Below are positions 1 through 64,000 of a stretch of 64,000 bases of DNA, in pieces (the stretch's first letter is position 1; each line of letters begins with the position of its first letter). The notes beneath the pieces are model-generated. The model was not told the DNA's origin. It was given only the letters and a program-made list of their open reading frames with translations, and did not search any database. Position numbers and translations under genes: made by a program. The DNA comes from Geodermatophilus pulveris (GTDB lineage Bacteria > Actinomycetota > Actinomycetes > Mycobacteriales > Geodermatophilaceae): the NCBI RefSeq assembly GCF_900188375.1, contig NZ_FZOO01000008.1, forward strand, positions 1-64,000, in the 5' to 3' direction.

Positions 1-123
1 GCCGGTGTCCAGACCACTGGCCCCCTCGGTGGCCGGCACCACGCGCAGGGGCAACTCACCCCCGGGGTGGCGCAGGGACACGTCGGGGTCGCCGGCCGCC
101 GGGCCGCTCGCAGACTCGCTCAT
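1..123 (-). CDS. gltA: Citrate synthase, N-terminal fragment cut by window edge
   Basis: About 41 residues read leftwards from an ATG at 121-123 and run off the window edge. The residues after the first dozen (LRHPGGELPLRVVPATEG, then ASGLD) match the start of actinobacterial type I citrate synthases, where a short beta-rich N-terminal domain precedes the catalytic large domain. The enzyme condenses oxaloacetate and acetyl-CoA in the TCA cycle. Only the leader is visible, so no catalytic residue can be checked; the call rests on the characteristic PGGELxLxVVxATEG pattern. Confidence 0.7.
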   Translation of the reverse strand, partial: MSESASGPAAGDPDVSLRHPGGELPLRVVPATEGASGLDTG

Positions 124-206
124 GGGCCCGGGACGCTAGCCCCCTCAGGTGACGGGTGGTACGGCGACCCACGGGGGCGGCCTCCCGGCGGGCGCCCGCC
201 CGGCCC

Positions 207-1055
207 TCACCGGCCCCCGGCCTGCTCCACCGCGGCCTCGACGGCGGCGGTCGCGGCGCCCAGCCCCTCGGAGACCTGCCAGGCCGCCCGCGCCACCCGG
301 CGGCCCAGCTCCTCGGCCCGGGCGTCGTCCATCCGCACCGCCGGCACCGACACGCCCAGGGCGCCGACCACCGTCCCCGAGTGGTCGAAGACCGGCGCCG
401 CGACCGCCCGGATGCCCGAGGTGCGCTCGGCGTTGGACCCGGCCCAGCCGCGGGCGCGGCTCCGGACCAGCTCGGCCCGCAGCGCCGCGGGGTCGGTGAC
501 GGTCCGCGGCGTGACCGCCTCGATCGGGCCGGCCAGGCAGCGCTCCTGCACGTCGCGGGGGAGCACCGACAGGATCGCCTTGCCCGGGGCGCCCAGCGGC
601 AGGGCGATGGGGACGCCGATGTCGGTGTAGGTGCGCCGCAGCTCGTGGTGGCTCTCCACCTGGTCGACCACCACCCGCTCGCCGCTGGGCAGCAGCTCGT
701 GCAGCCCGACGGTCTCGTCCACCTCGTCGCGCAGGGCGGTCATCACCGGGCGGGCGACGTCGCGGAGCGTGGTCGGCAGGGCCCCGCTGCGGGCCAGCTG
801 GACCAGCAGCGGGCCGAGGCCGTAGCGGCGGTCGGTGGTCTGGCGCACCAGGTGGTTGGCCTGCATCGCCGCCAGCAGCCGGTGCGTGGTGGTCGTCGAC
901 AGGCCGGTGGCGCGGGCGATCTCGGAGATGCCGAGGGTCGGCCGGCGGGCGTCGAAGCAGCGCAGGATCGTCACCGCCCGGTCGATCGACTGCACGCCGT
1001 TGCGCACGGTTCCGGCCCCCTCGTGCGTCACACCGTCGGTCACCCCGCCTCCCAT
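207..1055 (-). CDS. IclR-family transcriptional regulator
   Basis: A 282-residue regulator. Residues about 20-80 form the winged helix-turn-helix typical of IclR proteins (SIDRAVTILRCFD, then GISEIARATGLSTTTTHRLL), followed by the effector-binding domain (GLHELLPSGERVVVDQVES; LPLGAPGKAILS; SGIRAVAAPVFDHSG). It is divergent from the CoA-transferase/Tct block beginning at 1206, and an IclR-like palindrome lies in the shared spacer, so it probably controls that block and itself; the effector is likely a carboxylate or CoA-pathway intermediate. The start could be a few codons further in (an internal GTG precedes the RNGVQSIDRA segment). A GC-rich perfect palindrome at 187-200, just past the stop, could act as its terminator. 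Confidence 0.9.
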   Translation of the reverse strand: MGGGVTDGVTHEGAGTVRNGVQSIDRAVTILRCFDARRPTLGISEIARATGLSTTTTHRLLAAMQANHLVRQTTDRRYGLGPLLVQLARSGALPTTLRDVARPVMTALRDEVDETVGLHELLPSGERVVVDQVESHHELRRTYTDIGVPIALPLGAPGKAILSVLPRDVQERCLAGPIEAVTPRTVTDPAALRAELVRSRARGWAGSNAERTSGIRAVAAPVFDHSGTVVGALGVSVPAVRMDDARAEELGRRVARAAWQVSEGLGAATAAVEAAVEQAGGR

Positions 1056-1129
1056 TGCGCCTCCTCCCGAGCCCCCGCACCGCCCCGCCCAGGATGCCCG
1101 CTCCTGGGCGGGTCACCCGGACGCGTCCC

Positions 1130-1186
1130 TTGACGTTGTGGCGCGCGTCACCCTACGGTCATCCCACCAATCGGAACCGTATTCCA
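1130..1186 (+). promoter_or_regulatory. Promoter and candidate IclR operator for the CoA-transferase/Tct block
   Basis: TTGACG (1130-1135) and TACGGT (1154-1159), 18 bases apart, form a plausible sigma70-type promoter reading right. Just downstream, CGGAACCGTATTCCA (1172-1186) has GGAA/TTCC arms around a five-base centre, resembling the TGGAAAT-N-ATTTCCA operator of E. coli IclR. A site here would let the divergent IclR protein block transcription. Inferred from pattern only. Confidence 0.5.
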
Positions 1187-1205
1187 CATTGCGGGAAAGG
1201 ACCTC

Positions 1206-2420
1206 ATGCTCCCCCTCGACGGTTTCCGGGTGCTGGACCTGACCCGGTTCCTCTCCGGGCCCTACTGCACGATGGTGCTGGCCGAGTTCGGCGCCGACGT
1301 CGTCAAGGTCGAGCAGCCCGTCACCGGTGACGACTCCCGCCGCATGGCGCCCAAGGTGAACGGCGAGAGCTACCCGTTCGCGATGCCCAACCGGAGCAAG
1401 CGCAGCGTCTCCCTCGACCTGAAGTCCGACCGCGGCCGCGAGCTGTTCCACCAGCTGGCGCGCGGCGCCGACCTGGTCATCGAGAACTTCCGCCCGGGGG
1501 TGGCCGACCGGCTGGGCGTCGGCTTCGAGGCGCTGAAGGCGCTGAAGCCGGACCTGCTGTACTGCTCGATCAGCGGCTTCGGGCAGACCGGGCCGTACCG
1601 GGACCGGCCGGGCTTCGACATCATGGCCCAGGGCGTCGTCGGGTTCCTCCGGATGACCGGCGAGCCCGGCGGCAAGCCGGCCAAGGTCGGCATCGCGATC
1701 AACGACATCGCCGCCGGCGTGACCGCCGTGTACTCGATCATGGCCGCGGAGATGCACCGCCGGGCCACCGGCGAGGGCCAGTACATCGACATCTCGCTGG
1801 TCGACGCCGGCCTGGCCTGGACGGTGTGGGAGTCCGGGGCCTTCTTCGCCGACGGCGAGGTCCCGCAGCCCACCGGCACCCGGCACCGCCGCTCGACGCC
1901 GTACCAGGCCTACCGCACCGCCGACGGCTACGTGGTCATCGGCGCCAACAACGACCGGCTGTGGCTGCGCCTGGTCAACGACGTCCTGCAGCGGCCCGAG
2001 TGGGCGCAGGACCCGCGGTTCGCCACGCTGCCCGACCGCATGGCGCACATCGACGAGCTCGAGCGCGCGATCGAGGCGATCACGACCACGGCGACGACCG
2101 AGGAGTGGATCGACCGGCTGGACCGCGCCGGCGTCGTCGGCGGCCCGGTGCTCAGCTACGACGAGGCGCTGCAGGACCCGCACGTGCTCTCCCGCGACAT
2201 GGTCGTCGACGTCACCCATCCGGTGATCGGCCCGATGCGCACCATCGGCCCGCCGACGAAGTTCTCCGGCCTGCACCCCGCCGTGCGCGGCCCGGCGCCG
2301 TGGCTGGGCCAGCACACCGCCGAGGTGCTGCGCGAGGCCGGCGTCGGCGACCACGACATCAAGGACCTGTTCACCGAGGGCGTGCTCTACGACGCCCACC
2401 CCGACCTGCAGGAGCGCTGA
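1206..2420 (+). CDS. CaiB/BaiF (class III) CoA-transferase
   Basis: A 404-residue family III CoA-transferase that moves CoA between carboxylic acids through an aspartyl thioester. The N-terminus (GFRVLDLTRFLSGPYCTMVLAEFGADVVKVEQP) and the segments ENFRPGVADRLGVGFE and YCSISGFGQTGPY are hallmarks of the family, and an aspartate in GIAINDIAAGVTAVYSI lies where the catalytic Asp is expected. Length fits the usual 380-410 residues. First gene of a probable operon; the hydratase at 2424 starts three bases after its stop. A purine-rich AAAGGA lies upstream of the ATG. Together with the following hydratase, transporter and hydrolase it suggests activation of an imported acid as its CoA ester. The acid itself cannot be read from sequence. 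Confidence 0.92.
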   Translation: MLPLDGFRVLDLTRFLSGPYCTMVLAEFGADVVKVEQPVTGDDSRRMAPKVNGESYPFAMPNRSKRSVSLDLKSDRGRELFHQLARGADLVIENFRPGVADRLGVGFEALKALKPDLLYCSISGFGQTGPYRDRPGFDIMAQGVVGFLRMTGEPGGKPAKVGIAINDIAAGVTAVYSIMAAEMHRRATGEGQYIDISLVDAGLAWTVWESGAFFADGEVPQPTGTRHRRSTPYQAYRTADGYVVIGANNDRLWLRLVNDVLQRPEWAQDPRFATLPDRMAHIDELERAIEAITTTATTEEWIDRLDRAGVVGGPVLSYDEALQDPHVLSRDMVVDVTHPVIGPMRTIGPPTKFSGLHPAVRGPAPWLGQHTAEVLREAGVGDHDIKDLFTEGVLYDAHPDLQER

Positions 2421-2423
2421 CCC

Positions 2424-3206
2424 GTGTCCGACCACCTCCTCGTCGAGCGGCACGGCGCGATCGCCACCGTGGTGCTGAACAAGCCGGCCAGCCACAACGC
2501 GATCAGCATCGACATGTACCGGGACCTGCCCGGGCTGGTGGCCGGCCTGGACGCCGATCCGGGCGTCAAGGTCGTCGTCCTCCGCGGGGCCGGGCAGAAG
2601 TCCTTCGCCTCGGGGGCGGACATCTCCGAGTTCGAGCGGGAGCGGGGGAACGCCGAGGCCGCCCGCAACTACAACGAGCACGTCGCCGCGGCCGAGCGGG
2701 CGATCGAGGGGCTGTCCAAGCCGACCATCGCCATGGTCCACGGCTACTGCATCGGGGGCGGCGCCGGCCTGGCCCTGGCCTGCGACATCCGCTACGCCGA
2801 CGAGCGGGCCCGCTTCGCGATCACCCCGGCCAAGCTCGGCCTGGTCTACAGCCTGGAGTCCACCAAGCGGGTGGTCGACCTCGCCGGCCCCTCGCGGGCC
2901 ACCTGGATCCTCGTCTCCGGCCAGCAGATCCAGGCCCGGCGGGCGTTCGAGCTCGGGCTGTTCGACGAGCTGTACCCGGTCGAGGAGCTGGAGCCGGCCA
3001 CCTACGAGTTCGCCGAGCTGATCACCACCCGGGCGCAGTTCAGCGTGCGCATGGGCAAGGAGATGGTGCGCCGCATCGTGGCCGGCCAGCTCGCCGACGA
3101 CGAGGCCACCACGCACATCCGCAACTCCTCCTTCGACACCGACGACTACGCCGAGGGCGTCCGCTCCTTCCTGGCCAAGCGGCCCCCGAGCTTCCAGTGG
3201 TCGTGA
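2424..3206 (+). CDS. Enoyl-CoA hydratase/isomerase family protein
   Basis: A 260-residue crotonase-fold protein with a GTG start three bases after the CoA-transferase stop, so translation is likely coupled. The oxyanion-hole and substrate segments are present: SFASGADISEFERERG and the glycine-rich HGYCIGGGAGLALACDIRYA, followed by RFAITPAKLGL, as in crotonases. It would hydrate or isomerise an enoyl-CoA formed from the acid activated by the preceding gene. Which crotonase subtype it is cannot be decided. A second family member at 10735 in the next block is divergent in sequence, so they probably handle different substrates. Confidence 0.9.
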   Translation: MSDHLLVERHGAIATVVLNKPASHNAISIDMYRDLPGLVAGLDADPGVKVVVLRGAGQKSFASGADISEFERERGNAEAARNYNEHVAAAERAIEGLSKPTIAMVHGYCIGGGAGLALACDIRYADERARFAITPAKLGLVYSLESTKRVVDLAGPSRATWILVSGQQIQARRAFELGLFDELYPVEELEPATYEFAELITTRAQFSVRMGKEMVRRIVAGQLADDEATTHIRNSSFDTDDYAEGVRSFLAKRPPSFQWS

Positions 3207-3286
3207 CCGGCGTGCCGCCCGCCCCCGACCCGGCCCACCCGTTGACCGCCCCGACCCCGGCAGAGTCGCCGGCTGGAGGTACTGCA

Positions 3287-4276
3287 GTGCGCATCTCGAA
3301 GCTGGCCGCCGTCACCGCGGCCGTCCTCACCATCCCGCTCGCCGCCTGCGGTGCCGGGGACTCCGGCAGCGGGGGCGGCGGGGCCGCCGCCGGGGAGTAC
3401 CCGTCCGAGCCGCTGGACTGGACCATCGCGTTCGGCCCGGGCGGCGGCAACGACATCATGGCCCGCACCATCGTCGACATCCTCCAGCAGGAGGAGCTGT
3501 ACCCGGAGAACATCGAGGTGCAGAACCGCGAGGGCGGCAGCGGGGCCACCGGCTGGGGCTACCTGCTCGGCCAGGCGGGCTCGGGCTACGGCATCTCCAC
3601 GACGTCCGGCTCGTTCATCACCACACCGCTGCAGGCCGACACCGGCTGGCAGCCCACCGACTTCACCCCCGTCGGCCTGTTCGCCACCGACGACGCCCTC
3701 ATCCTGGTCCCCGGCGACAGCCCGATCCAGAGCTGGGAGGACTGGGTGGCCGCCGCCCAGGCCGACCGGCTGGTCGTCGGCGGCATCGGCACGGTGAACG
3801 TGGACTTCATCGTCAGCTCGCTGCTGGCCGAGCAGTCCGGCTACGAGGTCGAGTACGTGCCCTTCAACGAGGAGGGCCAGCTGCAGACCTCGCTGCTGTC
3901 CGGTGCCGTCGACGCGATGGTGTCCAACCCCGGCTCGATCCTCGGCCAGGTGGAGGCCGGCGAGATGCGGCCGCTGATCACCACCGCCGACGAGCGGCTG
4001 GACGTGCTGCCCGACGTCCCGACCACCGAGGAGCTGGGATTCGAGAACATCCCCTCCATGCCGCGCGGCATGATCCTGCCGCCGGACGCCCCCGCCGAGG
4101 CGCAGGAGTGGTGGATCGAGACGATGCAGCAGGTCGTCGAGACCGAGCAGTGGCAGTCCTACATCGAGGACAACTACCTCACCGAGGACCTGCGCTGGGG
4201 CGAGGACTTCCGCACCTACCTCACCGACACCCAGGAGCAGTTCCGCACCATCCTCGAGGAGCAGGGCGCGCTGTGA
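3287..4276 (+). CDS. tctC: Tripartite tricarboxylate transporter substrate-binding lipoprotein (TctC/Bug family)
   Basis: Solute receptor of a TctCBA secondary transporter. The GTG at 3287 is preceded by a GGAGGT ribosome site (3275-3280) and begins a lipoprotein signal (MRISKLAAV, hydrophobic core, LAAC lipobox with Cys at about residue 20). The mature part starts with a Gly/Ser-rich linker and then the Bug/TctC fold: WTIAFGPGGGNDIMAR, GGSGATGWGYLLGQ, VVGGIGTVNVDF, GAVDAMVSNPGSILG. 329 residues is the normal length. Located outside the membrane, it delivers a carboxylate to TctBA, whose genes follow; its stop overlaps the tctB start (GTGA). A reading frame open far upstream of 3287 is just GC-driven. 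Confidence 0.92.
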   Translation: MRISKLAAVTAAVLTIPLAACGAGDSGSGGGGAAAGEYPSEPLDWTIAFGPGGGNDIMARTIVDILQQEELYPENIEVQNREGGSGATGWGYLLGQAGSGYGISTTSGSFITTPLQADTGWQPTDFTPVGLFATDDALILVPGDSPIQSWEDWVAAAQADRLVVGGIGTVNVDFIVSSLLAEQSGYEVEYVPFNEEGQLQTSLLSGAVDAMVSNPGSILGQVEAGEMRPLITTADERLDVLPDVPTTEELGFENIPSMPRGMILPPDAPAEAQEWWIETMQQVVETEQWQSYIEDNYLTEDLRWGEDFRTYLTDTQEQFRTILEEQGAL

Positions 4277-4833
4277 CCGCCGCTCCCTCCAGGGAGTCCC
4301 GCCCGGTGGGGCGGGGCGGCCGGCGCCGCCCCACCGGTCGGTCCCTGTTCCTCGGCGTGCTGCTGGTCGTGGTGGCCGGGTACACGCAGATGGCCTTCGA
4401 GCTGGAGTGGCGGACGGCGGCCGGCCGCATCGGCCCGGGCTTCTTCCCCCGGGTCATCGGCATCGCGGCGCTGGTCATCCTGCTCTGGGCGCTGGTCACC
4501 AGCCTGCGGCCCGGCGCCGTGGACGGCGAGGACGACGCGGGGGGCACCGGGGCGGCCGGCGACGAGGAGGCCGGGGACGCCGACCTGGGCCGCCACCCGG
4601 TCCCGCTGCTGCTGGTGCTCGCCACCGCGGTGGTGTTCCTGCTGGTGTTCTTCATCCCGCTGGGGATGGTCGTCAGCTGCGCGCTCTTCCTGCTGGTGAC
4701 GCTGTTCCTGCTCAACCGCCGCCACCCGGTCACCAACGTCGTGGTCGCCCTCGCCGTCCCGCTGCTGGTGTACCTGCTGTTCCAGTCGGTCCTCAACGCC
4801 GGGCTGCCCGCGGGCCTGCTGCCGCGCTTCTGA
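4273..4833 (+). CDS. tctB: TctB-family small membrane subunit
   Basis: 186 residues with about four hydrophobic segments (LFLGVLLVVVAGYTQMAF; FFPRVIGIAALVILLWALV; then two after an acidic loop near residues 85-105). The motif GRIGPGFFPRVIG is typical of TctB, the small integral subunit paired with TctA. The GTG start overlaps the tctC stop. The cytoplasmic loop is unusually acidic (GEDDAGG...GDEEAGDAD). Its role is structural or regulatory in the proton- or sodium-driven import of di/tricarboxylates. Confidence 0.88.
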   Translation: MTAAPSRESRPVGRGGRRRPTGRSLFLGVLLVVVAGYTQMAFELEWRTAAGRIGPGFFPRVIGIAALVILLWALVTSLRPGAVDGEDDAGGTGAAGDEEAGDADLGRHPVPLLLVLATAVVFLLVFFIPLGMVVSCALFLLVTLFLLNRRHPVTNVVVALAVPLLVYLLFQSVLNAGLPAGLLPRF

Positions 4834-4849
4834 CGGGAGACACACCGCC

Positions 4850-6424
4850 GTGGACGTCTTCAACGATCTCGGCCAGGGCATCCTGGCCCTGCTCACCGTG
4901 CAGAACATCCTGCTGCTCGGGGCCGGCGTGCTCATGGGCATGGTCGTCGGCGTCATGCCCGGGCTCGGGCCGTCGGCGGGCCTGGCCATCCTGCTGCCGA
5001 TCACCTTCACCCTGGACCCGACCGGTGCGGTCGTCATGCTCGCCGCCGTCTACTACGGCGCCATGTACGGCGGCACGATCACCTCGGTGCTGATCAACAC
5101 GCCGGGTGAGTCCGCGACGGTGGCCAGCACGTTCGACGGCTACCCGCTGGCCAAGCAGGGCCGCGCGGGGCCGGCGCTGGTCATGGCGGCGATCGCCTCC
5201 TTCGTCGCCGGCACCATCGGCGCGGTCCTCATCAGCGTCGCCGCACCGGCGACGGCCGCGGTGGCGGCCACCTTCGGCCCGCCCGAGCTGTTCCTCGTGG
5301 TGATCCTGGGGCTGCTCACCCTCATCGTCATCGTCGGCAAGAACCGGCTGCTCGGGGCGCTGTCGGCGCTGCTCGGCTTCGGGCTGGCCACCGTCGGCAT
5401 CGACATCGGCGGCGGCCAGCAGCGCTACACCTTCGGCTCCACCGAGCTGATCAACGGCATCGACTTCATCCCGGTCGCCATCGGCCTGTTCGGCGTCGGC
5501 GAGGTGCTGCACACGCTGTGGCGCGGCGGCCACCTGGAGCGGCTCGGCTACTTCAGCGTCAGCTCCCGGTCGAAGGGCTTCTGGCCGACCCGGGCCGACC
5601 GCCGGGAGTCCCGCGGCCCCATGCTGCGCGGCTCGTTCCTCGGCTTCCTCGTCGGCACCACGCCCGGCGCCGGCGCCACCGTCGCCTCGCTGATGTCCTA
5701 CAACCTGGAGAAGTCGATCTCCAAGACGCCGGAGAGGTTCGGCAAGGGCGCCATGCCCGGGCTGGTCGGCCCCGAGGCGGCCAACAACGCCGCGTCGGCC
5801 GGCGCCATGGTGCCGCTGCTGACCCTCGGCATCCCCGGTTCGGCGGCCACCGCCGTGCTCATCGGCGGGTTCCTCATGTGGGGCCTGCAGCCCGGGCCGC
5901 TGCTCATGCAGCAGAACCCGGAGTTCGCCTGGGGCCTGATCGCCAGCATGTACCTCGGCAACGTGATGCTGCTGCTGGTCAACGTCTTCTGCATCCCGGC
6001 GTTCGCCAGCATCGCCCGGGTGCCGTTCCGGGTGCTCGCGCCGATCATCCTGGTGGTCTGCGTGGTCGGGACCTTCACCGTCAACGGCAGCGTCATCGAG
6101 GTCGGCATCATGCTGGCCTGCGGCGTCCTCGGCTTCTTCATGCGCCGCTACGGGATGTCCCCGGCGGCACTGGTCATCGCGCTCGTCCTCGGCCCGCTCG
6201 GTGAGGAGACGCTGCGCCAGACGCTGCTCATCTCCGACGGCAGCTGGGTGGTCTTCCTGCAGCGCCCGACGTCGGTGGTGCTGCTCGCGGTGATGGCCGT
6301 CCTGGTCGCCGTCCCGCTGCTCGTGCCGCACCTGCGCCGCCTGGTGCGGGCCCGGCTGGAGGCCGTCGGCCGCCAGCGCCGGGAGGCCGAGCAGCCCGAG
6401 CCGCGCGACCGGACGACGGTGTGA
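4850..6424 (+). CDS. tctA: TctA-family large membrane subunit of tripartite tricarboxylate transporter
   Basis: 524 residues, a polytopic membrane protein of about twelve helices. Conserved blocks include GVMPGLGPSAGLAILLP near residues 39-55, YYGAMYGGTITSVLINTPGE, and the repeat-related GTTPGAGATVASLMSYNLEK plus EAANNAASAGAMVPLLTLGIPG, which are the paired PG-loop signatures of the family. It forms the translocation channel, taking substrate from TctC. GTG start 16 bases after the tctB stop; the last codons overlap the next gene (6421). Complete and of normal length. Confidence 0.95.
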   Translation: MDVFNDLGQGILALLTVQNILLLGAGVLMGMVVGVMPGLGPSAGLAILLPITFTLDPTGAVVMLAAVYYGAMYGGTITSVLINTPGESATVASTFDGYPLAKQGRAGPALVMAAIASFVAGTIGAVLISVAAPATAAVAATFGPPELFLVVILGLLTLIVIVGKNRLLGALSALLGFGLATVGIDIGGGQQRYTFGSTELINGIDFIPVAIGLFGVGEVLHTLWRGGHLERLGYFSVSSRSKGFWPTRADRRESRGPMLRGSFLGFLVGTTPGAGATVASLMSYNLEKSISKTPERFGKGAMPGLVGPEAANNAASAGAMVPLLTLGIPGSAATAVLIGGFLMWGLQPGPLLMQQNPEFAWGLIASMYLGNVMLLLVNVFCIPAFASIARVPFRVLAPIILVVCVVGTFTVNGSVIEVGIMLACGVLGFFMRRYGMSPAALVIALVLGPLGEETLRQTLLISDGSWVVFLQRPTSVVLLAVMAVLVAVPLLVPHLRRLVRARLEAVGRQRREAEQPEPRDRTTV

Positions 6425-6921
6425 ACCTGGCCTCGCTGGCGACCACCCTGGTCGCCGCGCTGGCCGGCGCGGCGCTGGCCACCCTGCTCAAGCTGCCGGC
6501 CGCCCCGCTGCTCGGCGCCATGGTGGGCGTGGCCGTCGTCAAGCTGAGCAGCTCGCTCACCTTCGAGATCCCCCGGGTGGGGCAGTGGGTCGTCTACTGC
6601 GCGGTCGGGTGGCTGCTCGGCCAGACGGTGACCCGCGGCGCGCTGTCCGCCCTCAAGGACCACGCGGTGGCCGTCGTCGTCTGCGTGGTGCTGTTCCTCG
6701 TCTTCGGCCTGGCCCTGGCGTGGGGGCTGTGGCGGTTCACCGGCCTGGACGTGCACACCGCGCTGCTGGCCACCGCGCCCGGCGGCATCGCCCAGATGGG
6801 CGCGCTGTCGGCCGCCGCCAACGTCAACGCCCCGCTGGTGCTGTGCGTGCACGTGCTCCGGATCACCTCGGTCATCGTGCTGATGAGCCTGGGCCTGAAG
6901 CTGTTGGGCGAGCGGCCGTGA
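6421..6921 (+). CDS. AbrB-like (pfam05145-type) membrane protein
   Basis: 166 residues, nearly all hydrophobic, with five or six helices. The pattern KLPAAPLLGAMVGVAVVKL near the N-terminus and LLATAPGGIAQMGALSAAAN later matches the half-length AbrB duplication-domain proteins often found beside Tct transporters. Its GTG start overlaps the tctA stop, so it is co-translated with the transporter. Function is not established; a regulatory or transport-related role is inferred only from genomic association. No relation to the DNA-binding AbrB of Bacillus. Confidence 0.75.
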   Translation: MNLASLATTLVAALAGAALATLLKLPAAPLLGAMVGVAVVKLSSSLTFEIPRVGQWVVYCAVGWLLGQTVTRGALSALKDHAVAVVVCVVLFLVFGLALAWGLWRFTGLDVHTALLATAPGGIAQMGALSAAANVNAPLVLCVHVLRITSVIVLMSLGLKLLGERP

Positions 6922-6966
6922 CCGGCATGATCGGCCCCACGGCACCCGACCGCTGAGGAGAACACC

Positions 6967-7737
6967 GTGCGCATCGCCCGCTACACCCCGGCCGCCGGCG
7001 GCCCGGCGTCCTACGGCCTGGTGGAGGGCGACGGCGCGGACGCCGTCGTCGTGCGGCTGGACGGCGACCCGTTCGACGGCGTCCGGACGACGGGGGAGCG
7101 CACGCCGCTGTCCGGCGTCCGGCTGCTCGCCCCCGTCGCGCCCAGCAAGGTGCTGTGCCTGGGCCGCAACTACGCCGAGCACGCCCGCGAGCTGGGCAAC
7201 GAGGTGCCGGAGATCCCGGTCGTCTTCGCCAAGTTCTCCACCTCCGTGGTCGGCCCGGACGCCGAGGTGCCCTACCCGCCGGACACCGAGAACCTGCACT
7301 TCGAGGGCGAGCTGGCCGTCGTCATCGGCCGGGAGTGCACCCGGGTGCCGGCCGACCAGGTGCCCGGCGTCGTGCTCGGCTACACGGTCGCGAACGACCT
7401 GACCCTGCGGGACATGCAGCGCGCCGAGAAGCAGTGGACCCGCGCCAAGGGCTTCGACCGCTCGTGCCCGCTGGGTCCCTGGGTGGAGACCGAGCTCGAC
7501 CCCGGGGCGCTGGCGCTGCGGACGACGGTGAACGGCGAGGTGCGCCAGGACGGCACGACCGCCGACATGCTGCTCGACGTCGCCGCGTGCGTGTCCTGGG
7601 TGAGCCAGACGATGACGCTGCTGCCCGGGGACGTGGTGCTCACCGGCACCCCGGCCGGGGTGGGCCCGCTGCAGGCCGGCGACGAGGTCATGGTGAGCAT
7701 CGAGGGCATCGGCTCGCTCGCGACCCGCATCGTGTGA
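6967..7737 (+). CDS. Fumarylacetoacetate hydrolase family protein
   Basis: 256 residues, FAH fold. KVLCLGRNYAEHARELG opens the catalytic domain; NLHFEGELAVVIG supplies the paired metal-binding glutamates and GYTVANDLTLRDMQ the metal aspartate; GPWVETELDP and VLTGTPAGVGPLQAGDEV are standard C-terminal motifs. Family members are Mg/Mn-dependent hydrolases or decarboxylases of beta-diketo acids and related products of catabolism (2-hydroxyhepta-dienedioate, acylpyruvates, oxaloacetate). Last gene of the CoA-transferase/Tct block, a GTG start (6967) after GAGGAGA; probably performs the terminal C-C cleavage or decarboxylation of the imported acid. Substrate unknown. Confidence 0.9.
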   Translation: MRIARYTPAAGGPASYGLVEGDGADAVVVRLDGDPFDGVRTTGERTPLSGVRLLAPVAPSKVLCLGRNYAEHARELGNEVPEIPVVFAKFSTSVVGPDAEVPYPPDTENLHFEGELAVVIGRECTRVPADQVPGVVLGYTVANDLTLRDMQRAEKQWTRAKGFDRSCPLGPWVETELDPGALALRTTVNGEVRQDGTTADMLLDVAACVSWVSQTMTLLPGDVVLTGTPAGVGPLQAGDEVMVSIEGIGSLATRIV

Positions 7738-7797
7738 TCCCCGGCTGAGTGCGGGTCGCCACGCAGGACAGGTCGGTCGGGCCGCCGGCGGCGGGCG

Positions 7798-8454
7798 TCA
7801 GCCGCGGGCGGGCAGGCCGAGGGCCTGGGCCCACAGCCGGGTGAGCGTGGCGACCACGCGCTCCTGCTCGAACCCGCCGTCGAGCACCAGCCAGTAGTGC
7901 ACCAGCCCGTTGACCATGGCGACGAGGGCGTGCGCGCTGTACTCCGCGTCCAGGTCGGCGGCGACCAGGCCGTCGCGCTGCAGCTGCTCGATGCTGTGCC
8001 GGACCCGGCCGACCATGCGCTCGCGGGCGGCCCGGCGCAGCGCCCGCACCTCCGGGTCGAACGTGGTCACCTGCTCGAACAGCGCCATGAGGGCGGTGTT
8101 CTCCCGGTACATGGCGACGAACCGGCGGTTGGCCGCGTCGATGCGCTGCCGCGCGACGGCGGCCGGGCTGCCGTCCGGCGGGCCGCCCTCGCCGGCGGTG
8201 CCCAGGGAGGCGTAGAGGTCCTCCATCGTCTCGGCCACCAGCGCCCGGAAGACCGCGGTCTTGGACCCGAAGTAGGTGTAGAAGCTGCCGTGCGCGGCGC
8301 CGGCGGCCGCGGAGATGTCGGTGACCCGGGCGTCCAGGAAGCCGTCGCGCTCGAACACCTCGCGGGCGGCGGCCAGCAGCCGGGCCCGCATCCGGCGGCC
8401 GCGCTCGGTCGTGGGCAGCGCGGCCGCGTCGGCCTGCGGACCGGGTCGGGGCAC
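7798..8454 (-). CDS. TetR-family transcriptional regulator
   Basis: 218 residues from a GTG at 8452-8454 that has AGGAGG six bases upstream, preferred over the upstream ATG in the same frame. The N-terminal helix-turn-helix is clear (LLAAAREVFERDGFLDARVTDISAAAGAAHGSFYTYFGSK); residues beyond about 70 form the all-helical ligand domain (RRFVAMYRENTALMALFEQV). It faces away from the acyl-CoA ligase/selenoprotein operon at 8548, and a 24-base palindrome between them overlaps the operon promoter, so it is most likely its repressor, released by an acyl-CoA or acid. The frame stays open far upstream but this is a GC artefact. Confidence 0.9.
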   Translation of the reverse strand: MPRPGPQADAAALPTTERGRRMRARLLAAAREVFERDGFLDARVTDISAAAGAAHGSFYTYFGSKTAVFRALVAETMEDLYASLGTAGEGGPPDGSPAAVARQRIDAANRRFVAMYRENTALMALFEQVTTFDPEVRALRRAARERMVGRVRHSIEQLQRDGLVAADLDAEYSAHALVAMVNGLVHYWLVLDGGFEQERVVATLTRLWAQALGLPARG

Positions 8455-8476
8455 GCGGCACCTCCTGCGCCTGGCC

Positions 8477-8506
8477 GTTGACATCGACGTCGGTGTCAAC
8501 TTAGCT
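8477..8506 (+). promoter_or_regulatory. Promoter with overlapping TetR-type palindromic operator
   Basis: The 24 bases 8477-8500 form a near-perfect inverted repeat with seven-base arms GTTGACA and TGTCAAC and a largely symmetric centre (one mismatched pair). The left arm supplies a -35 box TTGACA (8478-8483); 17 bases later TTAGCT (8501-8506) is a usable -10. A dimeric repressor bound here would cover the promoter. The GAGGAGG ribosome site of the ligase gene lies about 30 bases on. The neighbouring TetR gene makes this its probable operator. Confidence 0.65.
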
Positions 8507-8547
8507 GCACGGAGTCCACCTGTCGTCCCCCGAGGAGGCGTCCTGCG

Positions 8548-10692
8548 ATGACCGCGCCTCCGCCGGGCCGGCAGGACGACGGGCTGGGCGCGCTGCTGCG
8601 GCCGCGGGGGATCGCGCTGCTCGGCATCTCCGGCCGGCCGGAGAACCTGATGTCCCGGCCGCTGCGCTACCTCGTCGAGCACGGCTACGCCGGCGGCCTC
8701 TACCCGGTCAACCCCAACTACGCCGAGCTCGTCGGGCAGCCGTGCTACCCGGCGCTGGCCGACGTGCCGGGCCCGGTCGACCTGGTGCTCGTCCTGGTCG
8801 CCGCCGAGCGGGTGGAGGACGCCGTCCGGCAGGCCGCCGCGGCCGGCGCGAGGGCGGCGGTCGTCTACGCCTCCGGGTTCGCCGAGGTCGGCCCCGCGGG
8901 GGTGGCGCTGCAGCAGCGGCTGGCCGCGGTGGCCCGGGAGACCGGCGTCCGGGTGGTCGGGCCGAACTGCCAGGGCTTCCTCTACGCGCCCACCGGGGTG
9001 GTGGCCACCTTCACCGCCGCCGCCGACCGGCCGCTGGCCTCCGGCAGCGGGGTGGCCTACGTCGGGCAGAGCGGCGCGGTCGGCGGCTCGGTGCTCGACC
9101 TGGCCACCGACATGGGCCTGGGCCTGGAGGCGTGGTTCAGCACCGGCAACCAGGCCGACCTGGACCTCACCGAGGTCTCCGCGCACCTGCTGGCCGACCC
9201 GGCGGTGCGGGTGCTCATGCTCTACGTCGAGGCCACCGGCGACGGCGCCGCGTACGCCGAGCTGGCCCGCCGCGCGCAGGCGGCCGGCAAGCGCCTGGTG
9301 GTGCTGCGTTCGGGCCGGTCGTCGGCCGGCCGCCGGGCGGTGGCCAGCCACACCGGCTCGATGCTCGGCGACGACGTCGCCTTCGTGCTCACCTCGCAGC
9401 GGTACGGCGTCACCCTGGTCGACGACGTCGACGAGCTGCTCGCCGTCGCCGCGGTGCTGGCCGCCGGGCGGCCGGCGGAGGGACCGCGGGTCGCCGTCGT
9501 CACCACCTCCGGCGGGGCCGGCAGCCTGGCCGCCGATCAGTGCGCGGACGTCGGCCTGCAGCTGCCCGAGCTGTCCGCGGCCACCCAGGCCCGGCTGCGC
9601 CCGCTCATCCCACCCTTCGGCGCGCTGGCCAACCCGGTCGACGTCACTGCCCAGCTGTTCAACCGCGGTGCACAGGCCTTCGGCGACGTCTGCCGGATCA
9701 TCGCCGAGGACGACGCGGTCGACGTCGTCGCCGTCCTGGTGACCATGGTCGTCGGCGAGGCCGGTGCCCGGCTGGCCGAGGATCTCGTCGCCACCGCGGC
9801 CGCGCTGCCCTGCCCGCTGCTGGTCGGCTGGATCGCCGGGCAGGAGCTCACGGTGGAGGGACGGCGGGTGTTCCGCGAGGCCGGCGTCCCGGTGTTCGGC
9901 TCGGTCGGCGACCTGGCCCGCGTCGCTGCCCGGCTGGCCCCGCCCCGGTCGCCGGGCACCCCGCCGCCGCTGCCGCCGGTCCCGGAGCTCCCGGCTGCCG
10001 CGGTGCGCGCGCTGCTCGACGCCCCCGTGGTGGACGGCGCGGCGCTGCTGCGGGCGGTCGGCATCGCCCAGCCGTCCTCGGTCCTGGTCACCGACCCGGA
10101 GGCGGCGCGCGACGCGGTCGCCGCGCTGCCCGGCCCGGGCGTGCTCAAGCTGGCCGCCGCGGACCTGGCGCACAAGAGCGAGGTCGGCGGCGTGCGGGTG
10201 GGCGTCGGTCCGGACGCCGCGGCCGCCGTGTTCACCGAGCTGCTCGCCGCCGCGCGGCGGCACCACGTGCCCGGCGTCGAGGGGGTGCTCGTGCAGGGGC
10301 TCGTCCCGCCGGGCACCGAGCTGGTCCTCGCCGTCACCGCGGGGCGCGACGGCTTCCCGCCGGTGGTCACGGTGGGCCTGGGCGGGGTCACCACCGAGCT
10401 GTACCGCGACCTCGCCTCCGCGCTGGCGCCGGTGAGCCCCGAGGAGGCGTGGGCGATGCTGCGCCGGCTGCGGGCCTGGCCGCTGCTGGCGGGGTTCCGC
10501 GGCGCCGAGCCCGCCGACGTGCCGGCCGCGGTGGACGCCGTGGTCCGGCTGTCGCAGGCGGCGCTGGCCGCCGGCGACCGGCTGGCCGAGTTCGAGGTCA
10601 ACCCGCTGATCGTCGGCCCCCGCGGGCGCGGCGCCACCGCCGTCGACGTCCTCGTCCGCACCACCGGCTCCCGCGAGCCGGTGGGCGAGTAG
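8548..10692 (+). CDS. Acyl-CoA synthetase (NDP-forming), acetate-CoA ligase-like
   Basis: 714 residues with the fused alpha-beta architecture of ADP-forming acyl-CoA ligases: CoA-binding Rossmann domain (GIALLGISGRPENLMSRPLRYL; VGPNCQGFLY), succinyl-CoA-synthetase-like flavodoxin domains (AYVGQSGAVGGSVLDLA; the catalytic phospho-histidine context VASHTGSMLGDD near residue 267), and a C-terminal ATP-grasp lobe (VLKLAAADLAHKSEVGGVRVGV; LAEFEVNPLIVGP). It interconverts an acid, CoA and ATP with acyl-CoA, ADP and phosphate. First gene of the operon reaching 17195; the ATG follows GAGGAGG. It ends in TAG, one of five ordinary genes here to do so, which matters because TAG appears recoded further on. 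Confidence 0.92.
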   Translation: MTAPPPGRQDDGLGALLRPRGIALLGISGRPENLMSRPLRYLVEHGYAGGLYPVNPNYAELVGQPCYPALADVPGPVDLVLVLVAAERVEDAVRQAAAAGARAAVVYASGFAEVGPAGVALQQRLAAVARETGVRVVGPNCQGFLYAPTGVVATFTAAADRPLASGSGVAYVGQSGAVGGSVLDLATDMGLGLEAWFSTGNQADLDLTEVSAHLLADPAVRVLMLYVEATGDGAAYAELARRAQAAGKRLVVLRSGRSSAGRRAVASHTGSMLGDDVAFVLTSQRYGVTLVDDVDELLAVAAVLAAGRPAEGPRVAVVTTSGGAGSLAADQCADVGLQLPELSAATQARLRPLIPPFGALANPVDVTAQLFNRGAQAFGDVCRIIAEDDAVDVVAVLVTMVVGEAGARLAEDLVATAAALPCPLLVGWIAGQELTVEGRRVFREAGVPVFGSVGDLARVAARLAPPRSPGTPPPLPPVPELPAAAVRALLDAPVVDGAALLRAVGIAQPSSVLVTDPEAARDAVAALPGPGVLKLAAADLAHKSEVGGVRVGVGPDAAAAVFTELLAAARRHHVPGVEGVLVQGLVPPGTELVLAVTAGRDGFPPVVTVGLGGVTTELYRDLASALAPVSPEEAWAMLRRLRAWPLLAGFRGAEPADVPAAVDAVVRLSQAALAAGDRLAEFEVNPLIVGPRGRGATAVDVLVRTTGSREPVGE

Positions 10693-10734
10693 CCCCCGAC
10701 CCCGATCGACGAGCAGAGAGGCAGGACACCCGGC

Positions 10735-11472
10735 GTGGGACAGATCCAGTTGGAGCGGCACGGCGGCATCGCCGTGCTCACCGTCGACAACCCCGACGTG
10801 AAGAACGGCCTCACCCCCGAGATGGGGCTGCAGCTGTCGGAGCTGTGCGACGAGGTGGACGCCGACCCGGCCATCGGCGCCGCCGTCGTCCGCGGCGCGG
10901 GCGGCACCTTCTGCTCCGGCGCGGACCGGCGGCGCTGGACGGCCGGCGCCGACCAGGCCGAGGACCGGACGTACAAGGAGCTCGGCGCGGTCTACACCGC
11001 CTTCCGCCGGGTGGGCACCCTGCAGGTGCCCACCATCGCCGCGGTGCGCGGCGCCGCGGTCGGCGCGGGCATCAACCTCGCCCTGTCCACCGACCTGCGC
11101 GTCGTCTCGCAGACCGCCCGGCTGCTGGCCGGCTTCCTGCGCATCGGCCTGCACCCCGGCGGCGGCTACTTCACCATCAGCAGCCGGACGGCGGGCCGCG
11201 AGGCCACCGCCGCGATGGGCCTGTTCAGCGAGGAGGTCGACGGCGTGCGCGCCGCCGAGATCGGCCTGGCGTGGAAGGCGGTCCCCGACGAGCAGGTCGA
11301 GGACCTCGCGATGGAGCTGGCCGGCCGCGCGGCGAAGGACCCGGAGCTGGCCCGCGAGGCGGCCCGCTCGTTCCGCACCGAGGCCGGTCCGCCCGGGATC
11401 GGCTGGGAGGCCGCGCTGCACTTCGAGCGGGCCACCCAGATGTGGTCCCAGCGGCGGCGCGAGACCGCCTGA
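10735..11472 (+). CDS. Enoyl-CoA hydratase/isomerase family protein
   Basis: 245 residues, crotonase superfamily. VVRGAGGTFCSGADRRRW provides the first oxyanion-hole segment and AAVRGAAVGAGINLALSTDLRVVS the second; the usual catalytic-glutamate region reads IGLHPGGGYFTISSRTAGRE, without an obvious glutamate at the classical positions, so it may be an isomerase or a variant rather than a standard hydratase. GTG start after AGAGAGGCAGG. Sits between the acyl-CoA ligase and the first dehydrogenase, consistent with a beta-oxidation-like route for the operon's substrate. Confidence 0.88.
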   Translation: MGQIQLERHGGIAVLTVDNPDVKNGLTPEMGLQLSELCDEVDADPAIGAAVVRGAGGTFCSGADRRRWTAGADQAEDRTYKELGAVYTAFRRVGTLQVPTIAAVRGAAVGAGINLALSTDLRVVSQTARLLAGFLRIGLHPGGGYFTISSRTAGREATAAMGLFSEEVDGVRAAEIGLAWKAVPDEQVEDLAMELAGRAAKDPELAREAARSFRTEAGPPGIGWEAALHFERATQMWSQRRRETA

Positions 11473-11545
11473 ACCGCCTGACCCCGAACCCCCGCCGGGT
11501 CGGCGACGTCACCCGGCCCGGCGGGGCTCCCCCTGGAGGGACGCC

Positions 11546-12679
11546 ATGCAGTTCGCCCCCACCGCGCTCACCCCGGACGAGGAGGCCCTGCGCGCCGAGG
11601 TGCGCGAGTTCCTCGCCGCCGAGCTGCCCGCCGGGCACCGCCCCGCACTGGGCTTCGCCGGCCGGCACGACCCGGAGTTCTCCCGCACGCTGGCCAAGCG
11701 CGGCTGGGTCGGCATGGCCATCCCGCCGCGCTACGGCGGGCACGGGCGCAGCGCCGTCGACCGGTTCCTCGTCGCCGAGGAGCTGCTCGCCGCCGGCGCA
11801 CCGATCGGCGCGCACTTCGTCGCCGACCGGCAGACCGCCCCGGCGCTGCTGCACTTCGGCACCGAGGAGCAGCGGCAGCGGTTCCTGCCCGGCATCGCCG
11901 CCGGCGAGCTCTACTTCTCCCTGGGCATGAGCGAGCCCGACTCCGGCTCCGACCTGGCCTCGGTGCGCACCCGCGCCACCCGGGCCGACGGCGGCTGGAC
12001 GGTCACCGGCACCAAGGTGTGGACCAGCGAGGCCCACCGCAACCACTTCTTCGCCGTCCTGTGCCGGACCTCGCCGATGGAGGAGGGCCGCAAGCACGCC
12101 GGGCTGTCCCAGCTGGTCGTCGACCTGGCCGCGCCGGGCGTGCGGATCTCGCCCATCCCGTACCTGGACGGCAGCCACCACTTCAACGAGGTGGCCCTGG
12201 AGGACGTGTTCGTGCCCGACGACATGGTGCTCGGCGAGCTGGGCAGCGGCTGGGCCCAGGTGACCAGCGAGCTGGCCTACGAGCGCGCCGGACCCGACCG
12301 CTGGCTGTCCACCTTCCCGGTGCTGCGCGCCTGGCTGCGCGAGCGCCCGTCGGTGACCGACGCCGACGCCGCCGTGCTCGGCCGGCTGGCCGCCCGCGCC
12401 CGGGCGATCCGGCACCTGTCGCTGTCGGTGGCCCGTGCGCTGGACCGCGGGCAGGCGCCGGTCGTGGAGGCGGCGCTGGTCAAGGAGGTCGGCACCCGCT
12501 TCGAGCAGGACCTCGTCGCCGCGCTCCGGGACGCCGCCGAGACCGAGCTGGACCAGGGCGCGGACTCACTGTTCGCGTCGCTGCTCGCCGAGGCGGTCAT
12601 CACCTCGCCGTCCTACACGCTGCGCGGCGGGACCAACGAGGTGCTGCGCTCGGTCGCCGCGAAGGCGCTGACGGCATGA
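11546..12679 (+). CDS. Acyl-CoA dehydrogenase family protein (first of two)
   Basis: 377 residues in the standard order: N-terminal helical domain (TPDEEALRAEVREFLAAELP), beta domain with FAD/substrate motif YFSLGMSEPDSGSDLASVRT, and C-terminal helical domain ending in YTLRGGTNEVLRS, which packs on the flavin. It would oxidise an acyl-CoA at alpha-beta with electrons passing to ETF. ATG preceded by CTGGAGGGA. The stop overlaps the next dehydrogenase start (ATGA). Paired dehydrogenase subunits that overlap like this are often heteromeric (as in steroid side-chain FadE complexes), so the two may work together; that is inference. Confidence 0.92.
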   Translation: MQFAPTALTPDEEALRAEVREFLAAELPAGHRPALGFAGRHDPEFSRTLAKRGWVGMAIPPRYGGHGRSAVDRFLVAEELLAAGAPIGAHFVADRQTAPALLHFGTEEQRQRFLPGIAAGELYFSLGMSEPDSGSDLASVRTRATRADGGWTVTGTKVWTSEAHRNHFFAVLCRTSPMEEGRKHAGLSQLVVDLAAPGVRISPIPYLDGSHHFNEVALEDVFVPDDMVLGELGSGWAQVTSELAYERAGPDRWLSTFPVLRAWLRERPSVTDADAAVLGRLAARARAIRHLSLSVARALDRGQAPVVEAALVKEVGTRFEQDLVAALRDAAETELDQGADSLFASLLAEAVITSPSYTLRGGTNEVLRSVAAKALTA

Positions 12680-13737
12680 GCGGGGACCGGGAGATGCTGA
12701 CCGAGGTCGCCACCGGCCTGTTCGGGGACCTGTGCACCCCGGAGGACGTCGTCGCCGCGGAGGCCACCGGCTGGAGCGAGCGGCTCTGGACGGCGCTGGC
12801 CGAGGGCGGCTTCCCGCTGGTGTCGGTGCCCGAGGAGGCCGGCGGCTCCGGCGGGGACGTCGCCGACGCCTGCGCGCTGCTCGCCGTCGCCGGCCGGTTC
12901 GCCGCCCCCGTGCCGCTGGCCGAGACCGGGCTGCTCGGCGGCTGGGCGCTGGCCGCGGCCGGCCTGCCGCTGCCCGCCGGGCCGGTGTCGGTGGCGGTCG
13001 GCGCGCCCGGGGACACCGTCGCGCTGCGCGGCGGGCGGTTCTCCGCGCGGCTGTCCCGGGTGCCGTGGGGCGGGCGCAGCGAGCGGGTGGTGGCGTTCGC
13101 CGACGACGGCGGGCGGCGGGTCGTCGTCTCCGCGCCCACCGCCGCCGCGACGGTGACGACCGGGCGGAACCTGGCCGCCGAGCCGCGCGACACCCTGGTG
13201 TGGGACGACGTCGAGCTGCCCGCCGACGCGGTGGGCCCCGCGCCGGACGGCGTGGACCCCGGCGCGCTGCGGCTGCGCGGCGCGCTGGCCCGGGCCGCCC
13301 TGATCGCCGGCGCGCTGGCGCGGGTCACCGAGCTGACCGTGCGCTACACCGGCGAGCGGCAGCAGTTCGGCCGGCCGATCGCCCGCTTCCAGGCGGTGCA
13401 GGCGCACCTGGTCACCATCGCCGAGGAGGCCGAGCTGGCCGGCCTCGCCGTCCGGGTGGCCGCGCTGAACGCCCGCCCGGACCCGGCCTTCGACGACGTC
13501 GCGGCGGCCAAGGCGGCGGCCGGCGAGGCGGCGACGGTCGCGGCGCGGGCCACCCACCAGGCGCACGGCGCGATCGGCATGACCAAGGAGTACGAGCTCG
13601 GCCAACTCACCCGCCGGCTGTGGTCGTGGCGCGACGAGTTCGGCAGCGAGCGGCACTGGAGCCGGGAGCTCGGCCGCCGGCTGGCCGCCGAGGGCGCCGA
13701 TGCGCTGTGGCCCAGCATCGCGCGGGGGCCGGCGTGA
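12676..13737 (+). CDS. Acyl-CoA dehydrogenase family protein (second of two)
   Basis: 353 residues, translationally coupled to the previous dehydrogenase by ATGA overlap. Contains the C-terminal-domain motifs RYTGERQQFGRPIARFQAVQAHL and ATHQAHGAIGMTKEYELGQL typical of acyl-CoA dehydrogenases, but the N-terminal and middle domains are shorter and the SEPDxGSD-type segment seen in its partner is missing, replaced by a weakly conserved alanine/glycine-rich stretch. That resembles the divergent subunit of heteromeric dehydrogenases. It overlaps the following redox fusion gene (GTGA). Confidence 0.88.
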   Translation: MSGDREMLTEVATGLFGDLCTPEDVVAAEATGWSERLWTALAEGGFPLVSVPEEAGGSGGDVADACALLAVAGRFAAPVPLAETGLLGGWALAAAGLPLPAGPVSVAVGAPGDTVALRGGRFSARLSRVPWGGRSERVVAFADDGGRRVVVSAPTAAATVTTGRNLAAEPRDTLVWDDVELPADAVGPAPDGVDPGALRLRGALARAALIAGALARVTELTVRYTGERQQFGRPIARFQAVQAHLVTIAEEAELAGLAVRVAALNARPDPAFDDVAAAKAAAGEAATVAARATHQAHGAIGMTKEYELGQLTRRLWSWRDEFGSERHWSRELGRRLAAEGADALWPSIARGPA

Positions 13738-15146
13738 GCGCCGACTGGGACGTCGCCGTCGTCGGCGCCGGCGCCGCCGGGCTGACCGCGGCGCGGGTCG
13801 CGGCCGGGGCGGGGCTGCGGGTGGTGGCCTACGAGCGGCTGGGCCCGGGCGGGCAGCTGGTCAACCTCACGACGCTGCACGACCACCCCGGCGGCACCGG
13901 CCCGGAGCTGACCGCGGCGCTGACCGCCGCGGCCGAGGGCGCCGGGGTGCGCCTCGCGTACGCCGAGGTGACCCGCGTGCAGCCGGGCCCGCCGACGCGG
14001 CTGACGACGTCGGAGGGCGAGGTGACCGCCCGGGTCGTCGTGGTCGCGGCCGGGCTCTCGCCCGGGCGGCTGGGGCTGCCCGGGGAGGCGGAGCTGGCCG
14101 GGCGCGGGGTGTCCACCTGCGCCGCCTGCGACGGGCCGCTGTTCCGCGGCCGCCCGGTGGCCGTCGTCGGCGACGACGAGTGGACGGCGACCGAGGCCCT
14201 CGAGCTGGCCGGTCACGCCACCGCGGTGACCGTGCTGGTGCCCGGGGAGCCGCGCTGGTCGGCGGCGCGGGACCGGCTGCTGGCGGCGCAGCAGCGGGTC
14301 GAGGTGCTGACCGGCGCGGCGGTGACCGCACTGCGCGGGGAGGGCGCGCTGTCCGGCGTCGCCGTCCGCACCGCCGACGGGGAGCGGGAGCTGGCCGTCG
14401 CCGGGGTGTTCCCGTTCGTCGGCCGGCGCGGTCCCGGGGGCCTGGTCGAGGGGCTGGCCGCCGACGCCGACGGCCGGCTGGTGCCGTCGGCCGGCGTGCT
14501 CGTCGCCGGGGACGCGCGGGCCGGCGCGGACCAGACGCTGGCCGCCGCGGAGGCCGACGGGCGCGCCGCAGGGGAGGCCGCGGTCGCGGCGCTCGCCGCC
14601 GGTGCCGGGTCGCTGCGGGTCGTCGACCCGACGCACGGCGTGCGGCCCGAGCCGGCCGGTGCCGGCGCCGTTGCCGCCAGCACCGCGGCCTGGACCGACG
14701 TGGCGCTGTTCACCAACTCCAAGCCGAACGCCACCGAGCTGCTGCGCGGCCTGGGCGGGCGGCTGCAGGCGCACTGGGCGCTGCCCGAGCTGGGCTTCGC
14801 GGCCAAGGAGAGCGCCTCGGTGGCGGCCGATCCCGACCAGATCGACTGGCTGGCCCAGCGCTTCAAGATGGTGCTGGTGGCGGTCGGCGACTAGGGCTCC
14901 TGCTCGTCGTGGAGTCTCCACGACTCGGTGGAACTGGAGCGGCGCGGCGTCGTGGCACCCCTGGTGGTGACCGAGACGTTCCTGCCGCTGGTGCAGGCGC
15001 AGGCCCGCGCGCGGCGGGTGGACCCGCGGCTGCTCGTCGTCCCGCACCCGGTCGGCGGCCTGACCCCGGACGAGCTGGCCGGCCGGGTCGAGGGCGCGGC
15101 CGGCGACCTGCTGCGGATGGCCGACGAGGCGAGGGGGCGGCCGTGA
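13734..15146 (+). CDS. Thioredoxin-reductase-like flavoprotein fused to a UGSC-family selenoprotein domain; Sec encoded by TAG
   Basis: Read as one 470-residue protein if TAG at 14892-14894 is decoded. Residues 1-295 are a pyridine-nucleotide-disulphide oxidoreductase: FAD motif GAGAAG (11-16), redox pair C129-AA-C132 followed by DG as in thioredoxin reductase, and a C-terminal FAD segment AGDARAGADQTLAAAEADGR. Residues about 296-470 match UGSC-family (seleno)proteins: LFTNSKPNATELLRGL, VAVGD-X-GSC at 382-390, then VELERRGVVAPLVVTE and LLVVPHPVGG. X387 is the TAG; family members have selenocysteine or cysteine there. Stopping at TAG would remove the active Cys and the last 83 residues, and no ribosome site precedes the next possible start (GTG 14928). 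GTG start overlaps the preceding stop and the last codon overlaps the next start, so the operon continues. Most likely a redox enzyme passing NAD(P)H electrons through CxxC to a UxxC centre. Substrate unknown. Confidence 0.85.
14892..14894 (+). other. In-frame TAG, probable selenocysteine codon
   Basis: TAG lies exactly at the U of the conserved U-G-S-C motif (…VGD-TAG-GGC-TCC-TGC). The frame continues for 83 further sense codons that keep the family's conserved residues and ends in TGA at 15144-15146, overlapping the next gene. UAG-directed selenocysteine incorporation, with a tRNA-Sec carrying a CUA anticodon, has been reported for Geodermatophilus and Blastococcus (Mukai et al. 2016). Ordinary genes in this window still end in TAG (10692, 17654, 30173, 36640, 41759), so recoding must depend on context. 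Confidence 0.8.
14906..14924 (+). promoter_or_regulatory. SECIS-like hairpin downstream of the TAG codon
   Basis: GTCGTGGA (14906-14913) pairs perfectly with TCCACGAC (14917-14924) around a three-base loop GTC. The stem begins 11 bases after TAG and the first loop base is a G, 19 bases after the codon. This agrees with bacterial SECIS elements, which lie inside the coding region just after the Sec codon and need a G at the start of a small apical loop for SelB binding. The hairpin codes for residues that vary in the family, consistent with selection on RNA structure. Confidence 0.7.
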
Positions 15147-16168
15147 CCGCGGTGCTGGACCTGCCCGGCGTGACCGAGGAGAGCTGGCAGGAGGAGGCGC
15201 ACCGCCGCGGCTGGGGCGACGGGCTGCCACTGGTGGCCCCGACCCCGGCCCGGGTCGAGGCGGCCCTGGCCGCGCTGGACGGCGTCGACCTGGAGCTGGG
15301 GCCGCTGCCGCCGTCCGGGCTGGTGCCCACCCGGGAGAGCCTCGCGGCCAACGCGGTCATGGCCGGCTGCCGCCCGGGCGACCTGCCGGTGGTGCTCGCC
15401 GCCGTCCGCGCGCTGCAGGCACCGGAGTACAACCTGCACGGCGTGCTGGCCACCACCCACCCGTGCGCGCCGATGGTGGTCGTCAACGGGCCGGTGCGCG
15501 GCGCGCTGGGCATCAACTCCGGCGGCAACTGCCTGGGCCAGGGCACCCGGGCCAACGCCGTCATCGGCCGGGCGGTGCAGCTGGTGACCACCCACGTCGG
15601 CGGCGCGCGGCCCGGCGTCCTGGACCGCGCCACCCAGGGCGGCCCGGCGAAGTACTCGTTCTGCTTCGGCGAGAACGAGGAGGACAGCCCGTTCCCGCCG
15701 TTCTCGGTGCGCCGCGGCTTCGCGCCGGGGGAGTCGGTGGTGACGGTCGCGGCCTGCGAGGGCCCGCACAACGTCAACGACCACGGGGCGACGACGGCCG
15801 AGGACCTGCTGCTCACCATCGCCGGGGTGATGGCCCAGCCCGGGTCGAACAACGTGTACGTGCGGGGCCCGCACTTCCTGGTGCTCGGCCCGGAGCACGC
15901 GGCCACGTTCGCCCGCGACGGCTGGACCGCCGAGGCGGTGCGCGACACGCTGTGGGAGCGGGCGCGGATCCCGGTGTCGCACGTGTCGGAGGCCAACCAG
16001 CGGCAGTTCGCCGACTGGGGGGTGCTGCCCGACGGCGACGCCTATCCGGTCAGCACCGGCCCGGAGATGCTGCACGTGCTGGTGGCCGGCGGAGCGGGGA
16101 AGCACTCGGCGTGGGTCCCGTCGTTCGGGGCCACCGCCGCGGTGTCGCGCGCCGTGCCCGGTGGCTGA
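15143..16168 (+). CDS. Conserved protein of unknown function, first of a paralogous pair beside the selenoprotein
   Basis: 341 residues, GTG start overlapping the selenoprotein stop. I do not recognise a named domain. It is clearly related to the next gene: both begin with a GWGDGLPLV- or GDGLPVVPPT-like segment, share NAVMAGCRPGDLPVVLAA / YAVLAGCPAAALPVVVAA, share a glycine-rich core (VVNGPVRGALGINSGGNCLG here), and both have AKY followed two residues later by cysteine (AKYSFCFGE). No signal peptide or membrane segment, so cytoplasmic. The two conserved cysteines and strict coupling to a UxxC flavoprotein suggest a redox partner or the substrate-binding component of the same enzyme; inferred from context only. 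Confidence 0.75.
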   Translation: MTAVLDLPGVTEESWQEEAHRRGWGDGLPLVAPTPARVEAALAALDGVDLELGPLPPSGLVPTRESLAANAVMAGCRPGDLPVVLAAVRALQAPEYNLHGVLATTHPCAPMVVVNGPVRGALGINSGGNCLGQGTRANAVIGRAVQLVTTHVGGARPGVLDRATQGGPAKYSFCFGENEEDSPFPPFSVRRGFAPGESVVTVAACEGPHNVNDHGATTAEDLLLTIAGVMAQPGSNNVYVRGPHFLVLGPEHAATFARDGWTAEAVRDTLWERARIPVSHVSEANQRQFADWGVLPDGDAYPVSTGPEMLHVLVAGGAGKHSAWVPSFGATAAVSRAVPGG

Positions 16169-17195
16169 CCTCCCGCTGGTCGCCGCCGACGCCGACCCCG
16201 CCGCGGTGACGGCCGACCTGCTGGCCGCGGGGCACGGCGACGGGCTGCCGGTGGTGCCGCCGACCGCCGCCCGCCTGGCGGCGGTGCTGGCCGGCGTCGC
16301 CGGCCCGGACGCCGTCCTGGGCCCGGTGCCGCCGCTGTTCGGCGAGCTCACCGTGCGCGGGGTGGCCTGGTACGCGGTGCTCGCGGGGTGCCCGGCCGCG
16401 GCGCTGCCGGTGGTCGTCGCGGCCTGCCGGGCGGCGCTGCGGCCGGAGGTCAACCTGCTCGGCCTGGCGACGACGACCGGGGCGCCGGCGGTCGGTGTGC
16501 TGGTGCACGGGCCGGTCGCCCGCCGGATCGGCATGACCTCGGGCGCGGGCGGGCTGGGCACCGGCACCGCGGTCAACGCCGCGGTCGGCCGCGCGGTGTC
16601 GCTGGCGCTGGCCGGGGCCGGTGGCGCGCGGGCCGGGCTGACCGACATGGCGACGATCGGCTCGCCCGCGAAGTACACGTGCTGCACGGCGGAGGCGGCC
16701 CGGCCGCTGCCCTCGCTGGCCCAGCGCCGCGGGCTCGGGGTGGACGTCGACGCGGTGACCGTGGCCGGGGTGGGCGGGCCGGTCGAGGTGCTGCCGGGGG
16801 AGGGGTACCGCGAGCCGCCGTCCGTGCTGGGCCCGGCCGCGGCGGCGATGGCGGGGCTGGCGCTCGCGGCCGGGGACCCGGGGCGGGCCGGCCGCGGCGA
16901 GCAGTTCCTGCTGCTGCCGCCGGAGCTGGCCGCGCTGTGCGGCGAGCAGGGCTGGGGCGCCGACCGGATCGCCGGGCACCTGTTCGCGGAGGGCAGCGCG
17001 CTGCTGCGGGCGTGGGCGCCGTCCGTGGCCTTCCGCGCGGACGTGCCGGCCTACGCGGCGGGCGACCTGCGGGTGGCCGGCTGCGCCGACGACGTCCGGG
17101 TCGTGGTCACCGGCGGGCCGGGGGTCAAGATGGCGCTGCTGCCCACCTGGAGCGGCGGCTCCCGCTCGGTGACCGCCGCCGTCCGCCCGCTGTGA
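16161..17195 (+). CDS. Conserved protein of unknown function, second of the paralogous pair
   Basis: 344 residues, GTG start inside the end of the preceding paralogue (8-base overlap), so the two are made together. Same organisation as its neighbour: GDGLPVVPPTAARL near residue 30, a conserved AGC (YAVLAGCPAAALP), VNLLGLATTTGAPAVGVLVHGPV, the glycine-rich SGAGGLGTGTAVNAAVGRAV, and AKYTCCTAE with two adjacent cysteines where the partner has one. The C-terminal GGPGVKMALLPTWSGGSR parallels GGAGKHSAWVPSFGAT in the partner. It is likely to form a heteromer with it. Last gene of the operon; function unknown. Confidence 0.75.
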   Translation: MADLPLVAADADPAAVTADLLAAGHGDGLPVVPPTAARLAAVLAGVAGPDAVLGPVPPLFGELTVRGVAWYAVLAGCPAAALPVVVAACRAALRPEVNLLGLATTTGAPAVGVLVHGPVARRIGMTSGAGGLGTGTAVNAAVGRAVSLALAGAGGARAGLTDMATIGSPAKYTCCTAEAARPLPSLAQRRGLGVDVDAVTVAGVGGPVEVLPGEGYREPPSVLGPAAAAMAGLALAAGDPGRAGRGEQFLLLPPELAALCGEQGWGADRIAGHLFAEGSALLRAWAPSVAFRADVPAYAAGDLRVAGCADDVRVVVTGGPGVKMALLPTWSGGSRSVTAAVRPL

Positions 17196-17306
17196 GCCGT
17201 GCGGGCGGTCGCAGATGACGAACCGGTGTCATCGGCCGCCGTCCCGCATGCCCACCGGCTGCGCGGGCAGCCGGTGGGGAGCGGTTCGAGCACAGGAGGA
17301 CGTGGG

Positions 17307-17603
17307 ATGCGCAGGACGCGACGGTGGCTGACCGGGACGGTGCTCGCGGTGGGCCTGGGGCTGACCGGCTGCAGCGACAGCTCCGCGGGGGACCCCGCGG
17401 GTGACGCGGTGCCGGGCGAGGAGGCCGACAGCGCCGGGGACGCCGACCGCGTCGACGGCGGCGAGGGGGACGCGGACGGCATCGACCGCGACACCGGCGG
17501 CATCGACGACGACGACACCGACCCGGAGCAGCCCGAGGACGACGTCACGCCCGACGTGCCCGCGAGGGGGGACGACTCCGGCGACCTCAGCAACGACAAC
17601 TGA
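17307..17603 (+). CDS. Small acidic lipoprotein
   Basis: 98 residues. ATG after AGGAGG (17294-17299). Basic start (MRRTRRWL), a short hydrophobic stretch and lipobox LTGC give an anchored lipoprotein with Cys at about residue 19. The mature part is low-complexity, very rich in Asp, Glu and Gly (e.g. DTGGIDDDDTDPEQPEDD), with no recognisable domain; it is probably disordered and could bind cations or the wall. A longer frame opens upstream, but the ribosome site and signal peptide favour 17307. Convergent with the transglycosylase gene. Confidence 0.7.
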   Translation: MRRTRRWLTGTVLAVGLGLTGCSDSSAGDPAGDAVPGEEADSAGDADRVDGGEGDADGIDRDTGGIDDDDTDPEQPEDDVTPDVPARGDDSGDLSNDN

Positions 17604-17653
17604 GCCCGGACGTCCGGCGTCCCTCCGGCGGGCCCCCGCCCCGGGAGGTCCCG

Positions 17654-18727
17654 CTACGCGGTGCCCTCCGCGGCGATGAGCTCGGTGACCGCGTCGGGCC
17701 GGGTCGAGCAGTCGTCGCCCGAGGCCGGCTGCTCGGAAGCCAGCCCCGTGATCCCGGCGTCCTCGACCGGCTGGAAGCCGAGCCGCTCGATGTGCCGCGG
17801 CACCCGGTTCTGCGCGTTGACCACGTGCGACCGGGACAGCCATCCCTTGCCGTCGGCGACGTCGAAGTCCAGCCCGCCGCCGGGCGCCCGCTGCACGTGG
17901 CCCGGGGAGGGCAGCAGCCCGACCAGCTGGACGGCCTGGTCGACCGGCAGCTCCTGCGGCGGGGTGTCGAAGTAGTACCAGCTGGCGGCGCAGACGCCGT
18001 AGAGCGCCGGGCCGAACTGGGCGTGGTTGACGTAGAGCTCGAGCATCCGGCGGTCGTCGACGACCAGGGCCAGCTCGGCGGCGAGCCCGGCCTCCAGCGC
18101 CTTGCGCCAGGCGCTCATCTCCTGGTTGAGGAACAGGTTCTTGGCGACCTGCTGCGGGATCGTCGAGCCCGACGGGTCCTCCCGGCCGGCGAGGTGCGCC
18201 TGGGCGCGGTCCCACATGGCCTCCCAGCTGACCGCGCCGGCGCGGTAGGGCAGCTCGGCGTCCTCGTGGGCGATGACGGCGGCGAGGAAGTTGCGGGAGA
18301 CGTGCTCGACGGGCACCGACTGCTGGATGGCGCCGGCTGGGTTGGCCGCCATGAAGGCGGTCGTCGGCGGGTCCACCCAGCGCAGGGAGACCATCACCAG
18401 CGCCTGGGCGACGAGGCCGACGGCGAGCACCCTGGCCACCCGCCGGCCCAGCGTGCGGCGCGAGCGGGACGGCCGGTCGGCCTCGGGGCGCCGCTCGTCG
18501 CGGTCGGACCGCCCGGCGCCGGGGCGGCGGAACCGGTTCCACCGCTGCTCCCCCGGCGGGGCGCCGTATCCGTGGGCGCCGTCGTGCCACGGCTCCTGGA
18601 CCGGGCGGGAGAGGACCGGGCCGTCGTCCTGGGCCGGCCGGCCGTCGTCGTACCGGTCGGAGGAGGTGCGGCCGCGGCTCCGGCGGGATCGGGCGGCGGG
18701 CCAGCGGTCCGGCGGCACGTGCGGCAT
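17654..18727 (-). CDS. Membrane-anchored biosynthetic peptidoglycan transglycosylase (GT51 type)
   Basis: 357 residues from the ATG at 18725-18727 (GGGAG lies 11 bases upstream; an ATG at 18763 is also possible). A basic, Arg-rich cytoplasmic tail of about 90 residues is followed by one membrane helix (VARVLAVGLVAQALVMVSL) and then the GT51 fold: VIAHEDAELP with the catalytic Glu, GSTIPQQVAKNLFLNQE, and ALEAGLAAELALVVDDRRMLELYVNHAQFGPALYG. It has no penicillin-binding domain, so it is monofunctional and polymerises lipid II glycan. The usual Phe/His of EDxxFxxH is altered. A broken copy of its C-terminus occurs at 31148. Stop codon is TAG. Confidence 0.82.
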   Translation of the reverse strand: MPHVPPDRWPAARSRRSRGRTSSDRYDDGRPAQDDGPVLSRPVQEPWHDGAHGYGAPPGEQRWNRFRRPGAGRSDRDERRPEADRPSRSRRTLGRRVARVLAVGLVAQALVMVSLRWVDPPTTAFMAANPAGAIQQSVPVEHVSRNFLAAVIAHEDAELPYRAGAVSWEAMWDRAQAHLAGREDPSGSTIPQQVAKNLFLNQEMSAWRKALEAGLAAELALVVDDRRMLELYVNHAQFGPALYGVCAASWYYFDTPPQELPVDQAVQLVGLLPSPGHVQRAPGGGLDFDVADGKGWLSRSHVVNAQNRVPRHIERLGFQPVEDAGITGLASEQPASGDDCSTRPDAVTELIAAEGTA

Positions 18728-18794
18728 GGGTCGGTGCTCTCCCTGGTGGACGCGAACCGTCATGGTACGGCGGCGCAGCGTGAGATCCGGGGCG

Positions 18795-19652
18795 TCAGCC
18801 GGTGAGGTGCGCGAAGACGACGACGTTGTCCGCGTAGTCGCCGGTGTCCTCGTCGAAGGCGCCGCCGCAGGTGATCAGCCGCAGCCCGGCGTGGTCGAGG
18901 TCGCCGTAGACGGCCTCGCTGGGGAAGGCGTCCTTGGGGTGCTCCTCGACCCGGTCGACGGCGAAGACGGCGGTGCTGCCGTCGGCGCGGTCGACCTCGA
19001 CCGTGTCGCCGGGCAGCAGCTCGGTCAGGCCGGCGAACGCCCCGGGCTCGCCCTCCCAGTCGACGTGCCCGGCTAGCACGGCGGGTCCCAGCCGCCCGGG
19101 GGTGGGGCTGCGGTCGTACCAGCCGACCGGGTAGGCGCCCGGCGGGACCTGCATCGAGCCGTCCCGGCGCAGGCCCAGCTCCATGACGGCGGAGGTGACC
19201 CCGAGGGCGGGGATGCGGACGGCCGTCGGCGGGCTCGCCGGCAGCTGGCGGACGGCGGCGACCGGTGCGGCGGCCACGGGCGCCGGGGGCTCGGCGGGCA
19301 GCTCGACGGGGGCGGCGGCGACCCGGTGCACCGGGTCGGCGGCGGGGCCGAGCGCGAGGACGCCGGTGCCGACGGCGGCGAGGAGGACGGAGGCCGCGGA
19401 CCAGGCGAGGACGGCGCGGGGCGTGCGCTGCCGGTGCCGGCCGTAGCGGGTGACGCGGGGCGGGCGGGCGAGCAGTGCCTCGACGTCCGCGGGGGCCGGC
19501 GGAGGCGGCGGTGGCGGGTAGGCGCCGACGATGCGGACCGCGCCGTCGGCGCTCCCGCGCAGCCGGATGGCCAGCGTGCCGGTGCCGGGCACGGCTCCGC
19601 CCGCCCCGGCCGGGTGCGGGCAGGGGCGGGCGGGGAGCGGGCGTCGCGGCAC
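18795..19652 (-). CDS. Class F sortase
   Basis: About 285 residues if started at the GTG at 19650-19652; a GTG 20 codons further in is equally possible. Residues up to about 60 are Pro/Gly-rich cytoplasmic sequence, then one membrane helix (AVLAWSAASVLLAAVGTGVLAL), an Ala/Pro linker and the sortase domain: VRIPALGVTSAVMELGL, AVLAGHVDWEGEPGAF with the catalytic His, and LRLITCGGAF with the catalytic Cys, followed by an Asn/Val-rich end. Class F sortases occur in actinobacteria and attach proteins to the wall. The Excalibur-domain gene immediately upstream may be co-transcribed with it, but carries no clear LPxTG signal. Confidence 0.85.
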   Translation of the reverse strand: MPRRPLPARPCPHPAGAGGAVPGTGTLAIRLRGSADGAVRIVGAYPPPPPPPAPADVEALLARPPRVTRYGRHRQRTPRAVLAWSAASVLLAAVGTGVLALGPAADPVHRVAAAPVELPAEPPAPVAAAPVAAVRQLPASPPTAVRIPALGVTSAVMELGLRRDGSMQVPPGAYPVGWYDRSPTPGRLGPAVLAGHVDWEGEPGAFAGLTELLPGDTVEVDRADGSTAVFAVDRVEEHPKDAFPSEAVYGDLDHAGLRLITCGGAFDEDTGDYADNVVVFAHLTG

Positions 19653-19662
19653 GGCCCGCCGG

Positions 19663-20055
19663 TCAGCCGGAGGTGCGCGGGCTGCGGCGGGCGGCGACGG
19701 CCGCGCCACCGGCGGCGGCCAGCGCGACACCGCCGAGGACGACGGGCAGCACGCTGCCGTCCTCGGCGGCGCTGCCGTCCCCGGCAGCCACGGCGCCGGC
19801 CGGACGGGTGGTCACCTGGGTGCCCGTGGTGGTGCCGGTGGCCGGCGCGGCCGCGTAGACGTGGTCCTCGCAGGCGAGGCCGTCGCCGTCGGCGTCCAGC
19901 CGCTCGGGGTCGCCGGGGGCGGCCTCGAGGGCGGCCTGGGCGTCGGCCCGGGTGGTGAAGTCGGGGCAGTCGCGGTCGATCGCGGCGTGCGCGGTGCCGG
20001 CGGTCCCGAGGGTGAGGAGGGCGGTGACGAGGACACCGGCGGCGGTGCGGCGCAT
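19663..20055 (-). CDS. Secreted Excalibur calcium-binding domain protein with C-terminal anchor
   Basis: 130 residues. ATG at 20053-20055 with GGGAGAA upstream. Signal peptide of about 25 residues (MRRTAAGVLVTALLTLGTAGTAHA), then an Excalibur domain: DRDCPDFTTRADAQA and the calcium-loop motif DADGDGLACED. A Thr/Ala linker follows and then a C-terminal hydrophobic helix (VLPVVLGGVALAAAGGAAVA) with an Arg tail, which would hold it in the membrane or resemble a sorting signal, though without LPxTG. It lies directly upstream of the sortase and may share its transcript. Confidence 0.8.
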   Translation of the reverse strand: MRRTAAGVLVTALLTLGTAGTAHAAIDRDCPDFTTRADAQAALEAAPGDPERLDADGDGLACEDHVYAAAPATGTTTGTQVTTRPAGAVAAGDGSAAEDGSVLPVVLGGVALAAAGGAAVAARRSPRTSG

Positions 20056-20219
20056 GGGTTCTCCCGGGTGAGGTGAGCGAGTGATCACTGTGACCGGTGC
20101 GTCACCCGATGAGCACGCAGCGACATCCTGGAACCTGGGCGTCCGCTTCGGCAGGTGCTGCCAGGCCGACACGCACGGACACGCCGGTGAGTCCGGGGCC
20201 GCCGGCCGGTCTGCCCTGC

Positions 20220-20795
20220 ATGGAGACGGTGGAGTTCGACCTGGATCCGCAGGCGGCCGAGGTGGCCCGCGTGGTGGCGGGCGTCCGGGACGACCAGCTC
20301 GGCGACCCGACGCCCTGCGCGGGCACCCCGGTGGCGGGGTTGCTCGCGCACCTGGCGGGGCTCGCGGCCGCGTTCCGGGCGGCTGGGGAGAAGACGCCCA
20401 TGGCCGGGCAGGCGTCCCTGTCGCCCGACGGCCTGCCGCCGGACTGGCGCACCCGGATCCCCGCGGAGCTCGACGGGCTGGTCGTGGCGTGGCGGCGCCC
20501 GTCGGCGTGGGAGGGGACCGCGGAGGCGGGTGGCGTGACGATGCCGGCGCCGGTGGCCGCGGCCGTGGCGCTGGACGAGGTGCTGGTGCACGGCTGGGAC
20601 CTCGCCGTGGCCACCGGTCAGGAGTATGCGGCGGACCCGGGGTCGGTGGCGGCGTGCACGGGGTTCGCCGCCGAGGCCGCCGCCCAGGGGCCCGTGCCGG
20701 GGCTGTTCGGCCCGCCGGTGCCCGTGTCGGACGGCGCCCCGCCGCTGCACCGGCTGCTCGGCCTCACCGGCCGCGACCCGGGGTGGCGGCCGTGA
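20220..20795 (+). CDS. TIGR03086-type (maleylpyruvate-isomerase/DinB-like) protein
   Basis: 191 residues starting at the ATG at 20220. The pattern LGDPTPCAGTPVAGLLAHLAGLAAAF and later ALDEVLVHGWDLAVATGQ is characteristic of the mycothiol-dependent DinB-like family (TIGR03086), in which histidines in the LLAHL and VHGWDLA helices help bind a metal. Proteins of this family are cytoplasmic four-helix bundles, probably thiol-dependent transferases or isomerases; the substrate is unknown. A longer frame upstream starts in sequence with no family similarity. Confidence 0.75.
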   Translation: METVEFDLDPQAAEVARVVAGVRDDQLGDPTPCAGTPVAGLLAHLAGLAAAFRAAGEKTPMAGQASLSPDGLPPDWRTRIPAELDGLVVAWRRPSAWEGTAEAGGVTMPAPVAAAVALDEVLVHGWDLAVATGQEYAADPGSVAACTGFAAEAAAQGPVPGLFGPPVPVSDGAPPLHRLLGLTGRDPGWRP

Positions 20796-20807
20796 CCGTG
20801 CGGGCCC

Positions 20808-20877
20808 GCTCTGCCGGCGGTCTCCGAGCTCTGCGGGCCCGATCCCGCCGGCAAGGCGTGGATCGCGCCGGCAGAGC
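20808..20877. terminator. Long GC-rich stem-loop between convergent genes
   Basis: GCTCTGCCGGCG (20808-20819) is perfectly complementary to CGCCGGCAGAGC (20866-20877); the 46-base interior can fold further. It lies between the stops of two convergent genes (20795 and 20880) and is the only structure there, so a bidirectional terminator or REP-like palindrome is plausible. There is no T-run. Confidence 0.5.
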
Positions 20878-20879
20878 GG

Positions 20880-21791
20880 TCAGTCGTAGGGGTTGACGAG
20901 GACGGGTCTGGCCTCCAGGACGTCGAAGGTGACCGGTGGGCCGTCGGTGGTGGTCGTGCCCGGGACGTCGGCCGGCGCGCCTCCGTCGACGGTGTAGGTG
21001 CCGGTCCAGGTGGTGGTGAGCGAGGACGTGTAGGTGCCGCTGCGGTAGTCGTGGCTGACGCTGTGGTCCGGCCAGGGCGCGCCGGGGTCGGAGCTCACCA
21101 GGTCAGTGCCGTCGCCGGTGTGCCAGGTGAAGCTGCTCGCGGTGGCGACGATGTCGACGTCGAAGCCGCGGATGTCCAGGTCGAAGGTCTGCGTGGTCGG
21201 GCCGTCGGTGTGGAACACGACGGGCAGCCCGGACAGGCCGTCGCCGGGCGGCTGCTGGCGGGTGGGCAGCTCGGGTAGCGGGAGGGTGCGGAAGTAGCGG
21301 TACACCTCGTCGGGGCTCGGCGGCGGGTTCAGCGCAGTGATGTCGATGCAGGCCCGCAAGAGGGTGTCCCACTGCCCAACGGGTGTGCCAGGAGGCTGAC
21401 CGCCCGTCGGGAAGCCGTCCACGGTGCGGTCGCCGGGCAGGACGAGCCGGCGCTGCTCGACGACGAAGTCCTCGACCACCCGGTCGGGCGGCGCGGGGCA
21501 CTCGCGGAAGTCGGCGGCACCACAGGCGCCGGCTTCCTGGTCGCTGATGGCGCACGGCTTGGTCAGCCGGTAGGTCCAGGGCTGGTCGGCCGGGGCGCTG
21601 CTAGACGCAGTCCACCCACCACCACTGGACCCGCTGACGTAGGACGCGGTGAGGGCACTTGGTGCAGCACCCACCTCGGGACACAGGGTGTTGCTGCAGC
21701 CGCCGCCAGCAGCGGACGCCGGCGAAGCGAATACCCACGCCACCACGAAAGCGTTCAGGACCACGGTCGCGTAGTACGGCAATCGGCTCAT
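20880..21791 (-). CDS. Secreted protein of unknown function (possible PKD-like domain)
   Basis: 303 residues starting at the ATG overlapping the stop of the upstream lipoprotein (ATGA), so the two are coupled. A signal peptide (YYATVVLNAFVVAWVFASPASA) is followed by a Cys-containing region and a C-terminal beta-rich part with SSFTWHTGDGTDLVSSDPG and HSVSHDYRSGTYTSSLTTTWTGTY, which resembles the W-x-F-G-D-G and H-x-Y-x-x-x-G-x-Y features of PKD folds. Exported, probably surface-associated; no enzyme motif seen. Confidence 0.7.
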   Translation of the reverse strand: MSRLPYYATVVLNAFVVAWVFASPASAAGGGCSNTLCPEVGAAPSALTASYVSGSSGGGWTASSSAPADQPWTYRLTKPCAISDQEAGACGAADFRECPAPPDRVVEDFVVEQRRLVLPGDRTVDGFPTGGQPPGTPVGQWDTLLRACIDITALNPPPSPDEVYRYFRTLPLPELPTRQQPPGDGLSGLPVVFHTDGPTTQTFDLDIRGFDVDIVATASSFTWHTGDGTDLVSSDPGAPWPDHSVSHDYRSGTYTSSLTTTWTGTYTVDGGAPADVPGTTTTDGPPVTFDVLEARPVLVNPYD

Positions 21792-22369
21792 CCGACTGTG
21801 AAGTCCTGCATGAGCCACGTCTGGCGGGTGTCGTCCCACCGGAGACCAATGCCGGCGTACATCTCGGGTATCTCATCCGACGATTCGTCCGACAGCACGG
21901 TCCCAGACCCGTCTCGGACGACCAGTGGCGTCTGGCCGACATAGAGCGGGACTGAGGCCTCCCCATCCCCCATCACCGGAGCCAGAACATTGCCGATGAC
22001 GACCTGGCCGCCTTGATAGTCGTGGCCCAGGGCAGCGTGCTCTTCCACATTGGTCGCGATGCGGTTGCAGTCGCGGCACCCGTCGCTGAACTCGCGCAGC
22101 GGCGCGGCGTCCATGACGGTCGACGTGCGGTTGATCAGGTCGATGTAGTAGCGCACGAACGCCTGAGCGCCCTCCGGGGTCTGTGCGCGGGCCTCGTCGG
22201 GCATGGGGAGGTCCGGCGGCCCGAGCGGTGGCAGGGCGGCGGCGCTCGTCGGGGGTGCCGCGCTCGCCGGGGGCAGGGTCGCGCTGGCCTCCTGGCGCTC
22301 CGAGCACCCGGACAACAGTGCCGTCCCCACCAGAGCCACAGCCGCTGCCGTCCGCAGTTGATCACGCAC
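21788..22369 (-). CDS. DUF6318-like lipoprotein
   Basis: About 193 residues from a GTG at 22367-22369 (another GTG lies three codons upstream; neither has a good ribosome site). Signal peptide with lipobox LSGC, a Pro/Ala linker, then a domain with MPDEARAQTPEGAQAFVRYYIDLINR, two cysteines in SDGCRDCNRI, and a C-terminal WLMQDFTVG, typical of the small actinobacterial DUF6318 lipoproteins. Role unknown; co-translated with the secreted protein that follows, suggesting the two act together at the surface. Confidence 0.7.
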   Translation of the reverse strand: MRDQLRTAAAVALVGTALLSGCSERQEASATLPPASAAPPTSAAALPPLGPPDLPMPDEARAQTPEGAQAFVRYYIDLINRTSTVMDAAPLREFSDGCRDCNRIATNVEEHAALGHDYQGGQVVIGNVLAPVMGDGEASVPLYVGQTPLVVRDGSGTVLSDESSDEIPEMYAGIGLRWDDTRQTWLMQDFTVG

Positions 22370-22470
22370 GGCGAGCACGATAGCCAGATCGGCCCCCGCG
22401 CGAGGGCACGCCTGGGGACAGCGGACCCGATCAGGCGACCGCGACCGCGAGCGTCCACTCCCGGACCCGA

Positions 22471-22544
22471 TGTTGATCATGGTCTTGTTGCTCGCGACAC
22501 GCTCCGACACGCTGTGGCGACCGGGCACAGTCCCATGATCAACA
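22471..22544. repeat. Inverted repeat with 12-base perfect arms
   Basis: TGTTGATCATGG (22471-22482) is the exact inverse of CCATGATCAACA (22533-22544), separated by 50 bases. It is in the spacer between two minus-strand genes and is less GC-rich than its surroundings. It could be a REP-like element, a transcription attenuator or a small mobile remnant. Confidence 0.5.
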
Positions 22545-22578
22545 CAAGAGGGGGTTCCGGTCCAGCGGGCGACCGCCG

Positions 22579-23700
22579 TCAGCCGACCAGGAACGCGGTG
22601 GCCTGCGGGCCGTCGCCGTCGATGCACGACCCCGTGACCACCAGGCCGCCGTCCGCACCGACCGCCGCGACGTCGCCCAGCACGCCGGCCCCGCCGCACA
22701 GGGACACCGTGGCCGCGCGCTCGCCGCTGGTCAGGTCGACGACGACCAGCTCGGCGGGGAACAGCAGGTCGGCCTGCGGCACGAGCGCGGTGCCTCCGTC
22801 GGGGGACACGAGGACGTCCAGCGCTGAGTCACCCACCCCCTCGAGGTCCACCGAGCCGGTCACCTCGCCGTCCACCACGGTGACCAGCCGCCCCGTCTCG
22901 CGGCCCGCGCTGACGTAGGCGGTGGCCACGACGGTGCCGTCGGCGGTCACGTCCAGGTCGGCCGGCACGCCGACCGGGGCGTCGGGGGCCAGGTCGATCG
23001 GCTCGCCGACCGGCCGCAGGTTGGCGTCGTACCCGGCGAGCAGCGCACGCCCCTCGCCGGTCTCGACCAGCGCGGCCAGGGTGCCGTCCGGTCGGGAGGT
23101 GAGCGCGGTGACGGTCCCGGCGGGGACGACGGGCGCGGCGGTCCGGACGACGCCCGCGGCGAGGTCGACGGCGAGCAGCTGGGCCGGCCCGGGCGCGGTG
23201 AGGGTGAGCGCGGCGTAGAGCGTGCGCCCGTCCGGGGACAGCGCCGTGGTCGCGCGGTCGGGACGCTGGCCGAGGGCGGTGACCTTCGCCGGCCCGTCGG
23301 GCGGGACGGTGAGCAGCTGGTAGCCGGTGGTCGGGCCGGTGCCCGCCACGAGGAACGAGCCGTCGGGGAGGACGCTCAGCTCGGCGTCGTCCCCGACGGC
23401 GGGCACCTCCAGCAGCGTGGTCGCCGTCGGGCCGTCGTCCCCGGGGCCGACCTCGACCAGCCAGCCGCGCGTGCCGTCGTCCACCAGCAGGGCCACCGGG
23501 GTGCCGCCGGGGTCGGGGGCCAGGTCGAGCAGCCGGACGTCGCCGTCGACGGCGGCGTCGAGGTCGACCGCACCCAGCAGCGCGGGACCGCCGTCCGGGC
23601 CGCTGCGGGGGAGGGGCGAGTCGTCGTCCCCGCCGCCGGTGCACGCGGCGGCGGCGAGCACGACGGCGAGGACCGCGGCGGTGCGGCGGACGCGGGGCAT
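22579..23700 (-). CDS. Beta-propeller-like lipoprotein
   Basis: 373 residues from an ATG at 23698-23700. Signal peptide with lipobox AAAC (Cys near residue 20) and an acidic Gly/Asp linker. The mature part has repeated blocks of the type ALSPDGRTLYAAL, VSPDGGTALVPQ, TSRPDGTLAALVE and SVLPDGSFLVAG spaced about 40-50 residues apart, the pattern of WD40/YVTN-like propellers. Likely an anchored extracellular binding protein; no catalytic residue recognised. Two cysteines near the C-terminus (SLCGGAG, GSCIDGDG) may form a disulphide. Confidence 0.72.
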   Translation of the reverse strand: MPRVRRTAAVLAVVLAAAACTGGGDDDSPLPRSGPDGGPALLGAVDLDAAVDGDVRLLDLAPDPGGTPVALLVDDGTRGWLVEVGPGDDGPTATTLLEVPAVGDDAELSVLPDGSFLVAGTGPTTGYQLLTVPPDGPAKVTALGQRPDRATTALSPDGRTLYAALTLTAPGPAQLLAVDLAAGVVRTAAPVVPAGTVTALTSRPDGTLAALVETGEGRALLAGYDANLRPVGEPIDLAPDAPVGVPADLDVTADGTVVATAYVSAGRETGRLVTVVDGEVTGSVDLEGVGDSALDVLVSPDGGTALVPQADLLFPAELVVVDLTSGERAATVSLCGGAGVLGDVAAVGADGGLVVTGSCIDGDGPQATAFLVG

Positions 23701-23859
23701 CACGGCTCCGGGGTGGGCAGACGCCGAGCGTCCGCTGTGACGGGTGGTGCGGCAACTCGGTGGTGACCAGCCGCACCGTGCCCCCGCGCCGTCGCCCTGC
23801 CGATGACGCAGGGGAGACGACGGACTGATCTCTACCCCCGTCGTCGGGGAGTGTGCTCG

Positions 23860-25257
23860 ATGGCGGCTGTGCAGCGACGGATCGGTGACGGGCTGGCGGT
23901 GCTCGGAGGGGCGCGCCCCGACGTGCTGGAGGCGGCGCCCGGGGCGCGGCCGCGCTTCGTGGCGCTGGGCGGGGTCCTGCTCAGCACCGGCGGGCTGGCC
24001 GTGGTGTCCATGGCGTTCGCGGTGGCGATGGCCCTGGGCGTGTGGTGGCCGCTGGCCCTGCTGGTCGGCCTGGGCTGGGGCGCGGTCGTGGTCAACCTCG
24101 ACCGGATGCTGCTGGTCGGGATGGCGCACGACGCCTCCCTCAAGCGCAACCTGGTGCTCGCCGTCCCGCGGATCGGCCTGGCGCTCATCCTGGGCGCGGT
24201 CATCGCGACGCCCCTCACCCTGCAGGTGTTCTCCGCCGAGATCGACACCGAGGTCAAGGCCATGCAGGCCGAGGACGCCGACGCCTACCGGGAGACGCTG
24301 GAGACCGACGCGCGGTTCGCCGGGCTGCCGCAGCTGCGCGAGGAGGTGGCGCTGCAGGAGTCGATCGTGGCCTCCGGCGGGGTCGCCGACCCGCAGCTGG
24401 CGGCCGTGCAGGGCGACGCGACGGCGGCCCAGCAGGCCTACGACGCGGCGCTGGCCACCCAGCGGGAGCTGGAGGCCCGGGCGCAGTGCGAGCTGGACGG
24501 CACCTGCGGCACCGGGGACGCCGGTACCGGCCAGGCCTACGTCGAGGCGCGGGCCGCCGCCGACGCGCAGGCCGGCGTCGTGGCCGCGGCGAAGTCGGCG
24601 CTGGACGCCACCACGGCGGCCGCCTCCGCGGCCGAGGGGCGCGCGGCCGGGCTGGCCGCCGCGTCGCTGGAGACCGACCGCGCGGAGCTGGCCCGGCTGA
24701 CCGCCGAGCAGACCCGGCTGCAGACGGCGTTCGACGCCACCAACGAGGACGCCGACGGGATCCTCGCCCGGATGGAGGCCCTCGACCGGCTCGGCGACCG
24801 CAACACCACGCTGGCCCTCGCCCAGGTGATGCTGTCGCTGCTGTTCATGAGCATCGAGATCCTGCCGGTGCTGATGAAGCTGCTGCTGAACTTCGGCCCC
24901 CGCTCGGCCTACGACGAGCTGACCGCGCTGCGGGACTCCGGCGACGTGCAGATCGAGGCGATGCAGCGGGAGTCGCGGCTGGCCGTCGCCGCGGCGCGCG
25001 AGGAGATGCTCGTCATGGCCGAACAGGAGCGGATCGACCGGCAGAAGTCGGCCATCGTCGCCCGCCGCGAGGCCGCCGAGGCGGCGGCGCGGATCGAGCG
25101 CGAGGCGGCCGTCCGCGCCGCCGAGCGGGCCGCGGCGATGGCGCACGCGCCGGCCGAGGTGGCGCCGGAGGGCATGCGGCCGTGGGACACCGGCCCGCTC
25201 GGCCGCCTGCTGGCCGGCCGCCGCCGCCCGGCCGACCGCGTCCCGACGGGGGTCTGA
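23860..25257 (+). CDS. DUF4407 membrane protein with long coiled coil
   Basis: 465 residues from ATG 23860 (GGGGAG upstream). Three or four helices near the N-terminus, including VVSMAFAVAMALGVWWPLALL and LVLAVPRIGLALILGAVIA, flank the family signature VVVNLDRMLLVGM. Then about 220 residues of Ala/Glu/Arg-rich coiled coil (e.g. ETDRAELARLTAEQTRLQ) with two cysteines, a further membrane segment (LALAQVMLSLLFMSIEILPVLMKLL), and a charged C-terminal helix. DUF4407 proteins are cell-envelope proteins of unknown function. Divergent from the propeller lipoprotein gene. Confidence 0.82.
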   Translation: MAAVQRRIGDGLAVLGGARPDVLEAAPGARPRFVALGGVLLSTGGLAVVSMAFAVAMALGVWWPLALLVGLGWGAVVVNLDRMLLVGMAHDASLKRNLVLAVPRIGLALILGAVIATPLTLQVFSAEIDTEVKAMQAEDADAYRETLETDARFAGLPQLREEVALQESIVASGGVADPQLAAVQGDATAAQQAYDAALATQRELEARAQCELDGTCGTGDAGTGQAYVEARAAADAQAGVVAAAKSALDATTAAASAAEGRAAGLAAASLETDRAELARLTAEQTRLQTAFDATNEDADGILARMEALDRLGDRNTTLALAQVMLSLLFMSIEILPVLMKLLLNFGPRSAYDELTALRDSGDVQIEAMQRESRLAVAAAREEMLVMAEQERIDRQKSAIVARREAAEAAARIEREAAVRAAERAAAMAHAPAEVAPEGMRPWDTGPLGRLLAGRRRPADRVPTGV

Positions 25258-25284
25258 GGAGACACCGCCGACGAGGGGCCCGGC

Positions 25285-25510
25285 TCACGGCTGGCCGCAG
25301 GCGCGCCGGTCGCCGTCCTCCTCCACGACGACGAGATGCAGGTCGTGGCATCACCAGCGGGAGGTGCCGGCCGTCCGCGCCGAACCGGGTGAGCCACGGG
25401 CTGCGGCGGTCGAACACCGGGGGGTCGAGCACGGTGGCGCACCGGCGGGTCAGCGCGAGCGGTGAGCGGACGGGGACCTCGGCGAGGGCGGGAGTGGGCA
25501 CGCGGCCCAC
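25285..25510 (-). pseudogene. Short frameshifted gene remnant
   Basis: A GTG at 25508-25510 opens a plausible start (MGRVPTPALAEVPVRSPLA, then a second part with LTRFGADGRHLPLVMP); near 25345 the sensible protein continues one base out of frame as HDLHLVVVEEDGDRRACGQP and stops at 25285. Both halves read like one polypeptide, so a single-base indel is inferred. I do not recognise the family. The spacer 25258-25630 contains nothing else convincing. Confidence 0.4.
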
Positions 25511-25630
25511 CGTGGCAGCGCCGGGGGGCCGGACCGCCGTCGTCCACAGGCCGCTGCGCCGTGCACAGGCCGGCGGCGCCGGGGCAGCGGACGGGCCGGT
25601 GATCGGTGTATCGACTCCGGGCCGGTCTGC

Positions 25631-26059
25631 TCAGCGCACCTCGTACCACTCGTAGTCGATGGTCAGGTCCTCGTGGACGATCCCCTTGCCCACGGCCTGG
25701 ACCCGGTTGAGCCAGGCGTAGCGCTCGTCGCCGGTCTCGAAGCGCGGGGCGGCGTAGATGGTCTTCGGCAGGTCCATGCCGTCGGACACGTCCATCCGCC
25801 CGTGGTACTGGCAGAGGACCAGGGCTCCGTCGTGGGTGCGGACGGTCGCTCGGACGTCGAGGGTGGCCGTGCCCTCGGGTCCGACGAGCAGCCAGTCTCC
25901 GGAGGCGGCCCCGGCCAGCTCGCCGCTGAAGCGCTCCCCCTCGAACTTGACGCTCTCCTGCTCGAAAAGCAGTCGCGTCCCGGTCGGCCCCGTCCCCACC
26001 TCGAGCGGCGGCCTCACGGTGATGTGCATCGTGCACAGCGGCACCAGCTCGATCGTCAT
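25631..26059 (-). CDS. DUF3237-family protein
   Basis: 142 residues. Starts MTIELVPLCTMHITVRPPLEVGTGPTG and ends TIDYEWYEV; the central blocks GERFSGELAGAASGDWLLVGPEGTATLDVRATVRT and LCQYHGRMDV, together with YAAPRFETGDERYAWLNRVQAVGKG, match the lipocalin-like DUF3237 family. No signal peptide. Function unknown; small-molecule binding is guessed from the fold. Single gene, flanked by weakly structured spacers. Confidence 0.85.
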   Translation of the reverse strand: MTIELVPLCTMHITVRPPLEVGTGPTGTRLLFEQESVKFEGERFSGELAGAASGDWLLVGPEGTATLDVRATVRTHDGALVLCQYHGRMDVSDGMDLPKTIYAAPRFETGDERYAWLNRVQAVGKGIVHEDLTIDYEWYEVR

Positions 26060-26196
26060 CGCCCCTCCCCGGGTCCTCGGCAGGCGGCGACGCTAGCGTC
26101 GCCCCCGAGGAGGGCACCGGGGTCTTCCGGCACTGTCCCGCGTCACGAGGAGCTGTTGGGCACGCTGGGTGATCGGAAGCTGACTCGGCGTCCCGA

Positions 26197-26223
26197 GCCG
26201 GGCCGCCGCTGCGGCGGCCCGGC
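26197..26223 (-). terminator. Rho-independent-like hairpin after the PHA depolymerase
   Basis: GCCGGGCCGCC (26197-26207) pairs perfectly with GGCGGCCCGGC (26213-26223) around a five-base loop. It starts just past the depolymerase stop at 26233, as read on the minus strand. The 11-pair GC stem without a T-run is the usual form in high-GC actinobacteria. Confidence 0.65.
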
Positions 26224-26232
26224 CACGGGCGG

Positions 26233-27477
26233 TCAGCCGGAGGATGCGGTCCGCTCGACGGTGCGCACGGACTCGATGAACGAGCGGACGACGGGGTAGA
26301 TCTCGGTGTCCCAGCGGGAGCCGCTGAACACGCCGTAGTGGCCGACGCCGTTCTGCAGGTGGTGGCGCTTGCGCTCGGCCGGGATGCCGGTGCACAGCCG
26401 GTGGGCGGCCTCGGTCTGGCCGGGGGAGCAGATGTCGTCCTTGGCGCCCTCGACGGTGAGCAGCGCGGTGTCGCGGATGGCGCCCGGGTCGACCCGCCGT
26501 CCCCGCCAGGTGAAGCGCCCGGTGGCCAGCTCGTGCTGCTGGAAGATGCGGCCGACGGTCTCCAGGTAGAACTCCGCCGGCACGTCCATGACCGCGCCGT
26601 ACTCGTCGTAGAAGGCGCGGGTGGTCGCGGCCGCTGCCGTGTTGCCGGCGGCCAGGTCGCGGTACATGCGCAGGTGGGCGTCGACGTGCCGCTTGGGGTT
26701 CATCGACATGAACGCGGTCAGCTGCACGACGCCGGGGTAGACCCGCCGTCCGGCGCCCTTGTACCGGCGCGGGACGACGTCGATGAGCCGGCGCTCGAAC
26801 CAGGTCAGCGGCTTGCCGCAGGCGGACAGGTTCACCCGGTTGGGGTTGACCCGGGTGTCGATCGGGCCGGCCATGAGGGTGAGGCTGGCCGGGGTGGCGG
26901 GGTCGCCGTCCTCGGCCATGAGCGCGACGGCGGCGAGCACCGGGACGGCGGGCTGGCACACGGCCAGGACGTGGGTGTCCGGGCCGAGGTGGCGCAGCGC
27001 GGTCATGACGTGCTCGATGTACTCGTCCAGCCCGAACGGGCCCTCCGAGGCGGGCACGTTGCGGGCGTTGTGCCAGTCGATGACGTACACGTCGTGGTCG
27101 GTCAGCAGCGTGCGGATGGTCGGGCGGACCAGCGTGGTGAAGTGCCCGGACATCGGGCCGACGACGAGCACGCGCGGCTGGCCGGTCACCGAGGGCCGGT
27201 CGAAGTGCAGCAGGGTGCCGAACGGCGTGGTCAGCGCCGCGCGCTCGACGACCGGGACCTCGCGGTCGCCGACGGTCACCGAGTCGATGCCGAACGCCGG
27301 GCGGTCGTGCGTGGGCCGCGCCTTGGCGAGGATGTCGAAGGCCGCGCGCACGTGCCGGACCGCCGGCGCCTTGCCCAGCGGGCCGGGCAGGAGGTGCAGG
27401 GCGCGGGCGGTGAGCTCGGATGCATGGAGGACCGGCGCCGTTGCTCGGCGGTTCAACTCGTAGGCGGTGTAGAGCAT
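26233..27477 (-). CDS. phaZ: Intracellular polyhydroxyalkanoate depolymerase
   Basis: 414 residues, alpha/beta-hydrolase fold. The start MLYTAYELNRRATAPV, the blocks RVLVVGPMSGHFTTLVRPTIRTLL and DVYVIDWHNARNVP, and ending LQNGVGHYGVFSGSRW (catalytic His) are typical of the short-chain-length intracellular PHA depolymerase family. The expected nucleophile elbow GxCxG is read here as AVCQPAVP, i.e. with Cys as in PhaZ1-type enzymes. It hydrolyses native PHB granules for reserve use. A separate secreted depolymerase is at 48520. Monocistronic, with a hairpin after the stop. Confidence 0.88.
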   Translation of the reverse strand: MLYTAYELNRRATAPVLHASELTARALHLLPGPLGKAPAVRHVRAAFDILAKARPTHDRPAFGIDSVTVGDREVPVVERAALTTPFGTLLHFDRPSVTGQPRVLVVGPMSGHFTTLVRPTIRTLLTDHDVYVIDWHNARNVPASEGPFGLDEYIEHVMTALRHLGPDTHVLAVCQPAVPVLAAVALMAEDGDPATPASLTLMAGPIDTRVNPNRVNLSACGKPLTWFERRLIDVVPRRYKGAGRRVYPGVVQLTAFMSMNPKRHVDAHLRMYRDLAAGNTAAAATTRAFYDEYGAVMDVPAEFYLETVGRIFQQHELATGRFTWRGRRVDPGAIRDTALLTVEGAKDDICSPGQTEAAHRLCTGIPAERKRHHLQNGVGHYGVFSGSRWDTEIYPVVRSFIESVRTVERTASSG

Positions 27478-27662
27478 CGGCCTGCCTCGTCACTCGGTCG
27501 GAAACACGACGGTGACCTGTGTCACCTGGCGGAAACGTTAACCGCAGTGAACGACATCGGCGCGGGCGGCTCGCACGGGAGGGTGTCCGGAGGGCCGCCG
27601 CCGGCACGTGCGTCCGGCCTGCACCAGGGGCAACAGGCGGCTCTCGACCGGCGCGGGGCCGG

Positions 27663-28256
27663 TCAGTCGGGGGCGACGCGCTCGCCGAGCAGGGCCGAGG
27701 TCACCAGCGCGTCGTAGTCGTCGAGTGGCAGGCCGAGCGCGTCCCGCACCCGCAGGCGCGCCATGAGCAGGCCGGGGGCGTCGTCGGCGGCGGAGAAGTC
27801 GCCGTCCTCGACGTCGGCGAGCGCCCGCTGGGCGCCCAGGGTCAGCCAGCGGTGCGCCTGGCGCAGGTCGCCGGCCAGCTCGTAGGCCTCGCCGACGAAG
27901 AGGTGGACGTCGCCGTCGGCGGACCGCTCGCGGCGCAGCTCGTCGGCCAGCTCACGGGCGCCCTCGACGTCGCCCGCCTCGAGCAGCCCGCTGTGCAGGT
28001 AGCAGCGGACGTCGGGCGGCACGGGTTGCCCCGCGGCCACCGCGCGGCGGAACAGGACGACGGCGCCGTCGTGGTCGCCGGCGGCGGTCAGGTGCTCGCC
28101 GGCGCGCACCAGCAGCGCAGCGGGATTGACGGCGTCGTCGGGGTGCGGCTCGGCCGCCCACGCCTCGAGCTTCTCGGCCGCCGCGCGGTGCTTCTCGGGT
28201 GACGTCGCGCGCGCGTAGAGATCCTCGACCTCGTCGTCCGTCAGCGGTCCGCGCAC
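27663..28256 (-). CDS. TPR-like helical repeat protein
   Basis: 197 residues from a GTG at 28254-28256. The sequence is built of short helical pairs of TPR type: PAALLVRAGEHLTAAGDHDGAVVLFRRAVAAG, then CYLHSGLLEAGDVEGARELADELRRE, then LFVGEAYELAGDLRQAHRWLTLGAQ. The start reads MRGPLTDDEVEDLYARATSPEKH. No export signal. A scaffolding role is the usual one for such proteins; the partner is unknown. Confidence 0.75.
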   Translation of the reverse strand: MRGPLTDDEVEDLYARATSPEKHRAAAEKLEAWAAEPHPDDAVNPAALLVRAGEHLTAAGDHDGAVVLFRRAVAAGQPVPPDVRCYLHSGLLEAGDVEGARELADELRRERSADGDVHLFVGEAYELAGDLRQAHRWLTLGAQRALADVEDGDFSAADDAPGLLMARLRVRDALGLPLDDYDALVTSALLGERVAPD

Positions 28257-28288
28257 CGGGCCACGGTAGGCCGTGGGAACCGCCGAGG

Positions 28289-28599
28289 TCAGTACGCGTC
28301 GTCGTCCCTCCACCGGCGCACGGCCGCGAGGAAGGCGTCGGCGGACGCATCGACGGCGGCCAGAGCGTCGTCCGTGAGCCCTTGGCGGAGACCGCGCTCG
28401 GCGTGCCCGAAGCGGATCAGGTCGCGCAGCACGTCCGCCGTGCGGTCGAGGTGCGACGCCGTGCTCGGTCGGGTGGAGCGGTGAGCTGACCCAGGCGGTC
28501 GACCTGGAGCGAGGCGACGTCGATGGGCCGGACAGGCCCGGTCGTAGTGGACGCGTCGGCAGGGTCGCCGTCGACCCGGGGAGGGCGGCACGGCAGCAT
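28289..28599 (-). pseudogene. Small helical gene remnant, probably frameshifted
   Basis: The last 58 codons (ASHLDRTADVLRDLIRFGHA, then a Leu/Ala-rich helix and DAFLAAVRRWRDDDAY) read like a real cytoplasmic protein end. Upstream, the sensible sequence (VRPIDVASLQVDRLGQLTAP) continues in another frame near 28460. No ribosome site is clear. It could be a frameshifted short gene or coincidence in GC-rich DNA. Confidence 0.35.
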
Positions 28600-28714
28600 C
28601 CGGTGGCGTGACCGCTCCCGCGCCGCGTCGTCGTCCGCGCCGCCTGATGCCGGTCGGGGCGCTGCCGGTGCCGGCGGCTGCGGCCGGCCGGCCGGACGCC
28701 GGGCCCGGTGGCTC

Positions 28715-29920
28715 GTGACCCGGGTGCGCCCCCGGGTGCTCGTGCTGCTCGTGGCCCTGGCCTCCGGGGTGGCGCAGTCGTTCGGCCGGTTCTCCTACGC
28801 GGTGCTGCTGCCGGCGATCGACCGCGACCTCCTCGGCTCGTACGCGGTGGCCGGGCTGGTCGGCACGGCAAACGTCGCCGCGTACCTGGTGGGGACGTTC
28901 ACGGTCAGCGCGCTGTCGCGGCGGATCCGCCCCGCGGCGGCGATCAAGGCCGGCCTGGCCGCCTCCGCCGTCGGGCTGGGGCTGCTCACGGTCGCGGGCA
29001 GCGCCGTGCAGCTCGCCGTCGGGCTGACCCTGACCGGGCTGGGCGGGGCGTTCATCTGGGTGCCGGCGCCCGGGCTGGCCGGGTCGGTGGTGCGCCCCTC
29101 ACGGCGCGGCGCGGCGATCGGGGTGGCCGGGTCGGGCATCGGCGCGGGGATCGTGGTCGCCAGCGCGCTGGCCGCCGTGCTGCACGCGCGGGGCGGCGAC
29201 GCCAGCTGGCGCACCGTCTACCTGGTGGAGACGGTCATCGCGGTGGTGACCCTGGTCGCCTGCCTGGTCCTGCTGCGGCCGGCGCCGCACCGGCTGGACG
29301 CCCAGCCCGTCCGCGCCAGGGCGCTGCGCCGGGTGCCCGGCTGGGTCGGGCTGACCGGGGGGTACGCGGCCTACGGCTTCGCCTACTCGATCTACACCAC
29401 CTACCTGGTCACCGCGCTGGAGGACGACGCGGGTTTCTCCGCGGGCCACGCGTCGGCGGTGTACACGCTGGTCGGCGTCGCGCTCATCGGGGGCGGCCTG
29501 GTGCTGGGGCTGCTGTCGGACCGGTGGGGCCGGGGGCGCACGCTGGTGCTGGGCTTCCTAGTGATGGCCGGGGCCATCCTGCTGGTGCCGGTGGGCGTGG
29601 AACCGCTGGCCTCGGGCTCGGCGCTGCTGTTCGGCGCCATGATGTCCGGGCTGCCGGCGGTGATCGCCGCGCACCTGTCCGAATCGTTGACCCCGCGCGA
29701 GTTCGCCGGCGCCTTCGGCCGGTGCACTCTGGCCTTCGGGGTGGCGCAGCTGTGCGGCCCGCCGCTGGGCGGCGCGCTGGCGCAGGCGACCGGCGGGTTC
29801 CTCGTGCCGTTCGTGCTGGCCGCGGCGGTGGCCGTCGCCGGGGCGGGGCTCAACGTCGGTGTGCTGCGCGCGACCCGGGAGCCGGGTCGCAGCGACGTGG
29901 GTCTGCGGCTCAGCCGATGA
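28715..29920 (+). CDS. YbfB/YjiJ-like MFS transporter
   Basis: 401 residues starting at a GTG (28715) right before the first helix. Twelve hydrophobic segments, with the opening VALASGVAQSFGRFSYAVLLPAI, which is the characteristic FGRFxY motif of YbfB/YjiJ-type carriers, the loop DRWGRGRTLVLG after helix 8, and a helix-11 segment QLCGPPLGGALAQATGGF. Substrate unknown. The last codons overlap a decayed gene on the other strand. Confidence 0.88.
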   Translation: MTRVRPRVLVLLVALASGVAQSFGRFSYAVLLPAIDRDLLGSYAVAGLVGTANVAAYLVGTFTVSALSRRIRPAAAIKAGLAASAVGLGLLTVAGSAVQLAVGLTLTGLGGAFIWVPAPGLAGSVVRPSRRGAAIGVAGSGIGAGIVVASALAAVLHARGGDASWRTVYLVETVIAVVTLVACLVLLRPAPHRLDAQPVRARALRRVPGWVGLTGGYAAYGFAYSIYTTYLVTALEDDAGFSAGHASAVYTLVGVALIGGGLVLGLLSDRWGRGRTLVLGFLVMAGAILLVPVGVEPLASGSALLFGAMMSGLPAVIAAHLSESLTPREFAGAFGRCTLAFGVAQLCGPPLGGALAQATGGFLVPFVLAAAVAVAGAGLNVGVLRATREPGRSDVGLRLSR

Positions 29921-30165
29921 GCTCCTCGAGGAACCGCTAGGTCTCCGGGTCGGTGGAGTGGAGGTGCACGCCGCGCAGGCCGCGGGTGAGCGGCACCTCG
30001 TAGCTGTCTGCAGGTCGAGCTCGGCGTCGCTGACCTTCCTGGTGTTGCGGAAGTCGGGGTCGCGGTTGGCGCTGCGGACGGCGAGCCACCGGTCGGTCCG
30101 CCACACGAGGTCGGGGCCGAGCAGGACGCCGTGCGGGTCCCTGGGCGGCAGGAGCCGGCGGCCGG
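29910..30165 (-). pseudogene. Truncated, frameshifted gene remnant
   Basis: On the minus strand DPHGVLLGPDLVWRTDRW and SANRDPDFRNTRKVSDAEL continue, after a one-base shift near 30010, as SYEVPLTRGLRGVHLHSTDP, then a TAG, then RFLEELIG and TGA. The start is missing; the hydrolase gene ends next to it. The family is not recognised. Three separate lesions make this a pseudogene rather than a second recoded gene. Confidence 0.45.
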
Positions 30166-30172
30166 CTTCGCG

Positions 30173-31060
30173 CTACCTCCAGCGGTTGATGAACTCGACC
30201 GCCGCGGCGTTGACCTCGTCGGGGTCCGTGGCGCTCAGGAAGTGCTGGCCGCCCTCGACGACGCGAAGCTCGGCGCCGGCGCTGTTGACGAACAACTCGA
30301 CCTCGGCCTCGGCGTTCGGTACCGAGTAGACGCGGTCGGCAGTGCCGTGCAGCCACAGGACCGGGCACCGCACGCTGTCCAACCGGCCGTGCAGGCCGTC
30401 CCGGTCACGCAGGTTGATGCTGCTGATCCGGAGCCGCTCACGTCCGGCGTCGCCGGCGTAGTTCTCCTGGTGCGTCTCGTGCCAGAACGCGCGATCGTCG
30501 GCCGGCACGTCCTCGCCGAAGCCCTCGGCGAGGACGGCGTCGACGAGCTCGACCGGGATGACCCAGTCGTCGCCGACAGCCTCGGCGAGTGCGTCGATGG
30601 CGGGCGTGCAGAACTCGATCCCGTCCCAGCACCCCAGCTCGCGACTGCGCTGGCTCTCGAAGTCCATCGAGGTACCGAGCGGGATGATGCCCGTGACGGT
30701 GCCGGGGGCCAGCATGGCCATGCGTGCCGCGACCCATCCGCCTTGCGAGGTGCCCAGCACGAATGCCTGTGAGATGCCGAGCGCGTCGAGCACCTGCAGC
30801 CCCGCGATGGCGGTGTCCCAGTAGGTGAACTGCCCGTACGAGGCGCGGGTCCGGCCGTGCCCGTAGGGCTCGAGGGCGAGCAGGTTGGCGGTGGCGGAGA
30901 GCTTCTCGTCCGCGAACTGCGGCCGGTACAGCTCGACCGAGGTGCTGAACGAGTTGACCATCACCAGGGTCGGGAGCGATGCGTCGTAGGCCTTGCCGAA
31001 CCGGTAGCCGATGGTCGAGCCACCGAGGTGGGGGATCTGGATCGTGTCCGTGGTGCTCAT
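30173..31060 (-). CDS. Alpha/beta hydrolase
   Basis: 295 residues from the second ATG (31058-31060), which has GAGGGAA upstream. Alpha/beta-hydrolase features are the N-terminal strands (LPTLVMVNSFSTSVELYRPQF), nucleophile elbow VLGTSQGGW with Ser near residue 115, the acid in VLWLHGTADRVYSVPNAE, and the His in VEGGQHFLSATDPDEV. Esterase, lyase or dehalogenase-type chemistry cannot be separated from sequence alone. Downstream is the remnant at 29910. Stop codon is TAG. Confidence 0.87.
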   Translation of the reverse strand: MSTTDTIQIPHLGGSTIGYRFGKAYDASLPTLVMVNSFSTSVELYRPQFADEKLSATANLLALEPYGHGRTRASYGQFTYWDTAIAGLQVLDALGISQAFVLGTSQGGWVAARMAMLAPGTVTGIIPLGTSMDFESQRSRELGCWDGIEFCTPAIDALAEAVGDDWVIPVELVDAVLAEGFGEDVPADDRAFWHETHQENYAGDAGRERLRISSINLRDRDGLHGRLDSVRCPVLWLHGTADRVYSVPNAEAEVELFVNSAGAELRVVEGGQHFLSATDPDEVNAAAVEFINRWR

Positions 31061-31665
31061 GGGTTCCCTCGTCGTCATCGACTGGGTGGGCAGACCGGAC
31101 GGCGGCCTGGTCGATCCCGGCCATGGTGGTGGCCGCTCACCCCCGGGTCAATCGGCGACCGGAGGCACCCGGGGCATCCCGATGCGGACCAGGGCGGTGC
31201 CCTCGGCGGCGATCAGCTCGGCGACGTCCTCGGGCATCTCCGCGAAGTCGTCGTCGTTCTCCGGCTGGTCCTGGGCGAGCCTCTCGATGCCGGCGTCCTC
31301 GTCCGCGCCGCGGCGACAGGCTTCCGCGGAGCACCTTCGCCAGTGGAGCAGCGGTCTGTCGTGGAAGACCTGGCGCGGGCTCAGCCGGGGCCCGTGCAGT
31401 TCGGAGACGGCAGCGAAGCACGAGCCCTTCGCCGCTGCCCAGCATCAAGGGGAGCCCCGGAGCGCCACCAGGGACGTCGTCCGCCACGGCGTTCGCCAGG
31501 GTGTCCCTGCCTCTCGCAGCGTGACGGACGTGGCGACGGTGCCCGAAGCCGGCCGGCTCCCCGGTGAAGACAGGGACGCCGGGGAGCCCTGCTCAGGGCG
31601 GGGGCTTCCGGCGGAGGCGCGGGCGTCGGCGGCCGGCGCGGGGTGGCCCGCGCCGGCCGCCGTCC
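31061..31665. other. Spacer with only a gene fragment
   Basis: No intact gene is convincing in these 605 bases. The only recognisable item is the transglycosylase tail fragment at 31148-31306; the rest reads as unrelated short frames on both strands. Confidence 0.6.
31148..31306 (-). pseudogene. C-terminal fragment of a GT51 transglycosylase paralogue
   Basis: The minus-strand reading EDAGIERLAQDQPENDDD followed by EDVAELIAAEGTA closely parallels the last 35 residues of the transglycosylase at 17654 (EDAGITGLASEQPASGDD, then DAVTELIAAEGTA), with an extra C-terminal stretch LVRIGMPRVPPVAD before the stop at 31148. Everything upstream of it is lost, so this is the tail of a deleted paralogue. 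Confidence 0.6.
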
Positions 31666-32289
31666 TCAGGCCATCTCGGGGACGCGCAGGTGGTGGATGG
31701 CCAGGTCGAACTCGGCCACCTCGGTGATCTCCATGCCCAACCGCCGGCTGAACTCCTCCCGGATGGACATGACCTGCTGGCGGGAGGCCTCCATCGCCGC
31801 GCGGTCGTCGTACACCGCGGTGAGCGTGCCGCGGCCGGTCCCGCGGTCGATCATCAGGCTGAGGCTGCAGAAGCCGGGGACGCCGTCCATCCGCGGGAGC
31901 AGGCTGGTGCGGACGGCGTCGAGGGTCTCCTCCATGCGGGCCGGGTCGACGCGGGTCCAGGTCACGCGGGCGCAGGCGTCGTCGCCGGCGTTGTGCGCCC
32001 GGTGCACGACGGCGATCTCCCACTCGTCGACGCTGATGTCCCGGGCACCCATCACCTCCGCGGCGCGCTGGCGCATCTGGTGCACGCTGTCGGCGGTGGC
32101 GCGCATCGCCTCCTCGGAGTCCCAGCTGGCCGTGACGATGCAGCGGCCGCTGTCGCGGTCGCAGAGCATCGACAGGCCGATGCAGCCCGGCATGCTCTGC
32201 AGCGCGGGCATGACCTGGTCGCGGACGTGGGCGATGCCCTCGTCGATGCGCTGCGGGTCGGCGTGGACGGTGGTGGAACGGGCGTACAT
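31666..32289 (-). CDS. Tandem antibiotic-biosynthesis-monooxygenase (ABM)-like protein
   Basis: 207 residues from an ATG with GGAAGGAGGG upstream. Two dimeric alpha-beta-barrel (ABM) repeats: residues 1-95 (GIAHVRDQVMPALQSMPGCI, then GLSMLCDRDSGRCIVTASWD) and 105-200 (VRTSLLPRMDGVPGFCSLSL, then MIDRGTGRGTLTAVYDDRAA). Both carry the SLxxxRxxG pattern. Such folds include heme-degrading and quinone monooxygenases, but also non-enzymatic stress proteins; the repeat WEIAVVH may be family-specific. A frameshifted paralogue follows upstream at 32411, so the pair arose by duplication. Confidence 0.78.
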   Translation of the reverse strand: MYARSTTVHADPQRIDEGIAHVRDQVMPALQSMPGCIGLSMLCDRDSGRCIVTASWDSEEAMRATADSVHQMRQRAAEVMGARDISVDEWEIAVVHRAHNAGDDACARVTWTRVDPARMEETLDAVRTSLLPRMDGVPGFCSLSLMIDRGTGRGTLTAVYDDRAAMEASRQQVMSIREEFSRRLGMEITEVAEFDLAIHHLRVPEMA

Positions 32290-32410
32290 GCCGCCCTCCT
32301 TCCGGATGGCGGGCGGCGCCCCTGCGGCGTCGCCGCGCGGCACATCGTTCTCCCGCCGGGGCCCGGTGACAACAGGCTCGGCGTCGGCGGTCGGTGAAGC
32401 GACCCGCGAG

Positions 32411-33036
32411 TCAGACCGTCTCGGGAGCCCGCAGGTGGGCGAGGGCGAGGTCCATCTCGGCGACGTCGACGACCTTCGCGCCCATGGCCTGGGCGAACTG
32501 CTCGCGCAGGACCCTGGCGTGCTTCCGCACCAGGCCGGCGGCGTCGCGGTCCGCGAAGCTGGTGACGCTGACCGTGCGGCCGGTGCGCCGGTCGACCAGC
32601 AGGCTGACGCTGCAGAAGCCGGGCAGCTCGCGGAGCCTGGGCATCAGGTTGTCTCGGTACGCGTCGAGCAGGTCGTCGACGTGGTGGGTCGGGATGCAGG
32701 CCCAGGTGACCTGCGCGCCGGCGCCGTCCCCGGCCGGGCGGTCCCGGTGGACGACGGCGATCTCCCACTCGTCGACGTCCGCGTGCTCGCCGCCGACGGT
32801 GTGCTGCAGGCGGTGTGTCGGAGGGTGCGGGCGTCCTCGGCGGTGGCGCGCATCGCCTGCTCGTCGCTCCACGACGTCGTGACGATGCAGCGACCGTCCT
32901 CCCGGCTGGTGAGCATCGACAGGCCCAGGCAGCCCGGGGACTGCCCGATCGTCGGCAGCACCTCGTCGCGCACGTAGGCGATGCCGGCGTCGAGGTTGCT
33001 GAGGTTGCCGCGGATGCTGGTGGATCGGGCGTACAT
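32411..33036 (-). pseudogene. Frameshifted tandem ABM-domain paralogue
   Basis: The start (MYARSTSIRGNLSNLDAGIA) and the first ABM repeat match the intact gene at 31666, but after RATAEDARTLRH the frame is lost; the rest (VDEWEIAVVHRDRPAGDGAG, then PRLRELPGFCSVSLLVDRRT and LALAHLRAPETV) is in another frame. At the break, 32815-32825, an extra AC in a CACAC run explains the shift; one fewer restores RHRLQHTVGGEHADVDEWEI. Slippage or a sequencing error. GGGAGG precedes the start. Confidence 0.7.
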
Positions 33037-33474
33037 GCCACCTCCCGTTCGGGCGGCGCCCCGGCGGCATCGCCCCGCGGGTCAGCTTCTCGGCCGTTAA
33101 TCCACCAGGCAATGGCTTCGGCGAGGTGTGCGACGGCTGTCGGCGCGCCGGGGCATGCGGAGGCCGCCACGCGGCGGTCAGAAACCCGTATGGGCGCGCT
33201 CGCGGGGCCGCCGCGGCCTCTTCGACGCTTGGGGGTTCCGGTCGCCGACGACCGAATGCCACTGTGAAAAGAGAGGCAAACAGCAACGGCTGGACCGCCA
33301 CTCATGCCACCGCTGAGATAGCAGCCACCCGGCCGAGGATCGAGCCCCGGCCGGGTGGCGACCGCCACCGGCACAAACGGTGGCTGTACTAGACGGAGCA
33401 ACTTGACGACGCCGAAGTGAGCGCGTCACGCGGTCCGTCGTCTCCGCGGATCTAATGCCTATGTGGTCCGGAAA
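33037..33474. other. Spacer at the left edge of the accessory island
   Basis: 438 bases with no convincing gene. Base composition falls from the surrounding high GC across this stretch, marking the island boundary. It holds the hairpin at 33324-33359. I found no tRNA and no repeated ends that would define an attachment site. Confidence 0.5.
33324..33359 (-). terminator. Stem-loop downstream of the AIPR gene
   Basis: GCCACCCGGCC (33324-33334) pairs perfectly with GGCCGGGTGGC (33349-33359) around 14 bases, about 115 bases past the AIPR stop on the minus strand. A terminator for that gene is likely, though distance is a little long and no T-run follows. Confidence 0.5.
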
Positions 33475-35172
33475 CTAGGCATCCTGTGGCGCCAGGTCGA
33501 ACAAATAGCCGGGATCACGGCTGTGGAGACGCCGCGAAAAGGTAACGATCTCGCGGCGAAGAGGAGCGATGCCCGTGGTGCTCATGAAGACCGTCTTGGC
33601 ATCAAAGTCGCCATCCTCTCGGACAGCCGTGTCGACGGCATCCTTGACGTAATCATTGATGTTACTTGCGACATCACGGGCTCGTTCGGTAAGGAAGCTA
33701 AGCACCTTGTCCGTTTGATTCGGCAGCCATAGCCCAGGCTTCTCGAGTAGGCGTGCTCCCGCGTCCGTCAAAAGTAGTAGCTCGGCGAGCAAGGATACGA
33801 CCACGAAGCGAACCGACGAAAACGACGACCGTAGCTCGCCTCGAAGGTCATCGCGCGCCACCTCGACTGCCTCGCTAATCAAGCTCAGCAAGAACAGCTT
33901 ATCGGCGTCTATGTCAGATGAAAAGACACTGTGATAATCCTGGTCGAAGAGTCTAACTTTTCTTACGGCAGCTGCAGGGCGGCGCCGATACGCCGCCATA
34001 ATGAGCTGCGCGGCCAAGGTGTTATCTAACGAGCGGTCAGCGTAACCTCTTTCGCCCACCTTAATCGTGTAGGCGAACGTGGACCCAAACTTCTCCTTGA
34101 CGTGACGCTGTAGATCCAGCTGAATTGAGTCCGTTGAACGCTGATCGCGAATGTTCACCGCATTCTGGTTGTTTGCCCTGTAAGTAATCGTGTCGCTCAA
34201 TGTGCTATTGGGGTCGGGTAGCTGGATGACCTTCACCAACAACTTTAGTTGAGGTGTAAGTGTCTGACGTGCTCGATGAAGGGCCAATAGGGATTGGCAA
34301 CCATTCACAACGGTTACTCCTTGAAGGCCAAGGCGAGATCCGCGCACCTTGAGGCCAAGCGTAAGGAGTGTTATCCCGTTGTGAGATGCGGGAAACAGCT
34401 CATGCTCACCTGGATCTGCCACCGTCTTGGCCAGCTCCCGATTGATCCGAGTATTGCCGGCAGACAGTCGGACATTCCTGCTGAAGAGCGTCAGGTCGTC
34501 AAGTCCCGGGAGCTTCACAAGCTCCGTCGCTGGAACGAGGGCGACCGCCAGCTTAGCCTGACCGTTGAGCTCGTCAAGAAGGGGAGCTGTGGCTGCAATC
34601 AATGTGGTGTGTTCTGGCCTGACTCCCGCGCGGACCACTCTTTCGGCTACGGCTGCAACGCGCTCGCCGTGCCATACGTCTAACGCAGGCTCCTGACCGG
34701 CCATGGCTGCCTGGAAACTCGATCCGGCAGCGTCCAGTGTGGCGTTTGACACAAAGACGAGGCGGCGTACCCTATATCCTTGCGCGATTTTGTCTCGAAC
34801 TTCGTGCCTAAGGAGAAGGCGTCGCAGTTCGAGGTTCGGGCGACTGGCAAGAAGGCCGTCCACACTTTCCGGCGTTAGAAAGTATCTGGCAGCGCCCATG
34901 AGGTTTTTCATGTCATTATCGCCTTGCGTTTTCGTCGAGCTTTCAATTCGCTTGCTTTGATAGAGAGTGACCTCGCTCAGGTCGTCATTGACGGTCAGAG
35001 CATCAATACCCTTGTCCCCGCTGCCGTCACAAATGGCTAACGGGACTTCTTCTGGGTCCAATCGTTCGACATGAGTAAGGAACCAAGCAAGCATGGCGGC
35101 GCTAGCTGACCGATCACCGATCTGATGTACAGCAAACTGGCTTTCGAGCAGCCTGCGGGAGGTTGCGTCCAT
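33475..35172 (-). CDS. AIPR-family (abortive phage infection) protein
   Basis: 565 residues from an ATG at 35170-35172. Its lower GC, ATA/AAA-type codon use and isolation mark it as acquired. The N-terminal third (ICDGSGDKGIDALTVNDDL, then EVTLYQSKRIESST) has a restriction-like PD-(D/E)XK look, with D and E-x-x-K-type residues. The middle and C-terminal parts contain the AIPR block (NVRLSAGNTRINRELAKTV; FPASHNGITLLT; VTVVNGCQSLLAL; ITYRANNQNAVNIRDQ). AIPR proteins occur in phage-defence islands and include Lactococcus AbiR-like proteins; the mechanism is not settled. The IS256 element begins 118 bases upstream of the start and may have replaced its promoter. Confidence 0.85.
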   Translation of the reverse strand: MDATSRRLLESQFAVHQIGDRSASAAMLAWFLTHVERLDPEEVPLAICDGSGDKGIDALTVNDDLSEVTLYQSKRIESSTKTQGDNDMKNLMGAARYFLTPESVDGLLASRPNLELRRLLLRHEVRDKIAQGYRVRRLVFVSNATLDAAGSSFQAAMAGQEPALDVWHGERVAAVAERVVRAGVRPEHTTLIAATAPLLDELNGQAKLAVALVPATELVKLPGLDDLTLFSRNVRLSAGNTRINRELAKTVADPGEHELFPASHNGITLLTLGLKVRGSRLGLQGVTVVNGCQSLLALHRARQTLTPQLKLLVKVIQLPDPNSTLSDTITYRANNQNAVNIRDQRSTDSIQLDLQRHVKEKFGSTFAYTIKVGERGYADRSLDNTLAAQLIMAAYRRRPAAAVRKVRLFDQDYHSVFSSDIDADKLFLLSLISEAVEVARDDLRGELRSSFSSVRFVVVSLLAELLLLTDAGARLLEKPGLWLPNQTDKVLSFLTERARDVASNINDYVKDAVDTAVREDGDFDAKTVFMSTTGIAPLRREIVTFSRRLHSRDPGYLFDLAPQDA

Positions 35173-35289
35173 GGACCCATTAGACGGTAGTTGATCCAAA
35201 GTTGTGATACGACGCGCCAGGGGCTGGCCGAAACACGCGTCGGCACCGACGGTGCAACCTGCGCGAGTAGCCGTTCGTCGGCTGGTCGC

Positions 35290-36697
35290 GGTGACGTCCC
35301 AAGAAGTGGTGTAGCTGGTCGGAGGTCCTGAGCTCGTCGGCGAGTGCTGGCGTGCGAGGGACCACCGCGTGGATGTTCTGCGTGTTCCCGCCAAGGTTCA
35401 CTCAGAGAACGGCCACGCGATGGCCCTGGACCAGTCTGCCCTGCTCGAGGCACTCAAAGCCGCCGACGTCGACACCGCATCCGTACCACCACCGAGACGC
35501 TCTATCAGGCGTTGATCGAGGCCGAGCTCACCGCGGTGATCGGCGCCAGCCCACACGAGCGCACCGAGAACCGCACCGCCCAGCGCAACGGGCATCGGGC
35601 ATCGGGCGCGCACGCTGACCACGACCGCCGGGGATCTGGAGCTGCGGATCCCCAAGCTGCGGGCTGGCTCGTTCTTCCCGTCGCTGCTGGAACGCCGCCG
35701 CCGGATCGACCAGGCGCTGTTCGCGGTGGTGATGGAGGCCTATCTGCACGGCGTCTCCACGCGCAAGGTCGACGACCTGGTCCGCGCGCTGGGCGCCGAC
35801 ACCGGCATCTCCAAGTCCGAGGTCTCCCGGATCTGCGCCGACCTCGATGCCGAAGTCAGTGCCTTCCGGGACCGCTCGCTGGCCGAGCAGGCGTTCCCCT
35901 ACGTCTTCCTGGACGCGACTTACTGCAAGGCGCGGGTCAACCGCCGGGTGGTCGCCCAGGCCGTCGTGATCGCCACCGGGGTGGCCGCCGACGGGCACCG
36001 GGAGGTGCTCGGCTTCGCGGTCGGTGACTCTGAGGACGGCGCCTTCTGGACCGCCTTTCTGCGCTCGCTCAAGGCCCGCGGCCTGGCCGGCACCCAGCTG
36101 GTCATCTCCGATGCCCACACCGGCCTCAAGAGTGCGATCGCCGCGGTACTGCTGGGCGCCAGTTGGCAACGCTGCCGGGTGCACTTCATGCGCAACGTGC
36201 TCGCCCGGGTGCCCAAGGGCAACGCCGAGATGGTCGCCGCCGCGATCCGCACGATCTTCGCCCAGCCCGACGCCGAGCACGTGCACGCCCAGTTCGACGT
36301 CATCGCCGGCATGCTCGGCCGCCAGTTCCCGCAGGTCGAGGCCATGCTGCGGGAGGCCCAAGACGACCTGCTGACCTTCACCGGCTTCCCGATCGGCCAC
36401 TGGAAGAAGATCTGGTCGACCAACCCACTGGAACGGCTGAACAAGGAGATCAAGCGGCGCACCGACGTCGTCGGCGTCTTTCCCAACCCCGCCGCCCTGC
36501 TCCGCCTCGCCGGCGCAATCCTGGTCGAGGCCCACGACGAATGGCAGGTCTCCGACCGCCGCTACCTCTCCGAAGGCTCCATGGCCCTCCTCAACCGACT
36601 CGACGAGGAGGTGGCGCAGCCGGCACTGATCGCGTCATAGTCCAACTCGCAGACCCTCCTCACGGCCGCGAGCTACACCACGGCGCGGGACGTCACC
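35290..36697 (+). mobile_element. IS256-family insertion sequence, decayed
   Basis: A 1.4-kb element. Its left end (35290-35316) and right end (36671-36697) are 27-base imperfect inverted repeats: both carry GGTGACGTCCC and GTGGTGTAGCT in the same spacing, differing at four positions. They enclose one transposase gene with two frame lesions. No matching target duplication is visible next to the ends, so the insertion is old or has recombined. Size and terminal repeat length fit IS256. Confidence 0.8.
35420..36640 (+). pseudogene. IS256-family transposase with two frameshifts
   Basis: ATG 35420 begins MALDQSALLEALKAADVDT. A missing base near 35475 moves the frame to IRTTTETLYQALIEAELTAV, and a tandem duplication of GGGCATC (35590-35603) moves it again; removing one copy restores RNGHRARTLTTTAG. 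From about 35620 to 36640 the frame is intact and has the mutator-type DDE features: FLDATYCKARVNRRVVAQAV (first Asp), LVISDAHTGLKSAI (second Asp), RCRVHFMRNVLARVPK, and NPLERLNKEIKRRTDVVG (Glu). About 400 residues if repaired, the usual size. The large intact part could still be translated from an internal start but would lack the N-terminal DNA-binding part. Confidence 0.85.
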
Positions 36698-37068
36698 CCT
36701 TGGGGCTCGGTGGCCGCCGTAGAAGCGTCGCGAAAGGCCAGCCTTCTTTACCCCGCCACCTGGTGACACAAGTGAGGCGGCCGTGGCGCGACGAGGCCAA
36801 CCCCCGCTGGCGTACCTCCGCAACGACTTCTTAGTCAGGCGCCGCACTACTCTTCTTATAAACGCACTCCTGGATGAGCGAGCCGAGGTGGTTGTGCGGC
36901 GTTGCGGCACCAAGCCTAAAGGCTTACGCCCAGCCCAGCTGGAGGAGGATGGACTCGAACGTCAGATTTCCACCTGCGACCGTATGCGGCCAGAACCTGG
37001 CTCGACCGCGAGTTCGACCCCTTATACGCATATCGGTAGGCGGAACCGGCCGTCGGGGGCAGTTGCTA
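36698..37068. other. Spacer between the IS element and the restriction gene
   Basis: 371 bases of mixed composition without a supported gene. A stretch near 36940-36990 superficially resembles the 3' end of a tRNA on the minus strand but its T-arm does not pair. Confidence 0.5.
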
Positions 37069-40000
37069 TCAGAGGGCAGCTTGTACTTGGTCCTCGGTCA
37101 GGCCGTACGCCTTGGTGATGATTGACCGGTTCTCTGAGGCAAGATAGCCTCGGCGTTGAATTATCGACGCCCGGAGCACGCTGTCGTTCTCCTCGCGAAG
37201 CCGGTGTTCAAGGGTCTGCAGCTCCGTGGTGTTCCGCTCCAGTTCGGCCACCGCTCCAACAGGGAGTGGCGGAATCGGGACGTGCCTCAGTGACTCCTTG
37301 GAGTGCACGACGAACCCGCCCTGGAAGGCGCGGGCCCGGGCGGCCACGTAGGCGTCGACGGCCGGGTGGGACAGCAGTGCGATGACGACCTCCACGGAGA
37401 TCGGGCACCGCGGTGACGGGCGGAGCAGCGTGTACGGGCCGCTTCCCCCACCCGGGACGACGTGATTGAGCCGGTCCGGCACGTACTGCGGTACGACGGA
37501 CAGGGTGCGGTTGATGATCTTGAGGCCGTCCATCCTCCACAGGCTCTGAGTACGTCCGTACGCCCAGAACGCCTCGTCCAGGGTCACAGCCCGTGCGCGC
37601 AACCGGCCTTCTTTGGCGCGCAGGTAGGCGAGAGCCTTCGGGAATGTGGCCGCCATCGTCTGGGGGTCGAACGGTGTGGCCCTCCCGCGCTTGTGGCCGG
37701 GGCGGGGCTGTGCCACCTCGTAGGGGAAGATCGCGACGTAGTCGCCGTCGGGTTGGTCGCCGTAGGGCGCGAGGGGCACGTCGCGGATCGCGGGGCGCAG
37801 CACCCCTCGCTCGATCGGCCAGCGGACACCGTCCTCGTCCAGCACATCCACGCACTCGCTCGCCGGATCGTCCGCTGCGACCCGCAGCATGAAGACGTCG
37901 TCCGCGGAGGTCTGCACTCCCACGAAGATGTCCACCCAGTTCTCGTCACCGAGGCGAGCGATGGCCGCGGTCTCCATCGCGGCGAAGGCGGACGCGCTTT
38001 CGGAGGCGGCGATCGGCCAGACGGCCTCTCCCAGCTCCGAGCGGGGGATCGATACCTGCGTGACGGCCTGCGGATCCCCGCTGAGGTACCCAGGAGCGTC
38101 GGAGACCAGCGACACCTCCAGGTTCGACGGCTCGTCCGTGCCGCAGGCGACGATGAGGCAGGTGTAGGTCAGGCGACCCGGGAAGAGCTGCTGGACCCCG
38201 AAGTGCACGAGCTGCCGCAGCCTCTTCCCGAGGACACCGCGCAGCCGGCTGCCTGCCGCCGACGACGTGAAGCCGTGCTTGACGACGAAGGCCAGTGTGC
38301 CGTCGGGCGCGAGGAGACGGAGTGATCGCTCGATGAAGATCATGTACAAGTCGAAGTTGTGCGACTGGGCCGAGGCACACCCAGAGCGGGGATCCTGGAA
38401 GTACTCCAACTGATCCGGCATGTACGAGGCGAGCACCTGGATCCGGATGTACGGCGGGTTTCCGACGATGCAGGTGAAGCCGCCGGCCCCGTGCACATCC
38501 GGGAAGGCGCGTGCCCAGTCGAACGGCGCAACGGCGGCTCGCACCTCGGGGACGGCGGCCGCGTCGGGGACGATCCGGTCGAAGTCGGGGCCGACGACGG
38601 CATTGCCGACCTGCAGGTTGTGATTGAGGCTGGGCAGCACCGCGTGCGCTGAGGTGATGTCCACCAAGTCCTCCCCCAGCACGACGAGCAGCAGGCTGAG
38701 ACTCGCCACCTCGACGGCCTCACCGTCGATGTCGACGCCGAAGACGTGTGTGCGCGCCAACCGTCCGCGACCTGCCAGGTCGAGAGGTCCTGTGGCGGCC
38801 TCCGTGTGGCAGATGAGGCGCTGGAGGGCTGCGACGAGGAACACGCCGCTGCCGCAGGCCGGGTCGGCCAGCGTGAACTCCGCGGGAACGGGCTCACCCG
38901 CCACGAGGTGCGGGCCCACGGCCAGGTCGAAGAGTCTGTCCACCACGGCCGCCGGTGTCGGGACGACCCCTCCCGCATGCACCAGCTCGGGCTTCGGGAC
39001 CAGCGTCACGACCCGGTCTGCGTCGATCTCGATGCGTTCGGCCAAGAACTGCTCGTAGAGGGCGGCGAGCGTGTCGGGCTCCAGGAGGCCGAAGGCGAAC
39101 TTGCTGTTCGGCCAGTAGAGATCCCGGACGACCGAGCCGAGCACGTCCGCATCGACCTCGACCGCGTCGAGCGCCCGGAACAGTCCAGCGTTGAAGACCT
39201 CATCCGCCCGCTTGAACTGTTCCGGCAGCGCGTGGGCCGCGGAGGATCGCAGCAGGTCCTCGTACCGCTTGATGTTGCGGTCCTCGCACACCCGGAGGAA
39301 CAGCAGCGCGTTCAGGAGTCGCTGCGTCAGCCGGCCGACCTGAGCCGCGGGAAGTGCACGATCCCGGTCGGCGATTCCCTGGGCCAGCTGACGGCGCCAG
39401 CCACGGAAGTGCTCGAGGAAGCTCCGGTCGAAGGGAGAGGCTCCACGCGGGGGTTCCGAGTACTCGTACACGGAGTAGAAGTCGTCACCGGCGACGGATT
39501 CGTAGGACAGTCGTTGCCAGAGGTCGTCGAAGTGCGGCACGTAGTCCGTGTACGCGAAGCGACATCCGGGGATCACGGCGAAGTCGGTCCCCTGCGACTC
39601 GTCGGGCTCGTTCAGCGTGTCGAAGACGACGAGCTCGGAGAAGTTGGTCAGGACGGCGGCGGGCAGCCGCAGGGTGAACCCGTACGTCCGCGTCTGGTGG
39701 GCGGATTCGCGGCTGAGCGGCAGCCGGACGGAGGGCTTCTTCGCTTCCCAGGGAAGGCGGTCCCGACCGTCCACGCGCAGCCGGTAGTCGGGCCTGCCGG
39801 TGCTGCCCTCCTCCGAGAGGGTCTGCTCGACCACGACGTCCCGGAGCGCGTGAGGGAGGCCTTCGTCGTTGTCGACGTCCCAGCCGAGGATGCGCAGCAT
39901 CTTGTCGATGTAGTCGAGCCTGACCTGGGCCTCCGGGTACGTAGATCCGGCCGCTTCCAACGAAGCGCGCTGCGTGGCGTACTGCTCCACCAGCCTGGCC

Positions 40001-40089
40001 AGCTCTTGCCGTGCTGCCTCCTTGTCGAGGCGGATGAATCCCACGCCGCGAAGCACAACACGGTAGCGGCGCTGAGCGAGCGCAGACAC
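37069..40089 (-). CDS. Type IIG restriction-modification enzyme (Eco57I-like, fused nuclease and N6-adenine methyltransferase)
   Basis: 1006 residues from a GTG at 40087-40089 (a GTG 15 codons further in, before GFIRLDKEAARQEL, is also possible). Residues about 80-130 contain a PD-(D/E)XK-like nuclease (TGRPDYRLRVDGRDR, then LPWEAKKPS). Around residues 400-560 is the methylase: TLADPACGSGVFLVAALQ (motif I, AdoMet) and CIVGNPPYIRIQ (motif IV, NPPY). The C-terminal half (FPGRLTYTCLIV; PHSKES-type GGFVVHSKESLRHVPIPPLP) is target-recognition and helical spacer. One protein would both methylate and cut. It is divergent, 50 bases away, from the second methyltransferase at 40140, with which it could form a system. 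Confidence 0.88.
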   Translation of the reverse strand: MSALAQRRYRVVLRGVGFIRLDKEAARQELARLVEQYATQRASLEAAGSTYPEAQVRLDYIDKMLRILGWDVDNDEGLPHALRDVVVEQTLSEEGSTGRPDYRLRVDGRDRLPWEAKKPSVRLPLSRESAHQTRTYGFTLRLPAAVLTNFSELVVFDTLNEPDESQGTDFAVIPGCRFAYTDYVPHFDDLWQRLSYESVAGDDFYSVYEYSEPPRGASPFDRSFLEHFRGWRRQLAQGIADRDRALPAAQVGRLTQRLLNALLFLRVCEDRNIKRYEDLLRSSAAHALPEQFKRADEVFNAGLFRALDAVEVDADVLGSVVRDLYWPNSKFAFGLLEPDTLAALYEQFLAERIEIDADRVVTLVPKPELVHAGGVVPTPAAVVDRLFDLAVGPHLVAGEPVPAEFTLADPACGSGVFLVAALQRLICHTEAATGPLDLAGRGRLARTHVFGVDIDGEAVEVASLSLLLVVLGEDLVDITSAHAVLPSLNHNLQVGNAVVGPDFDRIVPDAAAVPEVRAAVAPFDWARAFPDVHGAGGFTCIVGNPPYIRIQVLASYMPDQLEYFQDPRSGCASAQSHNFDLYMIFIERSLRLLAPDGTLAFVVKHGFTSSAAGSRLRGVLGKRLRQLVHFGVQQLFPGRLTYTCLIVACGTDEPSNLEVSLVSDAPGYLSGDPQAVTQVSIPRSELGEAVWPIAASESASAFAAMETAAIARLGDENWVDIFVGVQTSADDVFMLRVAADDPASECVDVLDEDGVRWPIERGVLRPAIRDVPLAPYGDQPDGDYVAIFPYEVAQPRPGHKRGRATPFDPQTMAATFPKALAYLRAKEGRLRARAVTLDEAFWAYGRTQSLWRMDGLKIINRTLSVVPQYVPDRLNHVVPGGGSGPYTLLRPSPRCPISVEVVIALLSHPAVDAYVAARARAFQGGFVVHSKESLRHVPIPPLPVGAVAELERNTTELQTLEHRLREENDSVLRASIIQRRGYLASENRSIITKAYGLTEDQVQAAL

Positions 40090-40139
40090 GCACTGGTGGG
40101 CGGCCGCGACTTGTCGGTACCTCAGCCGATACTCGTCGC

Positions 40140-41759
40140 ATGCCTCGCTTCACCAGCAAGATCGCGCCAGATGTCGACAAGCTCAGGGGCGGCTACTACA
40201 CACCCGACGCGATCGCCCGGGCCTTGGCGGCCTGGGTGGCGGCCGCCGGGCCCCGGCTCCTGGAGCCGGCGGCGGGGGACGGCGTCATACTTCGCCACCT
40301 CGTTGCCGAGGCCGGACCGGCGGACGTGCTGGGTGTCGAGCTGGAGCCGGATGAGGCGCGCCGCGCTGGTGAGCACGGTGACGTGGTCCAGGACGATTTC
40401 TTCCGCTGGTTCGACGAGGCTCAGCACGGCCGCCGCGACGGTGTTGCGGGCAACCCGCCGTACATCCGTTTCGGCAACTGGTCAGAGACCGAGCGGGAGC
40501 GGGCCCTGCGCTTCATGCGCCAACAGGGGCTACCGACCACGAAGCTGATGAACGCTTGGATGCCCTTCGTCGCGGCGTCCGTGGTCGCGGTCAGGGAGGG
40601 TGGCCGCGTCGGCCTCGTCCTGCCCGCGGAACTCCTTCAGGTCGGCTATGCAAAGGCCCTGCGCGCCTACTTGGTGGACAATTGTGCGGAGATCACCTTG
40701 ATTTCCTTCCGGAAGCTCGTCTTCCCCGGCATCTTGCAGGAGGTCGTGCTCCTGCTGGCAACGCGCGGGGAGGGCCCAGCCGTGATGCGTGGCGTGGAGG
40801 TCCACGACGCGGCCGACCTGGGCGACCTGGACCTGGGCGCAGTTCCGGCGGTCGTCGCGCCACTGCACGACAGTGAGAAGTGGACGAAGTACTACCTGGC
40901 CGCAGACGAGATCGTCGGATTGCGCAGCATGCGCGAGGATCCTCGGCTGACCACTGTTGGCGCTTGGGCCTCGGTCGACGTGGGCGTCGTGACGGGCCGG
41001 AACAGCTTCTTCACCATGACCGCGGGAGAGGCTGCTGCACTCGGTCTGTACGAGCTCACCAAGGGGCTGGTCTCGCGTAGCGCGCAACTCACCGGCGTCG
41101 CGTTCACCAGCGCGGACCTGGACGAGCAGGCCGCCACGGCAGCACGGACCCGACTGCTCGACGTGCCCCCGGACGTGACGCCGGAGAACCACACCGGCCT
41201 GAGGCAACACATAGCCGAAGGTGAAGCCGAGGAGGTTCACCGGGGCTATAAGTGCCGAATCCGCCGTGAATGGTGGCGCGTTCCCTCGACAGGCTCCCCT
41301 GATGGTTTTATGTTGCGACAGATCCACAGGTATCCACGGATTTTCGCCAACCATACCGATGCGACGAGCACGGACACCGTCCATCGCGTGACCCTGCGCA
41401 GGCTTGATGCCACCGCTGCGCAACTTGCCGTTGCGGCGCTGAACAGCGTGACCTTCGCATCAGCGGAGGTGGTGGGTCGCAGCTACGGCGGAGGGATCCT
41501 CGAGCTGGAGCCCTCAGAGGCCGAGCACATGCCCATCCCAAGTCCTGCCCTCGTGGACGAGGCGTTAACGACGAAGGTCGACGAACTGCTCCGCGAAGGT
41601 CGTACCGATGACGCGGTCGAATTGGTGGATCAAGCGCTGCTGATCGACGCACTGGGATTCGCTCGCGACCAGGTCCAGTCCGCCCGTTCCGCGTGGGTGC
41701 GGTTGCGTGATAGACGCGGTGGCCGTGGTCGTTCGAGCAGATCAGCCACCGAGGCGTAG
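40140..41759 (+). CDS. N6-adenine DNA methyltransferase (Eco57I/TaqI-like)
   Basis: 539 residues. Near the start KLRGGYYTPDAIARALAAWV and LLEPAAGDGVILRHLV form motifs X and I; GVAGNPPYIRFGNW carries the NPPY catalytic motif IV. The rest is a target-recognition region with FPGILQEVVLLLATRG, GGILELEPSEAEHMPIPSP and a C-terminal helical part. No nuclease motif, so it is probably the protective methylase or a specificity variant for the divergent type IIG enzyme, or a lone methylase in the defence island. Its GC content is below the chromosome average. Ends in TAG. Confidence 0.87.
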   Translation: MPRFTSKIAPDVDKLRGGYYTPDAIARALAAWVAAAGPRLLEPAAGDGVILRHLVAEAGPADVLGVELEPDEARRAGEHGDVVQDDFFRWFDEAQHGRRDGVAGNPPYIRFGNWSETERERALRFMRQQGLPTTKLMNAWMPFVAASVVAVREGGRVGLVLPAELLQVGYAKALRAYLVDNCAEITLISFRKLVFPGILQEVVLLLATRGEGPAVMRGVEVHDAADLGDLDLGAVPAVVAPLHDSEKWTKYYLAADEIVGLRSMREDPRLTTVGAWASVDVGVVTGRNSFFTMTAGEAAALGLYELTKGLVSRSAQLTGVAFTSADLDEQAATAARTRLLDVPPDVTPENHTGLRQHIAEGEAEEVHRGYKCRIRREWWRVPSTGSPDGFMLRQIHRYPRIFANHTDATSTDTVHRVTLRRLDATAAQLAVAALNSVTFASAEVVGRSYGGGILELEPSEAEHMPIPSPALVDEALTTKVDELLREGRTDDAVELVDQALLIDALGFARDQVQSARSAWVRLRDRRGGRGRSSRSATEA

Positions 41760-41991
41760 CGGCTTGGTGGCTGTAGAAGGTTCATCCGCTCGTCGGGAAT
41801 TCTTGGCGATCGCCACTGGGGGCGGCGAACCATCCGTCGTCGGCGACGATTGGCAAGTAGCGTGTCCCTCGAACGTGGTGTGGTGCCGTGCCGTTGGGTG
41901 ATCCCGTAAGGCATTGGCTCAATTAGTGGACAAGATGCGGCAGGCGATCTTCATTCGAGTCAACCATTTTTGTTGGGTGAATGAGGCGGGT
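41760..41991. other. Low-GC spacer between methylase and helicase pseudogene
   Basis: 232 bases between convergent genes. Contains AT-rich patches such as CATTTTTGTTGGGTG but no paired hairpin or gene that I can support. Confidence 0.4.
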
Positions 41992-44900
41992 TCAGGCGAC
42001 CCTCGCGGCGTGGAAGACATCGGCCGGCAGAGCGTGGTTGAGCTGCCAAAGGATGAGCATCGGGCGCTCGCCGGTGTGGGACATGTAGGTCATCGGCCCG
42101 GCGTAGAGGTACGGCGCCGTACCGAGCGTCCCGTCCGCCGTCTTGGACTCGCGGACGAACAGGTGCACCGACGTGCCCATCTCCCGATGGTTGACGTAGC
42201 GCTGCCCGGTCGCTGACCGCTCCGCCGTCGCGTTCTGCGACTCCCACTAGAATAGCGTCGGAGTGATGGCGTGGTCGGCGTACATCGTGGTGGGGGAGAA
42301 GTGCGCCTCGGTCTTCTGCAGGGTCACGAAGAAGACGTCCGTGCGGTCGCTCGGCACCCAGCGCACGCCCGAGCCCCACGTGCCGTTGAGGTCCTCGAGC
42401 CCGAAGGCCGCCAGCGCCTCGTCGCGGCTGTAGCGCGCATGCACGTGCAGCGGTCGGTCGCCGGCCTCGCTGAGCGGACGCGCTACTCGGTGGATCCGCT
42501 CGTGCATGACGTCGCTCAACTCGACCAGTTCCTCAGCGCGACCCCGGTTGGCGAGCAGCCGAGCCAGAGACGCTTCGACGCTGCTGAACGGCGTCCGCGA
42601 GCCGAACAGCGAGAAGTGCAGCATCGCGACCAGCCGCCGCAGTCGCGCACTGGTCCGCTCGGCGGCGTCCGGCTCCGTGACCGACCGGAGGAGTTGCAGC
42701 CGCTCCAGGTCGTCGCGTGCAACATCCGGCCCAGCGCGGCACCGAGCGCGGCGTCGTCCGGACCTGGCGTGTCATCGATCCAGCCGGCTGCCCGCTGGAG
42801 GTCCAGCCAGCTGCGGCCATTGCCGCGGTAGAGGTCCTCGAGCTCGATGCCCGTCTCCTCGAGGAAGTCGGCCAGCGACGGCGACTGCTCGCGCGTGGCC
42901 TCGTTCACCAGACCCTTCCACGACACGCTCAGCGACTGCTTGATGTTGTCGAGGACGATCCGCTGCGCCATGCGGTCGAGTTCGATGTGGCAGCCGGCCG
43001 GCAAGGTGGGGAAGCCCTGCTCGACGTCGCGCGGCACGCCTCGCCGCGAGCTGCCGGTCAGCGCGCGGAACCGTAGGTCGAAGCGGAACTCCCTGTGCTG
43101 GGCGCCGATGAAGTCGAGGACGGTCAGGCAGGCCTTGTCCTCGGCCAGGCGCAACCCGCGGCCCAGCTGCTGGAGGAACACCGTCGCGCTCTCGGTGGGT
43201 CGGAGGAACAGCACGGTGTCGACGGCCGGGATGTCGAGCCCCTCGTTGAACAGGTCGACGGTGAAGAGGACGTTGACCGTGCGGTCGCGGAGCGCGGCCA
43301 GTGCGGCGGCCCGCTCTTCGCGAGTCGAGGTCGCCGTCACCGCGCGGCTCGGGATGCCGGCTCTGGTGAACCGGTCGGCCATGTACTGCGCGTGCTGAAC
43401 GCTGACGCAGAACCCGAGGGCTCGCATCCGACCGGGGTCCTCGACCTTATCCTTCACCGCCTGCAGGACCAGCCGGACGCGGTGGTCGTCGCCGGTGTAG
43501 ACGTTGGTCAGCTCGGTGGTGTGGTATCCGCGGCCGCGCTTCCACCGCAGCTGGTTCAGCGCCACGTCGTCGTGGATGCCGAAGTACTGGAACGGCGCGA
43601 GCAGCCCTTGCTTCAGTGCCTCCCACAGCCGCAATTCGACCGCTGTCCGGCCGTCGAACCAGCGTCGGACGTCGCCGCCGTCCGTCCGCTCCGGTGTCGC
43701 CGTCAGCCCGATCAGGACCTTCGGCTGGAGGTGTTCGAGCAGCCGGCGGTAAGTGGCCGCCTCCGCGTGGTGGAACTCGTCGACGATCACCATGTCGAAG
43801 TGCCCCGGGTCGAGCTTGGCCAGGTCGAGCTGGGTCAGCGACTGCACCGACCCGAAGACGTGCCGCCACTGCCGCGGCCGTTGCCCGCCGACGAAGAGCT
43901 CACCGAAGTCGCCCTGCCGGAGGACGTGCCGGAACGTCGACAGGCTCTGGGTCAGCAGCTCCTCGCGGTGGGCGATGAACAGCAGCCGCTCCACGGTGCC
44001 GGCCGAGCGCAGCCGCCGGTAGTCGAGCGCGGAAACCACCGTCTTGCCGGTGCCGGTCGCCATCACCACGAGGTTGCGCCAGCGGTCGTGGACCTCCCGC
44101 TCGGCCTGCAGCTCGTCGAGGATCTCCTGCTGGTAGCCGAACGGGCGGACGTCGAGCGTCGCGATCTCGATGGGCAGGTCCGTCGGGCCGCCGCGCTCCG
44201 CGCTGAGCGCCACCCGCAGCCGGTCGCCGTCCCGGCTCGGCAGGTAGTCCTCGAACGACGGGTCGACCCAGTAGCTGTCGAAGGTCTCGGCGAACGTCGT
44301 CAGCAGGTGCGACTGCTCGACGTTGGACAGCCGTACGTTCCACTCCAGTCCGTCGAGCAGCGCCGCGCGGGAGAGATTCGAGCTGCCGACGTACGCCGTC
44401 GACATGCCGGTGCCCCGGTGGAACAACCACGCCTTGGCGTGCAGCCGCGTCGTCCGGGTCTCGTAGGAGACCTTGACCTCGGCGCCGAGCTCGACGAGGC
44501 GGTCAAGCGCGCGCTGGTCAGTGGCGCCCATGTAGGTGGTCGTGATGACCCGCAGCCGGGCACCGCGCTCGCGGAAATCGGTGAGCGCGTCCTCGAGGAC
44601 GCGCAGGCCGTGCCACTTGACGAAGGCGCACAGCAGGTCGACGCGGTCGGCCGACGCCATCTCGCGGGTGACCTCGTAGCCGATCCTCGGCTGGCCGCGG
44701 CCGTTGACCAGCAGGGCGCTCGTCGAGAGCGGGACGGCCGGCCGCTCGGGGAACGCCACGGGCCCGGGGACGCCGCTCGGCGGGGCGACCGCCAGCAGGG
44801 TGCGGGCGGGATCGGGGACGGCGGCGTCATGCTCGACGCTGTCGGGGGCCACGGCGGTGATGGCAGCGACGATGCGGTTGGCCAGCTCGACCTGCCGGCT

Positions 44901-45098
44901 GACAGCAGCCGCGTCGCCACCACCGGCGGCCCGCAGCGCCCGACCGGCGAGATCGGCAACGTGCCGGGTCAGCGTCTCGTGCGCGTCGGCCGGATCGAGC
45001 CCGCCGAACTGGACGAGGTCGGCGGGGGTGGCTGCGAGGCCCTTGCTGAGCCGATCGGTGACCAGGTGCTCGTACAGCCCGGTGGGCACGTCCCCCAT
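41992..45098 (-). pseudogene. PLD-domain DEAD/DEAH helicase with DUF3427, broken by a frameshift and an amber codon
   Basis: Reads from 45098 as an about 1030-residue defence-type helicase. PLD-like domain (TTRLHAKAWLFHRGTG, then STAYVGSSNLSRAAL), helicase motifs VMATGTGKTVVSAL (Walker A), VDEFHHAEA (DExH), LTATPERTD, and FLQQLGRGLRLAED (motif VI), then DUF3427 (EFRFDLRFRALTGS). A one-base loss near 42720 (after GRMLHA) puts the rest in another frame (DDLERLQLLRSVTEPDA...MLHFSLFG), and in that frame TAG at 42247-42249 interrupts HAITPTLF-TAG-WESQNATAER, where homologues have His or Gln; the frame then runs on to GTSVHLFVRESKTADG and ALPADVFHAARVA. A CAG-to-TAG change explains it. Likely inactive unless the helicase part works alone. 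Confidence 0.8.
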
Positions 45099-45419
45099 GA
45101 GTTGAACGTAACCGTACGGTCTCGCTGTGCCTTCTGCGACGCACGGAGACAGACGTCGATCCTGTTCGAGGCGACCGATCTCGCGAGTCGGTCAACGGCT
45201 GTACCAGTAGCGCTTGGGCGGATGTCCAAGCCAATGGACGGGACACAAGCGCTGGGCCCGCGGACGAAAGCGGAGGACCACTCGTTCGAGTCACGTAGTC
45301 GGCGGGAGAACTTCGCGACCTTGTGGATCTTGCGAGAGTGAGCCGTCGGTTCCCTCTCATGGGGGACTGAGCATCCGGCTCATCAACTGTGGCGCCCGCC
45401 AGCGCAGGAGAGGACTGAC
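45099..45419. other. Spacer between helicase pseudogene and DUF4352-like gene
   Basis: 321 bases between divergent genes. AGGAGAGG upstream of 45420 is the ribosome site of the next gene. Nothing else with gene-like features was found on either strand; the promoters should be here but I cannot pick boxes confidently. Confidence 0.4.
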
Positions 45420-46118
45420 GTGACGCAGCCTCCGCCGTACGGTCCCTACTACCCACAGGGTCCTGGGCCGTATTCGTCGCCACGGCAGACGCCCCTGCAC
45501 AAGCGGATGTGGTTTCTCGTGGCGGCCACCGTCATCGGTGTGCTTCTGCTGGCTTCCGCACTGAGCGACGGCAGTCCGCACCCGACTGCTCCGGCGGACT
45601 CCGGGGAGGCCGTCAGCGGCCAGTCGTCTACTGACCCCCAACCTGCCGAGGCTGTCACAGGTGAGCCTGAGGTGGCTGAGCCGTCCAACGACGTTGCTCC
45701 ACCGCAAGCCGCACCACCGACTCGAACAGGCATCGGGCAGCCGGCCGCCGATGGCGACTTCAGTTTCGTCGTCAACGGTGTCGACTGTGGCCGAACCCAA
45801 CTCGGCGACCAGTACCTCAACACGAAGGCGCAAGGGGTCTTCTGCATCGTCGACCTGGCCGTCACCAACATCGGTGATGGTCCGCAATCTTTCTCCGGCG
45901 AGAACTGCAGCCTGTTCAATGCCGAAGGTCAGAAGTTCTCGGCGGACAGCGAGGCGGCGATCTACCTCGAGGATGCCGAATGGCTCTATGAGGAGATCAA
46001 CCCGGGTAACAGCCTTGCCACCAAGGTCATCTTCGACGTGCCGGCCGGCATGACGCCTGTGTCGATCGAACTGCACGACTCGGTCTTCTCCGGTGGTGTA
46101 ATCGTCAACCTCGTGTGA
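45420..46118 (+). CDS. Membrane-anchored DUF4352-like protein
   Basis: 232 residues, GTG start after AGGAGAGGACTGAC. A Pro/Tyr/Gln-rich cytoplasmic head (MTQPPPYGPYYPQGPGPY), one membrane helix (MWFLVAATVIGVLLLASAL), a Ser/Thr/Pro linker, and an extracellular beta domain beginning DGDFSFVVNGVDCGRTQLGD with GVFCIVDLAVTNIGDGPQSF and the Cys pair typical of DUF4352 / telomeric-repeat-binding-factor-like immunoprotective domains. Anchored outside. Its function is unknown. Confidence 0.8.
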   Translation: MTQPPPYGPYYPQGPGPYSSPRQTPLHKRMWFLVAATVIGVLLLASALSDGSPHPTAPADSGEAVSGQSSTDPQPAEAVTGEPEVAEPSNDVAPPQAAPPTRTGIGQPAADGDFSFVVNGVDCGRTQLGDQYLNTKAQGVFCIVDLAVTNIGDGPQSFSGENCSLFNAEGQKFSADSEAAIYLEDAEWLYEEINPGNSLATKVIFDVPAGMTPVSIELHDSVFSGGVIVNLV

Positions 46119-46351
46119 GGCTCCATCCCCAGAACGTTCATGTCGAGGAGCCTCGGCAGGAGGTTGGGCTGCGTTCCGCGGTCATCTCGAGGCGACCCGG
46201 CACCGCATGCTGACACACTACGGACGTTCACTAGACTATGGGCTTCAGGTGAACGGGTTGCGTTCTGAAGAATCGACGCCGAATGCACGCATGTGACGGC
46301 GTGCGTGTCCCTATTCGGCGGACGGGTGACGCTTCGATCTAGGTGTCGTAG

Positions 46352-47251
46352 TCACCCGGCCAGCGCCATCCCCTGGAAGACCTGCTCGCGGTGCCACAGG
46401 ACGTGCCGCTCGGCGGGCGGGGGGGTGCCGGGCCGCGGCCGCAGCGGCCGGCCGTGCAGGTCGTACACCGCGCGGCCCTGCGGAGTGCGGGCGGAGAAGC
46501 GCCGGGAGACGACCACGGCGAGGTCGTCGTCCAGACCGAGCATCCCGCGGTCGAACAGCTTGTGGTGCAGCGAGCAGAGGGCGAGGCCGTTGTCCAGGTC
46601 GTCCGGACCGCCCAGCGTGAACCAGCGGACGTGTGCCGCCTCGATGCCGACCACGGCCCCGCCGGCGGCGCCGTCGAAGCCGCAGAAGGCGCACTGCCGG
46701 TCCCACGCCTCGATGACCCGGGCGGGCCAGGCGCCGCTGCGCCGCCGCGCTCCGGGAGCCGCACCGGTGGAGCGGCCTTCCAGCAGTTCCGGGTCCAGGC
46801 CGACGGCGACCAGCACGTCCGGCGCCACCGTCCCCGGGAAGTGGCTCTCGACCAGCCCGCGGGCGACCGTGCCCAGGAGGTCCGGCCGGGCCCGCAGCGC
46901 CGTTTCGAGAGAGGCCTCCAGCCGTCCGGTCACGCCGTCTCGGAGCGGGCCGACGTTGTCCATCGGGACGTCACGGTCGAGGGTCCAGACGCCGTCCGCG
47001 CGCAGGCGGGTGAACGGGTAGGCGGCGCTCTGCGCACGTGAGGTCCTCGACGTCGGCCCGAAGTCCCGCAGCAGGTCGGCGAGCTCCTCCTCGGTCTCCG
47101 ACCAGGGCAGTGCGCTCGACCCGCGCGCCGCGAGCCGGCCCAGCGCCAGAAGGACCAGCAGCGGCTTGTGCGGGGAGCGCCGTCCGTCCTGCTGGTGCTG
47201 GCGGAGGGACGACAACCGCTCCAGCACCTGCTCGGCGTCGGCCGCCGTCAC
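46352..47251 (-). CDS. HNH endonuclease with probable phosphorothioate-DNA-binding domain (McrA-type IV restriction)
   Basis: 299 residues from a GTG overlapping the upstream gene's stop. The N-terminal half (DGRRSPHKPLLVLLALGRLA; YPFTRLRADGVWTLDRDVPM; ARGLVESHFPGTVAPDVL) has the layout of sulfur-binding domains found in ScoMcrA/SprMcrA-type enzymes. The C-terminal half is an HNH nuclease: CAFCGFDGAAGGAVVGIEAA, HVRWFTLGGPDDLDNGLALC and SLHHKLFDRGML, with two CxxC-type zinc ligands and the HNH histidines. It would cut foreign DNA carrying phosphorothioate or modified bases. Coupled to the nuclease-like gene upstream. Confidence 0.8.
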   Translation of the reverse strand: MTAADAEQVLERLSSLRQHQQDGRRSPHKPLLVLLALGRLAARGSSALPWSETEEELADLLRDFGPTSRTSRAQSAAYPFTRLRADGVWTLDRDVPMDNVGPLRDGVTGRLEASLETALRARPDLLGTVARGLVESHFPGTVAPDVLVAVGLDPELLEGRSTGAAPGARRRSGAWPARVIEAWDRQCAFCGFDGAAGGAVVGIEAAHVRWFTLGGPDDLDNGLALCSLHHKLFDRGMLGLDDDLAVVVSRRFSARTPQGRAVYDLHGRPLRPRPGTPPPAERHVLWHREQVFQGMALAG

Positions 47252-47838
47252 GACCGATCACCCTTGACGACCTCGCGGATCCGCTCCGCCAGGTCGGTGT
47301 AGCCGACCGCCGGTCCGGCGAGCACCTCCACCCGGGACAGGCGCATCGTGCGCTGCCGTGTCGCGGCGACGGTGTGCCGGGGGAGGACCCAGAAGGACCA
47401 CTGCTCGACGTCCAGCGCGTCGTACCGGTCGTGCTCCGCGGCGGTCAGGACGGCGAAGACGTAGGCGTCCGCGTTGTACGAGCCCGCCGCGCTGCAGCCG
47501 TCGGACTCCGACCAGGTGCGGGCGCTGAGGCCGCCGAACTGGATGGTCGACAGCCGCGACTGCGGCCACGACTGCAGGTAGGCGCCCGACGTGACCTCCA
47601 GCCGAGCGCCGTCCGGGGTCAGGACGTCGTACGCATCCCACTCGACCCGCGGCCTGGTCGCGGCACCGACCGCCCGGGCGACGAGGAACTCGGTCAGGAG
47701 CGACCGCACGGTGGTGGTGCGCAGGTCCGACATGCTCCAGGCCCAGAAGTCCTGCAGCGATGCGCCCGCTCGCTCGATGGGCTCGCGGCCGGTGAGGAGA
47801 CCCGGCGCCGGCGGACTGCCCCACCCCGTGCTGTCCAT
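47248..47838 (-). CDS. Hypothetical protein, possible PD-(D/E)XK-like nuclease
   Basis: 196 residues, stop overlapping the start of the HNH gene (GTGA), so both are made together. The central EWDAYDVLTPDGARLEVTSGAYLQSW has the spacing of a restriction-type fold (D, then ExT/ExK, then a QSW tail), although the expected lysine appears as threonine. Ends SRVEVLAGPAVGYTDLAERI. No signal peptide. The pairing with a type IV nuclease supports a defence role; the nuclease call is tentative. Confidence 0.6.
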   Translation of the reverse strand: MDSTGWGSPPAPGLLTGREPIERAGASLQDFWAWSMSDLRTTTVRSLLTEFLVARAVGAATRPRVEWDAYDVLTPDGARLEVTSGAYLQSWPQSRLSTIQFGGLSARTWSESDGCSAAGSYNADAYVFAVLTAAEHDRYDALDVEQWSFWVLPRHTVAATRQRTMRLSRVEVLAGPAVGYTDLAERIREVVKGDRS

Positions 47839-48109
47839 GCCCGTAGGTTCGCTGACGGCAGGCCACGGCCGGGGGTACCGCGCCGGGACGCCCGGGACGA
47901 GACGGCGGACGGCGGTCCCGGGCTCTCCGGCTCCGGCGCGCCCGTCGGTCCGACCCGGATCCTGGTGCCGGAGCGGCTCGGGTCGTCAACTCGCCGTGTC
48001 GACTCGTCGAGATGGCGACAGGTCGTCACCCGCGGTCGCCGACGTCCTTGCGCCTCCGCGCCGGTCCTCGGGAGCCTCGCCACCCACCGCACGTCTGGGG
48101 GAGAGGGAC

Positions 48110-48424
48110 ATGAAGTACGTCGTCACGTGGCGGGAGCGGCCGACCGGTTCGGTCGCGGAGTACGAGGCCGCGCAGAAGCGGGTCCTCGACATCTCTTCCG
48201 GGTGGGAGATGCCGAAGAGCCTGGAGTTCCACCAGTTCGTCGTCCGCCTGGGTGAGTTCGGCGGGTACGCCGTCGTCGAGACCGACGAACCGGCCGACCT
48301 GGAGTACCTCACCACCGTCTACGCCGGCTTCTCCTTCACCGTCGAGCCGGTGCTGGACGTGATGGACGCCGTCGCCGCCGAGACGCGCGGGATCGAGTAC
48401 CGGGAGTCGTTGCACACCCGGTGA
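48110..48424 (+). CDS. DUF3303-like small protein
   Basis: 104 residues. ATG after GGGGGAGAGGG. The compact alpha-beta sequence (MKYVVTWRERPTGSVAEYEA, then KSLEFHQFVVRLGEFGGYAV) and YAGFSFTVEPVLDVMDAVA match the DUF3303 family of dimeric ferredoxin-like barrels. Function unknown. Confidence 0.78.
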   Translation: MKYVVTWRERPTGSVAEYEAAQKRVLDISSGWEMPKSLEFHQFVVRLGEFGGYAVVETDEPADLEYLTTVYAGFSFTVEPVLDVMDAVAAETRGIEYRESLHTR

Positions 48425-48519
48425 CCGGCGATGGCACCGGCCGGCACGCACCGAGCGGGTCCGCAGCGCCGTCGGTACAGTGAGCGAGGTCACGCCACGC
48501 TGAGTGAGCTGGAGGACCC

Positions 48520-49596
48520 GTGCCCCGTCCGCGAGCAGGGCTGCGGCGGCGCGTCGCCGTCCTGGCGACCGCCTTCGTCCTCGCCGTCACTGGCCTCACC
48601 GTGGGGCAGGCCGCGCAGGGCGCCCCGGCAGCCGAGCTGCCGGAGCTCGCCATCGACGGCACCTACGTCACCGGCATCTCCTCCGGCGGCTACATGGCCA
48701 ACCAGCTGCAGGTGGCCTACTCCAGCCGGATCGACGGCGCGGCCGTCTACGCCGCCGGCCCCTACTGGTGCGCCATGGGCAACGTCGCCGTCGCCCTCTA
48801 CGCCTGCGCGGACTCCACCCTGCCGCGCGACCTGTCCCTCCAGTACGCCAAGACCGCCGAGTACGAGCGCGACGGCAAGATCGACCCCACGGCCAACCTG
48901 GCGAGCATGCCGACCTGGCTCTTCCACGGCAGCCAGGACCCGACGGTGAAGCGCCCGGTCGCCGACGACCTGGCCGCCTACTACCGGCACTACGGCACGC
49001 CGCTGACCTACCAGGACGGCGTCGACGCCGGGCACGGCTGGATCAGCCCGCTCGGGCCGGTCGACTGCGCGGCCACCGCAGCGCCCTACATCAACGACTG
49101 CGCGCCCTACGACGCCCAGGCCGAGTCGCTCGAGGTCATGCTCGGGTCGGTCAAGGCGCCCAACACCGGGAACCCCCGCGGCACGGTCACCGAGTTCTTC
49201 CAGGACCCGTACGCGGTCCCGCCGTCCCTCGGCGTCGGCGACGTCACCCGCACCGGCGCCGCCGCCATCGGCATGGGCGCCACCGGCTACCTGTACACGC
49301 CGGCGACCTGCACCGGCGGCGCCTCCTGCACGGTCGTCGTCGCCCTGCACGGCTGCCAGCAGACCGCCGAGCAGATCGGCCGCACGTTCGTCGAGCAGTC
49401 CAACCTCAACGCCTACGCCGACACCAACCGCTTCGTCGTCCTCTACCCGCAGGCCCGGCCCGACCCGCTGCTCGGCAACCCGAAGGGGTGCTGGGACTGG
49501 TGGGGCTACCTCGGCCCCGCGGACGTCGACTACGCGACCAAGCGCGGCCCGCAGATGGCCACCGTCATGAACATGGTCACCGCGCTCGGCGGCTGA
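48520..49596 (+). CDS. Secreted PHB depolymerase-family esterase (type II catalytic domain)
   Basis: 358 residues, GTG start. Signal peptide through about residue 36 (RRRVAVLATAFVLAVTGL). The lipase box GISSG with Ser54 is close to the N-terminus, and the oxyanion-hole block VVVALHGCQQTAEQIGRTFV is near the C-terminus. That order, reversed relative to type I enzymes, defines type II catalytic domains of extracellular PHB depolymerases. GSQDPTV contains a candidate Asp and DAGHGWISP the His. It has paired Cys residues. Promoter TACAGT at 48476-48481. Would degrade released polyester from dead cells. Confidence 0.87.
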   Translation: MPRPRAGLRRRVAVLATAFVLAVTGLTVGQAAQGAPAAELPELAIDGTYVTGISSGGYMANQLQVAYSSRIDGAAVYAAGPYWCAMGNVAVALYACADSTLPRDLSLQYAKTAEYERDGKIDPTANLASMPTWLFHGSQDPTVKRPVADDLAAYYRHYGTPLTYQDGVDAGHGWISPLGPVDCAATAAPYINDCAPYDAQAESLEVMLGSVKAPNTGNPRGTVTEFFQDPYAVPPSLGVGDVTRTGAAAIGMGATGYLYTPATCTGGASCTVVVALHGCQQTAEQIGRTFVEQSNLNAYADTNRFVVLYPQARPDPLLGNPKGCWDWWGYLGPADVDYATKRGPQMATVMNMVTALGG

Positions 49597-49605
49597 GCCC
49601 CCGCG

Positions 49606-50022
49606 TCAGGTCAGCCCCGGCAGGTTCACCACGATTGCCTCCTGGCTGCTGCGGGCGATGACGACCACGGCCTCCTCGTCGGTCGGGTTCTCCTCGCGGT
49701 GCGGCGTGTGCGGCGGGACGAAGACGTAGTCACCGGGCGAGGTGGCCAGCCGGACCTCCTGGCCGTCCTCCGCGAAGACGAACACCGGGTGGCCGCGCAG
49801 CACGTGGATGGCGGTCTCGGAGTCACCGTGGTGGTGGTCGCCGGACGACGTCCGCGGGGCGACGTGGGTCTGGCCCATCCACACCCGCTGGGAGCCGACG
49901 GTCTTCGCCGATACCGCCTCCCGCCGGTCCATGCCGCTGGTCTGCCCGGTGTCGCCGGTGAGGTCGGAGGCGCGGATGTGCCGCAGCGGCTGGTGCCAGC
50001 CGTCGGCGTGCTGCTCGCTCAT
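49606..50022 (-). CDS. Cupin-domain protein
   Basis: 138 residues from an ATG at 50020-50022. The cupin motifs are clear: VAPRTSSGDHHHGDSETAIHVLRG (motif 1 with three consecutive histidines) and FVPPHTPHREENPTDEEAVV (motif 2 with His). It is a metal-binding single-domain beta-barrel. Function cannot be narrowed; many such proteins are dioxygenases, isomerases or small-molecule sensors. Converges with the depolymerase gene (10 bases apart). Confidence 0.8.
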   Translation of the reverse strand: MSEQHADGWHQPLRHIRASDLTGDTGQTSGMDRREAVSAKTVGSQRVWMGQTHVAPRTSSGDHHHGDSETAIHVLRGHPVFVFAEDGQEVRLATSPGDYVFVPPHTPHREENPTDEEAVVVIARSSQEAIVVNLPGLT

Positions 50023-50105
50023 GCCCGCCAGCCGACCGCGCCGTTTCCCCGGCGTCAAGCAGGGGAGCGCGCGACCGCCCCGACGCCCGGCCCGAGGAGG
50101 AGACG

Positions 50106-50485
50106 ATGCCCACCACCGACCCGGTCCGCGTGCGGTCCCGCCGCGACGCCGACCCGGTGCCCGACTCGGCCGGCCCGCACGTCGACCTCACCGAGTTCAG
50201 GGACGACCACGCCCCCCTCGAACCGGCGCTGGACCGGCTGCGCGCGGCCGTCGAGCTGGCCGAGCTGGCCGAGCTGCGCGACACGCTCACCGAGCACATC
50301 GGCAACGAGGGGGACGCGGTCCTGCCGTGATCGAGCGGCACGTCTCCGTCAGGTGCTCGCCGTCGCCACTGCCGGCGAGCGCGCGTCGATCACGAGGGCG
50401 GGCGGCCCGGTGCCGAGGGTCCTGCTCGCCGTCGTGGTCCCGTCGGTCCGGCGCCGCGAGCGTGCAGAGTCCGCGGATCGCGCAG
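50106..50485 (+). pseudogene. Hemerythrin-domain pseudogene
   Basis: MPTTDPVRVRSRRDADPVPD opens, and LTEFRDDHAPLEPALDRLRA and LAELRDTLTEHIGNEGDAVLP are HHE hemerythrin helices. A lost G then gives TGA at 50328-50330; the one-base-shifted frame reads IERHVSV, as expected after VLP in these proteins. The tail (ERASITRAGGPVPRVLLAVV, then VRRRERA) resumes in yet another frame. Two indels, so inactive. Confidence 0.65.
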
Positions 50486-50580
50486 TGCGCCGGCAGGAGG
50501 CCCCCGGTGCGAGGTCCGATGGCCCTGGTGACCGGGGCCGGACGGGAGCACGGTGGTCGCCCGGGAGAAGGGGGACCGTG

Positions 50581-50964
50581 ATGTCACAGTCGGACGTGGC
50601 TGCGCTCCAGGACGCCTACCAGGCGTTCAGCCGAGGGGAGTTCGATGCGGCCAGCAAGATCCTGGCTCCGGACGTCGAGTGGGCGGAGCACGGCAGGGGC
50701 ATGCCGTTCAGCGGGACGTGGCACGGTGCCGAGAGCGTGGTGAACGACGTGTGGACGTCGTTCGTGCAGTACTGGGGTGGTCCCGGGGTCGTGGGCCTGG
50801 AGACCGACCAGTTCCTGGACGCCGGCGATCACGTCGTGGTGACCGGCCGCTTCGTCGGCAGGGACAGCGAGGGCCGGACCCTCGACGCGCCATGCGCCCA
50901 CGTCTGGCGCATGTCCGACGGCATCGCCACGCGCTTCGCCGACTACACCGACTGGACCGTGTGA
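50581..50964 (+). CDS. SnoaL/NTF2-like protein
   Basis: 127 residues, ATG after GGAGAAGGGGGA. SnoaL-like cone fold: AALQDAYQAFSRGEFDAASK, ILAPDVEWAEHGRGMPFSGT, and VVVTGRFVGRDSEGRTLDAP, then DGIATRFADYTDW. A small pocket protein, isomerase/hydrolase-like or a stress protein. Reads alone, next to the hemerythrin remnant. Confidence 0.82.
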   Translation: MSQSDVAALQDAYQAFSRGEFDAASKILAPDVEWAEHGRGMPFSGTWHGAESVVNDVWTSFVQYWGGPGVVGLETDQFLDAGDHVVVTGRFVGRDSEGRTLDAPCAHVWRMSDGIATRFADYTDWTV

Positions 50965-51237
50965 CCCGGGCACTCCCTCCGGCCACCGCGCGGCAGGGTC
51001 ACTGACCGAAGCCGTGTCCGGTCCGGCGCCGGTGGCGGAGGGGGTCCCAGAGCCCGACGGCGGCCAGTTGGGCCGCCGGCTCCCGGTGCCGGCCGCCCGG
51101 TCACCGTGGCCTGCACGGGGCCCCGCGCGCTGATCCGGACGGGCGGGGTGTCGGGCGCGGCCATGGCGTCGGGAACGGTGACCGGGCGCGGCGGGGGGAG
51201 GCGAGTGGGTGCCGAGGCGTGTCAAGTGGTGAGCGGC
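50965..51237. other. Spacer before the RelE-type toxin-antitoxin module
   Basis: 273 bases of very high GC without a supported gene; the start of the operator for the next module is at its right edge. Confidence 0.4.
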
Positions 51238-51265
51238 GACTTCTGGCCAGAAGTCCGGCTAGTAT
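51238..51265 (+). promoter_or_regulatory. Perfect palindrome and -10 box of the toxin-antitoxin operon
   Basis: GACTTCTGGCCAGAAGTC (51238-51255) is an 18-base perfect palindrome. TAGTAT (51260-51265) follows as -10, seven bases before the ATG at 51272, so the transcript is probably leaderless and the palindrome lies in the -35/-10 region, the usual place for autorepression by the antitoxin. Confidence 0.65.
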
Positions 51266-51271
51266 GGCGTC

Positions 51272-51544
51272 ATGACGTCCATCCCGCTCAGTGAGGCCAA
51301 GGACCGGCTCTCCGCGCTGGTGGAGGCGGCCGAGACCACGCACGAGATCGTCACGATCACCCGCCACGGCCGCGAGGCCGCCGTCCTGATGGCCAAGGCC
51401 GATCTCGACTCGCTGCACGAGACGCTGTTCTGGCTGTCCCAGCCCGACGTCCGTGCCGATGTCGACGAGGCCCGTGGTGAGCAGCGGACGGGGCGCACCG
51501 TGTCGGGCGACGAGCTGAGGGCCGAGTTCGGGCTTCCTGAGTGA
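51272..51544 (+). CDS. Phd/YefM-type antitoxin
   Basis: 90 residues. MTSIPLSEAKDRLSALVEAA and the TRHGREAAVLMAKAD segment are typical of Phd/YefM folds (N-terminal DNA-binding half), and the C-terminal part (QPDVRADVDEARGEQRTGRT) would wrap the toxin. It neutralises the co-encoded RelE-like toxin, whose GTG overlaps its stop. Promoter and operator are directly upstream; likely autoregulated. Confidence 0.88.
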   Translation: MTSIPLSEAKDRLSALVEAAETTHEIVTITRHGREAAVLMAKADLDSLHETLFWLSQPDVRADVDEARGEQRTGRTVSGDELRAEFGLPE

Positions 51545-51822
51545 CCGGACCGTTAGCCGTCGAGGTCTCCTCGGCAGCGAGACGCCAACTGCGCCAGCTC
51601 CCCGACAAGGTGGCTGTGGCCGTCGTCGAGTTCATCACCGCCGTCCTGCCGGACAACCCGCTCTGCCTCAGCAAGCCGCTGACCGGCCCGCTGTCCGGAC
51701 TGCGCAGCGCACGGCGCGGCGACTACCGCGTCCTCATCGAGGTGGACGAGACCGACCGCCGGGTCCTCGTCGTCCGGGTCGCCCACCGCGCGCACGCCTA
51801 CCGGCCGCCGCTGCCGGACTGA
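51541..51822 (+). CDS. RelE/ParE-superfamily toxin
   Basis: 93 residues starting at a GTG inside the antitoxin's last codons. VEVSSAARRQLRQLPDKVAV and the ending LRSARRGDYRVLIEVDETDR with RVLVVRVAHRAHAY are RelE hallmarks (basic catalytic patch, RxGxYRVxY-like strand, His near the C-terminus). It probably cuts mRNA on the ribosome when the antitoxin is degraded. Confidence 0.88.
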   Translation: MTGPLAVEVSSAARRQLRQLPDKVAVAVVEFITAVLPDNPLCLSKPLTGPLSGLRSARRGDYRVLIEVDETDRRVLVVRVAHRAHAYRPPLPD

Positions 51823-51833
51823 CGCGCACCCCG

Positions 51834-51908
51834 GCGCGGGAGGTCCCGGGACGGCGCCGTCCGTGACAGCCTCTGCGGAGCTCCGCACGCCGCACTTGGG
51901 GGGAACGT
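51834..51908 (+). repeat. 75-base direct repeat, left copy
   Basis: Aligned without gaps with 52660-52734; roughly 60 of 75 positions agree, with blocks CGGCGCCGTCCGTGACAGCCT and GGGGGAACGT identical. It lies immediately after the RelE gene and before the MazF-type module. The middle is a 14-base palindrome TGCGGAGCTCCGCA. Function unknown. Confidence 0.6.
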
Positions 51909-52046
51909 CGCGCCCGCGGCCGCCTCGAGGTCTTCGGCGTCGACGAGAACGGACGGCCCGAGCCTCGGCCGGTTCCGATCCCAGGTCGGCAAGCCCTCGT
52001 TCCGTAGCTGGTCCAGCGCCGGCGCCGCATGCACGGGAGCACCGGC

Positions 52047-52364
52047 TCACCGACGACCCGGCAGGTCCTCGAGGTCGAAGGCGGCGTGCAGCGCTGCGGT
52101 GAGGGCGACCTCCTGCTTGGGATGCAGTCGGCCGATCTGCCTCCCGAGCACGGAGGCCGGCACGGTGACCACGTTGTCGCAGCTGACGACGCTCGGATTG
52201 TCCAGGCCGTTGTCCGGTCCGACGGCAACCTCGGTCGACAGCCCGCGGACCGTGCTGGTGATCGGGGCGACGGTGACCCGCGAGAGGTGCGGGCGCACGA
52301 GTTCGCGGGTCAGCACCAGCACCGGCCGGGTCTCGTCCAGCTGGGCGAGATGGATGGGCCGCAT
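52047..52364 (-). CDS. MazF/PemK-like toxin
   Basis: 105 residues. MRPIHLAQLDETRPVLVLTR is the PemK/MazF start (GD... VLVLTRE strand), with VTVAPITSTVRGLSTEVAVG, then NPSVVSCDNVVTVPAS and LGRQIGRL, the RNase core with conserved Arg, Thr and Cys-Asp residues. Its ATG overlaps the antitoxin's stop (TGATG), so antitoxin is first. Flanked by the two 75-base repeats. Confidence 0.88.
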   Translation of the reverse strand: MRPIHLAQLDETRPVLVLTRELVRPHLSRVTVAPITSTVRGLSTEVAVGPDNGLDNPSVVSCDNVVTVPASVLGRQIGRLHPKQEVALTAALHAAFDLEDLPGRR

Positions 52365-52600
52365 CAATCGAGGTCGTCGAGCGGAGTGCGGGTGGTGTGC
52401 TCGGCGAGTGCCTGGAGATCGTCGTCGCCCGCGGCGGCGGCGTAGATGGCCGCGTCGCGAGCCGCGAGTTCGCGGCGCCGCTCCCGCTGGAGCGCCTGAC
52501 TGACGACCGCGGCGCGGGACGGAGCCCGGCCGTCGGCCACCAGTCGGTCGATGAAGGCGACGAGCTCCTCGGGGAGCCGGACGGCGATCTGCGTGCTCAC
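52364..52600 (-). CDS. Ribbon-helix-helix antitoxin
   Basis: 78 residues, GTG start. The first 45 residues (TQIAVRLPEELVAFIDRLVA, then RAPSRAAVVSQALQRERRR) are a CopG/MazE-type ribbon-helix-helix; the acidic tail (DLQALAEHTTRTPLDDLD) would bind the toxin. A -10-like TACCGT lies just before the start, suggesting a leaderless transcript. Two GGTACC sites 17 bases apart at 52610 and 52633 could be its operator. Confidence 0.85.
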   Translation of the reverse strand: MSTQIAVRLPEELVAFIDRLVADGRAPSRAAVVSQALQRERRRELAARDAAIYAAAAGDDDLQALAEHTTRTPLDDLD

Positions 52601-52659
52601 GCGGGCCACGGTACCCGGCTGGGATTCGTATTGGTACCACAGCGTGGAGGGGCCGATCG

Positions 52660-52734
52660 GTGCGGGAGGTTCCGGGTCGGCGCCGTCCGTGACAGCCTGC
52701 ACATGGCTCTGCACGCAGCACTCCGGGGGAACGT
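52660..52734 (+). repeat. 75-base direct repeat, right copy
   Basis: Second copy of the element at 51834, same orientation and same length. It lies between the MazF-type module and the RecB-like gene. The palindromic centre is less regular here. Because the copies flank the module, they may mark how it came in. Confidence 0.6.
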
Positions 52735-52771
52735 TTGCCGCACTCGACCCTGCTCGACCGGGCCTGACGCC

Positions 52772-55700
52772 GTGTACCGCCTCGACGGCCGGCTGGTCCT
52801 CAGCCCCAGCGACCTGACCCGCCACCAGGAGTGCACCCACCTCACCGCGCTCAACCTCGCCGTCGCCGACGGCCGGCTGCAGCCCCCCGCCGAGGGGGTG
52901 AGCGACCAGACGGTGCTCGTCGCCGACCTCGGCATCGCCCACGAGCTGTCCTACCTGGAGTACCTGGAGCAGCAGGGCCTCAGCGTGGCCCGCCTGCAGG
53001 GCAGCCGCGACGAGACGGCGACGGTCGAGGCGATGCGCGCCGGCGTCGACGTCGTCCACCAGGCCACGCTGTTCGACGGCCGGTGGGGCGGGCAGGCCGA
53101 CTTCCTGCTCAAGACCCCGACGCCGTCGGTGCTCGGCCCCTGGTCCTACGAGGTCGCCGACGCCAAGCTCGCCCGCCGGGTCAAGGTCCCCGCGCTGCTG
53201 CAGATGGCCACCTACGCCGACCGGCTCGCCACGCTGCAGCACCTCCAGCCGCGGCGCATCCACGTCGTCACCGGGGACGGCGCGCAGCGGCCGTGGCGGC
53301 TGGTGGACGTCGCCGCCTACGCCCGCCGCGCCCGCGGCCGCCTCGAGGTGTTCGTCGCCGGCGTGCCGCCGACCGCGCCGGTCCCGATCGGCCACTGCGA
53401 CCAGTGCACCTGGGCGCCGCGCTGCTCCGCCGAGCTCCGGGCCGGCGACGACCTGAGCCTGGTCGCCGGCATGCGCCGCGACCAGCGCGCCGCCCTCCGC
53501 GGCGCCGGGATCGCCACCCTCACCGCGCTCGCCGAGGCCTCCGACACCGCCCTCAAGGACGCGGGCCTCGGCCGGGCCGCCCGCACCCGGCTGCGCGACC
53601 AGGCCCGCGAGCAGCTGCGCGGCCGGCAGGCCGAGCGGCCCACCCGCACGCTGCTGCCACCCCTGCTCGCCCAGGGGCTGCTGCGGCTGCCCGAGCCCAG
53701 CCCCGGCGACCGCTACCTCGACTTCGAGGGCGACCCGCTGGCCGGCGACGGCCAGGGGCTGGAGTACCTGGCCGGCCTCGGCGACCGCACCGGCCGGTTC
53801 ACCGCCCTGTGGGCGCATGACGCCGCCGAGGAGCGCCGCATGGTCGCCGATCTCGTCGACCGGCTCGTGCAGGCCTGGCGGGACGACCCCGGCATGCACG
53901 TCTACCACTACGCCGCCTACGAGGTCAGCGCGCTCAAGCGGCTCACCGGGCGGTACGGCGTCCGCGAGGCCGAGCTCGACCAGCTGCTGCGCGCCGGCCG
54001 GTTCGTCGACCTGCTGCCCGTCGTCCGCCAGGGGATGCGGATCAGCGGGGAGTCCTACTCGATCAAGAAGGTCGAGGCCTTCTACGGCCGCGAGCACACC
54101 GGCGAGGTCGCCGACGCGATGGGCAGCGTCGTCGAGTACGAGAAGTGGCTGGCCGACCGCGACCCGGCCCGGTTGCGCGCCATCGAGGACTACAACCGCG
54201 ACGACGTCGACTCCACCCGCGAGCTGCACGACTGGCTGGAGACCCAGCGCACCGAGCTGGCCGCCCAGTACGGCGTGCTGCCCCGCCCGGCGGCCCCCGA
54301 GGCCACCGCCCCGGCGCCGGGGTCGGACGCCGAGGCCGCCGAGTCCGCCCTCGTCGAGCGGCTCCGCGACGCCGGCCACCCGCTGCTCGGCGACCTCGTG
54401 CAGTGGCACCGCCGCGAGGCCCGCCCCGGCTGGTGGGAGTTCTACGCCCGCGCCGACCTGGAGGACGAGCAGCTCGTCGAGGACCGCACCGCCCTCGGCG
54501 GCGTCACCGGCGGCTTCGAGATCGGCAGCGACAAGCGCAGCAAGCTCTACGAGTTCTGGTTCCCGCCGCAGGACACCAAGCTCTCCGTCGGCTCCCGCGC
54601 CGTCGACGTCGACACCCGCGTGCGCGTCGGCGAGGTGCGCGAGCTCGACGCCGCGGGCGGGCGGATGGTGGTCAAGGCCGCCAAGCCGCCGGCGGCCGCC
54701 CGCGGGCTGGGCCCCGAGGGGCCGATCGACGACCGGCCGCTGCGGGAGGCCATCGCCGCGACCGCGGACGACGTCCTCGCCGGCCGGCCGTGCCTCGGCC
54801 AGGCGCTGCTGGACCGCGTGGTCCCGCCGGACACCCGGCGGCTGCCGGGCGAGGAGGCCGGGGACGCCGTCGTGCGGCTCGGCCGGGCGCTGGACGGCCA
54901 GGTGCTCGCCGTGCAGGGCCCGCCGGGCAGCGGCAAGACGCGGGCCGCGGCTCGGCTGATCCGCGCGCTGCTGGACGCCGGGAAGAAGGTCGGCGTCACC
55001 GCGACGTCCCACGCCGTCATCGGCAACGTGCTGCGCGCCGTGGAGCGCCCGGCGCTGCAGAAGTGCGACGGGCACCAGGCCTGCGGCGCGCCCGGGGTGG
55101 CCTGGTCCAGGGACGGCAACGACGTCGCCGCCCAGCTGCTCGACGGGACGGCGACCCTCGTCGGCGGCACCTCGTGGTTCTGGGCCCGCCCGGACCTGGC
55201 CCAGGCCGTCGACGTGCTGGTCGTCGACGAGGCCGGGCAGTTCTCGCTGGCCAACGCGGTCGCCGTCGCCCGGTCGGCCCGCTCGCTGGTGCTGCTCGGC
55301 GACCCGCAGCAGCTGGCCCAGCCGACCCAGGCGGTGCACCCGGGGGAGTCCGGGCTGTCCGCGCTGGAGCACCTGCTCCAGGGGCACGCCACCGTGCCGG
55401 AGGACCGCGGCGTCTTCCTCGACCGCACCTACCGGATGCACCCGGCGCTCACCGCGTTCGTGTCCGACCTGGCCTACGAGGGGCGGCTGGAGTCCGCGGC
55501 CGGCCGCGAGCGGATCGCCCTCGACGGCTGGGCCAGCGGGCTCGCCGTCCGCTTCGTCGCGCACACCCGCCCGGCGGCGGCCGTCTCCGACGACGAGGCC
55601 GCGGCGGTGGCCGGCCTGTGGCGGTCGCTGCAGGGGGCCGCCTGGACCGATGCGGACGGTCGCGAGCGGCCCATCGGCCCGGACGACGTGCTGGTGGTCG

Positions 55701-56017
55701 CGCCGTACAACAGCCAGGTCGGCGCCATCCGCACGCTGTTGCCGCACGCCCGGGTAGGCACCGTGGACCGCTTCCAGGGACAGGAGGCGCCGGTCGTCGT
55801 CTACTCGATGACGTCGACGTCGGCGGAGGACGCGCCCCGCGGGGTCCCCTTCCTCTACGACCTGCACCGGCTCAACGTGGCGGTGTCCCGGGCCAAGGCG
55901 CTGGCCGTCGTGGTGCTCAGCGAGGAGCTGCTCGACGCCGCCGTCCGGACGCCGGAGCAGCTGCGCCAGGTCAACGCGCTGTGCCGGCTGGTGGAGATGG
56001 CCACCGTCGTCCGGTGA
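52772..56017 (+). CDS. TM0106-family RecB-like nuclease fused to a superfamily I helicase
   Basis: 1081 residues from a GTG. Residues 1-330: RecB-like nuclease of TM0106 type (VLSPSDLTRHQECTHLTALN, ADFLLKTPTPSVLGPWSYEV, then EVADAKLARRVKVPALLQMA with the catalytic D and K) and a Cys cluster CDQCTWAPRCSAELRAGDD (Fe-S ligands). Residues 340-600: RNase H-like domain (RYLDFEGDPLAGDGQGLEY, DFEG; YNRDDVDSTRELHDWL). Residues about 690-1080: helicase with VQGPPGSGKTRAAARLI (Walker A), VLVVDEAGQFSLANAV (DEAG), LLGDPQQLAQP, RTYRMHPALTAFV, and TVDRFQGQEAPVVVYSM. Likely DNA repair or defence; cytoplasmic. Confidence 0.9.
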   Translation: MYRLDGRLVLSPSDLTRHQECTHLTALNLAVADGRLQPPAEGVSDQTVLVADLGIAHELSYLEYLEQQGLSVARLQGSRDETATVEAMRAGVDVVHQATLFDGRWGGQADFLLKTPTPSVLGPWSYEVADAKLARRVKVPALLQMATYADRLATLQHLQPRRIHVVTGDGAQRPWRLVDVAAYARRARGRLEVFVAGVPPTAPVPIGHCDQCTWAPRCSAELRAGDDLSLVAGMRRDQRAALRGAGIATLTALAEASDTALKDAGLGRAARTRLRDQAREQLRGRQAERPTRTLLPPLLAQGLLRLPEPSPGDRYLDFEGDPLAGDGQGLEYLAGLGDRTGRFTALWAHDAAEERRMVADLVDRLVQAWRDDPGMHVYHYAAYEVSALKRLTGRYGVREAELDQLLRAGRFVDLLPVVRQGMRISGESYSIKKVEAFYGREHTGEVADAMGSVVEYEKWLADRDPARLRAIEDYNRDDVDSTRELHDWLETQRTELAAQYGVLPRPAAPEATAPAPGSDAEAAESALVERLRDAGHPLLGDLVQWHRREARPGWWEFYARADLEDEQLVEDRTALGGVTGGFEIGSDKRSKLYEFWFPPQDTKLSVGSRAVDVDTRVRVGEVRELDAAGGRMVVKAAKPPAAARGLGPEGPIDDRPLREAIAATADDVLAGRPCLGQALLDRVVPPDTRRLPGEEAGDAVVRLGRALDGQVLAVQGPPGSGKTRAAARLIRALLDAGKKVGVTATSHAVIGNVLRAVERPALQKCDGHQACGAPGVAWSRDGNDVAAQLLDGTATLVGGTSWFWARPDLAQAVDVLVVDEAGQFSLANAVAVARSARSLVLLGDPQQLAQPTQAVHPGESGLSALEHLLQGHATVPEDRGVFLDRTYRMHPALTAFVSDLAYEGRLESAAGRERIALDGWASGLAVRFVAHTRPAAAVSDDEAAAVAGLWRSLQGAAWTDADGRERPIGPDDVLVVAPYNSQVGAIRTLLPHARVGTVDRFQGQEAPVVVYSMTSTSAEDAPRGVPFLYDLHRLNVAVSRAKALAVVVLSEELLDAAVRTPEQLRQVNALCRLVEMATVVR

Positions 56018-56024
56018 GCGCGGC

Positions 56025-56564
56025 TCAGGACGGCAGGGGGAAGACCAGCAGCGAGCCCGACGCGGTGGCGACCGCCCGCCCGGCGGCATCGGTGACCTCG
56101 CCCTCGGCGAAGGCGACCCGGCTGCCGGGCTTGACCACCCGGCCGACCGCGCGCAGCGGCCCGCTGGTCGCCCGGACGGCGCGCAGGTAGTTCACCTTCA
56201 GCTCGATGGAGGTGTACCCGACGCCCTGCGGCAGCGTCGTGTGCACGGCGCAGCCGACCACGGTGTCCAGCAGCGTGCACACCAGGCCGCCGTGCACCAC
56301 GCCGATTGGGTTGTAGACCGACTCGTCGACCGCGCAGCCGAACTCGACCATGCCCTCCTCGATCGCGTGCACCGACATGCGCAGCAGCGAGGCGATCGGC
56401 GGCGGGGGCAGCCGCCCGTCGCGGATGGCGCGCATCGCGTCCAGCCCGCTCAGCCCGGCCGCGCCGGCCGCGGTGACCATCGGGTCGTACCACTCGACGC
56501 TGCGCGACCGGCTGGCCCCCCAGCTCTCCTGCGGCGTCACCAGGTCGGCGGTTCGGTCGGTCAT
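56025..56564 (-). CDS. PaaI-family (hotdog-fold) thioesterase
   Basis: 179 residues from an ATG overlapping the HxlR gene's stop. The hotdog motif is VDESVYNPIGVVHGGLVCTLLDTVVGCAVHTTLP (GGLxxxLLD with conserved His-Gly-Gly), followed by ELKVNYLRAVRATSGPLRAV and VAFAEGEVTDAAGRAVATAS. It releases acids from CoA thioesters. Coupled to the upstream HxlR regulator. Confidence 0.88.
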   Translation of the reverse strand: MTDRTADLVTPQESWGASRSRSVEWYDPMVTAAGAAGLSGLDAMRAIRDGRLPPPPIASLLRMSVHAIEEGMVEFGCAVDESVYNPIGVVHGGLVCTLLDTVVGCAVHTTLPQGVGYTSIELKVNYLRAVRATSGPLRAVGRVVKPGSRVAFAEGEVTDAAGRAVATASGSLLVFPLPS

Positions 56565-57067
56565 CGCGGGTCCTCCTCGGGTGGCAGGCCGAGCAGCGTC
56601 CGGCCGGCCGGGGTCAGGGTGGGGCGGGCGCCGGCCAGCGGCTCGCCGCAGGTCCGGCAGGTCCAGGTGCCGTCGACCGGGTGGTCGCCGTGGCCGGCCG
56701 TCTCGTGGTGCAGCCGCACCGCCGGCCGGTCGGCGGCCCAGCGCTCGCCCCACAGCAGCAGCGCCTGCAGCACCGGCACGAGGTCCCGGCCGGCCGCCGT
56801 GAGGTGGTAGCCCGAGCGCGGGGGAGCGGTGGCGTACGGACGCCGTTCCAGCACCCCGGCCGCGACGAGGGCCGTGAGCCGCGCGGACAGCCGGTCGCGC
56901 GGGGCACCGGTGCCGCGGGCGATGTCGCTGAAGCGGTGGTTGCCCAGCGCCACCTCGCGGACGGCGAGCAGCGCCCACCGCTCGCCGACCAGCTGCAGGG
57001 CGGCGGCGAGGGAGCAGGGGCGCCCGGGCAGGTCCGCCACCCGCACGGGCCCACCGGCGGTCTCCAC
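56561..57067 (-). CDS. HxlR-family helix-turn-helix regulator
   Basis: 168 residues if started at the GTG at 57065-57067, which places the palindrome at 57078 outside the gene; a TTG start 12 codons upstream is open but would run through it. HxlR features: RPCSLAAALQLVGERWALLA with the conserved Cys, REVALGNHRFSDIARGTGAP, RLSARLTALVAAGVLERRPY and RSGYHLTAAGRDLVPVLQAL. The C-terminal tail TCRTCGEPLAGARPTL has two Cys in CxxC spacing, perhaps a zinc site. Probably controls itself and the thioesterase. Confidence 0.85.
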   Translation of the reverse strand: METAGGPVRVADLPGRPCSLAAALQLVGERWALLAVREVALGNHRFSDIARGTGAPRDRLSARLTALVAAGVLERRPYATAPPRSGYHLTAAGRDLVPVLQALLLWGERWAADRPAVRLHHETAGHGDHPVDGTWTCRTCGEPLAGARPTLTPAGRTLLGLPPEEDPR

Positions 57068-57077
57068 GGCGGTCAGT

Positions 57078-57089
57078 TTGGATGTCCAA
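57078..57089. promoter_or_regulatory. Candidate HxlR operator
   Basis: TTGGATGTCCAA is a 12-base inverted repeat with five-base arms, just upstream of the preferred GTG start of the HxlR gene. HxlR proteins bind such palindromes near their own promoters. It is the only symmetric site in that spacer. Confidence 0.5.
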
Positions 57090-57109
57090 CCGACTCCGGT
57101 CAAGCGGGG

Positions 57110-57628
57110 TCAGAGCCAGGCCTCGACCTCGTCCAGCTGCTCGTGGGTCAGGCCGAGGCGCAGGTCGGGGGCGACCACCAGCACGTGCCGGTTCGCCGCC
57201 AGCCACTCCCCGGTGTCGGCCGCCTGCTCGGCCAGGTCGTCGTCGACCCAGACCACCCGCCGGTCCGGCTCGGCCTCGACGACCGCGCGGGCGGCGGTGA
57301 GCTTCCACCAGCCGGCCCGCCCGCCGAGCGACCCGGCGAACCCGGTCGGGGCGGCGTCGTCCCGGCCGTGGGTCACCAGCCCGCGGGGGAGGCCCATCGG
57401 TTCGGCCAGCAGCCGGTCGGCGTCCGTCGTCCAGGTGGTCAGCCACTGGATCTCCACCCGGCCGGACTCGTGCAGCGCGCGCAGCCGGGCGGTGACCGTG
57501 GGGTCCCAGGTCAGCACGTAGCCGTTGAAGCGGCCCCGCTCCCAGCCGTCGGGCAGGTCCGTGCGCGCGGCGTTGAGCACGCCGTCGACGTCCAGCAGGA
57601 GGATCGGACGCTCACCGGTCGGGGCCAC
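57110..57628 (-). CDS. HAD-like protein
   Basis: 172 residues, GTG start. ERPILLLDVDGVLNAARTDL is the haloacid dehalogenase motif I (DxDG), TWTTDADRLLAEPMGLP and LTAARAVVEAEP with VVWVDDDLAEQA (motif IV DD) follow. The size fits small actinobacterial HAD-like hydrolases that act on small phosphorylated substrates; the substrate is unknown. Confidence 0.8.
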   Translation of the reverse strand: MAPTGERPILLLDVDGVLNAARTDLPDGWERGRFNGYVLTWDPTVTARLRALHESGRVEIQWLTTWTTDADRLLAEPMGLPRGLVTHGRDDAAPTGFAGSLGGRAGWWKLTAARAVVEAEPDRRVVWVDDDLAEQAADTGEWLAANRHVLVVAPDLRLGLTHEQLDEVEAWL

Positions 57629-58035
57629 GCGCCCTCCCTACCCCCGCTGCGCACCGGTCCCAACGGCCCTGGTGCCGGGCACCGGCCGTTCCTGGCGTCC
57701 GGTGCATGCGTGCGGACGCGACCCGGCGCCCCGGGCGGCCGGCATGAGCGCCCCGGTGCTGGTCGCGGTCGACGACCACGCGGACCTGCTGCGGGACGTC
57801 GAACGGGAGCTGCGGGCCCGGTACGAGCGCGACTACCGGGTCTGCTGCCTGGCCTCGCCGCGCGAGGCGCTCGGCATCCTGGCGGAGCTCGCGGCGGCCG
57901 GCGAGCAGGTCGCCCTCGTCCTCGCCGGCGAGGTGCTCGACGGCGCTCCCGGCACCTCCCTGCTGGCCGAGGTGCGGGGCCTGTTCCCGCAGGCCCAGCG
58001 CGTGCTGCTCATCGGGTACGGCCGCTACGGCGACT

Positions 58036-58084
58036 CGGCGACCGGCGACCGGCGACCGGCGACCGGCGACCGGCGACCGGCGAC
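58036..58084 (+). repeat. Heptanucleotide tandem repeat, six ACCGGCG units
   Basis: Six perfect ACCGGCG copies (58041-58082) with partial copies on both sides. In the host gene one, four or seven units keep frame; six do not. Slipped-strand expansion is the likely cause. Confidence 0.9.
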
Positions 58085-58399
58085 GCGATCTTCGAGGCGA
58101 TCGCCGGCGGGCGGATGGACCACGTCGCGCTGCGGCCGGCCGCGCCGCCGGACGAGCAGTTCCACCAGGCCTCGTCGGGCCGGGCCGACGAGCTGCGCGC
58201 CGTCCTGCAGCGCTGCGCCATGCCGCACCGGTTCGTCCTGGCCGGGTCCGTCGAGGGCCGCGCCCTGCTCGCCGACGCGGGTGAGCGGCGGCTCCCGCTC
58301 ATGGTGATGCCGAACGGCGCGGTGCTCGCGGACCCCAGCGACGTCGACATCGCCCGGGCGTCGGGCACCGCGGTCGCCCCGGACCGCCGCCGGTACAAC

Positions 58400-58442
<43 letters not shown>

Positions 58443-59158
58443 GCGGGCCGGCCGGGCTGTCCGCGGCCGTCTACGGCGCCTCCGAGGGGCTGCGCACGCT
58501 GGTGATCGACGCCGGCGGGCTCGGCGGGCAGGCCACGTCGAGCTCGGCGATCCGCAACTACCTCGGCTTCCCCCGCGGCGTCAGCGGCGGCGAGCCGGCC
58601 CGCCGGGCCTACCAGCAGGCGTGGGTCTTCGGTGCCCGGTTCGCGTTCGTGCAGCGGGCCACCTCCCTGGCCCGGGAGCGCGACGGCATCGTCGTCGGGC
58701 TGGACACCGGCGGGGTCGTCGTCGCGGACGCCGTCGTGCGGGCGACGGGCGCCAGCTACCGCCGGCTCGGTGTCGAGTCCCTGGAGGCGCTGCGCGGTGC
58801 CGGTGTCCACTACGGTGCCGCCGCGACCGAGGCGCCGCTGGCCGCCGGCCAGGACGTCCACGTCGTCGGCGGGGCGAACTCCGCCGGGCAGGCCGTCCTG
58901 CACCTGGCCCGCTACGCCCGGCGCGCGACGCTCGTCGTCCGGGCGGACACGCTGGCCGCGGGGATGTCGCACTACCTGGTGCGGCAGATCGAGGAGACGT
59001 CCACCATCGGCGTCCGGACGGCGACCGAGGTCGTCGACGGCGGCGGCACCGGCCGCCTGGAGCGCCTGGTGCTCCGCGACCGCGCGTGGCATCGGCCGTC
59101 GGAGAGGGGTCGATCGCCATCCAGCTGGTGCACCGGCTGCTGGCCGCGTGACCGGCCG

Positions 59159-59536
59159 TCAGTCCCAGGACGCTGAGCCAGCCTGGAGGCGTTCGGCGAT
59201 CGGCTCGACCTCGTCGAGTTCTCCTGCTGCGACCGCCATGACGAGGTCGTAGGCCTCGTCGTTCGACAGGGTCAGCCGGATCCCGTTGAGGCCGTAGAAG
59301 GCGATGGTGGCCGCCAGCGCCAGCCGCTTGTTGCCGTCGACCAGGGGGTGGTTGCGGGCGAGTGAGTGCAGGAGTGCCGCGGCCTTGGCGTGGAGGGAGG
59401 GGTAGGCGTCCTCGCCGAACACCGTCGACCGCGGTCGCGCCGCAGCCGAGTCCAGGAGGCCGATGTCGCGGACCTGGACCTCCCCGAGCGTCCGCCCGGC
59501 AACGTGCAGCAGGTCGTCGAGGTCGAGGTGAATCAC
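59159..59536 (-). CDS. doc: Fic/Doc-type toxin
   Basis: 125 residues. The catalytic motif HPLVDGNKRLALAATIAFYG (HxFx(D/E)GNKR; here Leu replaces Phe) is complete, with AYPSLHAKAAALLHSLARN before it. Doc proteins phosphorylate EF-Tu. Its ATG overlaps the antitoxin's last codon, so the antitoxin is made first. Confidence 0.9.
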   Translation of the reverse strand: MIHLDLDDLLHVAGRTLGEVQVRDIGLLDSAAARPRSTVFGEDAYPSLHAKAAALLHSLARNHPLVDGNKRLALAATIAFYGLNGIRLTLSNDEAYDLVMAVAAGELDEVEPIAERLQAGSASWD

Positions 59537-59736
59537 CGACCGAGCCGCTCCAGTGCGTCGGCGTAGCGCGGCAGTTCCCGGTCGAGCACGCGGTCGAGTG
59601 CCTCTCGCTTGCTGTTCCGCTCGATGTAGTCGCGCACCGCCTGGCGGGCGACCTCCTGCATCGACCGGCCCTCCAGCTCCGCCCTGCGGCGCAGGGCCTC
59701 GGTCTCCTGCTCGTCGAGACGCAGCGTCATGGCCAT
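59533..59736 (-). CDS. Ribbon-helix-helix antitoxin for the Doc-like toxin
   Basis: 67 residues. AMTLRLDEQETEALRRRAEL, then SMQEVARQAVRDYIERNSKR are a ribbon-helix-helix; the C-terminal RVLDRELPRYADALERLGR would block the Fic active site. The 18-base palindrome 59746-59763 is immediately upstream. Confidence 0.85.
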   Translation of the reverse strand: MAMTLRLDEQETEALRRRAELEGRSMQEVARQAVRDYIERNSKREALDRVLDRELPRYADALERLGR

Positions 59737-59745
59737 GAGGACGAC

Positions 59746-59763
59746 GGTATCATGTGTGATACC
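59746..59763. promoter_or_regulatory. Operator of the Doc-like module
   Basis: GGTATCA (59746-59752) and TGATACC (59757-59763) are perfect inverted arms around TGTG. The AT-richer site lies just upstream of the antitoxin ATG and overlaps possible -10 sequences, the expected place for antitoxin-mediated autorepression. Confidence 0.65.
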
Positions 59764-59772
59764 ACAGGGTCG

Positions 59773-60681
59773 TCAGGGCGGCGGCTGGCCACCGAGCACA
59801 CCGGCGACCGCGGCGGCCGCCGCGTGACCGGCCAGGACGGCGTCCGGCACCGGGACCCCGGCGCGCCAGCCGGCCAGCACGCCTGCGGCGAAGGCGTCCC
59901 CGCAGCCGGTGGTGTCGCGCGGTCCGCGGAGAAGCGGCCCGACCGGGATCTCCGCCGTCCCCGAGCGGGTCGTCACCCGGGTCGGGCGCGCCGCCGCGTG
60001 CACCAGCACCAGCTCCGGCGCCCACCCCGGCAGCTCGCCGCCGAGCCCGAGCACCTCCGCCTCGGCGGCGTTGCAGAACAGGACGTCGGCGCGCAGCCCG
60101 GCCAGCAGCCCGGCGTAGGCACCGGTGCCGTGTCGCTCGATGCGGGTGGCCGCGGCGACGTCGACGCTGACCGGCACGCCCTCGGCGTGGGCCAGTGACG
60201 CCGCGGCCTGCACCGCCTCCGGGAAGCGCAGCAGGTCGTAGCCGTCCAGGTGGAGGACGGCGGCGGCGGCCAGCCACGCCGCGCGGACGTCGGCCGGCTC
60301 CAACCCGCCCTCGCCGCGGTCGGTGAGCAGCGTGCGCTCGCCGTCGGGGTGGACGAGCACCGTCGACAGCGGCGCCCGGCCGCGGCGCACCACCGCCACC
60401 TCCACGCCGCGGGCGGCCAGCCCGGTGAGCAGCCCGTCGGCGAGCGGGTCGGCACCCGCCCAGCCGGCCAGCCGCGCCGGGACGCCGAGCCGCGCCAGGT
60501 TCGCGGCCACGTTGGCCGGTGCCCCGCCCGCGGTCGTCGTCCGCACCACCCGCTGTTGCCCGCCGGCCACCAGCGGCGCGGACAGCGCCAGCACCTGGTC
60601 GGCGACCAGCTTGCCCAGCGCCACGACGGGCCCCGGTCCGGCCCGCCGGGGCCAGCCCGGGTCACCGGCTGTCACTTGCAT
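59773..60681 (-). CDS. PfkB-family carbohydrate kinase
   Basis: 302 residues. PVVALGKLVADQVLALSAPL opens; TAGGAPANVAANLARLGVPA is the first PfkB signature and RDTTGCGDAFAAGVLAGWRA the second, with the catalytic Asp in GCGD. The substrate segment VRRGRAPLSTVLVHPDGERT suggests a ribokinase-like sugar or nucleoside kinase; the actual substrate is unknown. The neighbouring HD-domain gene is close upstream. Confidence 0.88.
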   Translation of the reverse strand: MQVTAGDPGWPRRAGPGPVVALGKLVADQVLALSAPLVAGGQQRVVRTTTAGGAPANVAANLARLGVPARLAGWAGADPLADGLLTGLAARGVEVAVVRRGRAPLSTVLVHPDGERTLLTDRGEGGLEPADVRAAWLAAAAVLHLDGYDLLRFPEAVQAAASLAHAEGVPVSVDVAAATRIERHGTGAYAGLLAGLRADVLFCNAAEAEVLGLGGELPGWAPELVLVHAAARPTRVTTRSGTAEIPVGPLLRGPRDTTGCGDAFAAGVLAGWRAGVPVPDAVLAGHAAAAAVAGVLGGQPPP

Positions 60682-60688
60682 CGTCCGC

Positions 60689-61357
60689 TCAGCCGCGGAC
60701 CGGCAGCCCCGGTGGGACGTCCTCCCGCCGCCTCCCGGCCGCGGCGAGGAGCTCGTCGACGGCGCGGTGCAGGGCGTCGACGACCGAGGCGTCCCCGAGC
60801 CGCTCGGTGACCGCCCCCTCCACGCTCGTGTAGTACCAGAGCAGCTCGTCGGTGCCGGCGTTGGAGGTTTTCCAGAAGCCGGGCCCGTAGCGGCGGACGT
60901 CGGCGGCGATGCACCGGGCGTTGTGCGTCTTGTCCGCCGCGGTCACCAGGAGCGCGTCCGCCGGCTTGTCGGACAGGCCGGCCACGTGGGCGAGCTTGCG
61001 CTCGGCCCAGGTGCCGCTGCGGTTGCCGGCGGCGTCCAGGCCGTCGGAGCAGGCCAGCACCATGGCGGCCACCGCGTCCCCGAACCGCGACGTGATCTCG
61101 GCCAGGACCTCCGCACCGGTGCGCTCCCCCGAGTCCTCGACCGCGTCGTGCAGCAGGCCGGCGATGCCCTGGTCCTCGGTGCCGCCGTGCTCGAGCACCA
61201 GCGCGCTGACGCTCATCAGGTGCGTCAGGTAGGGCACCTCGGAGCCCTTGCGCCGCTGGTCCCGGTGGTGTGCAGCGGCGTGGGCCAGCGCCTCGTCGTA
61301 GCGGCTGGACAGGGGCCCCGAGCCCATCGTGGTGCGGGCCTCCAGCGTGGCGGTCAT
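60689..61357 (-). CDS. HD-domain (RelA/SpoT-like) phosphohydrolase
   Basis: 222 residues from an ATG overlapping the upstream stop, after GAGGAGGGG. YDEALAHAAAHHRDQRRKGS, PYLTHLMSVSALVLEHGGTE and GIAGLLHDAVEDSGERTGAE with the HD metal site are the signature of (p)ppGpp-hydrolase-like HD proteins (MESH1 type); LLVTAADKTHNARCIAADVR supplies the last ligands. Might remove alarmone or a nucleotide. Directly follows the ADP-ribosylglycohydrolase gene. Confidence 0.86.
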   Translation of the reverse strand: MTATLEARTTMGSGPLSSRYDEALAHAAAHHRDQRRKGSEVPYLTHLMSVSALVLEHGGTEDQGIAGLLHDAVEDSGERTGAEVLAEITSRFGDAVAAMVLACSDGLDAAGNRSGTWAERKLAHVAGLSDKPADALLVTAADKTHNARCIAADVRRYGPGFWKTSNAGTDELLWYYTSVEGAVTERLGDASVVDALHRAVDELLAAAGRRREDVPPGLPVRG

Positions 61358-62817
61358 CCGTTCCCCTCCTCTCGCAGGACGGCGGCGCCGTCCACTCCGT
61401 CGTCGGCCGTGCAGGACGCCTCGAGGCGGGTGAGCGCGGCGGTGAAGCTGTCGTTCCACAGGCCCAGGTGCTCCCACCGCTGCGCGACGTGGGCGGTGGC
61501 CTCCTGCACCGACATCCCCTCCTGGCGGACCAGCCAGGCGCGCAGCACCAGCCCGGTGCGCGACGCCCCGCCGTGGCAGTGCACGAGCAGCCGGTGGCCC
61601 TCGGCCCGCAGCGCGACCATGTCGTCGAGGACGTCGGCCAGCATCCCGTCGAGGTCGGCGTTGGCCTCGTTGTCGGCGATGTAGGCCATCCGGTGCAGCG
61701 GGTGGGTGAACGGCTCGCCGAGCCGGCACAGTGAGATGACCGCGAAGTCCTCCTCGCTGTACCGGGCGCCGTCGAGGTTGCCGGCCCAGATGCCCGGCAG
61801 CACCTCCCGCGGGCCGATCCGCGGGATCACCCCGGGGTCGTAGCTCTGCTGCGCGCCGCCGTCGAGCGCGGCGGCCAGCTGCTGCAGGTCGGCCAGCCGC
61901 CACACGCGGTCGCCGTGGCCCGGCACCCGGCCGTGGACGGCGGAGGCCCAGCGGATCGGGATGCCGCCCATCCCGTACACCGCCCCGGCCAGCCCGCCGG
62001 CGACCGCGGCGACGGTGTCGGTGTCCCCGCCGAGGTCGACCACCCGGCGCAGCACGGCCTCGACGCCGCCGCCCTGCCGCAGCGCCCACACCGCCTGGCC
62101 CAGGGTCGGCCACACCGCCCCGTTGGACTCCGTCGCCTGCTCCGGCGTCCAGCCCGGCGCCAGCACGGTGGCCCACCGCGCGCGGTGCTCGTCGGCCACC
62201 GCCTCCAGCGCCTCGGGGACCGCCGCGAGCGGGTCACCGCCGTCCAGCGCCACCCGCACCAGCTCGTGGAACACCGCGCAGCCCTCGCCGGCCGACGGGT
62301 CGCCGTGGGTGAGCGCGGAGATCCGGCGGGCGGCGTCCATGGTGGCCTCGCGGCCCTCGCGGGCGAACCGGATCGCCGCCGGTGTCGTCCGCATCAGCGA
62401 CCCGTTGCCGGCCGCGCGCCCCGAGCGGGCGAAGTGCTCGGCGGCCGCGACGTCCCACGGCCGGCCGGAGCCGAGGACGGCGCGGGTCTGGTTCCCGACG
62501 TCCTGGGGGTCGGCCGCCGCCCAGGTCCGGAACCGGTCGAACAGGTCGGCCTCGTCGAGGTCGCCGCGCTCGACCAGCGAGGTCGCGACGAGCAGCGCCA
62601 TCTGGGTGTCGTCGGTGACCTCGCCGGGCTGCCAGAGTCCCCCACCGCACATCTCGGTGCCGGATCCGCGGGCCGGCCGCGGGAAGCGGGCGGAGAAGGC
62701 GCCGGGCGGGCCGAACTCGAACGGGGCACCGAGGGCGTCGCCGACGGCCGAGCCGACCAGCGCGCCGGCGGCACGCGAGGAGCGGTGGATGCGAGAGGTC
62801 GCCGAGTTCTCCAGCAC
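61354..62817 (-). CDS. ADP-ribosylglycohydrolase fused to a dual-specificity phosphatase
   Basis: 487 residues from a GTG at 62815-62817; TATTCT six bases before it makes a leaderless start likely. The N-terminal 310 residues are DraG-like: GALVGSAVGDALGAPFEFGP, EVTDDTQMALLVATSLVERG (metal TDD), LGGDTDTVAAVAGGLAGAVY (second metal DTD). The C-terminal 150 are a phosphatase with LLVHCHGGASRTGLVLRAWL (HCxxGxxR loop). It would reverse protein or DNA ADP-ribosylation and dephosphorylate a partner or ADP-ribose. Divergent from an NrtR-type regulator. Confidence 0.9.
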   Translation of the reverse strand: MLENSATSRIHRSSRAAGALVGSAVGDALGAPFEFGPPGAFSARFPRPARGSGTEMCGGGLWQPGEVTDDTQMALLVATSLVERGDLDEADLFDRFRTWAAADPQDVGNQTRAVLGSGRPWDVAAAEHFARSGRAAGNGSLMRTTPAAIRFAREGREATMDAARRISALTHGDPSAGEGCAVFHELVRVALDGGDPLAAVPEALEAVADEHRARWATVLAPGWTPEQATESNGAVWPTLGQAVWALRQGGGVEAVLRRVVDLGGDTDTVAAVAGGLAGAVYGMGGIPIRWASAVHGRVPGHGDRVWRLADLQQLAAALDGGAQQSYDPGVIPRIGPREVLPGIWAGNLDGARYSEEDFAVISLCRLGEPFTHPLHRMAYIADNEANADLDGMLADVLDDMVALRAEGHRLLVHCHGGASRTGLVLRAWLVRQEGMSVQEATAHVAQRWEHLGLWNDSFTAALTRLEASCTADDGVDGAAVLREEGNG

Positions 62818-62823
62818 GCCTTG

Positions 62824-62869
62824 AGAATACCACACCATTTCGAGCAGTGCTCGATTAATGCGGTAGGGT
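62824..62869. promoter_or_regulatory. Divergent leaderless promoters with a central palindrome
   Basis: TCGAGCAGTGCTCGA (62840-62854) is a perfect palindrome. Rightward -10 TAGGGT (62864-62869) sits six bases before the GTG at 62876; leftward -10 TATTCT (62829-62824) sits six bases before the GTG at 62817. The palindrome covers the -35 region on both sides, so one bound regulator could control both genes. Confidence 0.6.
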
Positions 62870-62875
62870 GGGGTC

Positions 62876-63565
62876 GTGGCCAAGAAGGGCAAGCGGACGC
62901 TGCAGGACTACCCGCGGCCCTCGGTGGCGGTCGACACCGCCGTCCTCACCGTGCTGCCCCCCGAGCGCACCGGGCGGGGCGACGACCGCGGCGAGCTCGC
63001 CGTCCTGCAGGTCCGCCGCACGGGCGGGCACAAGCGGGGCGAGTGGTCGCTGCTCGGCACCTTCCTGCACGAGGGGGAACTGCTCGCCGGGTCGGTGGCG
63101 CGGTCGCTGCGCGAGAAGGCCGGGCTCGGCGACGACGTCGTCCCGCGGCAGTTGCGGGTCTTCGACGCGGTGGAGCGGGACACCCGGGGGCGGGTGCTCT
63201 CGGTGGCGCACAAGGTGTGGGTGCCGCACGCCCGGCTGGCGCCGGTGGTCGAGGCCGCCGACGGGGGGCTGCGCCTGGTGCCGGTGGGTGAGGTCGGGCC
63301 GATGCCGTTCGACCACCCGGAGATCGTCGCGGAGGCCGTCGCCCAGGGGCGGGCCGAGTACGCGAAGCGCGCCGACCCCGGCCGGCTGCTGCCCGGCTCC
63401 TTCACGCTGCACGAGCTGTGGGTGGTGCACGACGCGGTGGCCGGGCACTTCGACTCCACCGAGGACGCCTTCCGGCTGCGCGCCGTCCGGCTGCTCGAAC
63501 CCTCCCCGGAGCCGCCGCGCAAGCTCGACGTCGGCCGGCCGGCCAAGCTCTACCGCCGCCGCTGA
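62876..63565 (+). CDS. nrtR: NrtR-type Nudix transcriptional regulator
   Basis: 229 residues, leaderless GTG start. Nudix-like domain (AVLTVLPPERTGRGDDRGEL; GTFLHEGELLAGSVARSLRE) whose Nudix box ends REKAGLG instead of RELxEExG, so it probably binds but does not hydrolyse its ligand. C-terminal winged helix: PGSFTLHELWVVHDAVAGHF, FRLRAVRLLEPSPEPPRKLD, VGRPAKLYRRR, the typical NrtR ending. NrtR proteins sense ADP-ribose and related compounds; the divergent ADP-ribosylglycohydrolase is a matching target. Confidence 0.85.
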   Translation: MAKKGKRTLQDYPRPSVAVDTAVLTVLPPERTGRGDDRGELAVLQVRRTGGHKRGEWSLLGTFLHEGELLAGSVARSLREKAGLGDDVVPRQLRVFDAVERDTRGRVLSVAHKVWVPHARLAPVVEAADGGLRLVPVGEVGPMPFDHPEIVAEAVAQGRAEYAKRADPGRLLPGSFTLHELWVVHDAVAGHFDSTEDAFRLRAVRLLEPSPEPPRKLDVGRPAKLYRRR

Positions 63566-63678
63566 CCGGGGCGCTGCCTCACGCGACGGGGGGAGGCCGG
63601 GTGCTCCAGCTCTCCCCGCGGGCCCGTCCCGGTGCTCTGCTGTGCCTGACCGAGAGGCACCACGGCAGGGAGGGCGCT

Positions 63679-64000
63679 GTGACCGATCGCCCGGCCGGGC
63701 GTCAGGGCTGCGCCGTCCGCGTTGCGGGCCACGCGGTGCACCCCACCCGCCTGCGGCGGTGCCTCGACCGCCCCGCCGCGACGCGGGTGCCGGTCGTCGT
63801 GCTGGGTGCGGTGGGGGACGTCGTCACGCTCGCCTGCGGGGCGGAGCTGCGGCGCTACCGCAACCACGACAGCGGGCGGCTGCTGTCGCTGGCCGCCGGA
63901 GCAGGCCCCCGTGTCCTGCTCGACGAGCGCTACGCCCTGCTCTTCGTGCGCACCGGGCCGCGGGACGCCGGCTCGGTGTTCTCGCTGCAGCCGGCCGACC
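63679..64000 (+). CDS. Unidentified protein, truncated by the window edge
   Basis: GTG 63679 with AGGGAGG upstream opens a frame that stays open to the end (107 codons). The start MTDRPAGRQGCAVRVAGHAV and the segments VPVVVLGAVGDVVTLACGAE and RVLLDERYALLFVRTGPRD look like a real beta-rich protein. I do not recognise the family. No signal peptide. Confidence 0.5.
   Translation, partial: MTDRPAGRQGCAVRVAGHAVHPTRLRRCLDRPAATRVPVVVLGAVGDVVTLACGAELRRYRNHDSGRLLSLAAGAGPRVLLDERYALLFVRTGPRDAGSVFSLQPAD

Follow-up and report, generated by a model that had tools for sequence, protein, structure and literature searches.

A thioredoxin reductase-like/UGSC fusion gene with a predicted UAG-encoded selenocysteine in Geodermatophilus pulveris

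Bacteria normally use UGA to encode selenocysteine (Sec), and Sec decoding of UAG in Geodermatophilus and Blastococcus was reportedly described by Mukai et al. in 2016. In mammalian thioredoxin reductase, a flavoprotein disulfide feeds a C-terminal selenenylsulfide located in the same chain. According to the available part of PMC5330540, Mukai 2016 reported non-UGA Sec codons for formate dehydrogenase (FDH) and for selenoproteins with the UGSC motif, in genomes of Geodermatophilaceae that carry a CUA tRNA-Sec, and AhpC was added as a selenoprotein in those genomes; the earlier UAG-Sec report on which the initial annotation of the present DNA had relied is thereby borne out for Geodermatophilaceae, UGSC-motif proteins included. 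UGSC-containing proteins are counted among selenoproteins with largely uncharacterized functions in the accessible portion of a 2026 review (PMC13188914), and the excerpt at hand of Zhang 2008 (PMC2398784) reports UGSC fused to an 'Unknown_1' domain, which is compared here by name only. As for dedicated electron supply, the grd operon of Clostridioides difficile has its own thioredoxin (Trx) system for glycine reductase (PMC10880999, in the part available).

The window, a stretch of 64,000 nucleotides from G. pulveris (contig NZ_FZOO01000008.1, positions 1 to 64,000), contains a gene in which a thioredoxin reductase (TrxR)-like flavoprotein is joined, through an in-frame TAG, to a UGSC domain. 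The gene and its neighbours are arranged as follows:

8548..10692, + strand: ADP-forming acyl-CoA synthetase-like gene (acs; CoA-binding, ligase and ATP-grasp domains)
10735..11472, + strand: enoyl-CoA hydratase/isomerase-like gene (ech)
11546..12679, + strand: acyl-CoA dehydrogenase gene 1
12676..13737, + strand: acyl-CoA dehydrogenase-like gene 2, overlapping the fusion start
13734..15146, + strand: TrxR-like/UGSC fusion, whole gene through TAG, 470 residues, own stop TGA 15144-15146
13746..14576, + strand: TrxR-like flavoprotein part, residues 5-281 (TIGR01292 match)
14118..14129, + strand: CAAC disulfide motif, residues 129-132
14619..15116, + strand: UGSC domain PF24696, residues 296-461
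14892..14894, + strand: TAG, predicted selenocysteine, residue 387 (U of UGSC)
14906..14924, + strand: predicted SECIS hairpin, 7 pairs in the window gene, loop AGUCU at 14913-14917
15143..16168, + strand: dn1, partner protein without a name, immediately following UGSC
16161..17195, + strand: dn2, paralog of dn1 (37% identity)

As the initial annotation had stated, a single frame is open from GTG 13734 to TAG 14892-14894 and resumes to TGA 15144-15146, with the TAG exactly at the U of UGSC (residue 387). GSCSSWSLHD follows it. Each end of the gene overlaps a neighbour: the GTG at 13734 shares nucleotides with the stop codon of the preceding acyl-CoA dehydrogenase gene (13735-13737), and the GTG of dn1 at 15143 lies inside the end of the fusion, which is the downstream overlap claimed earlier. 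PF24696 (UGSC) matches residues 296-461 across the TAG with 125.7 bits (Pfam cut-off 25), and the UGSC motif is present. The NF041046 UGSC (seleno)protein equivalog was not reached (104.9 bits against a cut-off of 125), so the UGSC domain of the window belongs to the Pfam family PF24696 and lies outside that equivalog.

Searching 112 Geodermatophilaceae genomes for UGSC, we found the domain in 54 of them at 95 places, 72 with one TAG, 23 with no stop and none with TGA, stops being counted inside the match and not at the U column. We then retrieved every one of the 20 further places that scored in the same band as the window gene; 18 are full-length fusions, and the remaining two (L084 and L094) are unfused and carry no internal stop. 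Each of the 19 full-length fusions (the window gene and these 18) contains exactly one internal stop, a TAG at the same column, followed by GSCSS.

Models and solved structures of thioredoxin reductase both match the first 280 residues; TIGR01292 (TrxR) does so over residues 5-281 at 162.2 bits, under its cut-off of 343.45. In an alignment of 34 TrxR-like sequences, comprising the 19 fusions and 15 separate copies, the FAD motif (GxGxxG; GAGAAG in the window gene) and CAxC are kept throughout, and GDDxW is present in 24. The motifs GGGxSA and HRRxxxR, given as NADPH motifs of TrxR in the available part of PMC6262447, were not found in these 34 aligned sequences (HRR, 0/34), a lack in the flavoprotein on which the initial annotation had not remarked. 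NADPH is thus improbable as the donor, and ferredoxin or some different carrier is possible. In the fusion, FAD would reduce the CAAC disulfide, which would then reduce a selenenylsulfide between U387 and C390. We consider it somewhat probable that electrons pass in this intramolecular manner from the flavoprotein to the UGSC domain. An AlphaFold model, with Cys in place of Sec, puts residue 387 after a strand (379-385) and before a helix (388-403); its pTM is 0.46, and contacts between the domains are not reliable from it.

Concerning the UGSC domain itself, profile alignment with GRDB (hhalign) gave a probability of 86.1 and an E value of 5e-6 over 60 columns, with Sec placed on Sec, from one template and few sequences. 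PF07355 (GRDB) matched neither the UGSC domain of the window at E up to 10 nor 30 UGSC sequences at E up to 1, in searches whose HMMER filters drop most weak matches. The UGSC domain may be tied to the Sec region of GrdB, as suggested by the profile alignment.

All 18 family loci read keep the order ech, fusion, dn1, dn2. In 17 of the 18 we detected acs, in 17 dehydrogenase 1 (L075 having a piece only), and in 16 dehydrogenase 2, which was not detected in L075 and L093. The distance from the U codon to dn1 has a median of 291 nt in the 64 loci measured, taken from the best 80 of 340 dn1 loci. No Pfam family matched dn1 or dn2, and dn1 gave no clear match to a known fold and is unrelated to GRDB by profile. 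In the three Pseudonocardiaceae loci read (L135, L136 and L138), a second UGA-containing UGSC shares a single frame with a domain of the dn type, the UGSC of L135 being confirmed at 86.1 bits and the dn part of these single-frame proteins judged by eye.

By analogy with GrdB and PrdB, we tentatively propose a reductive cleavage for the fusion, both substrate and reaction being inferred. As in the GrdB/PrdB selenoenzymes, the selenol would attack a small substrate that the enzyme holds with dn1/dn2. Such an attack would serve as the reductive step when an acid processed by the adjacent acyl-CoA genes is broken down. Alternatively, the fusion may be a thiol/peroxide defence protein and not a GrdB-like catabolic reductase: U-x-x-C is a common redox motif, and UGSC proteins are called likely Trx-fold redox proteins in the excerpt of Zhang 2008 (PMC2398784). 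The acyl-CoA genes in the operon of the 18 loci read argue against a defence role, as do the dn partners, the single-frame UGSC-dn protein and the GRDB profile match; we regard such a role as plausible, albeit short of probable.

The initial annotation had counted 83 conserved residues after the TAG; the count is 83, of which 49 are invariant in 19 genomes, compared to 103 of 281 in the flavoprotein. Conservation extends to the nucleotide level: mean codon identity at invariant degenerate columns is 0.957 in the 15 codons after the TAG against 0.644 in the flavoprotein, and the highest value of all 12-codon windows scored belongs to the one beginning at residue 387. Because the TAG occupies the same column in 19 of 19 fusions and the codons behind it are nearly frozen, the observation of a single frame with TAG at the U is confirmed as real and is not due to chance.

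A survey of 298 genomes of the same order, drawn from a larger group and again counting stops inside the match and not at the U column, yielded 28 UGSC places outside the family, 15 with TGA, 13 with no stop and none with TAG. Named relatives were obtained by scanning GTDB species genomes with dn1 and keeping the best 80 of 340 loci. UGSC scored above 100 bits in 75 of these best 80 of 340, a figure which counts UGSC next to dn1 and not the reverse. The column of residue 387, whose inspection the initial annotation had suggested, was read in 76 UGSC places of the same best 80 of 340 loci and holds TGA, TAG or TGC only (61, 14 and 1, respectively). Counted by locus within this set, TAG is found in 14 of 14 Geodermatophilaceae loci, and the 61 outside loci carry 60 TGA and 1 TGC; these 14 coincide with 14 of the 18 genomes that supplied the ortholog fusions and add names, not cases. 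Among the best 80 of 340 dn1 loci, a TrxR-like part and UGSC share one open frame only in these 14 Geodermatophilaceae loci. Of the 61 outside loci, 23 have a separate TrxR-like frame that ends no more than 700 nt before the U codon. The other 38 showed no TrxR-like domain within that distance, some of their contigs being cut there. The pairing with this electron donor is therefore not universal.

Were UAG a true stop, only a 386-residue flavoprotein would be made, and the UGSC C-terminus would be a remnant or a reinitiated piece. Database homologs are compatible with such a truncated product, as none of the 120 listed of 186 matches extends past the Sec, coverage being at most 82% of the query, where the U stands. 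Those of the listed homologs that bear names are called thioredoxin reductase, NAD(P)/FAD-dependent oxidoreductase or similar; the closest named one, from Geodermatophilus sp. DSM 44513, is 90% identical across 82% of the query. A GTG that follows the TAG in frame, at codon 399, could serve reinitiation, but a start at codon 399 loses the UGSC motif. Termination at the UAG is moreover difficult to reconcile with the excess of invariant residues after the U, with the near-frozen synonymous sites and with the TGA at the orthologous codon of UGSC genes outside the family, and we consider it very unlikely. With the codon read as Sec, none of the 120 listed copies passing it would mean that the full enzyme has stayed out of sight.

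The CUA tRNA-Sec that the initial annotation had postulated was located at C15:57962-58053, where RF01852 matches with 64.2 bits and ARAGORN reads the anticodon CTA; the only other RF01852 match over cut-off (48.2 bits) is a tRNA-Ser TGA. selC, selA, selB and selD are all present in one cluster, with selD divergent and directly upstream of the tRNA-Sec, and selA and selB downstream on the tRNA strand. Their profile scores lie over the cut-offs of TIGR00474/00476/00475 (selA 413.8, selD 380.8 and selB 288.2 bits). Neither a loss of selB and selC nor a tRNA-Sec with only a UCA anticodon, both of which had been named as evidence against UAG decoding, was seen, the UCA pattern having 0 matches in the source genome. 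Within the family, the CUA tRNA-Sec anticodon-arm pattern occurs in 101 of 112 genomes, including the source genome, and the UCA pattern in nine, namely seven from three other genera (g5-g7), G058 and G062. ARAGORN independently reads TCA in the seven g5-g7 genomes and on contig C17 of G058, and finds no tRNA at the UCA match of G062. The relative G058 possesses both CUA and UCA tRNA-Sec genes. As far as sequence can show, the presence of a CUA tRNA-Sec in G. pulveris is supported.

The UAG might instead be read as another residue, either pyrrolysine or one inserted by a near-cognate or suppressor tRNA, and ARAGORN indeed labels the CUA tRNA as tRNA-Pyl. However, the same tRNA scores 64.2 bits as tRNA-Sec and adjoins selA, selB and selD, and PylS reaches only 22.1 bits in the source genome against a cut-off of 178.15 (1 of 14 control genomes exceeded it, presumably Methanosarcina acetivorans). 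Among the best 80 of 340 dn1 loci, the 76 UGSC places read have nothing but TGA, TAG or TGC at the U column, which likewise speaks against other residues and makes this reading extremely unlikely. That a sequencing or assembly error created the TAG has a negligible probability. Nothing was seen in favour of such an error, and TAG, not TGC or TGA, stands at this codon in 18 genomes besides the present one (19 of 19 in all). The same genome also harbours another UGSC gene whose U is encoded by TAG (C16:281723-282223), as well as a formate dehydrogenase alpha gene that contains an in-frame TAG within ...NQARI*HSATVPGLG..., which we take to be the Sec site of FDH.

We analyzed the predicted SECIS hairpin in 55 UAG sites (19 fusions, 35 other UGSC genes and 1 FDH), 33 of them distinct. 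A 5-bp stem, joining positions +14 to +18 with +24 to +28 from the codon, pairs in all 33 distinct UAG sequences. Three of the five inner pairs vary on both sides between gene groups, as compensatory changes would, the sequences being related and hence non-independent and most of the covariation coming from the gene groups. Over six pairs, pairing amounts to 0.949 in register compared to 0.212-0.621 when slid by 1 to 6. The loop reads AGUGU in 31, AGUCU in 21, AGUUU in 2 and GGUCU in 1 (the FDH) of the 55 sites, and an A/G-GU loop is absent from the TGC-type UGSC genes whose DNA was inspected. Among the relatives in the best 80 of 340 dn1 loci, every one of the 42 distinct TGA sequences can form all six inner pairs. 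The hairpin letters of Actinomycetospora, TGAGGCTCGTGCTCGTCGTGGAGTCTCCACGACTCG beside TAG, are found as the same letters in most fusions. The UGA and UAG forms differ in the codon, and their predicted SECIS is nearly the same.

Taken together, we conclude that UAG 14892-14894 is very probably read as selenocysteine, which would yield the full-length fused product. SelB would bind the hairpin and deliver Sec-tRNA to the UAG in competition with RF1; without Sec delivery, a truncated flavoprotein of 386 residues would result. UAG also appears to terminate ordinary genes, in 4 of 28 ORFs on a rough estimate from composition, a count to which the truncated fusion may itself belong; read-through must therefore be conditional.

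Combining both lines, we suggest a model that is possible, if somewhat doubtful as a whole. In it, the fusion is the core of a reductase of a new class, dependent on selenium and found in aerobic bacteria: a non-NADPH flavoprotein feeds, within one chain, a GrdB-like Sec domain that would reductively cleave an acyl-type substrate together with dn1/dn2. This enzyme would have moved from UGA to UAG intact, keeping its SECIS, as the tRNA-Sec anticodon changed in Geodermatophilaceae. In Geodermatophilaceae the UGSC domain is written with UAG, and elsewhere the same domain, with nearly the same predicted SECIS, is written with UGA. Genera can be indicated that stand before and after the switch of the anticodon from UCA to CUA; stop-codon reassignment thereby becomes testable gene by gene, including the order of change, that is, whether tRNA, codons or release-factor competition came first. 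The operon and the single-frame UGSC-dn protein further provide the UGSC family with a concrete biochemical hypothesis and with partner proteins.

Compared to known systems, the fusion resembles mammalian thioredoxin reductase in the predicted transfer from a flavoprotein disulfide to a C-terminal selenenylsulfide within one chain, and differs from it by another C-terminal part, by UAG in place of UGA and by lacking the NADPH motifs. With the ferredoxin-dependent flavin TrxR (FFTR), as portrayed in the available parts of PMC6262447 and PMC10880999, it shares the TrxR fold together with an FAD motif and CxxC, and likewise lacks the NADPH motifs; unlike FFTR, it is joined to a selenocysteine domain. 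With GrdB and PrdB, the selenoproteins of glycine and D-proline reductase, UGSC has in common a similar 'ELERxGIP' stretch after the Sec followed by 'PRxVxxPxPxG'-like letters, whereas the Pfam GRDB model gives no UGSC match and dn1 has no profile relationship to GRDB; the fusion looks like the same idea as the Trx system of the grd operon, realized in a single chain. The UGSC motif and domain with Sec at the U are those of the UGSC-containing selenoprotein (PF24696; PMC2398784, in the part available), from which the N-terminal TrxR-like part and the UAG codon set it apart. In the literature on UGSC and on Sec in Blastococcus or Geodermatophilaceae, as far as accessible and with subscription papers mostly uncovered, a TrxR-UGSC fusion was not met. 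The decoding appears strongly supported by sequence and of a known kind, UAG-Sec being already in print: as in the system of Mukai 2016, in its partial rendering, there is a CUA tRNA-Sec, UAG at the Sec site, and FDH and UGSC-motif proteins in the same family. Beyond Mukai 2016 as cited in the available part of PMC5330540, with overlap possible, go the fusion to a TrxR-like part and the operon around it, as well as the comparison with orthologs that use UGA and the map of anticodons across the family. What is apparently new is the TrxR-like/UGSC fusion itself, its operon with two paralogous unnamed proteins, the possible tie to the Sec region of GrdB and the loss of the NADPH motifs.

The anticodon of tRNA-Sec varies among relatives of G. 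pulveris: a UCA tRNA-Sec was found in seven of the nine genomes G066-G074, representing three Geodermatophilaceae genera (g5-g7), which places the anticodon change inside this family. In G058, a genome of the same genus as G. pulveris, both CUA and UCA tRNA-Sec are present. The former lies on contig C11, close to the sole selB above the cut-off in this genome, and the latter on contig C17 (locus L071), next to a gene assigned by eye:

C17, 1173-1263: UCA tRNA-Sec
C17, 1579-2154: AhpD-like gene

The AhpD-like gene carries an in-frame TGA (context CFY*MES) and a hairpin, CGCAG-AGUUU-CUGCG. G058 may insert selenocysteine at UAG and UGA alike. Possibly, this end of C17 is instead foreign or misjoined. 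GC content is lower around the two genes and transposase-like frames were seen there by eye; a 4-kb segment deeper inside the 69-kb contig matches DNA of the genus.

In the G. pulveris genome itself, the CUA tRNA-Sec (C15:57962-58053) was labelled tRNA-Pyl by ARAGORN, and annotation may mistake Geodermatophilaceae genomes for those of pyrrolysine users. Further genes of this genome contain an in-frame TAG:

C16:281723-282223: second UGSC gene
C18:82875-83615: FDH alpha gene

Additional UGSC genes with UGA were encountered outside the family:

L183, 6028-6570: second UGA-UGSC gene of Alicyclobacillus tolerans, directly after dn1
L135:1728-3506 (also in L136 and L138): predicted single-frame UGSC(UGA)-dn selenoprotein, Pseudonocardiaceae

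In the three Pseudonocardiaceae loci, the UGSC(UGA)-dn frame lies upstream of separate TrxR-like, UGSC and dn genes, an arrangement in which one cluster is predicted to hold two selenoproteins.
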